Positions 1 through 33,854 of a stretch of 33,854 nucleotides of DNA are shown piece by piece. The stretch spans positions 68,254 to 102,107 of the forward strand of contig CAMOCC010000002.1 in NCBI GenBank assembly GCA_946610035.1. The letters run 5' to 3'. Below the pieces are notes generated by a model. It made no database searches and had not been told where the DNA came from. It saw only the letters and a list, made by a program, of their open reading frames with translations. How positions within the stretch are numbered: the first letter of the stretch is position 1; every line of letters begins with the position of its first letter. The position numbers and the translations under genes were made by a program. Origin of the DNA: an uncultured Verrucomicrobiota bacterium (lineage in GTDB: Bacteria > Verrucomicrobiota > Kiritimatiellia > RFP12 > UBA1067).

Positions 1-2
1 AT

Positions 3-2123
3 CTTCTCGCGAAGGAATTCCCCTACGTCTCGCCGAACGGACTCTATACGCGCGAACTTTCGGGTGATGCTGCATGGACGGCGGCGGGTGCCTGGACCAA
101 GGCGGAGGAGGGCGGCGAAGGGACGCCGGCCGACGAGCCGGGAGACGGTTCTTCCGTCCAGTTGACGGCTACGGCCGACTCGACGCTCGCGATCGGCGAA
201 GCGGAGTCTCCCGCCGAAATCCACCTTGAATCGCTCTCCATCGGCGGCAGCGCGGCGGTCGAGCTCGCGCCGGTCGCGGGGACGACTCTCATAAACGACG
301 GCAAGACGGTGATCAATACGTCCGTCACGCTGCCGCATACCGTCTCGGTCGCGGGCGGGCCGCTCTCGCTCGCGTCAGGTGCCGCGCTTACCTTCGACTA
401 TCGCGGCTACGACCTTCCGCTCGGCGCGGAGAACGGGGCGATCACGCTGACGGGCACGAGCTCCGCCGACGCGTCCGTCGCCTGTCTGCTGCCGACGGAC
501 AAGAAGGGGCGCACCTTCACGCTTGCGTTCAACGAATCGACGCAGTGCTGGGAGCTCCGGTATGCGCGCGACGCCTATACCCTCTTCTGGCGCGAAGGCG
601 GCGAGGCCGAGTGGACCTCGTCGACGGTCTGGGGCAAGGATTCGCCCGCCGGCGCGGACGCGGCGTTCATCACTGGCGATGCCGTTGTCTTCGGCGATGT
701 CGCGAATGCGGGATCGGCTACCGTCACCGCGCCGACCGCGACGCTGGGCGGCTTCATGTTCACGAACCAGGTTGCAGAGGCCGAGACAGACTATGTCCTC
801 GCGGGTGGCGCGCTCAACGTGCCCGGCATACGCGACGTCGGTCAGGGCGCTGTCACGGTTTCCAACAGGCTCAACGTCGCCGATGGCGGTGAACTCTACG
901 TGCAGGGTGTCGTCAAGCCCCAGGAATTCCTCGACGTGCGCGGTACGCTGGGCGAAGTGCGCATCACGACGGGCGAGAGCGCCGAAAAGCGCGGCAATCT
1001 GACGCTCGGAACGAAGGGCGAGATCACTATAGGCGGCAATCTGATTGTCAATGCCAATACCGACTTCACGATTGCCGGAACAGGCACCATCCGCCATAAC
1101 ACGGAGACGTCGTCGATTTACGTCGACCAATCGGCGCGGGTGCTTAAGATTGGCTCCGGCACGTACTCGATGAACACGCCTTCTACCGGCGACTGGCGGT
1201 TCTCAGGGCGGCTCGAAGTCTCCGAGGGGGTGTTCCGCATCGACGACAAGTTCGACTACGTGACGGCGACGGCCGAGAATCCCGTTCTCGTCAACGGCAC
1301 CGGCAAGCTGTACGTCTATTCGACTGTGAATACGCTCAACAGGCTCCCGGCCGGCGCGCACGTGCTCGTCGAAGAGCAGGGTGTTTTCGAAGTCGAGGGC
1401 AACAACCCGTTCAGGCGCGAGAGCAGCGATTCGCCGACAGTCATCTGCCGCAACGGCGGTACGTTCCGCACGAACGGCGCGAATGCATCCTACGATGTAC
1501 GCGTCTGGGACGTGCAGCTCGATTCCGGCAATCTCTATTTCGCCGGGACCACGGCCAACTACGCAAGCCGCGGACTCGTGATCGACGGCGGCACGCTCCA
1601 CTCGTCGGGCGAGTCGCGGCTGTATCGCGCGGAAAATTCGCCCAACCGCCTCGCGGTCGCGGAAATCAATGTCGCGGACGGGACGCTCTCCTGCGAGCTC
1701 ATGACGGACGGAAACCTCGTTAAGACGGGAGCAGGCAAGCTCATCCTCGGAGGAAACAACGGCGGAGCCTACACTGGCGTAGTCGACATCCGGGAAGGAA
1801 CGCTTGTCATGAGCGATGAACTGCTGAATAGCACGGTCAACACTAATATCACGATGGCGGCCGGCACTGTCCTTGAGATTCCCGAGGATGCGGAACTGCC
1901 GTTTCTCATACCAGACAATCAGAAATGGACGCTCACCGGCCGTCCTACGCTCCTGCTGGATGCCGAGAGAGTAAAGATCGGTTCGAAGGTACTGTCCTGG
2001 GCACAGGGCAATACGCCGGTCGGCAGGTTCTCCGTTAGAACGGCGGACGGGCAACCCTTCTCGCTGCTGATGCGCGACGACGGCGCGTATCTGACGGGCG
2101 GCTTTATTCTGAAACTGCGTTAA
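3..2123 (+). CDS. Surface beta-solenoid protein with autotransporter-associated strand repeats (5' end outside window)
   Basis: The frame is open from the first bases of the window, so this is the C-terminal 706 residues of a longer protein; a TTG at 162 is unlikely to be the true start. The sequence is rich in Gly, Thr, Val and Asn in short beta-strand periods. Near 1716-1812 it carries a good autotransporter-associated strand repeat (LVKTGAGKLILGG, then YTGVVDIREGTLVMS). A Trp-rich module (LFWREGG, EAEW, then GDAVVFGD) near 580-700 resembles modules in the proteins at 3276 and 21437. No transmembrane beta-barrel follows; the protein simply ends in LTGGFILKLR. The likely role is a cell-surface or secreted adhesin or scaffold. 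The family is known for extended parallel beta-helices, but the ligand cannot be told from sequence. The protease gene starts 27 bases downstream, probably in the same transcript. Confidence 0.8.
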   Translation, partial: LLAKEFPYVSPNGLYTRELSGDAAWTAAGAWTKAEEGGEGTPADEPGDGSSVQLTATADSTLAIGEAESPAEIHLESLSIGGSAAVELAPVAGTTLINDGKTVINTSVTLPHTVSVAGGPLSLASGAALTFDYRGYDLPLGAENGAITLTGTSSADASVACLLPTDKKGRTFTLAFNESTQCWELRYARDAYTLFWREGGEAEWTSSTVWGKDSPAGADAAFITGDAVVFGDVANAGSATVTAPTATLGGFMFTNQVAEAETDYVLAGGALNVPGIRDVGQGAVTVSNRLNVADGGELYVQGVVKPQEFLDVRGTLGEVRITTGESAEKRGNLTLGTKGEITIGGNLIVNANTDFTIAGTGTIRHNTETSSIYVDQSARVLKIGSGTYSMNTPSTGDWRFSGRLEVSEGVFRIDDKFDYVTATAENPVLVNGTGKLYVYSTVNTLNRLPAGAHVLVEEQGVFEVEGNNPFRRESSDSPTVICRNGGTFRTNGANASYDVRVWDVQLDSGNLYFAGTTANYASRGLVIDGGTLHSSGESRLYRAENSPNRLAVAEINVADGTLSCELMTDGNLVKTGAGKLILGGNNGGAYTGVVDIREGTLVMSDELLNSTVNTNITMAAGTVLEIPEDAELPFLIPDNQKWTLTGRPTLLLDAERVKIGSKVLSWAQGNTPVGRFSVRTADGQPFSLLMRDDGAYLTGGFILKLR

Positions 2124-2150
2124 GGGTCGTTGTCGCAAAAGGAGTTTGAA

Positions 2151-2990
2151 ATGCGTATAGTCCGTCTGCTTTTGATGTTCAGTGCGGCGGTCGCCGCCGC
2201 GTGTGCGCTCCGTGCGGAGCGGATGCAGACCGTATGCCGCGGCGACACGGTCATCGAGATCGACGCGGGCGAAGACCAGGAAATGGTCGACTGGGCGAAG
2301 AACACGCTCCTGCCGGTCGTCACCAACTGGTATCCGAGGATCGCGCGCATGCTGCGCTCTCCCGGCTACGTCGCGCCGAAGCGCGTGTCGATCCGCTTCA
2401 TCGAGGGTGACGGTGTCGCGTGGACAGTCGGAGACGCGATCACTCTCAACACGCGCTGGGCGCGCGGCGAGCTGAACCGAGAGGCACCAGGCGCGATCGT
2501 CCACGAGCTCGCGCACGTCGTGCAGGCGTACGGCCGCAACGGACGCAAGGGGCCGCCCGGATGGGTCACCGAGGGTGTCGCAGACTGGGTGCGCTGGATG
2601 AACTACGAGAAGCAGCCCGTCCGTGACGCGATCTACGCCGCCGCGAAGGGGCATCGCTACGACGAGAGCTACCGTCCGACCGCCGCATTCCTCGACTTCT
2701 GCGAGCGCAGGTACAGCCGAGTCGGCGGTACGAGCGGCAACGCCAGCAGCGGATTCGTCGTTCGCCTCAACGCGGCCGCGCGCGAGGGCACGTACAGCGA
2801 TGACTTCTGGACGCAGAACTGCGACGGCAGGACGCTGGCCGAGGTCGCCGGGCAGTGGCAGGCGAGCTACTGCGCGGCGCTTACGCCGAGCAACCTCTGC
2901 GCATGCGACGCGCAGTCGCCCGACCGGCGGCTTCCTGCTGCGCCGGACGCCAGGCTAAGGGAAGTCGAGCGGGGGGTTGTGTCGCCGTAG
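2151..2990 (+). CDS. Secreted zinc metalloprotease, BSP family (peptidase of plants and bacteria)
   Basis: A protein of 279 residues with an N-terminal signal peptide (MRIVRLLLMFSAAVAAACALRA). I start it at ATG 2151, behind AAAAGGAG at 2137-2144, rather than at the upstream TTG 2130. The zinc site is H118-E119-L-A-H122, followed by TEGVADWVRW with E141 and D145. This is the arrangement of basic secretory protein peptidases, in which a HExxH helix is followed by an E-G-x-A-D-x-x-R segment. The expected role is a periplasmic or extracellular endopeptidase; the substrate is unknown. The last codons (GVVSP) and the TAG stop are made by the palindromic repeat element that begins near 2971, so the native C-terminus has probably been replaced by repeat sequence. 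It lies 27 bases after the surface-protein gene. Confidence 0.85.
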   Translation: MRIVRLLLMFSAAVAAACALRAERMQTVCRGDTVIEIDAGEDQEMVDWAKNTLLPVVTNWYPRIARMLRSPGYVAPKRVSIRFIEGDGVAWTVGDAITLNTRWARGELNREAPGAIVHELAHVVQAYGRNGRKGPPGWVTEGVADWVRWMNYEKQPVRDAIYAAAKGHRYDESYRPTAAFLDFCERRYSRVGGTSGNASSGFVVRLNAAAREGTYSDDFWTQNCDGRTLAEVAGQWQASYCAALTPSNLCACDAQSPDRRLPAAPDARLREVERGVVSP

Positions 2991-3130
2991 GGGGTTGCGT
3001 CGCCGTAGGGGGTTGCGTCGCTCCGCGACGCAACAAGGGAGAACGCCATTAAAGTGCATTTCGGTCGCTTCCATGTTCCGTCGCGGAGCGACGGAACCCC
3101 CTGGAGCGACGGAACCCCCTGGAGCGACGG
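2971..3130 (+). repeat. Composite REP-like element, copy 1, with tandem head duplications
   Basis: Two hairpins face each other. The left has arms GTTGCGTCGC and GCGACGCAAC around TCC at 3012-3034. The right has arms GTTCCGTCGC and GCGACGGAAC around GGA at 3075-3097. They are separated by 40 bases whose sequence resembles the spacers of the copies at 6613 and 10558. Outer G-runs and C-runs form an imperfect terminal inverted repeat. On the left, an 18-base unit (GGGGGTTGCGTCGCCGTA) is tandemly repeated, giving GTAG at each junction. On the right, a unit CGGAACCCCCTGGAGCGA is likewise repeated. The element overlaps the 3' end of the protease gene. No transposase is visible in the window, so any mobility would have to act in trans. 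Confidence 0.8.
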
Positions 3131-3154
3131 CCCACTTTCCCCCATTCTCCCACA

Positions 3155-3172
3155 AACTGGTATATACCAGTT
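3155..3172. promoter_or_regulatory. Palindromic operator, copy 1 (upstream of the 3276 surface protein)
   Basis: AACTGGTATATACCAGTT is a perfect 18-bp palindrome here. Its 16-bp core, ACTGGTATATACCAGT (3156-3171), recurs exactly at 8613, 10704 and 16177. The half-site TGGT resembles operators of GntR-type regulators such as DasR/NagR (TGGTCTAGACCA). The centre lies 22 bp upstream of the centre of a TTGCGC hexamer, as at 8613 and 10704. Confidence 0.85.
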
Positions 3173-3182
3173 CTGAAATCGG

Positions 3183-3212
3183 TTGCGCAGACATGCCCGT
3201 ATAATGTACAAT
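3183..3212 (+). promoter_or_regulatory. Promoter of the 3276 surface protein
   Basis: TTGCGC at 3183-3188 and TACAAT at 3207-3212 are separated by 18 bp, the same layout as the promoters at 8640 and 10731. A TATAAT at 3200-3205 is an alternative -10, but it has no matching -35 at 17-18 bp. The leader is about 55 nt and ends in the purine-rich ribosome site AAAAAGGGAG (3261-3270). Confidence 0.6.
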
Positions 3213-3275
3213 GGCAGCGTTCGACGGGGGCAGTGTCCCTGTGTCGTCCAGTTAAACCTAAAAAAGGGAGTCATA

Positions 3276-6200
3276 ATGAGTATTGTCCGTATGCTCAAGA
3301 CATTCGCCGCGCACGGCGCGCGGCATGCCGCAGTCCTTCTCTCCGCATTCGCGGTAGAGAGCTTGTTGGCCGCAGAGTCCACATGGACCGGATATGCTGG
3401 CGACCAAATGTGGTCCACGGCTGGCAACTGGTCTCCTGAAGCAGTGCCAGACGAGAACACCATCGTTACATTCCCAGATTTTGGTTCTGCCTACACGGTG
3501 AAGATTACAGGCAATCATGGTGATCAAGATTTCCGAAAGTGCGCGGCTGTTGTCGTCAACGGAGATGTCACGATTGCGCGAGGGGCTAATAGCTGGACGG
3601 ACATCATAATCTATGGAGCGAACGCCCCTGACGGCGACACGGTTTCGGGATCCGGGAAACTGACACTGAATATGACTGGGCTTTACCTTGCGTCAGGCGA
3701 CAGCATTACGATAGCGTGTGATTTTGTCGGTGACGGCGGGAATGACAATGCCTTTGTTCAAGTGGCGAACAATGCGCAAATTGTTTTCAAGAATCCTGTG
3801 ACTGTCCGCGCAACAAGCGGCGGACATTTCCGGCCGCAGGGCGGCGACGCCACATTCCAGAGCACTGTAACCATCGAGGGAAATGCCCGGCTCAGGAACT
3901 CTGCCAATCCGATTGAACTTCAGGGGGAGGTCACCGTCGCAGCAGGGGGAAATGTCCATGCTCAAGATGCATTGATCAGGTTTGCAAACGGTTTTACGTT
4001 AACAAATGGCCGCACGATGACGGCAGGTGCCGGCGGCGGGATGATTTCCGGATCGGCTGTTTCCGGAGCGTTTTCCGGAAGCCCGATTGCGTTGGGTTCC
4101 AGCGGCAATAGTGATTCGATGACTGTCGAGAATGGCACTGTGACGTCTTCCGCGGATATGCTTGTTGGCGACGGTGGTTCGGCGACACTGACAATCAGGG
4201 ATGGAGGAACAGTCGTAGTGCGCAACGGAACGCAGAAAAAGTGGCTTAGGCTGAATGGTGGGAACGGAACCATAAACCTCGATGCGGGAGGCGTTCTTGA
4301 GGTAAGTTCAATCAGGAGATTCAACAATCCAAGTACAGCTGTTATCAACTTTAACGGAGGGACGCTGAAGGCATGGGCTGTTGACGGTGGTGTGATAAAT
4401 GACGCGGAAACGGTCGTCAATGTTCTCGCGGGCGGTGCGATAATCGATGTCGACGCCGGTGTCGAGGCTTCAGTCAAGACCGCGCTTTTGAAAGGCGTGA
4501 CGGATGGAGATGACGGCGGTCTGACGAAAAAAGGCGATGGCGCTCTTCTCGTCGAGGTAATCCCTACCTATGCCGGCACGACGAAGGTCGAGGCGGGTGC
4601 GCTTTATCTGCCGGAAGGCTACACGCCCAATCTGGAAGGAACGGTAGCGGTGACGAGCGACAAGTCCGGCTACAAGAAGTATGTCAAGGACGAGTTTGTG
4701 GCAAAGGCCACGATCAATGGTGAGGAGCAGCGTTTCCTCACCCTTGGGGCCGCTCTTGCCGCATTGAATGGAGCGGCAGGCGAGGTCACGCTCCTTACCG
4801 ATTGCGCGGGTGAAAACGTGTCGCTCGCGGAGGGTCAGTCGATTGTGACGGCGGGTTTCGCGATAGGGTCGGTTACGACAACTGTCACCGGCTATGTGGC
4901 GGGGATTGCGGACGGCACTTACCGTCTGTATGCCGACACGACACCCGTGTACTGGACGGGCGAAGGCAATACAGCCAGGTGGGACGACAAAGACAACTGG
5001 AGCCTCGGCTTCGTGCCGCTGGCGACGACGCCGGTCACGTTCCCTGCGGGCGAATGGACTGCCGGGCTTTACAATGCGGGCCAGGCCAACCAGCAGTGCA
5101 AGACCTTGACAGTCAACGGCAATGTCACCTTCGCCCGCAGTTCCAGCGGGTGGGCCGATCTCGGCTTGAACGGCGACATCGGCGGCACGGGAACGCTCAC
5201 GATCAACAACACGGGTCTGCGCAATCTTCCCAACGGCGAGGCGCTGACCATTTCGTGTCCGTTGACCGTGGAAGGGAACGATAACGTGATGAGCGCCGGA
5301 TGGAAGATTGCCGGCGGGCTGACGATGGTCGGAAAATTGAAGATGGGGAGACTGAACAATGTGGAGTCCATGGTTGAAGTCACGGGGTCCGCGTACATCA
5401 ATCAAAACGCTAACACCATGATATCGCTTCAGACGAACATGAAGTTCAGTGGCAAGACGACATTCAACGGCACCTTCACGACGGAGCATTGGAGCGGAAC
5501 GGTCACGTTCGGTGAAGTCGAGGTTGCCGCCGACGTGGAGCTTCCAAATGTCAATTACGTCGTTCTCGGCGGCGAGGTCACGGTCGACGCCGGCAAGACG
5601 CTGACGATCCCGGCGAAAGTCAATATCGGCGACAACGCCTCGTTCAAGCTGGAGCTCGGGGCCTCGCTTGTTGATGGAACGAATGGTTTGACCGCGGAGA
5701 AGGTGTCTGGTTCGGGAACTGGCGTAGGCGTCTGTGGCGTCGGCGGGACATGGAAGACGGTCGTGACATGGAACCCGGGCGAAAATAGCGATGGACAGTG
5801 GGGAACTGCGGCCAACTGGTCAGCAGGAAGTCTGCCGACCAGCGGGACCGTGATCCAATTCAATAACGGCGCCTTGGTGGGGATGAGCAATAACAACCGC
5901 GATTGCGGAGGTGTAATCATAAACGGAAATGTTGTGATCGTCGGCCAGGGTAGCCAAAGCGAGGTGGAACTTTACGGCGGCAACATCACCGGCAGCGGGA
6001 AGCTGACATTCAATGGGTCCGGCGTGAAGAAGAAATCCGGTGCCGGCATCATCGAGCAGGGCGTCGCAGTTGAGTTTGTCTCTGCCGATGATCATGGATC
6101 CTGGCTGGCTGCCGGAATGACGGTCAATGGCGATGTAACGCTCAACGACAGACTTGCCTCCTGGGATGGTCAGAATGTAATCAACGGTACGACGACGTTT

Positions 6201-6563
6201 GGTGCCACCGCCTTCAACATAAGCGGCGGATTCGCCAATCTGGTGCTTGGGCCGATTAGCGTAACATCTGATCTGACGCTTGACACGGGGAATGCCGACC
6301 TGCATCTCAACGGCAAGGTCTCCATAGCATCCGGTAAGACGTTGACGATAGCGGCTGAGAAGGTCGTTGTCGACTCCGGCGCGACGTTCGAGCTTGCTGG
6401 CGAGGGCTCGTCGCTGGTCGACAACGGTGGACTGGTCGCGGAAGGAAAGGTGACGAAAGCCGCTTCCGCCCATGCCCGCTGCAAGATCAAGAAGACGACC
6501 GAAGGCGGAGTCACGACCTACACGCTGAAGTGTCAGGGCGGCGTTATGATACTTGTCTATTAA
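3276..6563 (+). CDS. Large secreted beta-solenoid surface protein with three Trp-rich modules
   Basis: A protein of 1095 residues with a signal peptide ending near ...AVESLLAAES. The start is ATG 3276, six bases after AAAAAGGGAG; the open frame upstream contains promoter DNA. Three modules open with a W-x-G...W...NW signature: STWTGYAGDQMWSTAGNWS near residue 36, YWTGEGNTARWDDKDNWS near 555, and TWNPGENSDGQWGTAANWS near 830. Each is followed by long Gly/Thr/Val-rich strand repeats typical of autotransporter passenger domains. There is no beta-barrel or recognised anchor at the C-terminus (KCQGGVMILVY). By eye, codon use is less GC-biased than in the neighbouring enzymes, which may mean a different age or origin. 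The operator at 3155 ties it to the glycan regulon, so a substrate-binding or cell-attachment role is plausible but unproven. Confidence 0.8.
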   Translation: MSIVRMLKTFAAHGARHAAVLLSAFAVESLLAAESTWTGYAGDQMWSTAGNWSPEAVPDENTIVTFPDFGSAYTVKITGNHGDQDFRKCAAVVVNGDVTIARGANSWTDIIIYGANAPDGDTVSGSGKLTLNMTGLYLASGDSITIACDFVGDGGNDNAFVQVANNAQIVFKNPVTVRATSGGHFRPQGGDATFQSTVTIEGNARLRNSANPIELQGEVTVAAGGNVHAQDALIRFANGFTLTNGRTMTAGAGGGMISGSAVSGAFSGSPIALGSSGNSDSMTVENGTVTSSADMLVGDGGSATLTIRDGGTVVVRNGTQKKWLRLNGGNGTINLDAGGVLEVSSIRRFNNPSTAVINFNGGTLKAWAVDGGVINDAETVVNVLAGGAIIDVDAGVEASVKTALLKGVTDGDDGGLTKKGDGALLVEVIPTYAGTTKVEAGALYLPEGYTPNLEGTVAVTSDKSGYKKYVKDEFVAKATINGEEQRFLTLGAALAALNGAAGEVTLLTDCAGENVSLAEGQSIVTAGFAIGSVTTTVTGYVAGIADGTYRLYADTTPVYWTGEGNTARWDDKDNWSLGFVPLATTPVTFPAGEWTAGLYNAGQANQQCKTLTVNGNVTFARSSSGWADLGLNGDIGGTGTLTINNTGLRNLPNGEALTISCPLTVEGNDNVMSAGWKIAGGLTMVGKLKMGRLNNVESMVEVTGSAYINQNANTMISLQTNMKFSGKTTFNGTFTTEHWSGTVTFGEVEVAADVELPNVNYVVLGGEVTVDAGKTLTIPAKVNIGDNASFKLELGASLVDGTNGLTAEKVSGSGTGVGVCGVGGTWKTVVTWNPGENSDGQWGTAANWSAGSLPTSGTVIQFNNGALVGMSNNNRDCGGVIINGNVVIVGQGSQSEVELYGGNITGSGKLTFNGSGVKKKSGAGIIEQGVAVEFVSADDHGSWLAAGMTVNGDVTLNDRLASWDGQNVINGTTTFGATAFNISGGFANLVLGPISVTSDLTLDTGNADLHLNGKVSIASGKTLTIAAEKVVVDSGATFELAGEGSSLVDNGGLVAEGKVTKAASAHARCKIKKTTEGGVTTYTLKCQGGVMILVY

Positions 6564-6612
6564 GGCAGCGAATACTATAGGTAGAATGCTAAGGGACCTC
6601 ATGGTAACACGA

Positions 6613-6796
6613 GGGGGTTGCGTCGCTCCGCGACGCAACAAGGCAGGCGCCAGTAAAATGCTTTTCCTGTTGCTTCACATTGTTCCGTCGCGGGATTCGC
6701 CTGCGCCGAAGGCGTCAGGTTGCCCGAGGGCGAAGCCCGAGCCGCGAAGCGGCCGCAAGGGGCCGAGCGACGGAACCCCCTGTGACGGAACCCCCT
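6613..6796 (+). repeat. Composite REP-like element, copy 2, with a nested hairpin-rich insertion
   Basis: The left hairpin at 6617-6639 is identical to copy 1, and the 42-base spacer is nearly that of the copy at 10558. The right hairpin has its arms at 6682-6691 and 6767-6776, but its GGA loop is split by about 72 extra bases (6692-6766). The insert is a chain of small palindromes built on GAAG or GCAAG turns (GGGCGAAGCCC, CCGCGAAGCGG, GGCCGCAAGGGGCC). A second C-run arm follows at 6782-6796. The rest of the gene-free stretch up to 6874 (6797-6874) shows no gene or clear signal. Confidence 0.75.
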
Positions 6797-6874
6797 CGGG
6801 ACGCCCCCCCCCTGAGATGCTACTCTTTGTTTTTCATGCGCTATGCGGGGTGCAAATCTGCCGCGCGGGTCCAC

Positions 6875-6961
6875 GGGCGGCTATCATGAAAAATCAAGAT
6901 AGCCGCCCGAAATAGATGGCCTTAAATCGGGCGGCTATCATGAAAAATCAAGATAGCCGCC
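6875..6961 (+). repeat. Tandem pair of 34-bp hairpins upstream of the ATPase gene
   Basis: Two copies, starting 54 bases apart, each have arms GGCGGCTATC and GATAGCCGCC around the identical 12-base loop ATGAAAAATCAA (6875-6908 and 6929-6961). The 3' arm of copy 1 can also pair with the 5' arm of copy 2, so two mutually exclusive foldings exist. The second copy ends 9 bases before the -35 box of the downstream gene. There is no T-run, so a simple intrinsic terminator is unlikely. Short open frames starting in the loops (MKNQDSR...) look incidental. Confidence 0.8.
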
Positions 6962-6970
6962 AGATTCTTG

Positions 6971-7000
6971 TTGCCTTGTCCGTCGACTATATGGTACAAT
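6971..7000 (+). promoter_or_regulatory. Promoter of the ATPase/DUF234 gene
   Basis: TTGCCT (6971-6976), an 18-bp spacer and TACAAT (6995-7000), preceded by TGG in the extended -10 position. The predicted start point is near 7007, giving a leader of about 22 nt with GGAG at 7018-7021. Confidence 0.6.
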
Positions 7001-7028
7001 GTACGCTGAAACAACATGGAGAAAAGAG

Positions 7029-8459
7029 ATGTTTTACGGACGCGAAGAAGAAATCGGATGCCTTGACGACCTCTGGGGCAAGGGGGATTCGTCGCTCGTT
7101 GTCTGTTCTGGACGGCGGCGCATCGGCAAGTCGACGCTGATTGAGGAGTTTGCCAGAAAGTCGCGATGCCGATTCATCGAAATCGAGGGCCTCGCGCCGG
7201 ACGATGGCGTGACAAACGACATGCAGCTCAAGAACTTCTGCGAGCGGCTGGCGCGTCAGACAGGCATGCTCGAGGCGCTCGCGGACGGATGGCCGAAGGC
7301 GTTCGACGCCCTCCATGCGGCGCTCAGGGGACGCGGGCGGACGGTGGTTCTCCTTGACGAGATCTCGTGGATGGGGGCGTTCGACAAGGCGTTCCCCGCC
7401 TATCTCAAGAATGCATGGGACCAGCAGTTTTCGCGACGTCCAAATCTCGTGTTCGTCATCTGCGGTTCGGTCTCGTCGTGGATTGCGGACAACATCCTGA
7501 ACTCCCGCGCCTTCGTGGGCAGAATCTCGCTTGATCTGAAGGTCGACGAACTGCCCCTGTCCGTTTGCCGTCTGTTCTGGGGCAGGGCGGCAGATCGCGT
7601 GTCGACGCGAGAGATGTTCGACCTGCTTTCAGTGACAGGAGGCGTGCCCAAGTATTTGGCGGAAATGCGGCCCTCGCTTTCCGCCGCAGAGAACATCCGA
7701 AGGCTCTGCTTCAGCGACAAGGGCTATCTCTACGGAGACTTCGACCGCATCTTTACGGATATTTTCAGGCGATCGGCGGATGAGCGGGGCTCCATTCTCC
7801 GGGCGCTGGCCAGGCGCCCCCTCAGCCTCAAGTCTCTCGCCGGCGAGCTGGGTGTTTCCGCGAACGGCCATCTTTCCAGGGCCGTCAAGGAATTGGTCGA
7901 GGCAGGATTCGTATCCGCAGACGAAGGGCTTAATCCGGTCGATGGTCGCGAGGTGCGGGAAGTCGCCTACAGGATTCGCGACAACTACGTCCGTTTCTAC
8001 CTGAAGTATATCGAACCGAAAAAGGTCGCCATCCGGAACGGATCGTATGCATTCGCCTCTTTGGAGGACTTGTCGGGATGGGATGGCATGATGGGGCTTC
8101 AGTTTGAGAATCTCGTTCGCGGCAACGTGCGTTCGCTGCTGCCGCTGATCGGATTCGGGAATTCGGTAGTCACCTCCATCGCACCGTATTTCAAGGCGGG
8201 TTCGTCAAAAGGCGACGGGTTTCAGATCGATCTTCTCGTCCAGACGAAGAGTTCCGTCTGCGTCGTGGAAATCAAGCGACAGACGCGCATTCCTGCATCG
8301 ATTGAGAATGAGGTCCGGGAAAAGGTTCGTCGTCTCGCCCTGCCGCGTTCGCGTTCTGTGCGGACTGCGCTGGTGTACGAAGGCCGGCTTGCACCCGAAA
8401 TCGCCGAGAATGCGTATTTCGACTTCTTGGTTCCGGCCGAGCGCCTCTTTCATCCGTAA
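7029..8459 (+). CDS. ATPase of the archaeal-type AAA family fused to a DUF234 nuclease-like domain
   Basis: A protein of 476 residues starting at ATG 7029 behind GGAG at 7018-7021. The N-terminal ATPase has a Walker A motif (GRRRIGKSTLIEEF), a Walker B motif (TVVLLDEISWMG) and a sensor-like VICGSVSSW. A winged-helix region follows (SLKSLAGELGVSANGHLSRAVKELVEAGFV). The C-terminal part has a PD-(D/E)xK-like core with D401 in FQIDLL and E414-I-K416 in VCVVEIKRQ. This matches the ATPase_2 plus DUF234 family, common as lineage-specific paralogues in gut bacteria and archaea; its cellular role is not settled. It has no operator, no signal peptide and no functional link to the enzymes around it. The flanking repeats suggest an accessory insertion. 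Confidence 0.85.
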   Translation: MFYGREEEIGCLDDLWGKGDSSLVVCSGRRRIGKSTLIEEFARKSRCRFIEIEGLAPDDGVTNDMQLKNFCERLARQTGMLEALADGWPKAFDALHAALRGRGRTVVLLDEISWMGAFDKAFPAYLKNAWDQQFSRRPNLVFVICGSVSSWIADNILNSRAFVGRISLDLKVDELPLSVCRLFWGRAADRVSTREMFDLLSVTGGVPKYLAEMRPSLSAAENIRRLCFSDKGYLYGDFDRIFTDIFRRSADERGSILRALARRPLSLKSLAGELGVSANGHLSRAVKELVEAGFVSADEGLNPVDGREVREVAYRIRDNYVRFYLKYIEPKKVAIRNGSYAFASLEDLSGWDGMMGLQFENLVRGNVRSLLPLIGFGNSVVTSIAPYFKAGSSKGDGFQIDLLVQTKSSVCVVEIKRQTRIPASIENEVREKVRRLALPRSRSVRTALVYEGRLAPEIAENAYFDFLVPAERLFHP

Positions 8460-8470
8460 GAATGTGAAAT

Positions 8471-8511
8471 CGGGAGCAAAAGTGTCAGACATGTGACAAT
8501 AAGCTCTCCCG
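8471..8511 (+). terminator. Possible hairpin at the 3' end of the ATPase transcript
   Basis: CGGGAG (8471-8476) can pair with CTCCCG (8506-8511), with an inner TGTCA/TGACA stem. It begins 11 bases after the stop codon. No T-run follows, so termination is only a suggestion. Confidence 0.3.
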
Positions 8512-8562
8512 GTTGCTTCACATTGTTCCGTCGCCGAGCGACGGAACCCCCTGTGACGGACA
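8512..8562 (+). repeat. Right half of the composite REP-like element (solo)
   Basis: GTTGCTTCACATT, the spacer end of the copy at 6613, is followed by a hairpin with arms GTTCCGTCGC and GCGACGGAAC around CGA (8525-8547) and then C-runs. The left half is missing. Confidence 0.7.
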
Positions 8563-8607
8563 CCCCATTCCCCGTTCCCCATTCCCCGTTCCCCGTTCCC
8601 CATTCCT
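8563..8607 (+). repeat. CCCCATT/CCCCGTT pyrimidine minisatellite
   Basis: Short tandem units CCCCATTC and CCCCGTTC run into the operator at 8613. The same tract stands between a right-type hairpin and the operator at 10659-10698, and a shorter one at 3131-3150. This suggests one conserved upstream block. Confidence 0.7.
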
Positions 8608-8612
8608 CACAA

Positions 8613-8628
8613 ACTGGTATATACCAGT
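8613..8628. promoter_or_regulatory. Palindromic operator, copy 2 (upstream of GH43)
   Basis: An exact ACTGGTATATACCAGT. It ends 95 bases before the ATG, the same distance as at the esterase gene. Confidence 0.85.
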
Positions 8629-8639
8629 GGCGGTTAGTG

Positions 8640-8669
8640 TTGCGCACGCGGCTCTAGGTATTATATAAT
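8640..8669 (+). promoter_or_regulatory. Promoter of the GH43 gene
   Basis: TTGCGC (8640-8645), an 18-bp spacer and TATAAT (8664-8669), with the same layout as the promoter at 10731. The leader is about 48 nt and contains AGATTGTCC and AGGACTCAAAAC, both shared with the leader at 10815. Confidence 0.75.
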
Positions 8670-8723
8670 AGCACCGTAATAGATTGTCCGGCAGGACTCA
8701 AAACAAGACAGAAAGGAGACTAT

Positions 8724-10442
8724 ATGAGGGTTGCGCGTTTTTTCACGGCATCAGCGGCGGTCGCGCTCTATGCGGGCGCGATGGCGTTCGCCGACGGCGC
8801 AGGGAAGACCGTGATGACCAACCCGCTGAACCTCACGTACCTCTTCGAGGAGAGGGGACCTGTCCATCGCACGGCCGCCGACCCGGTGATCGTTCTCTAC
8901 CACGACAAATACTTCCTCTTCTCGTCCCACGCGGCGGGGTATTCCTACTCCGACAACCTGCGCGACTGGACGCATGTCTTCAGCAAGATGCCGCTCGTCA
9001 AGAAGTGGGCGCCCGCCGTGATGGTCTATGACGACTGGATCTACTACATGGGTTTCGGCGACAAGCGGATATTCCGCACTAAAGACCCGATCGGCGACAA
9101 ATGGGAGGAAGTAAAGGACACGAAACTCCCCGACAAGGGCGATCCCGACTTCTTCGTGGACGATGATGGCCGCACCTATCATCTCTGGGGGTGCTCCGCA
9201 GGCGGACCGATGCAGGGCACGGAGTTCGATCCGAAGACGTTCACTCCGCTCACGAAAGTAACCGATCTCATGCCAGCCAATGGTCGGCGCCTCGGATGGG
9301 AAGTGCCCGGCAACAGCAACGAGAAGACAAGCTCCAAGGGGTGGAACGAAGGTGTCAGCATGGTTCACGACGGCGACTGGTACTACTTCTTCTACGCGAC
9401 ACCCGGGACGGAATACAGGACCTACTGCTCTGGCGCGTATGTCGGGAAGAGTCCGCTCGGACCCTTCGCGCCAATGAAGGGCTCGCCCTATGCGATACAG
9501 CCCGACGGATTCTTCACCGGCGGCGGGCACGGTCATCCGTTCAAGGACCGCTACGGCAATGACTGGTACGTCGCCTCGCTCATCATCGGCGCGCGCGAAC
9601 ACTACGAGCGCCGCATCGGAATCTTCCCGGCGTACTACGACAACGGATACGCGCATGTCATCATGGAAGGGTTCGACAGGCCGTTTGCCGTGCCGGACAG
9701 GAAGGTGGATTTCAAGAAGGAGTCAATTCTCCTCGACATGAATCTCCTGAGCGTCAACAAGGCGGTGTTCGCATCGTCTACAAAAGAGAAGATGATACCA
9801 AACTTGGCGTCCGACGACGACCTTCGCACATGGTGGTCGGCGCGGAGCGGCAAAAGCGGCGAGTGGCTGACGATGGATCTTGGGCGTCCGATGAACGTGG
9901 AGGCTCTACAGGCCTGCTTTGCGGACGAAGGGTTCCAGGCGCGTCGCTTCGACAAGGATGTTCCTGTTTACAAGTATGTTGTCGAGGCTTCTGTCGACGG
10001 CGCGGCGTGGCATGCAATCGTCGATCGTACCGGCAACACGAAAGACCAGATATGCGAACTTTGCGTTCTGCCAAAGGCGGAGCGCGTGCGTTTTCTGCGC
10101 GTGACGAATAAGTCCGACTTCGCAGTCGGACAGTTCTCCGTCGCCGATCTGCGCGTGTTCGGCCGCGCGACAGGCGAGCGCCCCGCGGCGGTCCTGGACT
10201 TCAAGGCCGTGCGGCAGGCCGACAGACGGCGCATTGCCATGTCGTGGCGTCCGCGCGCTGACGCGGCGGGCTATATCGTCCGCTGGGGCGCGTCCAAGGA
10301 CTGCATGAACCACGCGGCGCGCGTCTATGCGACGGCGGTGGACTACGGGTTTTTCGACAGCGAGCAGACATACTATGTCGCAGTCCAGCCGTTCAACGAC
10401 GTCGGACTGGGACCGCTGTCGGAAATTGTGGAAGTCAAATAG
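8724..10442 (+). CDS. Secreted GH43-like glycosidase with F5/8-type C and fibronectin III domains
   Basis: A protein of 572 residues. The start ATG 8724 follows GAAAGGAGA (8711-8719), and a signal peptide ends near MAFADG. Residues about 30-335 form a GH43-type five-bladed propeller. The expected acidic residues are visible: D53 in TAADPVIV, D142 in KGDPDFFVDDDG, and E209 in GWNEGVSM; HGHPF is also typical. Residues about 350-480 are a discoidin/F5/8-type C carbohydrate-binding domain (SGEWLTMDLGRPMNVEAL), and the C-terminus is a fibronectin III domain (AMSWRPRADAAGYIVRWG). GH43 enzymes are mostly arabinofuranosidases, xylosidases or galactosidases; the substrate here cannot be assigned. The operator at 8613 places it in the alpha-mannan regulon, so it may remove side chains. 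Confidence 0.82.
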   Translation: MRVARFFTASAAVALYAGAMAFADGAGKTVMTNPLNLTYLFEERGPVHRTAADPVIVLYHDKYFLFSSHAAGYSYSDNLRDWTHVFSKMPLVKKWAPAVMVYDDWIYYMGFGDKRIFRTKDPIGDKWEEVKDTKLPDKGDPDFFVDDDGRTYHLWGCSAGGPMQGTEFDPKTFTPLTKVTDLMPANGRRLGWEVPGNSNEKTSSKGWNEGVSMVHDGDWYYFFYATPGTEYRTYCSGAYVGKSPLGPFAPMKGSPYAIQPDGFFTGGGHGHPFKDRYGNDWYVASLIIGAREHYERRIGIFPAYYDNGYAHVIMEGFDRPFAVPDRKVDFKKESILLDMNLLSVNKAVFASSTKEKMIPNLASDDDLRTWWSARSGKSGEWLTMDLGRPMNVEALQACFADEGFQARRFDKDVPVYKYVVEASVDGAAWHAIVDRTGNTKDQICELCVLPKAERVRFLRVTNKSDFAVGQFSVADLRVFGRATGERPAAVLDFKAVRQADRRRIAMSWRPRADAAGYIVRWGASKDCMNHAARVYATAVDYGFFDSEQTYYVAVQPFNDVGLGPLSEIVEVK

Positions 10443-10483
10443 GAATACTATGGGGCATGCACAATGGTAACACTACATTCCTT

Positions 10484-10511
10484 GTTCCGTCGCGGAGCGA
10501 CGGAACCCCTG
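10484..10511 (+). repeat. Right-type hairpin of the composite element (solo)
   Basis: Arms GTTCCGTCGC (10484-10493) and GCGACGGAAC (10497-10506) around GGA, then a C-run. It lies 41 bases after the GH43 stop. Together with copy 3, the pyrimidine tract, operator and promoter, it fills the gene-free stretch 10443-10814. Confidence 0.75.
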
Positions 10512-10557
10512 GGACGGCCCCCCCGTGCCCCGTTTGGCACACACTACCGTTGCTGCA

Positions 10558-10654
10558 GGGGGTTGCGTCGCTCCGCGACGCAACAAGGCAGGCGCCAGTA
10601 AAATGCTTTCGCTGTTGCTTTCCCTTGTTCCGTCGCGGAGCGACGGAACCCCCT
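10558..10654 (+). repeat. Composite REP-like element, copy 3 (most complete)
   Basis: A 97-bp unit. A G-run is followed by the left hairpin (10562-10584, loop TCC), a 42-base spacer that includes CAGTAAAATGCTTTCGC, and the right hairpin (10627-10649, loop GGA) followed by a C-run. The outer ends are imperfect inverted repeats differing at one arm position (G versus C). This copy best defines the family. Confidence 0.85.
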
Positions 10655-10658
10655 GCAC

Positions 10659-10698
10659 GCCCCCATTCCCCGTTCCCCGTTCTTCGTTCCCCATTACC
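10659..10698 (+). repeat. CCCCATT/CCCCGTT pyrimidine minisatellite, second copy
   Basis: CCCCATTC, CCCCGTTC and related units, matching the tract at 8563-8607 and ending just before CACAAACTGG of the operator. Confidence 0.65.
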
Positions 10699-10703
10699 CA
10701 CAA

Positions 10704-10719
10704 ACTGGTATATACCAGT
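10704..10719. promoter_or_regulatory. Palindromic operator, copy 3 (upstream of esterase-GH92-GH76)
   Basis: An exact ACTGGTATATACCAGT. It has the same 22-bp centre-to-centre distance to TTGCGC as copies 1 and 2. Confidence 0.85.
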
Positions 10720-10730
10720 GGTGGTTAGTG

Positions 10731-10760
10731 TTGCGCATGCGACGCATTGTTTTATATAAT
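10731..10760 (+). promoter_or_regulatory. Promoter of the esterase-GH92-GH76 unit
   Basis: TTGCGC (10731-10736), an 18-bp spacer and TATAAT (10755-10760). The whole region from operator to start codon is paralogous to that of the GH43 gene. Confidence 0.75.
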
Positions 10761-10814
10761 AGTAGCATAAAAGATTGTCCAGAAGGACTCAAAACCAGAC
10801 ACGAAGGAGACAAT

Positions 10815-11639
10815 ATGAGAGTTACACGTATTTTCACGACATCCGCAGCGTACGCGCTGTTCACGGGCCTGGCGGCGTTTGGTGGCGTGCGCTTGGAGCG
10901 CGGCATCGCCTACGCGGCGGATGACTCGGACCAGTATCGGCGCGAGAGGTGCAAGCTTGACGTCAAGGTTCCGGAAGGCAAGAAGGGCTTCTCGACAGTT
11001 GTATGGTTCCACGGTGGCGGCCTGGAGGGCGGTGGGCGTCACTTCATACCGATCGGAGACGACATTGCGCAGGTTGCAGTCGACTACCGGCTTCTGGGCA
11101 AGAGTGGTGTGCAGGGGCGCGACTGCATCGAGGACGCAGCTGCGGCGGTCGCCTGGACGCTTGGACACATCGCCGCGTACGGAGGCGACACGAACAAGGT
11201 CTTCGTCAGCGGCATGAGCGCGGGCGGGTACCTCACGATGATGGTCGGCATGGCGCCAGAATATCTCGCGAAGCACGGCTACAGACTCTCGGCGATCGCG
11301 GGACTTATTCCTGTCTCCGGCCAGGCCACGAAGCACTACAACGTTCGCAAGCATGCGGGGGACAAGGACCCGCAGTATCAGCCGAAGATCGATGATCTCG
11401 CGCCGCTGAGGTGGGTGTCGAAGGACATCCCGCCGATCATGTCCGTGTGTGGCGAGCCGCCGTGGGAGTGGCCGGCGCGCAGCGAGGAGAACCGTCTGCT
11501 CATCGCGTCGTGCAAGGCGCTCGGGCACAAGAAAGCGTTCTTTTCGCTTATGCCGTACTGCGACCACGGCCGGACCTACGATGCGGGAATCCCGTTTGTC
11601 GAGATGTTCGTGCGCGGACGGTTCCCAGGGCAGAAGTAG
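10815..11639 (+). CDS. Secreted alpha/beta-hydrolase esterase
   Basis: A protein of 274 residues starting at ATG 10815 behind GAAGGAGA; the longer open frame upstream is promoter DNA. The signal peptide (MRVTRIFTTSAAYALFTG) is clearly related to that of the GH43 protein. The oxyanion motif is H66-G-G-G and the nucleophile elbow is G-M-S135-A-G-G. H251 in YCDHGR is the likely catalytic histidine; the acid residue is less clear. The fold matches esterase/lipase proteins that act on acylated polysaccharides, so deacetylation of a glycan is the likely job, although the exact ester is unknown. It is the first gene of a likely operon with GH92 (43-base gap) and GH76. Confidence 0.82.
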   Translation: MRVTRIFTTSAAYALFTGLAAFGGVRLERGIAYAADDSDQYRRERCKLDVKVPEGKKGFSTVVWFHGGGLEGGGRHFIPIGDDIAQVAVDYRLLGKSGVQGRDCIEDAAAAVAWTLGHIAAYGGDTNKVFVSGMSAGGYLTMMVGMAPEYLAKHGYRLSAIAGLIPVSGQATKHYNVRKHAGDKDPQYQPKIDDLAPLRWVSKDIPPIMSVCGEPPWEWPARSEENRLLIASCKALGHKKAFFSLMPYCDHGRTYDAGIPFVEMFVRGRFPGQK

Positions 11640-11765
11640 AATGTAAAGTGTAAAATGTAAAATGGAAAGAGAAAGAGAAGATATGAAAAACATAAACAGG
11701 ATGGTAAAGTACGATGTCGCGAAGCGACCCCGCAATTTTACACTTTTCATTTTCAACATTACATT
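11639..11765 (+). repeat. Inverted AT-rich repeats around the GH92 start codon
   Basis: Left tract 11639-11664 (AATGTAAAGTGTAAAATG). Right tract 11733-11765, the imperfect reverse complement (ATTTTACACTTTTCATTTT, then ACATTACATT). The right tract encodes part of the GH92 signal peptide (NFTLFIFNITF). Between them lies a GCGAAGC mini-hairpin with arms GTCGC/GCGAC at 11716-11728. The start codon at 11683 sits in the potential loop. Confidence 0.5.
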
Positions 11766-13971
11766 CGCGGTCTCCGCTTTTGCGGCGACCGCGTCCGAGC
11801 CGCTCGACTATGTGCGGGCGACGACGGGCACGATCAACTCGTTCGCGTTGTCGGCGGGGAACGTTTATCCGGCGATATGCCGACCGTGGGGCGGACCCAT
11901 GTGGGCGCCTGTCACCAAGCCCGGCCACAAGGAAGGGTGGTTCTACGACTACACTGGGACGCAGTTCTTCGGCATGCGCCTTACGCACCAGCCGAGTCCG
12001 TGGATGAATGACTTCGGTCAAATCACGGTAGTCCCCGTTTCGGGCCCGGTTGACGAGAAGATGGAAAGCCGCCGCAGCCACTTCAGCCACAAGTCCGAGA
12101 CGATCCGCCCGGACTACTACCGCGTCTACCTTGGCGACAGCGACATCAGTTTCGAGCTGACGGCTGCCAAGAGGTCTTGCGTCATGCGCGTCACCTACGG
12201 CGACACCGACAAGCCGGGTTTCGTAGTTGACGCGATGGGCGGCGACGGAAAGATTGAGGTCGATCGCGAGAAGAGGCGCGTCTACGGCGTCTCGACGCGC
12301 CGCGCGACGCCTGTTGCGGACGATTTCGGCAACCGGTTCGTCGTCGAGTTCGACCGCGAGATAGCGTCTGTAGAAGGCGGAGGTACGTGGTGCTGCGTCC
12401 GCTTCGCGCCGACGAAGCGCGGCGACGTTGTTACAGCGCGGATGGCGTCCAGTTTCGTCGACCGTGAATACGCCGTCGCCAATCTCGCAGAGGTATCTGG
12501 CAAGAGCTTCGACGCGGTGCGCGCGGAGTCCGCGAAGGTCTGGAACGCCGTCCTCGGACGCTTCAAGGTCGAGACGCCCGACATCGACCGAAAGCGCATG
12601 TTCTACACGGCGCTCTACCGCGCGTCGCTTTTCCCGCGCGCCTACTTCGACATCGACCCGAAGACGAAGAAGGCGGTTCACCGCAGCCCCACGCCCGGCG
12701 GTGTCTTCGAGGGGACGTTCTACGCAGGAACGGGTTTCTGGGATACGTTCCGCGCGCTTTTCCCGCTTCTCAACTTCGCCTATCCCGAGGTGAACGCGCT
12801 GATGACCGAGGGGCTTGAGAACAGCTGGAAGGAGGCGGGATGGTTCCCGGAGTGGTCGAGTCCGGGGCTCTCAGACTGCATGACCGGCAACAACTCCGCG
12901 AGCGTCATCGCGGACGCGTGGCTCAGCGGCGCGCGCGGCAAGGCCGATGCCGAGACGCTGTGGCGGGGGCTCGTCCACGGCGCGAACAACCAGCACCCGA
13001 AACAGGGCGCGACAGGACGCTGGGGCGCAGCGGACTACAACACGCTAGGCTACGTCGCGCACGACAAAGGGCGGCACGGAACGGTCGCGCGCACGCTCGA
13101 GTACGCCTACGACGACTGGTGCATCTGGCAGTTCGGCAAGGCGATCGGCAAGAGCGACGACGAGACGGCGCAGTACAGGAAGAACTCCGGCAACTGGCGG
13201 AACGTCATCGACCCGAAGCACCGTCTCGCCAACGGACGCTGGCGCGACGGGAAGTTCCGCGACGACTTCAACCCGATCAAGTGGGGCGACGGCGATTTCG
13301 TAGAAGGCAATTCGCTGCACTGGACGTGGAGCGTAGTCCATGACGTCGCCGGTCTCATGGAGGCGATGGGCGGACGCGAGGCGTTCGCGGCCGCGCTTGA
13401 CGACGTGCTCGCGCGGCGTCCCGAGATATGCGAAAGCGACCGCCGCGGGATGTACCACGAGATGCGCGAGATGCAGCTTGCGGACATGGGTCAGTACGCC
13501 CACGGCAACCAGCCCGCGCAGCACATGCTCTATCTCTACAACTGGTGCGGCCAGCCGTGGAATGCGCAGCACTGGGTGCGCGAGACGATGGACCGCCTCT
13601 ATTCTCCGACGCCCGACGGATACTGCGGCGACGAGGACAACGGACAGACGTCCGCATGGTACGTCTGGAGCGCGCTCGGGTTCTATCCCGTCTGCCCCGG
13701 CTCCGGACAGTACGTGATCGGCTCGCCTGCGCTCGAGCGCGCCGAAATCAGGATGCCCGGCGGAAAGGTGCTGCGTATCGAGGCGCCTGAATCCGCAACG
13801 AAGCGCTATGTCGCAGCCGTGACGCTGAATGGAAAGCCCGTCAAGGAGAACTGGCTCTCGGCGGCGGAACTCAAGAAGGGCGGAAAGCTCGTCTTCAAGA
13901 TGAGCGACAAGCCGGTGAAAACGCGCGGGACGGAGGCTTCCGCCGCGCCCTATTCGATGAGCGGGAGGTAA
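11683..13971 (+). CDS. GH92 family enzyme with Glu-to-Gln change at the acid site; candidate mannose-1-phosphate uncapping enzyme
   Basis: A protein of 762 residues with a signal peptide (MKNINRM... to SAFAATA). I prefer ATG 11683 to 11662 because the signal peptide then begins normally and AAGAGAAG precedes it. GH92 landmarks are complete: an N-terminal beta-sandwich, GTGFWDTFRALFPLL, QHPKQGATGRWGAADYNTLGY, and the C-terminal GDEDNGQTSAWYVWSALGF with D650-E651-D652 for the water-activating base. GH92 enzymes are calcium-dependent exo-alpha-mannosidases. The conserved G-N-E-P-S-H-H segment, whose Glu is the general acid, reads G-N-Q610-P-A-Q-H here. The Cellulosimicrobium GH92 that splits mannose-1-phosphate-6-mannose also has Gln at this place, since phosphate needs no proton. 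The stop is followed three bases later by the GH76 start. Confidence 0.9.
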   Translation: MKNINRMVKYDVAKRPRNFTLFIFNITFAVSAFAATASEPLDYVRATTGTINSFALSAGNVYPAICRPWGGPMWAPVTKPGHKEGWFYDYTGTQFFGMRLTHQPSPWMNDFGQITVVPVSGPVDEKMESRRSHFSHKSETIRPDYYRVYLGDSDISFELTAAKRSCVMRVTYGDTDKPGFVVDAMGGDGKIEVDREKRRVYGVSTRRATPVADDFGNRFVVEFDREIASVEGGGTWCCVRFAPTKRGDVVTARMASSFVDREYAVANLAEVSGKSFDAVRAESAKVWNAVLGRFKVETPDIDRKRMFYTALYRASLFPRAYFDIDPKTKKAVHRSPTPGGVFEGTFYAGTGFWDTFRALFPLLNFAYPEVNALMTEGLENSWKEAGWFPEWSSPGLSDCMTGNNSASVIADAWLSGARGKADAETLWRGLVHGANNQHPKQGATGRWGAADYNTLGYVAHDKGRHGTVARTLEYAYDDWCIWQFGKAIGKSDDETAQYRKNSGNWRNVIDPKHRLANGRWRDGKFRDDFNPIKWGDGDFVEGNSLHWTWSVVHDVAGLMEAMGGREAFAAALDDVLARRPEICESDRRGMYHEMREMQLADMGQYAHGNQPAQHMLYLYNWCGQPWNAQHWVRETMDRLYSPTPDGYCGDEDNGQTSAWYVWSALGFYPVCPGSGQYVIGSPALERAEIRMPGGKVLRIEAPESATKRYVAAVTLNGKPVKENWLSAAELKKGGKLVFKMSDKPVKTRGTEASAAPYSMSGR

Positions 13972-13974
13972 GTC

Positions 13975-15048
13975 ATGACAAGGTTGATGTTGGCGGGTAC
14001 GCTTCTTTTCGCTGCGGTTCTTTCCCCGGACTGCGCCATTGCCGCGCCGAAGTTCGACGCGCGGCCGTCGTGGGATGCGTTCGTGAAGACGTACTGGATT
14101 CCGGAGAAGGCGCAGTTCCGCCTGCACAAGGGACGTGAGGACAAGCTCCTTGATTTCTGGTTCGCGGCGCATGCATGGGACGCGATCATCGACGCCTCGC
14201 GGCTTTTCAAGGACGCGAAGACGAAGGCGATGGTGCCGGCGTTCTACGACGCGTTCATGAAGCGCTATCCCGACTGGACGAAAAACGACTTCAATGACGA
14301 CATCCTCTGGTGGACGATCTCCTGCACGCGCGCCTATTCGGCGACGAAGGACAATCGCTACCTCGACCAGGCGCGGACGATGTTCGACTGGCTGCTGGAG
14401 CACGAGGTAGACGACACGCTCGGCGGCGGGATGTGGTGGAAGAACTCCGAACACAAGTCGAAGAACGCCTGCAACAACTTTCCTGCCGTAATAACGGCGT
14501 GCAACCTCTACAGGATCACGAAGGACCGCAAGTATCTCACGGCGGCCATCGATCTCTACGCCTGGACGCGGGGTGCGCTTTTCGACGAGAGGACGGGAGC
14601 GGTCTACGACAACATGAACCTTGAGAAGCACGTAACGAACTGGAACTTCTCCTACAATCTCGGAACGTTCATAGGCTCGGGGATTCGCCTCTACCGCGCA
14701 ACGGGACGTCGAGAGTATCTGGACGACGCGCTCAAGGCGGCGGACAACCTGACGGTCCAGCAGAGCCCGGGCGGAATCCTAAAGGCGGGCGGCGCGAAGG
14801 GCGACGGCGGGGCGTTCAACGGAATAGGCGTGCGCTACCTCGCAGAACTCGCCGCCACGAAGGATGGGGCGAAGTACCGCAAGTGGATTGCCGACAACGC
14901 GGCATCCGCGCGCGCCCATGCGAGGCCTTCCGACGGCATCATCGGAACCGACTGGTCGAAGACTCCTGCTGACGGCGACGACATCGAGGGACAGATCGCC
15001 AATTCTTCCATAACGCTTCTGATCCTTGCCCAGGTCTTGTCGCGCTGA
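13975..15048 (+). CDS. GH76 endo-alpha-1,6-mannanase (secreted)
   Basis: A protein of 357 residues with a signal peptide (MTRLMLAGTLLFAAVLSPDCAIAA). It is an all-alpha (alpha/alpha)6 enzyme. The paired catalytic aspartates are D108-D109 in NDFNDDILWW, the hallmark of GH76. Other family segments are GGGMWWKNSEHKSKNACNN and TNWNFSYNLGTFIGSGIRLYRATG. GH76 cuts the alpha-1,6-mannose backbone of fungal mannan. The ribosome site GGAGG (13964-13968) lies inside the last codons of GH92, so translation is probably coupled. An unsaturated glucuronyl hydrolase of similar fold is the main alternative, but the DD-xx-WW motif favours GH76. Confidence 0.85.
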   Translation: MTRLMLAGTLLFAAVLSPDCAIAAPKFDARPSWDAFVKTYWIPEKAQFRLHKGREDKLLDFWFAAHAWDAIIDASRLFKDAKTKAMVPAFYDAFMKRYPDWTKNDFNDDILWWTISCTRAYSATKDNRYLDQARTMFDWLLEHEVDDTLGGGMWWKNSEHKSKNACNNFPAVITACNLYRITKDRKYLTAAIDLYAWTRGALFDERTGAVYDNMNLEKHVTNWNFSYNLGTFIGSGIRLYRATGRREYLDDALKAADNLTVQQSPGGILKAGGAKGDGGAFNGIGVRYLAELAATKDGAKYRKWIADNAASARAHARPSDGIIGTDWSKTPADGDDIEGQIANSSITLLILAQVLSR

Positions 15049-15066
15049 CGGCAAATATGGTATAAT
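15037..15066 (+). promoter_or_regulatory. Promoter of the regulator gene, probably giving a leaderless mRNA
   Basis: TTGTCG (15037-15042), an 18-bp spacer and TATAAT (15061-15066) with TGG just upstream. Transcription should begin at about 15072-15074, exactly at the GTG start codon (15073). The -35 box lies within the last codons of GH76. There is no copy of the operator here. Confidence 0.7.
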
Positions 15067-15072
15067 GGTTTC

Positions 15073-16173
15073 GTGAGCGATTCAAATGCAATCGGTGCGA
15101 CAAAGTTCGCCGCAGTCTTTGCGGAACTGAGGCAGAACATACTTGGCGGACGCTATGCGGAGACGAAATTCCCCAGCGAGCGGACGCTGATGCGGCGCTT
15201 TTCCGTTTCCCGCACCCTTGTGAGGCAGGTGATCGCGCGGCTGAAGGTGGAGGGACTGCTTGCCAGCCGCCAGGGCCAGGGCACGTTCATCCCCCAGAAC
15301 GCGAAACGCATGAACGAGCGCCTGGGGTTTATAATCCCCGGAGTCGGCAGGGAGGAGATATTCTCCCCGATCTGCAAGCGGATGATTGCATGCTCGGAGC
15401 GCCGGGGCTTCACGCCGGTCTTCGCCGATCTCGCCGCGAACTCCCCGCGCGAACGGCGCAGACAGGTTGATGCCGCCGTCGGAGAGTTCATCGCCGAACG
15501 CGTGTCGGCCGTTGTGCTGCAGCCGCCGGACTTTCTTCGGGATTCGCCAAAAGTCAACGCGCGCATTGTCGAGCGCTTCAGGGAGGTCGAGATTCCGGTT
15601 GTGCTGCTCGACTACGACATTACGGCGCGTCCGGAGCGAAGCACCTGCGATCTGATAGGCATCGACAACTACAACGCAGGATGGCGCCTCGGCCGCCATC
15701 TCATCGAGAAGGGCGCGCGGCGCATCGCCTTCTTGATGCGGGACAACTGGGCGTTCAGCGTCATAGACAGGCGCGACGGACTCTGCTCCGCCGCAGACGA
15801 GGCCTCCTGCACGCTGGAAACGACAAATGTCGAGCCTGACGACGCCAAGGGCGTTGCCGCTCTTCTTGCAAAGGGCGATGCACCCGACGCAATAGTCTGC
15901 GGCAACGATCAGCTGGCGGCGGCTCTTCTGAAGACGCTGCGCGCCGCCGGCGTGAGAGTTCCCGAGGATGTGATGGTGGCCGGTTTCGACGATGCCCACA
16001 TCGCCGCGGTCTGCGATCCGCCGCTGACGACGATACACCAGCCGTCCGACGCCATTGCCACGTCGCTTTTCGAGATTCTGATCGCCCGGATCAGGAATCC
16101 GTCCATTCCCGCCGTCGCGGTATATCACGACGCGTGGCTTGTGGCGCGCAAGTCAACCGACCGGCGGCCCTGA
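15073..16173 (+). CDS. Transcriptional regulator: GntR-type winged helix fused to a LacI-type sugar-binding domain
   Basis: A protein of 366 residues starting with GTG; no Shine-Dalgarno sequence is possible on the predicted transcript. Residues about 10-75 form a GntR winged helix-turn-helix (FPSERTLMRRFSVSRTLVRQVIARLKVEGLL, then RQGQGTFI). Residues about 80-360 form a LacI/periplasmic-binding fold (GFIIPGV, SAVVLQPP, DLIGIDNYNAGWRLGRHLIEKGARRIAF, AIVCGNDQLAAALLKTL, EDVMVAGFDDA). The same fusion is known in AraR of Bacillus, where a sugar releases the protein from DNA. The palindrome ACTGGTATATACCAGT begins four bases after its stop and recurs upstream of three other units, so this protein most likely binds it, with mannose or a mannan oligosaccharide as the probable ligand (inference). 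It sits between GH76 and GH125. Confidence 0.9.
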   Translation: MSDSNAIGATKFAAVFAELRQNILGGRYAETKFPSERTLMRRFSVSRTLVRQVIARLKVEGLLASRQGQGTFIPQNAKRMNERLGFIIPGVGREEIFSPICKRMIACSERRGFTPVFADLAANSPRERRRQVDAAVGEFIAERVSAVVLQPPDFLRDSPKVNARIVERFREVEIPVVLLDYDITARPERSTCDLIGIDNYNAGWRLGRHLIEKGARRIAFLMRDNWAFSVIDRRDGLCSAADEASCTLETTNVEPDDAKGVAALLAKGDAPDAIVCGNDQLAAALLKTLRAAGVRVPEDVMVAGFDDAHIAAVCDPPLTTIHQPSDAIATSLFEILIARIRNPSIPAVAVYHDAWLVARKSTDRRP

Positions 16174-16176
16174 GAA

Positions 16177-16192
16177 ACTGGTATATACCAGT
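16177..16192. promoter_or_regulatory. Palindromic operator, copy 4 (upstream of GH125-GH2-CotH)
   Basis: An exact ACTGGTATATACCAGT, four bases after the regulator stop codon and directly abutting the probable -35 region. This is closer to the -10 than at the other three sites (34 bp between centres). Confidence 0.85.
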
Positions 16193-16221
16193 GTGCAATT
16201 AGCCTCAAGGTTTGGTATAAT
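16193..16221 (+). promoter_or_regulatory. Promoter of GH125-GH2-CotH
   Basis: TATAAT at 16216-16221 with TGG in the extended -10 position. The -35 region (GTGCAA, 16193-16198) is poor, which fits dependence on the extended -10. The leader is about 50 nt, with AAAGGA at 16264-16269. Confidence 0.6.
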
Positions 16222-16276
16222 TGAATCGCGAAGACAGATTATGCCAACTGAAGACTTAAACAGAAAGGACGATAGC

Positions 16277-17650
16277 ATGAGACTTCTCGCCTCCGCCGCG
16301 CTGCTGGTGCCGTGCCTTGCGGCAAGTGCGTACGACTATTGCGCCAAGCCGGGCCGCCCGCCCGTCGAGGAGCGCGCATTCCGAAGCGCCGCCGTAGACG
16401 CGAAGATCGACGAGGTCGCCGCGAAGATAGGCGACAGTACGGTGCGCGACATGTTCATCGCCTGCTATCCGAACACTCTCGACACGACGGTGAGAGGCGA
16501 TGGATACATCATCACCGGCGACATCGATGCAATGTGGCTCAGGGACTCCTCCGCTCAGGTCTGGCCGTACCTCCGCCACCTGAACGAGGACGCAAAGCTC
16601 AAGACGCTCGTGCGCAACCTCATCCTGCGGCAGTTCAAGGCTATTCGCCTCGACCCGTACGCCAATGCGTTCTACGCCGACGAGAAGCAGAAGAGCGGAT
16701 GGGAGAGCGACCATACGGACATGAAGCCAGGACTTCACGAGCGCAAGTACGAGATCGACTCGCTCTGCTATCCCGTCCGCCTCGCCTACGGATACTGGAA
16801 GGCGACTGGGGACGCGAGCATATTCGACGCGAAGTGGGAGGCGACACTGAATGCCATAGTCGCCACATTCCGCGAGCAGCAGCGCAAGGACGGACACAAA
16901 ACGTCCTATCGGTTTCAGCGCCGCGCGGAGAATCCGACGGACTCCCTCGGCAACCACGGCTACGGCGCGCCCGTGAAGCCGGTCGGTCTCATCGCGAGCG
17001 CGTTCCGCCCGTCGGACGACGCGACGACGCTTCCGTTCCTCGTTCCGTCCAACTTCTTCGCCGTAGACATCCTGCGCAAGGCGGCGGAGATCGTCAAGGC
17101 GACGGGAGGCGACGCCGCGCTCGCGGCTGATGCGACGGCTCTCGCGGACGAGGTTTCCGCCGCGCTCGCGAAATACGCCGTCGCCGATACGGAGGAATGG
17201 GGCAGGGTGTATGCGTTCGAGGTCGACGGATTCGGCGGCCGCGTGCTGATGGACGACGCAAACGCGCCGAGCCTTCTTTCTCTTCCGTATCTCTGCGGCA
17301 TAGACCGCAACGATCCCGTCTACGTAAACACGCGCCGGATGATTCTTTCGTCCGATGGGAATCCCTACTATTTCAAAGGCCGTGCGCTTGAGGGCATAGG
17401 AAGTCCGCATACCGGCATCGGGCAAGTCTGGCCGATGTCGATCATCATGCGCATCCTGACGTCCGACTGCGAGAAGGAGCAGCGTGCCGCGCTGAAGATG
17501 CTCGTCGCGACTACTGCCGGCACGGGATTCATGCACGAGTCGGTCGATGCGGACGATCCGGCGAAGTTCTCGCGCAGCTGGTTTGCGTGGGCGAACACGC
17601 TGTTTGGCGAAGCGGTACTTGAAATGGCAGAGAAAGGAATGCTCAAATGA
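16277..17650 (+). CDS. GH125 exo-alpha-1,6-mannosidase (secreted)
   Basis: A protein of 457 residues starting at ATG 16277, behind AAAGGA and followed by a signal peptide (MRLLASAALLVPCLAASA). The open frame upstream of this ATG covers the operator and promoter. GH125 landmarks: TGDIDAMWLRDSSAQVWPY, RKYEIDSLCYPVRLAYGYW with D161 as the probable acid, MDDANAPSLLSLPYL, GIGSPHTG, and TGFMHESVDADDPAKFSRSWFAWAN with E421 as the probable base. GH125 removes alpha-1,6-linked mannose from the non-reducing end and works with GH76 on the mannan backbone. The stop overlaps the GH2 start codon (ATGA), so the two are translationally coupled. Confidence 0.9.
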   Translation: MRLLASAALLVPCLAASAYDYCAKPGRPPVEERAFRSAAVDAKIDEVAAKIGDSTVRDMFIACYPNTLDTTVRGDGYIITGDIDAMWLRDSSAQVWPYLRHLNEDAKLKTLVRNLILRQFKAIRLDPYANAFYADEKQKSGWESDHTDMKPGLHERKYEIDSLCYPVRLAYGYWKATGDASIFDAKWEATLNAIVATFREQQRKDGHKTSYRFQRRAENPTDSLGNHGYGAPVKPVGLIASAFRPSDDATTLPFLVPSNFFAVDILRKAAEIVKATGGDAALAADATALADEVSAALAKYAVADTEEWGRVYAFEVDGFGGRVLMDDANAPSLLSLPYLCGIDRNDPVYVNTRRMILSSDGNPYYFKGRALEGIGSPHTGIGQVWPMSIIMRILTSDCEKEQRAALKMLVATTAGTGFMHESVDADDPAKFSRSWFAWANTLFGEAVLEMAEKGMLK

Positions 17651-20600
17651 AAACAGTGACGATGCTCGCGGCGCTTGCCGCGATGGCGGCTAATGCCGCG
17701 GAGGTGCGGACAATCGACGGCAACGAGTGGCAGGACATGTCGCGGATGAGCCTCGGGCGCGAGGAGACGCGCGCGGCGTTCGCGCCGTTCGAGAGCCCCG
17801 CAGCGGCGCTCGACATACTGCCATGGAAATCGTCGCGGCAGATCTGCCTCGATTCGGACACCGCATGGAAATTCAAGTGGTCGAAGAGCCCGGCATTCCG
17901 TCCCGTCGGCTTCGAACTGCCCGAATACGACGTCTCGCGCTGGGAGACGATCAAGGTTCCGTGCAGTTGGCAGGCATACGGCGCGAACGGAAAGGGCGGA
18001 TGGGGAACGGCCCTCTACACGAACGTCGGCTACCCGTTCGCGGTGAATCCGCCGCGCGTGATGGACGATCCGCCCAGGCATTTCACGAACTACGACGCGC
18101 GCAATCCGGTCGGATCCTACCGCCGCGACTTCGAGGTCCCCGCGTCGTGGAAGGGCGACCGCGTGTTCCTCAAGTTCGACGGCGTAGATTCGTTCTACTA
18201 CCTCTGGGTAAACGGAAAGTACGTCGGCTTCACGAAGGATAGCCGCTGCGCCGCGGAATACGACGTCACCGATTTCGTGAAGACGGGAAAGAACACCGTA
18301 GCCTTGGAGGTTTACCGCTATTCGGACGGCGCGTACCTGGAGGATCAGGATATGTTCCGCCTCTCCGGCATATTCCGCTCCGCGTGGCTCGTGCGTCGTC
18401 CGCAGGTGAGAATCCGCGACTTCTTCGCGCGGGCGAAGCCGAAGACGGACGGCGACTATGCCGGTGACTGGCGGCTGTCGGTCGAGGTCGATCTCGCAGG
18501 TGTTGGGCGGGCGAATGTCGATGTGTCGCTTTATACTCTGGACGGGAGGAAAGTCTCGCTCACGCCCGTCGTCGGCATCAATTTCGCAGGGCATGGCGGT
18601 GTCTTCGCGGTAGTCAAGCCGAAGCTCTGGAGTCCTGAAACGCCCAACTGCTACAAGCTTGTCCTTACTCTTGTCCAGGGGAAGAAGACACTAGAAAGCG
18701 TTTCGACGCTCTTCGGGTTCCGCGAAAGCAAGATCATCAACGGACGCTACTGCCTGAACGGACAGAAGGTGAAGCTGCACGGCGCGGACCGCCACGAGAC
18801 GGACCCGATGTTCGGCCACTACTGTCCGCACGAGCGCCAGGAGGAGGACATCAAGCTTCTCAAGCGCGCGAACTGCAATCTCGTCAGGAACTCGCACTAT
18901 CCGCAGGACGACTACTGGTACTACCTCTGCGATCTCAACGGCATCGCCCTGATGGACGAGGCGAACAACGAGACGCACGGCTATCCGCACGGCGCGACGA
19001 ACCCGATGTTCCGCATGCCGATGGTGTGGCGCAACATGAACATGGTGGAGCGCAACAAGAACCATCCGTCCGTCCTCTTCTGGAGCCACGGCAACGAGTG
19101 CGGAAGGGGCGACAACTTCAAGGCCTGCTCCGAGGCCGTGCATGCGCGCGACTGGTCGCGCCCGACGCACTACGAGGGCGACTGGTCCAACTCCGACATC
19201 GACTCGAACATGTACCCGAACGTTCCGACGGTGTGGGGACATGCCCGCGACGCGAACGCGAAGCGTCCGTACTTCATGTGCGAATACGCGCACAACATGA
19301 TGAACGCGATGGGCAACCTGAAGGACTATCAGGAAGCGATCGAGTCGTCCGACGTCTGCATCGGCGGCTGCATCTGGGACTGGGTCGATCAGGGCCTGTA
19401 TAGGGAAAAGAGTGTCCATCGCGGAGCGATGGACCTCCTGGGGGGCGGTCGCTCTGTAACGGACGTGGATAAAGAAAAGGGGGTCCGTCGCTCCGCGACG
19501 GACAAGAGCAACCTCATCATCGCCTACGGCGGCGACTTTGGGGACCAGCCGAACGACGGACAGTTTGTGATGAACGGCTGCATCCTCTCCGACCGCCAGC
19601 TCGAACCGGCCTACTGGGAGATCAAGCACGTCTACCAGCCTGTAGCCGTAACGGCAGTGGAGGAGTCCGGTAGGGCGGGCAGCCCCCTGCCCGCCGCAGT
19701 CAAGATATTCAACAAGCAGTTCTTCCGCGGACTGAACGTCTACGATGCCTCCTGGAAGGTTCTTGTAAACGGCAAGGAGACGGCGAAGGGTGCGCTCAAC
19801 CTCGACGCAGTGGGACCGCGCGGAGAGAAGGTTGTGCCGCTTCCGCAGGAGGCGCTTTCGTCTGTCGGGCCCGGAAAGTCGGTGAGTGTTCGCTATCAGT
19901 TCGCGTGCCGCGAGAAGGACGGATTCCTCGACAAGGGCTACGTCATCGCCGACGACCAGATTGATCTCGCAAACGAGGCGCGCGCCGTACCGCTCGCGGT
20001 GCGCGGCGGCGCGTCGTTCAAGGATTCGAACGGTAGACGCACTTTTACCGCGGGCGATGCGACGGCCGCTTTCGACATTGCGACAGGCGCGCTCGTTTCC
20101 TACAAGGTCAAGGGCGTCGAGCGGCTTCTTGCGCCGATGACGCTGGACGCCTACCGCGCGCCGAGCTCGAACGAGCTGGGGCCTGCCGGAAAGTGGAGCG
20201 CGTGCGGATGGCGCAACTTCAAGACGCGCGCCGTGTCGTTCGGCGAAGTGAAGAAGAACGGGGACGCGCTCGACTTCCTCGTGGAGACGGAGCACGTAGG
20301 CGCGGCGAAGGAGGAGCTGCGTGACTTCGGGCGCGTCAACACGCGGATCGAGAACAAGGGCGAGGTTTCGAAGACTTCTGCGCCGACATTCCGCGCCGTC
20401 CAGCGCTGGCGCGTCTACGGCGACGGGACGATCACCTGCCAGAGCGAGATACGTCCGCAGGGAATCCGCCGCGAGCTGCCGCGCATCGGGTGGCACTTCG
20501 TCCTGCCGCTCGACTTCGCGAAGGTGGCGTGGTTCGGGCGCGGTCCGTTCGAGAACTACCGCGACCGCAAGTCGGGTGCGTTCAAAGGGCTCTGGAAGAC

Positions 20601-21420
20601 GGACGTCTCGCAGTTCGTGATGCCATACGCGCGTCCGGAAGACGCCAACAACTTCGAGGACACGGATGCCGTCACGCTCGGCGGCGCGAAGGGAGTGATT
20701 GGCTTCGCGACGCTTGGCGCGCCGTTCGCGTTCGAGGCGATTCCGTATTCGCCTACGGAGATAATCGAGACGATGCATCCCGTTGAGCTGCCGAAACCGA
20801 CGAAGGTCGAACTTGGGCTCTTCGCCGAAACTCGCGGACTCGGCGGCGCGAGCTGCGGTCCGCCGCCGCTCAAGCGCGACATCATCGAGACGGACCGCAA
20901 CTACCGGCTCGACTTCGCGATCCTGCCGCGTCTCGCGACGACCGCGCTTTCCGCGCCAGACGCGGACCTTCCGCCCGCGCCTCCGCACAAGACCGGCTTC
21001 GAGAAGTGGAAGCTTGTATCCACGACGAGCGAGCATGACGGACGGGTCGAACGCGCGTCAAACGTCTGCGACGGCGACCCAGACACCTTCTGGCACACGC
21101 GCTACGGCGACGGTGCGCCAAACTATCCGCATTCCGTCGTCTGCGACTACGGGGAGGTTCGGAATATCAAGGGCATCATTGCCGTTCCGCGCCAGGACAT
21201 GTCGAACGGACGCGTCAAGCGCTACCGCATCGAGACGAGCGCCGACGCAAACAACTGGTCTGTTGCGGCGGAGGGAGAACTCCGCAATACCGACGACCTG
21301 AGCGAGATATACTTCAAGACGCCGGTCAAGGCGAGGTACATGCGCTTCACCGCGCTCTCGCCGCACCACGGCAACGAGAAGTGGGCGACGATGGCTGAGC
21401 TCCAGCCCATACTTCAATAA
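17647..21420 (+). CDS. GH2 beta-galactosidase (LacZ-like) with C-terminal F5/8-type C domain and two repeat insertions
   Basis: A protein of 1257 residues with a short signal peptide (MKTVTMLAALAAMAANA), exported unlike classical LacZ. Domains: jelly-roll sugar-binding (SWQAYGANGKGGW, NPVGSYRRDFEVP), immunoglobulin-like, and a TIM barrel with acid/base E484 in WSHGNECGRGDN and nucleophile E546 in FMCEYAHNMMNAMGN. A LacZ small-chain-like domain follows (GRGPFENYRDRKSGAF), then an F5/8-type C domain (about residues 1115-1257, YMRFTALSPHHGNEKWATM). Two REP-like elements lie in frame: residues 590-619, between WDWVDQ and AYGGDFG, and residues 675-685 (GRAGSPLPAAV). Both fall between conserved LacZ blocks and leave catalytic residues intact. 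The substrate is probably a terminal beta-galactoside; its link to mannan is not obvious. Confidence 0.92.
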   Translation: MKTVTMLAALAAMAANAAEVRTIDGNEWQDMSRMSLGREETRAAFAPFESPAAALDILPWKSSRQICLDSDTAWKFKWSKSPAFRPVGFELPEYDVSRWETIKVPCSWQAYGANGKGGWGTALYTNVGYPFAVNPPRVMDDPPRHFTNYDARNPVGSYRRDFEVPASWKGDRVFLKFDGVDSFYYLWVNGKYVGFTKDSRCAAEYDVTDFVKTGKNTVALEVYRYSDGAYLEDQDMFRLSGIFRSAWLVRRPQVRIRDFFARAKPKTDGDYAGDWRLSVEVDLAGVGRANVDVSLYTLDGRKVSLTPVVGINFAGHGGVFAVVKPKLWSPETPNCYKLVLTLVQGKKTLESVSTLFGFRESKIINGRYCLNGQKVKLHGADRHETDPMFGHYCPHERQEEDIKLLKRANCNLVRNSHYPQDDYWYYLCDLNGIALMDEANNETHGYPHGATNPMFRMPMVWRNMNMVERNKNHPSVLFWSHGNECGRGDNFKACSEAVHARDWSRPTHYEGDWSNSDIDSNMYPNVPTVWGHARDANAKRPYFMCEYAHNMMNAMGNLKDYQEAIESSDVCIGGCIWDWVDQGLYREKSVHRGAMDLLGGGRSVTDVDKEKGVRRSATDKSNLIIAYGGDFGDQPNDGQFVMNGCILSDRQLEPAYWEIKHVYQPVAVTAVEESGRAGSPLPAAVKIFNKQFFRGLNVYDASWKVLVNGKETAKGALNLDAVGPRGEKVVPLPQEALSSVGPGKSVSVRYQFACREKDGFLDKGYVIADDQIDLANEARAVPLAVRGGASFKDSNGRRTFTAGDATAAFDIATGALVSYKVKGVERLLAPMTLDAYRAPSSNELGPAGKWSACGWRNFKTRAVSFGEVKKNGDALDFLVETEHVGAAKEELRDFGRVNTRIENKGEVSKTSAPTFRAVQRWRVYGDGTITCQSEIRPQGIRRELPRIGWHFVLPLDFAKVAWFGRGPFENYRDRKSGAFKGLWKTDVSQFVMPYARPEDANNFEDTDAVTLGGAKGVIGFATLGAPFAFEAIPYSPTEIIETMHPVELPKPTKVELGLFAETRGLGGASCGPPPLKRDIIETDRNYRLDFAILPRLATTALSAPDADLPPAPPHKTGFEKWKLVSTTSEHDGRVERASNVCDGDPDTFWHTRYGDGAPNYPHSVVCDYGEVRNIKGIIAVPRQDMSNGRVKRYRIETSADANNWSVAAEGELRNTDDLSEIYFKTPVKARYMRFTALSPHHGNEKWATMAELQPILQ
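19414..19503 (+). repeat. Palindromic element inserted in frame inside the beta-galactosidase gene
   Basis: Two hairpins 48 bases apart. The first has arms GTCCATCGC and GCGATGGAC around GGA (19414-19434, peptide VHRGAMD). The second has arms GTCCGTCGC and GCGACGGAC around TCC (19483-19503, peptide VRRSATD). The element is 90 bp, exactly 30 codons, and the protein segment is about 30 residues longer than the same loop of E. coli LacZ. G- and C-runs face inwards, the reverse of the intergenic copies. Confidence 0.85.
19669..19696 (+). repeat. GTAG-headed REP-like hairpin inside the beta-galactosidase gene
   Basis: GTAG (19670-19673), then arms GGCGGGCAG and CTGCCCGCC around CCCC. The reading frame gives GRAGSPLPAAV. 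The copy at 33622 is read in the same frame. Confidence 0.85.
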
Positions 21421-21436
21421 AGTTGAAAGGAAAGCC

Positions 21437-24310
21437 ATGAAGCAATTGACATTATGCGTTTTGCGCTTTGCGTTTCCTGCTGCGCTCGCCCTCGCGGCGG
21501 CAAGGGCATGGGCCGGGTTTTCCTTCGACGCCTCCAACTACGGGGAAGGCGAAGAACTGTCCGCGAAAGGGACGTCAGGAGGCGGCTGGACGTTCGCCGA
21601 CCCGGATGAAAAGCCGGTCGGCGACGGAACGGGAAACGTCCGTTTCGGCGCAGGCGCTGATTTCTCGTTCACAGCCGACGAACCGCCGATGGAGGGGAAG
21701 ACGTCGGCTTCATACGAATACGAATTCACATTCGACTCTTTTTTGGCAGATGAGCCTTTTGAAGCACCGGACAGCCTTGCGGCGATGGTTCCGGCGCAGT
21801 TCGACGGGACGTCGACAGGGTTCTACGTCTTCGGCGACGACAGGTGGAACGCTGCGACGGCCAATGGCGTTGACATTGCGGTCGATACGCCTGTAGCGTG
21901 TCGCATCACGCTGCGCGAGGTCGGAGGTGTGCGGTTTGTAAGCTACGCCGTACGGGGAGCGGCAGGATATGTCCCGCTCGCCACACGATCGGGGCGCAAG
22001 GAGTTCCGCGCGGGCGAGACGTCGAGCGCCGTGCGTGTATCGCGTTTCACCGGGGCGGGCAGCCTGAGCCGGATAGTCGGCGCGGAGCGCGAGCCAGAAA
22101 CGACGCCTCGGGCGATCTACTGGATCGGCGGCGAATCGGGCGACTGGTCGGATGGAGCAAAATGGTCGCTGACGGAGGGCGGCGAGAGCGCGAACGAGGC
22201 GCCGCAATCCGGCGACGTGGCGTTTCTTGGCGGCGAGGTGGAGCTGACGGCGGAAGGAAAGACCGCGAAAGTTCGCGATCTCGCAGTGGAAGTCGGCGAA
22301 AGCGGCGGCGAGGTGATCGGAGGCGGAATCGACGCCGGTCTTTCCGCCGACCTTTCGCGTCCCCGCATTGGAAAGGCGCTGGAGATCAAGACATCAGGCG
22401 GAATCTTCGGCTACGAACCTTTTGCGACGTATTCCTGGACGCGCGGCAGCGCGACCAAGGTCTGGGATTCCGCGCCGTTTTCCGCGAATGCATCCTTCAC
22501 GCCGCAGTCGGGGGATCTCGGACATTGGTTCCGCGTGACGGCCGAGGCGGACGACGGCTCAACGCTCGACAAGACGTTTTACTTTTCGCGTCTGCCTGTC
22601 CTCTACATGACGACCGACGACGGGCTGACACCGACGGCCGCCAAGGAGGAGCACGAAGGACTGGTCTACGTGCAGGGCAATGACGACTGGAAGTCGCTCT
22701 ACGACGGCAAGATGTACATCAAGGTGCGCGGCAACTCCACGAAGAACTATCCGAAGAAGCCGTGGAAGCTCAAGCTGGACAAGAAGACGGACATGTTCGG
22801 TTTAGGGAGGTCCAAGCACTGGGTGCTGCTCGCCAACTACAACGACATGTCGCAGATGCGCGGTCGGCTTGCCGCGGACTTCGCGAACGACATAGGCTCG
22901 CTTGGCATGGATTCGACGTGGGTGGAATGCGTCCTTAACGGAGAGCTCCAGGGAGTATACCAGTTCGCCGAGCACATCCGCGTGGATGCGAACCGGGTGA
23001 ACGTCTACGACTGGGAGGACAACGCGAAGAAGTACGGCTCGACGGAGGAGGACTTCTCCGGGCTCGACGCGATGATAGAGGCGGGAGAGTCGGTCGACCT
23101 CTCCGGCGGCTACCTCTTCGAGTTTTCGCAGGAATATGACGATGTCTCGAAGTTCAGGACGGATTCCGGCAAACTCGAGATGCTGACGATGTTCAGCCGC
23201 CCCGAGTATGCATACACCTCGACGAACATGATGAACTGGTGCAAGGCATACATGCAGGACTTCTGGGATGCCGTGACGAGCGCCGACCACAAGAACGCGA
23301 AGGGGAAATACTATACCGAATACGCCGACATGGACTCGATGGTCGCCTACACGCTCGTCTGCGAACTCTTCGCGAACAACGACGCGACGAAGAAGAGCCG
23401 CTACGCCTACATAGACAGGGGAGGGAAGCTCTTCTTCGGTCCGGTCTGGGACTTCGACTGGGGCTGTGCGTCCATCCGCGTCAAAAACAATCCCGAATAC
23501 TGGGCGTGTTCGAAGGACAACGAAGGCGACAACTCCAGGAAGTACTCGTTCCAGAAGGAATGGGCGAGCGACGTCAACTTCTGCCGGAAGCTGTACACGC
23601 GCTACTGGGAGGTGCGCGGGCGCTACGAGGACGTGTTCAAGGACGGCGGTCTCATAGACCAGTATACGCCTCTTCTCATCGAAGCGAGCGAGGTCGACGA
23701 CAACCTCTGGTGGAACAGACGATCCTCAGCGGAAAAGCGCACGGCGGCGGATGATCGTGCGATTCTGAAGAGCTTCCTCGCCGCGCGAGCACAGTGGCTT
23801 GATGCGCAGTTTGCGTCCGTGAATACGCTGATGGCGAGCCTCAAGTGCTCCATCCAGACACATTCCGCGAGCGACGACGAGATCGCTGCGCAGGCATCAT
23901 GGTCCACCAACGCTGTTCGCGAGGCGGAGACGCTTGTAGACGGCACGAAGATTCCCGAAATAAGGCTTGAGTGGATACGCGAGCAGTTCGAGCCTGCGAA
24001 CGCAAGCCTCGGCTGGGCGACGGACCAACAGCTGAAGGATGCCGCGGTTGCGGTTCCGACGCCGTGGGGCAAGCCGACGCCGCTCTGGCAGGACTACGTC
24101 GCAGGTACGAAGCCTGAAGTCGTGGACGATGTTTTCCATGTGACGGAGTTCAGTGTCGCACCGGACGGTACGGTCGGCATAAGCTATTCTCCCGATCTTG
24201 GAGAGAAGCGCAGCTACACCGTTCTCGGATGCGAGAACCTGGGCGACGCATGGCACGAGAAGTCCGAAGGCGACCGTTTCTTCAAGGTCAAGGTCTCCAT
24301 GCCGGAATGA
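21437..24310 (+). CDS. Secreted CotH-family protein (atypical kinase fold) with an N-terminal Trp-rich module
   Basis: A protein of 957 residues. ATG 21437 follows GAAAGGAAAG; the signal peptide is MKQLTLCVLRFAFPAALALAAARAWA. Residues about 215-300 contain the W-x-GG...W module (YWIGGESGDWSDGAKWS) also seen in the 3276 surface protein. The CotH domain covers about 385-790. It includes R431-G-N-S-TKNYPKKPWKLKL, the arginine-rich start typical of CotH, and G668-PVWDFDWG with D672 and D674 as probable metal ligands. CotH of Bacillus spores is a secreted protein kinase; other members are invasins. The last 80 residues (LWQDYVAGTKPEV to FFKVKVSMPE) form a separate small domain. The gene begins 16 bases after GH2 and is probably the last of that operon. 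Its role in glycan use is unknown. Confidence 0.85.
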   Translation: MKQLTLCVLRFAFPAALALAAARAWAGFSFDASNYGEGEELSAKGTSGGGWTFADPDEKPVGDGTGNVRFGAGADFSFTADEPPMEGKTSASYEYEFTFDSFLADEPFEAPDSLAAMVPAQFDGTSTGFYVFGDDRWNAATANGVDIAVDTPVACRITLREVGGVRFVSYAVRGAAGYVPLATRSGRKEFRAGETSSAVRVSRFTGAGSLSRIVGAEREPETTPRAIYWIGGESGDWSDGAKWSLTEGGESANEAPQSGDVAFLGGEVELTAEGKTAKVRDLAVEVGESGGEVIGGGIDAGLSADLSRPRIGKALEIKTSGGIFGYEPFATYSWTRGSATKVWDSAPFSANASFTPQSGDLGHWFRVTAEADDGSTLDKTFYFSRLPVLYMTTDDGLTPTAAKEEHEGLVYVQGNDDWKSLYDGKMYIKVRGNSTKNYPKKPWKLKLDKKTDMFGLGRSKHWVLLANYNDMSQMRGRLAADFANDIGSLGMDSTWVECVLNGELQGVYQFAEHIRVDANRVNVYDWEDNAKKYGSTEEDFSGLDAMIEAGESVDLSGGYLFEFSQEYDDVSKFRTDSGKLEMLTMFSRPEYAYTSTNMMNWCKAYMQDFWDAVTSADHKNAKGKYYTEYADMDSMVAYTLVCELFANNDATKKSRYAYIDRGGKLFFGPVWDFDWGCASIRVKNNPEYWACSKDNEGDNSRKYSFQKEWASDVNFCRKLYTRYWEVRGRYEDVFKDGGLIDQYTPLLIEASEVDDNLWWNRRSSAEKRTAADDRAILKSFLAARAQWLDAQFASVNTLMASLKCSIQTHSASDDEIAAQASWSTNAVREAETLVDGTKIPEIRLEWIREQFEPANASLGWATDQQLKDAAVAVPTPWGKPTPLWQDYVAGTKPEVVDDVFHVTEFSVAPDGTVGISYSPDLGEKRSYTVLGCENLGDAWHEKSEGDRFFKVKVSMPE

Positions 24311-24323
24311 CTGGTGCGTGTCG

Positions 24324-24381
24324 CTAATTGCAGGGGGTCCCGTCGGTAATTGCAGGGGGTTGCGTCGCTCCGCGACGCAAC
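24324..24381 (+). repeat. Left-type hairpin of the composite element with duplicated head
   Basis: TAATTGCAGGGGGT occurs twice, 22 bases apart. The second copy runs into arms GTTGCGTCGC (24359-24368) and GCGACGCAAC (24372-24381) around TCC. The right half is absent. Confidence 0.7.
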
Positions 24382-24508
24382 AAGAACGGTCGTGTCGCAG
24401 TCGACTTCCCAGCCACTCCCATTCGCTTCCCTCACGCGCTCCCGATTAATTGATTCAATACGAGAGCTGCGAATGAAGGGGACTGTCCCCGTGTGGTTAG
24501 GCTGCACC

Positions 24509-24704
24509 TTTGGAGACGCGGCTTCCAGCCGCGTTACATCGGCGACTGAGATGCCACCACCATGGAGACGCGTATCCGCCCCTTCGAGGGTGCCGACGAC
24601 CCATGGGGAAGTCGGCAAGCCGAGCGAAGCGAGAGCCGAGCTTCCAGCCGCGTATAATACAGCCCACTTATAATCCCAACGCGGCTGGAAGCCGCGTCTC
24701 CAAA
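24509..24704. repeat. REPIN-like element with perfect 27-bp inverted ends
   Basis: The left end (24509-24535) and right end (24678-24704) are exact reverse complements. Each end carries a GGAG head and a hairpin with arms ACGCGGCT and AGCCGCGT around TCC. REP sequences are known to have a GTAG or GGAG head before a palindrome, and paired inverted REPs are called REPINs. The 142-base middle contains two further fragments of the same palindrome. Confidence 0.8.
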
Positions 24705-24737
24705 CTAACCTCCACTTCCCTCTTCCCTCCTCCCTCT

Positions 24738-24795
24738 CCTCCCGAGCTGCCCTATGCCCACCTCCCGAGCTGCCCTATGCCCACCTCCCGAGCTG
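24738..24795 (+). repeat. 23-base tandem repeat
   Basis: Two complete copies of a 23-base unit (beginning CCTCCCGAGCTG, ending TATGCCCA) at 24738-24760 and 24761-24783, then a 12-base partial third. Diverged copies of GAGCTG follow. Confidence 0.8.
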
Positions 24796-24918
24796 ACTGC
24801 CACTCATCTCGCGAGCTGTCCTATGAAGGCCAGATAGGATTGTGTAATTGTGTAATTGTGGAATAGCGGAAATGTGTAATTGCCCTCTTCCCACTTCCCC
24901 ATTCCCCATTCCCGCGCT

Positions 24919-24947
24919 TGCCATTTTGAAGCGGAGTATGGTATAAT
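24919..24947 (+). promoter_or_regulatory. Strong promoter of the noncoding RNA / kinase leader
   Basis: TTGCCA (24919-24924), a 17-bp spacer and TATAAT (24942-24947), with TGG in the extended -10 position. This is the best sigma-70-like promoter of the window. No start codon with a long frame follows for about 400 bases. Confidence 0.75.
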
Positions 24948-24953
24948 AGCTTT

Positions 24954-25302
24954 GTCTTGCGGGTGACCGCATGACATTTGATCTTTGCCATACCGTCCGG
25001 CTCCGATGCCGGGCGGGCCGGTCGCCACCATGGTAGGGCGCTGATTCCAGCCGCGCCGCCTCCATGGGAGAGCGACAGAGAAACCGCCGCGCACGCGAAA
25101 GCGCGCCACCGGCGGGACGTACGCAACAGCGTATAGTAGCTTCGTAGAAAATACCGCTAATATTTCCTAATGCAGAAGCGAAATACGATGGTGCGTTGCG
25201 TGTGCAATCACACGCAGCGTACTTTCATATTCATGTTTCTGCATGGGCTCTTAGCGGTGCCTTCTACGAGACTGGATTTCGAGAGTGCGCCGCTCTTCTT
25301 TT
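24954..25302 (+). ncRNA. Candidate structured noncoding RNA (about 350 nt) of unknown family, or long 5' leader
   Basis: A promoter lies upstream and an intrinsic-terminator-like hairpin ends the region. Helices I can draw: GCGG/CCGC with a GTGA loop (24959-24970); GTCCGGC/GCCGGGC (24995-25014); CCGCCG/CGGCGG (25084-25115), enclosing CGC-GAAA-GCG; TACGC/GCGTA (25120-25133). A 128-nt irregular stem follows: 8 bp (25142-25149 with 25262-25269), 7 bp (25154-25160 with 25251-25257), 10 bp (25170-25179 with 25235-25244) and 15 bp (25190-25204 with 25209-25223, loop CAAT). Two hairpins close with GNRA tetraloops. It lacks the signatures of RNase P RNA, tmRNA and SRP RNA; a 6S-like role of the long stem is possible. 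It could instead be a regulated leader of the kinase gene. Confidence 0.6.
25281..25302 (+). terminator. Intrinsic terminator or attenuator after the structured RNA
   Basis: Stem AGAGTG/CGCTCT with one G-U pair and a three-base loop (25282-25296), followed by TCTTTT. The stem is short, so termination may be partial. It lies 58 bases before the kinase start codon. Confidence 0.5.
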
Positions 25303-25359
25303 GCCGCCGACGCGTTTCTCGCAACAAGTAGCGGCAGGGGAAGGGGGGCCAGGTAGGCA

Positions 25360-28287
25360 ATGAAGGAACTTGAAGACGGGTGTAGAATCGGTAGTTACCG
25401 AGTCATCCGCCTGCTCGGTAAGGGTGGGATGGGAGCGGTGTACGAGGTCGAGCATGTCGAGCTCGGCACACACTACGCCCTGAAGACTTTCACATACTCT
25501 GCCGATACGGACTACGGCGGTGTTCTGTTCGCCAAGTTCTGCGAGGAAGCCAAGATGCTCTCTCGCATCAGCCATCCTCGGGTTGCCCACGCCTTTGACC
25601 TCACTCACGATGCAGCGAATGGCATCATATACTACGTAATGGACCTTGTCCTCTACAAGGACGGCGAGTCGTACTCGCTCGAAGAGGTAGACCGCGAGTC
25701 GTTGAACGAAGACTTCGTGTACGGATGGTTCCGCGATGCATGCGAGGCCCTCGATTACATTCACTCCCTCGGCATCGTCCACCGCGATGTCAAGCTTGAG
25801 AACTTCCTGCTCGACGCCGACAAGCATGTTGTCCTGGCGGACTTCGGCGTCTCTCGCATCTTCGGTGCGAGCATGAAGGAGGATGTAGCCCCGTACAAGA
25901 CGATGCGCATCAAGCGCAATGGCATGACGGAGAAGGTTGTGCTCGGCAGCGACCACTATATTGCTCCGGAAGTCATGGCAGGGCGCGATGCAACACCGGC
26001 GGCAGATGCCTACGGTCTTGGCGTGATGATGTTCAAACTTTTCACCGACAAGTGGGCGGACGACATGTCCGCAGCGCAGGTCGACGCATTCCTGCACGGC
26101 TACAAGTACCGCTGGTATAAAGTGGTGCCATTGCTTCTAGAGTTCGATCCCGCGAAGCGACCTACGCGTCTCGTCGACCTTTTGCCACTTCTGGAACGAG
26201 CGCCGGAGCCTGCGCCCATCCAGGAGGCGCGGCCGGCGAAGGACGGCGGAACACGACGTAAGAATCTTGTAGCCGCAGCAGTCGGGTTGGCGGTTGCCGC
26301 CCTCTGCGCCGTTGGTTACATTGGCTGGCGGCAGATGGAGAGGAGAAATGCCGAGCGCGAACATGCGTTACAGCTTCAAATTGCCGAAGCGAAGAAAGTT
26401 GCCGCCGCGGAAGCCGAGAAGGCGCGCCTTGCCGTCGAGAATGCCAAGAAGGAGGGCGAGGCGAAGAGAGCCGCCGCCGCGGAAGCCGAGAAGGCGCGCC
26501 TTGCTGCCGAAAATGCCAAGAAGGAGGCTGAGGCGAAGATAGTCGCGGCTGCGGAAGCCGAGAAGGCGCGCCTTGCTGCTGAAAATGCCAGGAAGGAGGC
26601 TGAGGCGAAGCGCGTCGCCGAAGAGAAATACAAGGCCGAGGTGGAGGCGCGGCGCAAGGCGGAGGAAACGAGCGAGAAGCCCGATCTCGCGCAGTCGCCC
26701 TCGTCGTCTGAGTCCAATGCAATCCCGACTGACAGAGAGGTCAAGGCCATTCGGCCGAAGATAGAGGAGCTGGTGCAGGATGACCTCGCCGCACTAAAGG
26801 CGGGGAAGAAATCTCACGTTGAAACAGCTGATGCTCTGCTCGGCTACATTGGACCGAACGACGAAGCCGCCGCGAAGTTCGTGTTTCGCCAGATGGCATT
26901 TCGCCAGTATGTCGCCGGTGCGGCATTCGACAGGGCGGACGAGCTTTATTCCGCGCTCCGCAGCGAAATCGGCGTCGAGTACGCGCTCGGCGTCGTTGCG
27001 GACTCGCGGCAGCGGCTGAACAAACCCGCCGCGCGCGCTCTCAAAGACCGCATCTCGGCTGACGAGAGGACGATAAGGGAACTTGCCGCCATAAAGGCGA
27101 AGATCGCGAAGTTGCCGAAGGACGCGCGGCTCCGCGAACAGCTTGCACTCGCTTACGTGGCGAACGGAGACTGGGAGTCGGCGCTGCAGGCGTTTCGCGA
27201 CTGCTCCGGTGAGGTCGCCAAGATCGCCGGATGGGAGCTGAGCGACGAGAAGAGCGGTGACTTCGATGCGGCGAAGGTGGCGCGGTTCTGGTGGGCGTTC
27301 GCAGAGGGTAAATCCGGTCGGCGGCAGTTGGCTGAGAGCGTAAAGGCGCATGCTGTTTACTGGTACAAAGTGGCTATCGCGCTGAATCTGCTCACTGGAC
27401 TCGATGCCAAGGTAGCGAACCACCGCATAGAGGAAGTCGAATCGGCCGTCGAATCATCAAATGCGCAGCCACTTGTGAAAGGGCGCTCAAAGAAGGGATT
27501 TTACATGATTGTCGACCTGACTAGATCAGGGAAAAACTGGGCGATTTCCTATCTCGACGGAATACCTAAAGGCGGCTGGAGCGACGAGTTCAAGACGAAG
27601 AAAATTGTCCTGCGCAGAATTGCGCCCGGCTCGTTCGAGTATAAGCCCGGAAAGTCAATCAAGATAACCAAGCCGTTTTACATCGGTGTATTCGAGGTCA
27701 CGCAGAAGCAGTATGAGATGACAATGAAGACGAACCCCTCCGAGTTCAAAGGCGACATGCGACCCGTCGAGAGGGTGAGCTACTTCGACATTCGCGGGCG
27801 CGACAAGGGAATGCACTGGCCGAAGGACAACGAAGTCGACGAAGATTCGTACATAGGGAAGATGAGAAAACGTTTCGGGTTGGAGTTCGACCTGCCGACC
27901 GAGGCGCAGTGGGAGTATGCCTGCCGCGCCGGCACGACGGGCGATTTCAATGTAAAAGGGGCCGAAATTGGCAAACTTGGGAAGTACATAGGTAACGGCG
28001 GGCCAGACGACAATCATGTGAAGGTCGGCAGTTTCATGCCGAACAAATGGGGACTTTACGATATGCATGGCAATGTGTGGGAATTGTGCAAGGATTTGTG
28101 GGGAAGCTATCCGGCTAGCGAGACCGACCCCATAGGGCCAAAGTGGAACGGCGGCGGCACCCGTGTCCACCGCGGCGGCAGCTGGAATCGTGATGCGGGT
28201 GCTTGCCGTTCTCAGTGGCACGGCTATGTTCGCCCGCAGGATGGCCACGCCGATGGCGGTTTCCGCCTTTGTTGTCCCGCAGAATAA
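25360..28287 (+). CDS. Membrane Ser/Thr protein kinase with coiled coil and C-terminal SUMF/FGE-like domain
   Basis: A protein of 975 residues. The kinase (about 10-275) has all active motifs: glycine loop GKGGMG (20-25), K42, H141-R142-D143, D161-F-G, and APE in YIAPEVMAG. One membrane segment follows (about 303-325, VAAAVGLAVAALCAVGYIGW). Then comes an Ala/Glu/Lys coiled coil built of three 24-residue repeats, a helical middle region, and from about residue 750 a formylglycine-generating-enzyme-like domain (FYIGVFEVTQKQYE, LPTEAQWEYACRAG, GLYDMHGNVWELCKD, GGSWNRDAG, GGFRLCC). Kinase-SUMF fusions are known in the PVC group, including chlamydial Pkn1. The catalytic cysteine pattern of true FGE is not evident, so the domain is probably a ligand-binding or structural lectin-like fold. 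The start ATG 25360 has only a G-rich upstream stretch (AGGGGGG). Confidence 0.9.
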   Translation: MKELEDGCRIGSYRVIRLLGKGGMGAVYEVEHVELGTHYALKTFTYSADTDYGGVLFAKFCEEAKMLSRISHPRVAHAFDLTHDAANGIIYYVMDLVLYKDGESYSLEEVDRESLNEDFVYGWFRDACEALDYIHSLGIVHRDVKLENFLLDADKHVVLADFGVSRIFGASMKEDVAPYKTMRIKRNGMTEKVVLGSDHYIAPEVMAGRDATPAADAYGLGVMMFKLFTDKWADDMSAAQVDAFLHGYKYRWYKVVPLLLEFDPAKRPTRLVDLLPLLERAPEPAPIQEARPAKDGGTRRKNLVAAAVGLAVAALCAVGYIGWRQMERRNAEREHALQLQIAEAKKVAAAEAEKARLAVENAKKEGEAKRAAAAEAEKARLAAENAKKEAEAKIVAAAEAEKARLAAENARKEAEAKRVAEEKYKAEVEARRKAEETSEKPDLAQSPSSSESNAIPTDREVKAIRPKIEELVQDDLAALKAGKKSHVETADALLGYIGPNDEAAAKFVFRQMAFRQYVAGAAFDRADELYSALRSEIGVEYALGVVADSRQRLNKPAARALKDRISADERTIRELAAIKAKIAKLPKDARLREQLALAYVANGDWESALQAFRDCSGEVAKIAGWELSDEKSGDFDAAKVARFWWAFAEGKSGRRQLAESVKAHAVYWYKVAIALNLLTGLDAKVANHRIEEVESAVESSNAQPLVKGRSKKGFYMIVDLTRSGKNWAISYLDGIPKGGWSDEFKTKKIVLRRIAPGSFEYKPGKSIKITKPFYIGVFEVTQKQYEMTMKTNPSEFKGDMRPVERVSYFDIRGRDKGMHWPKDNEVDEDSYIGKMRKRFGLEFDLPTEAQWEYACRAGTTGDFNVKGAEIGKLGKYIGNGGPDDNHVKVGSFMPNKWGLYDMHGNVWELCKDLWGSYPASETDPIGPKWNGGGTRVHRGGSWNRDAGACRSQWHGYVRPQDGHADGGFRLCCPAE
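26401..26616 (+). repeat. Three 72-base tandem repeats coding the kinase coiled coil
   Basis: Units start at 26401, 26473 and 26545. Each encodes a 24-residue piece of the form AAAEAEKARLAAENAKKEAEAK plus two variable residues. Near-identity at the DNA level indicates recent duplication, so copy number may vary between strains. Confidence 0.85.
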
Positions 28288-28389
28288 CGTGACAGAGAAC
28301 GGAGTGAAAGCGCGAACGGCGATAAGAGCATGGTGTACTGAAAACTGAGCAAAGTCGTGTGACATAATTTCAACAGTCAAGGAGGAACT

Positions 28390-31300
28390 ATGAACATAAA
28401 ACGAGTGATGACAACGGTGAGCAAAACCTTAATACTGTTTATTCTCTTTGCAGTATTTCCGCTTGCGGCTATGGCCACGACTACATGGTTCGTGGACGCT
28501 CGACATGGATCGAACGGCTATTCGGGGCTGACGGCTTTTGCTCCGAAGAGGACGATACAGTCCGCAATTAATGCTGCGTCGTCCGGCGACTGGATTATTG
28601 TCGCCGGCGGTACATATAACGAAAACCTGACGCTTTCCAAAAAGCTCACGCTCTTTTCGCATGAACACGCAGTTTCGATCATAGAAGGCCGCCATGCCGG
28701 GCACTGTCTGCTCATTACGGAAAACGCCTCCGGCAGCGTGGTCGACGGATTTGTCTTCACTCACGGCGCGCCGACAAACGCTGGCAACAAGTACGGCGGC
28801 GGTGTTGACTGCCTTGCGAACGCCACAATCCGGCACTGCGTGTTCAAGGACAACGGCAATTCGTCCACGACATTTGCCGGCGGACTCCACACGTCCAACC
28901 GTGCGCAGGTTTCGGTCGAGAACTGCCTCTTCACCGGCAACTATGCCTGGGCCTGCGGCGGCGCGTCCCTCACCGAGGGCGGCAGCACGGCTACGTTCGA
29001 CCGCTGTACGGTGTACGGCAACAAGTCGGACAACTTCATCGGGAACCAGGGCGGCATCGGCGTCGCCAATACGGGCACGGTCATCGTGAAGAACTCGATT
29101 CTCTGGGGCAACACGGGCATGCAGATCGCCGCATACGGCAGCGGCTACGGTGCGCAGTCCACGATCCGCGTCTCCTACTCCTGTGTGCAGGGCGGAGTCG
29201 CGGCAAACGGTGCGGGACACTTCTACGACGACGGCGGCAATATCAGCTCCAATCCTATGTTCATCAACATTGCCCGCCGCAACTTCTGGTTCCGCGACAA
29301 CTCGCCATGCTGGCGCAAGGGACACCCCGACTTCTACGAGCGTGACGGATATCGCCTGCATATGGGCTTCTGGCCTTCGCGTGTGCGTCCGCTTCCGCCG
29401 CCTGTATGGACGGCCGAGATCACGCTTGACGCGCAGGGTGGGGACTGCAGCACGGACGTTCTCAAACGCTTCGTTAACAGCAAGATCGGCTACATTCCCG
29501 AACCGCAGATGGACGGCTACGACTTCCTCGGCTGGTTCGACAGGGCGGAAGGCGGGCGTCGCATATTCCCCGAGGAGATCGTGCGCGGAAACAAGACGCT
29601 CTACGCCCAGTGGAAGCAGCGCATTCCGCCGCTTTTCAGCATAGTCGGGACAACCTCCGGCATCCGGTCGTTCGTCGAGCTTGACTACCGTCTTGAGGAC
29701 GGTGCGCGTGACGGAAAGCTGTACTTGAACGGTGAGCTGCTGACTTCAACGGAAGATGAATCGTCCAAGTGGATATGGCAGCCGCAGCAGCTTGGCGAAA
29801 ACACACTCGTCTATGATACCGGCAAGTCATCCGTCACCACCACGGTCAACGTCGCGTCACTCACGTTCGCCACGACGCCGCAGCCCAATCCGCCCATGCC
29901 CGTGGACGACAGCATCATCATAACTCCTGAAGTTCGCACGATTCCCAATGGCGGTGCGGGCAAGGCAATTATCGTGCAGGGCGGCGCCTGGACCGCCGCC
30001 ACGTCCGAGGAGTGGATCGTCCTCGGTGCGACGTCCGGAACAGCTGACGTGCCTGTCGCCTACACCGTGAGCGTCAACACCAATATCGGCGAGCGCGTCG
30101 GCTACGTCTATGTGAGCGGACACGTCCACACCATCACGCAGAAGGGGCGTGATGCGGAGCTGTCCACCGAGAATATCGAAGTGGAGTGCGAGGGTGGATC
30201 GGAATCGGTAGCACTCTCCTTTGACGGACGCTACGCCTGGGATGCGCGTCCGAACGTAGACTGGGTCACCGTCTCGCCCACGCACGGCATAGCCGCCGGT
30301 TCCATCGACCTCACCATCGCCCCGTACAACGAAGTCGGAACACGCACGGGAACGGTCACCTTCGGCGATCGCACGGTGACGGTGTTCCAGTACGGACGAC
30401 GTATCAAGCTCTCCGACTATGCGCTTGAACGCGACTACCTGACGCACGTGATGCCCATCACGGTAAACGCCCTCGCCGTTACCGAATGGAGCGCCACCCT
30501 GAACGCGAGCTGGATCTCCATCGTCGATGCCGACAACGGACAGGGACGCAAGGGCGCTGGTCTGCTGACGCTGGCAATTTCCGAGAACCCGAGCTATCGC
30601 GCGCGCACAGGCACAGTCACCATCGGAACCGAGACGTTCACAATTACGCAGGAGGGACGCCCCGCGTCCGAATGCGAATTCTCCATCGATCCCATAAGCA
30701 CGACGGCGAGCGTGAACGGCGCGAATGGACACATTGCCGTCACGGCAACGCCGGACTTCCCGTGGACGGTTACGAGCAGCAATGGCTGGCTGGCTCTCCT
30801 TCAGTCCACCACGGTTGGCGATGGAAACGGCAACATCTTCTACACGGCCTCGCCCAACTCTACGCTCCTTCAGCGGACGGGTACGATTACCGTGACGCCA
30901 ACTGATCCGGCGATTCCGGCTGCCACCCATACCGTCGTACAGCCAGGGGCGGTAGCGACGCTTTCGCCGCTCGGATACGAATTCGAGGCATCCGGCGGCG
31001 CAGTTTCCGTTCAGGTCACGGTGCCGGGATCAGTCGAATGGTCTGCTGTAGAGGCACCTTCATGGATCACGATTCAGAACGGTTCGACCCGCGTTGGGAC
31101 AGGAACGGTGACGTTGCAGGCTTCGCCCAACGGAACCATCAACGCGCGCTGCGGCACTGTGAAGATTGCCGAACGTCTTTTCAACGTCGCGCAGAAGGGA
31201 CGCGGATTCACTGTCGATTATGATGACGGTGTCGTGTTCGGCACGGACGGAGATATGGACTCCTTCTCCGTCGCGCCTGACGGCGATATGGCATGGGAGG

Positions 31301-33854
31301 CGTATGCGTCCGATACGTGGATCCAATTCATGTACGACAGCAATGTCGGATCGGGCGCGGGCGAGGTCATCTACGTTGTTTCGCCATACGTCGGCGACGG
31401 GACAATCCGCACGGGCTCCATCACGATTGGCGATAAGGAGATTCTTGTGAGCCAGCGCGCGTACGATCTCAGCATCAGCCCGCGGGCGGCGGAGGTTTCA
31501 GGCAACTCCGGCGCAGGAGAGATCAGCGTCTCCGCCGGAATAGACGATGTCTGGAACGCGATTCGCACCGAACCGTGGATCACGATCGAACAGGGCTACG
31601 ACTCCGGGACGGGCAGCGGAACGGTGCGCTTCACCTACACGGACAACGATACGGGGATCACGCGCTCCGGCAGAATCGTCATTGCTGGCGAAGTCTACAC
31701 CATCACGCAGGCGTCGCGCGTCCTTGTGGATATCAACGCGCAGATATACGGACATGGACACGTCGACGGCGCAGGCACGCATTCGCTAGGCACGAAGGTT
31801 ACGCTTACTGCTGTTCCCGATGACGGATATCAGTTCCAGTACTGGACGGGCGATGCCGGGGAGACGATGCAGAATCCGATTACGGTGACGGCCGATGTCG
31901 CGAAGAACGTGACCGCGACATTCGCCCCGCTCACGCCTGAGTTCATCTCCGCCGAGTCTTCCGTCGACGGAGTGCGGCTCACATGGACAAACCTCGCTTG
32001 GGCTGCGGAATACCGCATCTACCGTGCGCCGTCGAGCGAGATTCCCTCCGCGCCGCTCGTGACGCTCGCGGCGGACGGAAACTGCACGTACCTCGATACG
32101 ACGGGCGATCTGGAGCAGCCGTTCTGGTATTGGGTCGAGGCCGTCGGAACGGATGCCGAAACGGAATCGCAGACGCCTGCCACGGGGAAGAAGCTTAAAC
32201 CCATCGTGATTTCGCCAATCACATACGAGAACCTGCGCGGCGCTTCGCACACAAATCCCTCCGCCTATCAGGAAGGAACTGTCTGCTCGTTCACCCTGCC
32301 TACGACCGTGACGGGCTACACGTTCGCGGGATGGAATCCCGCCGGCATCTCCGCCGACGTGACGGGCCCGATGAACATTCGTGCCACTTGGACAGCGAAC
32401 ACCTATTCGCTCGTCTATCACGCGAACGGCGGATCGGGCACGATGGACGCGACCGTCTGCACCTACGACAGCGCTGCGCTCGTCGGTACCAACTGCTTCA
32501 CGTGGGCCGACCACATCTTCCAGGGATGGGCCACGAGCGAGAACGGTGCGGTCGTTTACGAGGACGGCACGTATGTGCGAAACCTCAGCGCCGCGCAGAA
32601 CGGCGTCGTGGAGCTTTGGGCGGTGTGGGAAATCGACCCTGAGAGCCTCGTTGTGGCCGAGCCGGTCATAACGCCTGCCGACGGCTCGATATTCAAGACC
32701 GAGACTTGCACGGTGACTATAACAAGCGAAACGCCAAATGCGACGATCTACTACACGACGAACGGACGCACACCCACGGCGCAGGAAAGATACCGCTACA
32801 CCGGACCGTTCACGATTTCCGGTACGACCACGGTCACGGCCTTCGCGTATGTGAACGAAGGCAGAAAGAGCGACTATGTAGAGGCGACGATCACCTACGT
32901 CGAGCCGGTTCCGCTCACGTGGAAGGGCGTTCTTGACGAGCCGAAACTTGGCGAAGTCACGACCGGCGGAGACGCCGAATGGCAGATGGTCGAAGATGCT
33001 TCGGCAAAGGTCGGCGATTCCTTTGCCGTCAGCGGCATTATCGCGGACGACGACGAACAGGAGCATTCGACCTATCTCAAAGTCAAGGTGAACGGCAAAG
33101 GCACGCTTACATATTGGTGGCGTGTCGACTGCGAGAGCGATCCGCGTGGACGCTTCACCTACGACCACGGCAAAGTGGAAGCCGATGGCGAACTTCAGGA
33201 TCGCAAGGATGGCCATTCCGGATGGCTCAGCGGATCGGTCACGTTCGAAACTGACGGCGAACACGAAATCGTGTGGACATACGTTGCCGATGGCTATCCT
33301 GCCGAAAGCGGTAGCTTTGCTGGGCGCATGTGGGTGGACGGCCTTTCGTGGTCGGGAGACGCGGGAGGTGGCTCCACGATTGAACCTTCAATTGAGGGCG
33401 ATGAAGGTGCTACTGTCACCGGCGACGCTGAAAATGGCTACACAATCACGCCTTCCGCCAACAACACGGCGGTTGAAGTAACAATTCCTTCGGGTATCTC
33501 TCCCTCCAAGGTGACTGTCGAAGTCGGCATCAACGTCATGACAGTCGTTCACAACGGTGCGAACGTCAAAGTCGTGAACCACGGCCACGACATCACATCG
33601 TTCCTTGATATTCCCGACGATGGTAGGGCGGCCAGCCCTCTGGCCGCCGTGGTGAAAGAATCAATAGCCCGCGAACCCCTAGACACATCCAAAGGCGCGG
33701 TCGTCGACCTAGGCAATCCATCAGCGCCGTCTCTCACGACGCCTGCCACGCGGCTCGGCCTCACCTACACCCTCCGCGAAGGTGCTTCGCTTGAGACAAT
33801 GGTCAACGGCGCATCGAAGCAAGGCGACGGCCAGCCTTGGACTCCGCCCATCAC
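28390..33854 (+). CDS. Giant secreted repeat protein: beta-helix, BACON and InlB-type repeats (3' end outside window)
   Basis: The start ATG 28390 follows a strong AAGGAGGAA (28379-28387). The frame is open to the window end (1821 codons), so the C-terminus is missing. A signal peptide (MNIKRVMTTVSK to PLAAMA) is followed by a right-handed beta-helix (about 30-320, with GGG-type coils), an InlB/Listeria-Bacteroides repeat (YDFLGWFDRAEGG, about 344-410), and about seven BACON-type domains (about 500-1110, repeatedly ending in ITQ-G). Next come a bacterial repeat domain (GYQFQYWTGDAG), a fibronectin III domain, further InlB repeats (YTFAGWNP, FQGWATSENG), a chitobiase-like C-terminal domain (TIYYTTNGRTPT) and a Trp-rich sandwich (LTYWWRVDCES). 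The architecture suits a surface adhesin or glycan-binding protein. A GTAG-headed repeat is inserted in frame at residues 1745-1755 (GRAASPLAAVV). A CATAAT at 28363-28368 may be its -10, but I see no good -35. Confidence 0.85.
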   Translation, partial: MNIKRVMTTVSKTLILFILFAVFPLAAMATTTWFVDARHGSNGYSGLTAFAPKRTIQSAINAASSGDWIIVAGGTYNENLTLSKKLTLFSHEHAVSIIEGRHAGHCLLITENASGSVVDGFVFTHGAPTNAGNKYGGGVDCLANATIRHCVFKDNGNSSTTFAGGLHTSNRAQVSVENCLFTGNYAWACGGASLTEGGSTATFDRCTVYGNKSDNFIGNQGGIGVANTGTVIVKNSILWGNTGMQIAAYGSGYGAQSTIRVSYSCVQGGVAANGAGHFYDDGGNISSNPMFINIARRNFWFRDNSPCWRKGHPDFYERDGYRLHMGFWPSRVRPLPPPVWTAEITLDAQGGDCSTDVLKRFVNSKIGYIPEPQMDGYDFLGWFDRAEGGRRIFPEEIVRGNKTLYAQWKQRIPPLFSIVGTTSGIRSFVELDYRLEDGARDGKLYLNGELLTSTEDESSKWIWQPQQLGENTLVYDTGKSSVTTTVNVASLTFATTPQPNPPMPVDDSIIITPEVRTIPNGGAGKAIIVQGGAWTAATSEEWIVLGATSGTADVPVAYTVSVNTNIGERVGYVYVSGHVHTITQKGRDAELSTENIEVECEGGSESVALSFDGRYAWDARPNVDWVTVSPTHGIAAGSIDLTIAPYNEVGTRTGTVTFGDRTVTVFQYGRRIKLSDYALERDYLTHVMPITVNALAVTEWSATLNASWISIVDADNGQGRKGAGLLTLAISENPSYRARTGTVTIGTETFTITQEGRPASECEFSIDPISTTASVNGANGHIAVTATPDFPWTVTSSNGWLALLQSTTVGDGNGNIFYTASPNSTLLQRTGTITVTPTDPAIPAATHTVVQPGAVATLSPLGYEFEASGGAVSVQVTVPGSVEWSAVEAPSWITIQNGSTRVGTGTVTLQASPNGTINARCGTVKIAERLFNVAQKGRGFTVDYDDGVVFGTDGDMDSFSVAPDGDMAWEAYASDTWIQFMYDSNVGSGAGEVIYVVSPYVGDGTIRTGSITIGDKEILVSQRAYDLSISPRAAEVSGNSGAGEISVSAGIDDVWNAIRTEPWITIEQGYDSGTGSGTVRFTYTDNDTGITRSGRIVIAGEVYTITQASRVLVDINAQIYGHGHVDGAGTHSLGTKVTLTAVPDDGYQFQYWTGDAGETMQNPITVTADVAKNVTATFAPLTPEFISAESSVDGVRLTWTNLAWAAEYRIYRAPSSEIPSAPLVTLAADGNCTYLDTTGDLEQPFWYWVEAVGTDAETESQTPATGKKLKPIVISPITYENLRGASHTNPSAYQEGTVCSFTLPTTVTGYTFAGWNPAGISADVTGPMNIRATWTANTYSLVYHANGGSGTMDATVCTYDSAALVGTNCFTWADHIFQGWATSENGAVVYEDGTYVRNLSAAQNGVVELWAVWEIDPESLVVAEPVITPADGSIFKTETCTVTITSETPNATIYYTTNGRTPTAQERYRYTGPFTISGTTTVTAFAYVNEGRKSDYVEATITYVEPVPLTWKGVLDEPKLGEVTTGGDAEWQMVEDASAKVGDSFAVSGIIADDDEQEHSTYLKVKVNGKGTLTYWWRVDCESDPRGRFTYDHGKVEADGELQDRKDGHSGWLSGSVTFETDGEHEIVWTYVADGYPAESGSFAGRMWVDGLSWSGDAGGGSTIEPSIEGDEGATVTGDAENGYTITPSANNTAVEVTIPSGISPSKVTVEVGINVMTVVHNGANVKVVNHGHDITSFLDIPDDGRAASPLAAVVKESIAREPLDTSKGAVVDLGNPSAPSLTTPATRLGLTYTLREGASLETMVNGASKQGDGQPWTPPI
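33622..33649 (+). repeat. GTAG-headed REP-like hairpin inside the giant repeat protein
   Basis: GTAG (33623-33626), then arms GGCGGCCAG and CTGGCCGCC around CCCT. It is the same family as 19669-19696: the sixth arm base is C instead of G and its partner has changed to match, so the hairpin is preserved. Confidence 0.85.

What the first reader, a model, noticed from the sequence alone, without database searches (positions are those of the whole stretch)
24954..25302. Orphan structured RNA with its own promoter and terminator
Seen: an extended -10 promoter, about 350 bases without a coding frame, at least eight helices (two with GNRA loops), a 128-nt irregular stem of 40 base pairs, and a terminator-like hairpin with a T-rich tail. 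I do not recognise the family. It is either a stand-alone RNA or a long attenuated leader of the kinase gene 58 bases downstream. The long stem with two internal loops recalls 6S RNA in shape only.
Basis: partly seen in the sequence, partly recalled or inferred. Interest (0 to 1): 0.85.

Follow-up and report, generated by a model that had tools for sequence, protein, structure and literature searches.

The report
Widespread leader RNA with two folds
The non-coding stretch is one copy of an RNA family, apparently not described before, that sits just upstream of very different genes in gut Kiritimatiellae and more thinly across their phylum, and that can fold in two mutually exclusive ways, one of which looks like a stop signal for transcription.

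Summary
Window 24918-25309 has an extended -10 promoter, a folded 5' domain and a ~190-nt core. The core is one copy of a multi-copy family: matches in 52 of 61 genomes of the genus, 117 of 161 of the order, 162 of 345 of the class, and weaker hits in 20 listed genomes outside the class. No Rfam 15 family matches. Of 82 strong copies collected, 80 have a downstream ORF (median 49 nt away); their products fall into 51 clusters. P5 and P7, absent from the models, stay complementary in divergent relatives too. In the order, 69 of 79 readable copies carry GNTCTTT upstream (3.3 expected), like the boxA of local rRNA leaders. Best reading: a cis-acting transcription attenuator leader, read-through by default, often with a boxA. 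It is not 6S, and no reverse transcriptase was found. The trigger is unknown; expression and termination are untested.

The parts
24918..24947 (+). sigma-70 type promoter TTGCCA - 18 nt - TATAAT with extended -10 TG; start of transcription inferred near 24954
24955..24974 (+). 5' hairpin with GTGA loop, before the boxA-like motif
   Evidence: fold; sequence
24980..24991 (+). boxA-like motif GATCTTTGCCAT
   Evidence: GNTCTTT in 69 of 79 copies against 3.3 expected; rRNA leaders of relatives
24980..25118 (+). 5' domain, class I of several sorts; aligned with 12 others of its class
25032..25060 (+). hairpin insertion in the 5' domain that recurs elsewhere in the genus (REP-like)
   Evidence: (matches of query 112-146 at 89-97% identity)
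25119..25309 (+). conserved core of the RNA family (183 bits with models R1 and R2)
25120..25133 (+). Pa hairpin TACG/CGTA
25140..25270 (+). Fold A: long irregular stem P1 (25140-25149/25262-25270), P2 (25154-25160/25251-25257), P3 (25170-25178/25236-25244), P4 (25191-25204/25209-25222)
25139..25179 (+). Fold T, first hairpin: Pb (25139-25143/25175-25179) and H2 (25148-25153/25161-25165), loop CCGCTAA
25214..25293 (+). Fold T, terminator-like hairpin: P5 (25214-25226/25281-25293), P6 (25230-25238/25269-25276), P7 (25245-25248/25259-25262), loop holding TTAGCGG; excludes P4
25294..25302 (+). U-rich tract TCTTCTTTT after P5
25302..25336 (+). small hairpin P8 (TGCCGC / GCGGCA) before the start codon; by eye, similar pairs in other copies
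   Evidence: by eye, no test
25360..28287 (+). downstream gene, 975 aa: protein kinase domain and C-terminal FGE-sulfatase (SUMF1-like) domain

Best explanation
The stretch is the 5' leader of the kinase gene and one copy of a multi-copy leader RNA family. Its core is a transcription attenuator with two exclusive folds. In fold A the nascent RNA zips into the long stem P1-P4, which hides the 5' strand of the terminator, so polymerase reads on. In fold T the two halves fold on themselves, a Pb-H2 hairpin and a P5-P6-P7 hairpin followed by a U-rich tract, and transcription stops near 25302; the two hairpin loops (CCGCTAA and TTAGCGG) are complementary and may kiss. In most copies of the order an rRNA-type boxA lies just after the start of transcription, so that polymerase modified by Nus factors probably transcribes the leader and may set how often fold A wins. 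Shown here: family, placement, both sets of covarying helices, boxA-like motif. Inferred: that the RNA is made, that fold T terminates, that fold A is the default, that boxA binds Nus factors, and the direction of control. The trigger is unknown.
For: Family and copies. Placement: 80 of 82 strong copies have an ORF of 50 aa or more, start a median 49 nt after the model end, 51 of 80 at 30-60 nt; in 61 divergent copies the median is 33 nt, 41 of 61 at 60 nt or less. Fold A on 82 copies: 95.4% of cells paired, 29 of 43 pairs with changes on both sides, covariation 0.481 against 0.198 in shuffles. Fold T on the same alignment: 92.0% paired, 24 of 40 pairs, 0.292 against 0.210; P5 alone 96.8% paired, 8 of 13 pairs changed on both sides; Pb, H2, P5, P6 and P7 were not in model R1, which made that alignment. 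In 61 divergent copies P7 forms 3 of 3 pairs in 49 (mean 22.3, maximum 33 in 1000 partner shuffles) and P5 complementarity is partner-specific (14.77 against 11.59, sd 0.30, maximum 12.43 in 200 reshuffles). U tract: and 52 of 61 divergent copies. Fold A more stable in 70 of 82 copies and 57 of 61. boxA: 69 of 79 copies with GNTCTTT against 3.3 expected; GNTCTTTGA in 6 of 9 readable rRNA leaders of relatives, GNTCTGTGA in the other 3.
Against: No expression or 3'-end data exist here. In the window copy fold A beats fold T by 24 kcal/mol (-81.4 against -57.4), so fold T would need a cause that is not identified. The U tract is broken by C. Pb and H2 pair in only about 81% of cells and H2 is mostly A against U. 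The window's own P5 has one A-C mismatch and H2 one A-A. Fold T's covariation margin is smaller than fold A's. boxA is not universal: 10 of 79 copies of the order lack GNTCTTT, and only 13 of 61 divergent copies have it within 300 nt (8 of these at 19-32 nt).
Confidence: 0.68

Rival explanations
1. A riboswitch: the core or the 5' domain binds a small signal molecule that tips the same terminator/antiterminator switch.
For: Architecture is that of a transcriptional riboswitch; 5' domains come in several sorts on one common switch; loop residues between P3 and P4 are conserved.
Against: Downstream genes are very diverse, 80 proteins in 51 clusters, with no shared pathway; divergent copies mostly lack the long 5' domain (part of the output was cut); much of the P3-P4 loop can pair in divergent copies (by eye).
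Confidence: 0.15
2. A constitutive boxA leader: boxA-modified polymerase crosses the long untranslated leader and the gene; the core only protects or stabilises the mRNA and P5-P7 is a packing helix, not a terminator.
For: boxA statistics and the like layout of rRNA leaders; fold A is strongly favoured.
Against: P5 and P7 are kept by compensatory change although they exclude P4, each followed by a U-rich tract; boxA is missing in most divergent copies.
Confidence: 0.1
3. A free-standing regulatory RNA (6S-like or trans-acting) that happens to lie upstream of genes.
For: Own promoter and terminator-like end; long stem of 6S-like shape.
Against: ORF start at near-constant distance in 80 of 82 copies; several copies per genome upstream of different genes; separate 6S genes in relatives.
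Confidence: 0.05

Closest known systems
Transcription attenuators and transcriptional riboswitches as a kind (T-box, trp leader; recalled)
   Same: 5' leader, mutually exclusive antiterminator and intrinsic-terminator-like helices, U-rich tract, gene close downstream
   Different: No Rfam match; no shared pathway among downstream genes; trigger unknown; in the order many copies carry a boxA-like motif upstream
boxA leaders outside rRNA: suhB 5' UTR and a ParE-like toxin gene in Enterobacteria (PMC5725501, passages seen)
   Same: boxA-like site in the untranslated leader of a non-rRNA gene
   Different: There boxA lies near the gene start and the paper's consensus is GYTCTTTAANA; here boxA is at the head of a ~350-nt structured leader that ends in a switch
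rRNA operon leader of the same bacterial family
   Same: promoter, hairpin, GNTCTTTGA boxA in that order
   Different: followed by mRNA genes and a two-fold core instead of 16S rRNA
Processive antitermination leaders for accessory operons: ops/RfaH, LoaP, EAR, put RNA (recalled; listings only)
   Same: cis elements in front of varied accessory genes
   Different: no sequence or structure family shared in Rfam; no dedicated antiterminator protein identified
6S RNA (RF00013)
   Same: long irregular stem in outline
   Different: not detected by the model; separate 6S genes in relatives; multi-copy leader placement

Membership tests
6S RNA (RF00013) | match to the Rfam covariance model | tested here: not met
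   not among matches at gathering, nor among 11 matches up to E 10
6S RNA (RF00013) | stand-alone gene, distinct from this RNA in the same clade | tested here: not met
   5 of 40 relatives have a separate 6S over the cut-off, among them G040 which also has this RNA
any Rfam 15 family | gathering-score match in the window or in 8 divergent loci | tested here: not met
   (only a tRNA fragment in L225)
transcription attenuator leader | lies 5' of and close to an ORF, same strand | tested here: met
transcription attenuator leader | conserved terminator helix followed by U-rich tract | tested here: met
transcription attenuator leader | a second conserved fold that excludes the terminator | tested here: met
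   P4 and P5 share 25214-25222
transcription attenuator leader | regulated termination in vivo or in vitro | not testable with these tools
   needs RNA data
boxA (NusB-S10) antitermination leader | boxA sequence matching that of the organism's rRNA leaders | tested here: met
   in the order; the window copy reads GATCTTTGCCAT, rRNA leaders GATCTTTGAAAA and the like; the own genome's 16S gene was not found
boxA (NusB-S10) antitermination leader | Nus factor binding and effect on transcription | not testable with these tools
   needs experiment
riboswitch | binding of a small ligand | not testable with these tools
   no ligand candidate from gene context
retron or DGR template RNA | reverse transcriptase in the genome | tested here: not met
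   PF00078 0 matches in the own genome (88% complete); control genomes ring in 3 of 14

The most novel reading that the evidence does not exclude
A phylum-wide RNA switch that reads the state of the transcription machinery rather than a metabolite: leader RNAs in which Nus-modified polymerase (loaded at an rRNA-type boxA) or an unknown elongation factor decides, at a kissing-to-extended-duplex exchange, between read-through and termination, giving one common control to dozens of unrelated accessory genes.
Probability: 0.22. Interest if true: 0.92.

Novelty: new variant of a known kind. Interest (0 to 1): 0.78.

Why it matters
If it works as inferred, an order of abundant, mostly uncultured gut bacteria controls many unrelated accessory genes through one bistable leader RNA with several copies per genome, and the family reaches thinly across the phylum. 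It would be a structured RNA regulon without a common pathway, joined in many copies to an rRNA-type boxA, and so a direct way to ask whether growth-linked Nus antitermination controls mRNA genes. Two folds with covariation of their own, sharing one strand, also make it a good test case for co-transcriptional RNA folding.

Tried and rejected
Known RNA families: none at gathering; with E up to 10 only 11 sub-threshold matches of the chance kind. 6S RNA: rejected. Retron or DGR RNA, considered because the kinase ends in an FGE-sulfatase domain: no reverse transcriptase found in the own genome. Phage or plasmid element: no match of 24940-25310 in the phage and plasmid collections by blastn, and 0 exact matches of one core pattern in viral contigs; this does not exclude diverged copies.

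Defence regulon: some downstream genes are restriction-modification, DISARM- or BREX-like, but 77 control ORFs from the same loci hit PADLOC comparably (95 families against 116; families, not members, and only the first 25 rows shown), so no enrichment is claimed. The control ORFs are neighbours and may include genes of the same operons. Coding function: no long frame. Leader peptide: no systematic search was run; by eye the ATG at the 5' end is not a conserved frame. RNAalifold on the first alignment found P5 but not P1-P3 because MAFFT misplaced those strands; model-based realignment solved it. Weak model hits near 40 bits occur on the reverse strand of true copies, because the P3-P4 stem is palindromic; such hits are not counted as copies in the text, though the genome tallies at E 0.001-0.01 include hits of 40-50 bits. 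Own-genome 16S for the boxA comparison: not found, so relatives were used.

Rows dropped before counts: three near-palindrome or antisense kinds of row (4 of 86 matches; the 38.8-bit row); L188 (contig ends) and the second copy in L179 (no ORF) in the ORF count; 3 of 82 copies in the boxA count (short or N-filled upstream); L032 and L183 in the class I alignment.

Full report
Observation. The promoter, the non-coding stretch, the folds and the T-rich tail are all there. The fold energy is 8.6 standard deviations below shuffles. No Rfam 15 family reaches its gathering score in the window, and in 24900-25380 nothing better than chance-like matches appears up to E 10.

It is a family. A blastn-type search with 24920-25359 hit 20 of 58 relatives, only in the window's own genus (20 of 35 genomes, own included; 0 of 23 others), several with more than one place. 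From 23 copies I made an alignment and a covariance model R1 holding Pa and P1-P4 only (92.4% of cells paired, 19 of 36 pairs changed on both sides against 13.7 in shuffles). R1 finds matches in 52 of 61 genomes of the genus at E 0.001, 10 of 10 of the better genomes, and in 117 of 161 genomes of the order at E 0.01, 37 of 48 of the better ones and 21 of 33 genera, up to 15 matches in a genome. A second model R2 from 82 strong copies (134 bits or more) finds matches in 162 of 345 genomes of the class and 82 of 387 of a phylum sample at E 1e-6, 20 of the latter listed as outside the class. Only a few candidates per genome were scored, so these are lower bounds for strong hits; weak ones near 40-50 bits in the looser scans may include chance palindromes. 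Named GTDB contigs with an exact core pattern number 49; by title they are mostly Kiritimatiellae, Verrucomicrobia, Lentisphaerae or 'uncultured bacterium' from ruminant and other gut samples, with one titled Clostridia (L114). The same pattern is absent from viral contigs, and blastn finds nothing in plasmids or phages. Identity of the 81 other strong cores to the window's is 59-87%, so these are old paralogues rather than recent transposition.

Two folds. On the 82-copy alignment, fold A (Pa, P1-P4) has 95.4% of cells paired, 29 of 43 pairs with change on both sides, covariation 0.481 against 0.198 in shuffles, and it collapses when partners are slid by one column. An unbiased scan for paired columns also returned P5, P6, Pb and H2. 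As fold T these have 92.0% of cells paired, 24 of 40 pairs changed on both sides, 0.292 against 0.210; P5 is 96.8% paired with 8 of 13 pairs changed on both sides. P5 uses 25214-25226, which is part of the 3' strand of P4, so the folds exclude each other. None of P5, P6, P7, Pb, H2 was in the models. In 61 divergent copies (10 from the same order, 34 from elsewhere in the class, 17 from outside it), P7 forms 3 of 3 pairs in 49, against a mean of 22.3 and a maximum of 33 in 1000 partner shuffles, through GGC/GCC, GGG/CCC, GGU/ACC and GGA/UCC, and the P5 segment is complementary to its own partner more than to others' (14.77 against 11.59, maximum of 200 reshuffles 12.43). H2 pairs 4 of 4 in 55 of 61, but it is mostly A against U and proves little. 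A T-rich run with at least 5 T follows in 52 of 61, and a mean 6.7 T in 9 nt in the 82. P2 (CCGCTAA/TTAGCGG) pairs in 99.8% of cells; its two strands are the loops of H2 and P7 in fold T, so it could be a loop-loop contact there and a helix in fold A (inference).

Stability. Forced fold A is more stable than forced fold T in 70 of 82 copies, mean difference 6.3 kcal/mol; in the window -81.4 against -57.4. In divergent copies fold A beats the two halves folded apart in 57 of 61. The likely default is therefore read-through, and termination needs a cause; this is the weakest point of the mechanism, since no cause is known.

boxA. In the order, GNTCTTT lies 80-300 nt upstream of the core in 69 of 79 readable copies, 3.3 expected and at most 8 in 200 Markov shuffles (a stricter motif gave 59 of 79 against 4.8). 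16S leaders of relatives (own 16S not found; 12 of 106 genomes of the family have one) show promoter, hairpin and GNTCTTTGA in 6 of 9 readable leaders and GNTCTGTGA in 3. Published boxA in Enterobacteria is GYTCTTTAANA and also controls suhB and a toxin gene (PMC5725501, passages). In divergent copies the motif is present in 13 of 61 within 300 nt, 8 of these at 19-32 nt from the core, so boxA is frequent but not part of the common core. Two copies (L034, L143) lie directly after another ORF and show the boxA-like motif without an evident promoter (by eye).

5' domain. It is of several sorts; my rough sorting put 15, 40, 4 and 9 copies into four classes and left 14. Thirteen class I copies, the window included, align with invariant GTCGC and GCGAC strands and with insertions of varied hairpins between.

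What it is. A cis-acting leader with a transcription attenuator core, probably read-through by default, in many copies headed by a boxA. It works like an attenuator or transcriptional riboswitch; membership in a known family was tested and not met (6S, any Rfam family, retron/DGR). Seven paper searches (open-licence PMC full text, listings seen) showed no description of such an RNA in this phylum; subscription journals and preprints are not covered.

Noticed in passing
window 25032-25060: A short hairpin in the 5' domain recurs at 89-97% identity elsewhere in the own genome and genus: a REP-like element placed in a loop of the RNA.
   Followed up: partly
L015 / L030 (G008:C167), L006 / L029 (G011:C217), L012 (G004:C8): 5' domains with promoter that lack the core, or partial tandem copies, before other genes: decayed or rearranged leaders.
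   Followed up: partly
L225 452-630 and 13274-13452: Two identical copies of leader and gene start 12.8 kb apart, with an integrase-like ORF (by eye) between: a recent segmental duplication or element.
   Followed up: no
L241 460-633 (own genome, contig C1): A divergent copy (55 bits) in the window's own genome that keeps all fold A helices by eye.
   Followed up: partly
L228, L247, L263; L225, L226, L248-L252, L256: In the wider class, small helix-turn-helix proteins and a large secreted family (DVYDLEQYF motif) recur downstream of the core (by eye).
   Followed up: no
L114: A contig titled Clostridia bacterium carries the exact core pattern; probably a mislabelled MAG, not checked.
   Followed up: no
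window 25360-28287: Kinase with a C-terminal FGE-sulfatase domain whose end resembles variable proteins of diversity-generating retroelements (recalled), but no reverse transcriptase was found in the own genome.
   Followed up: partly
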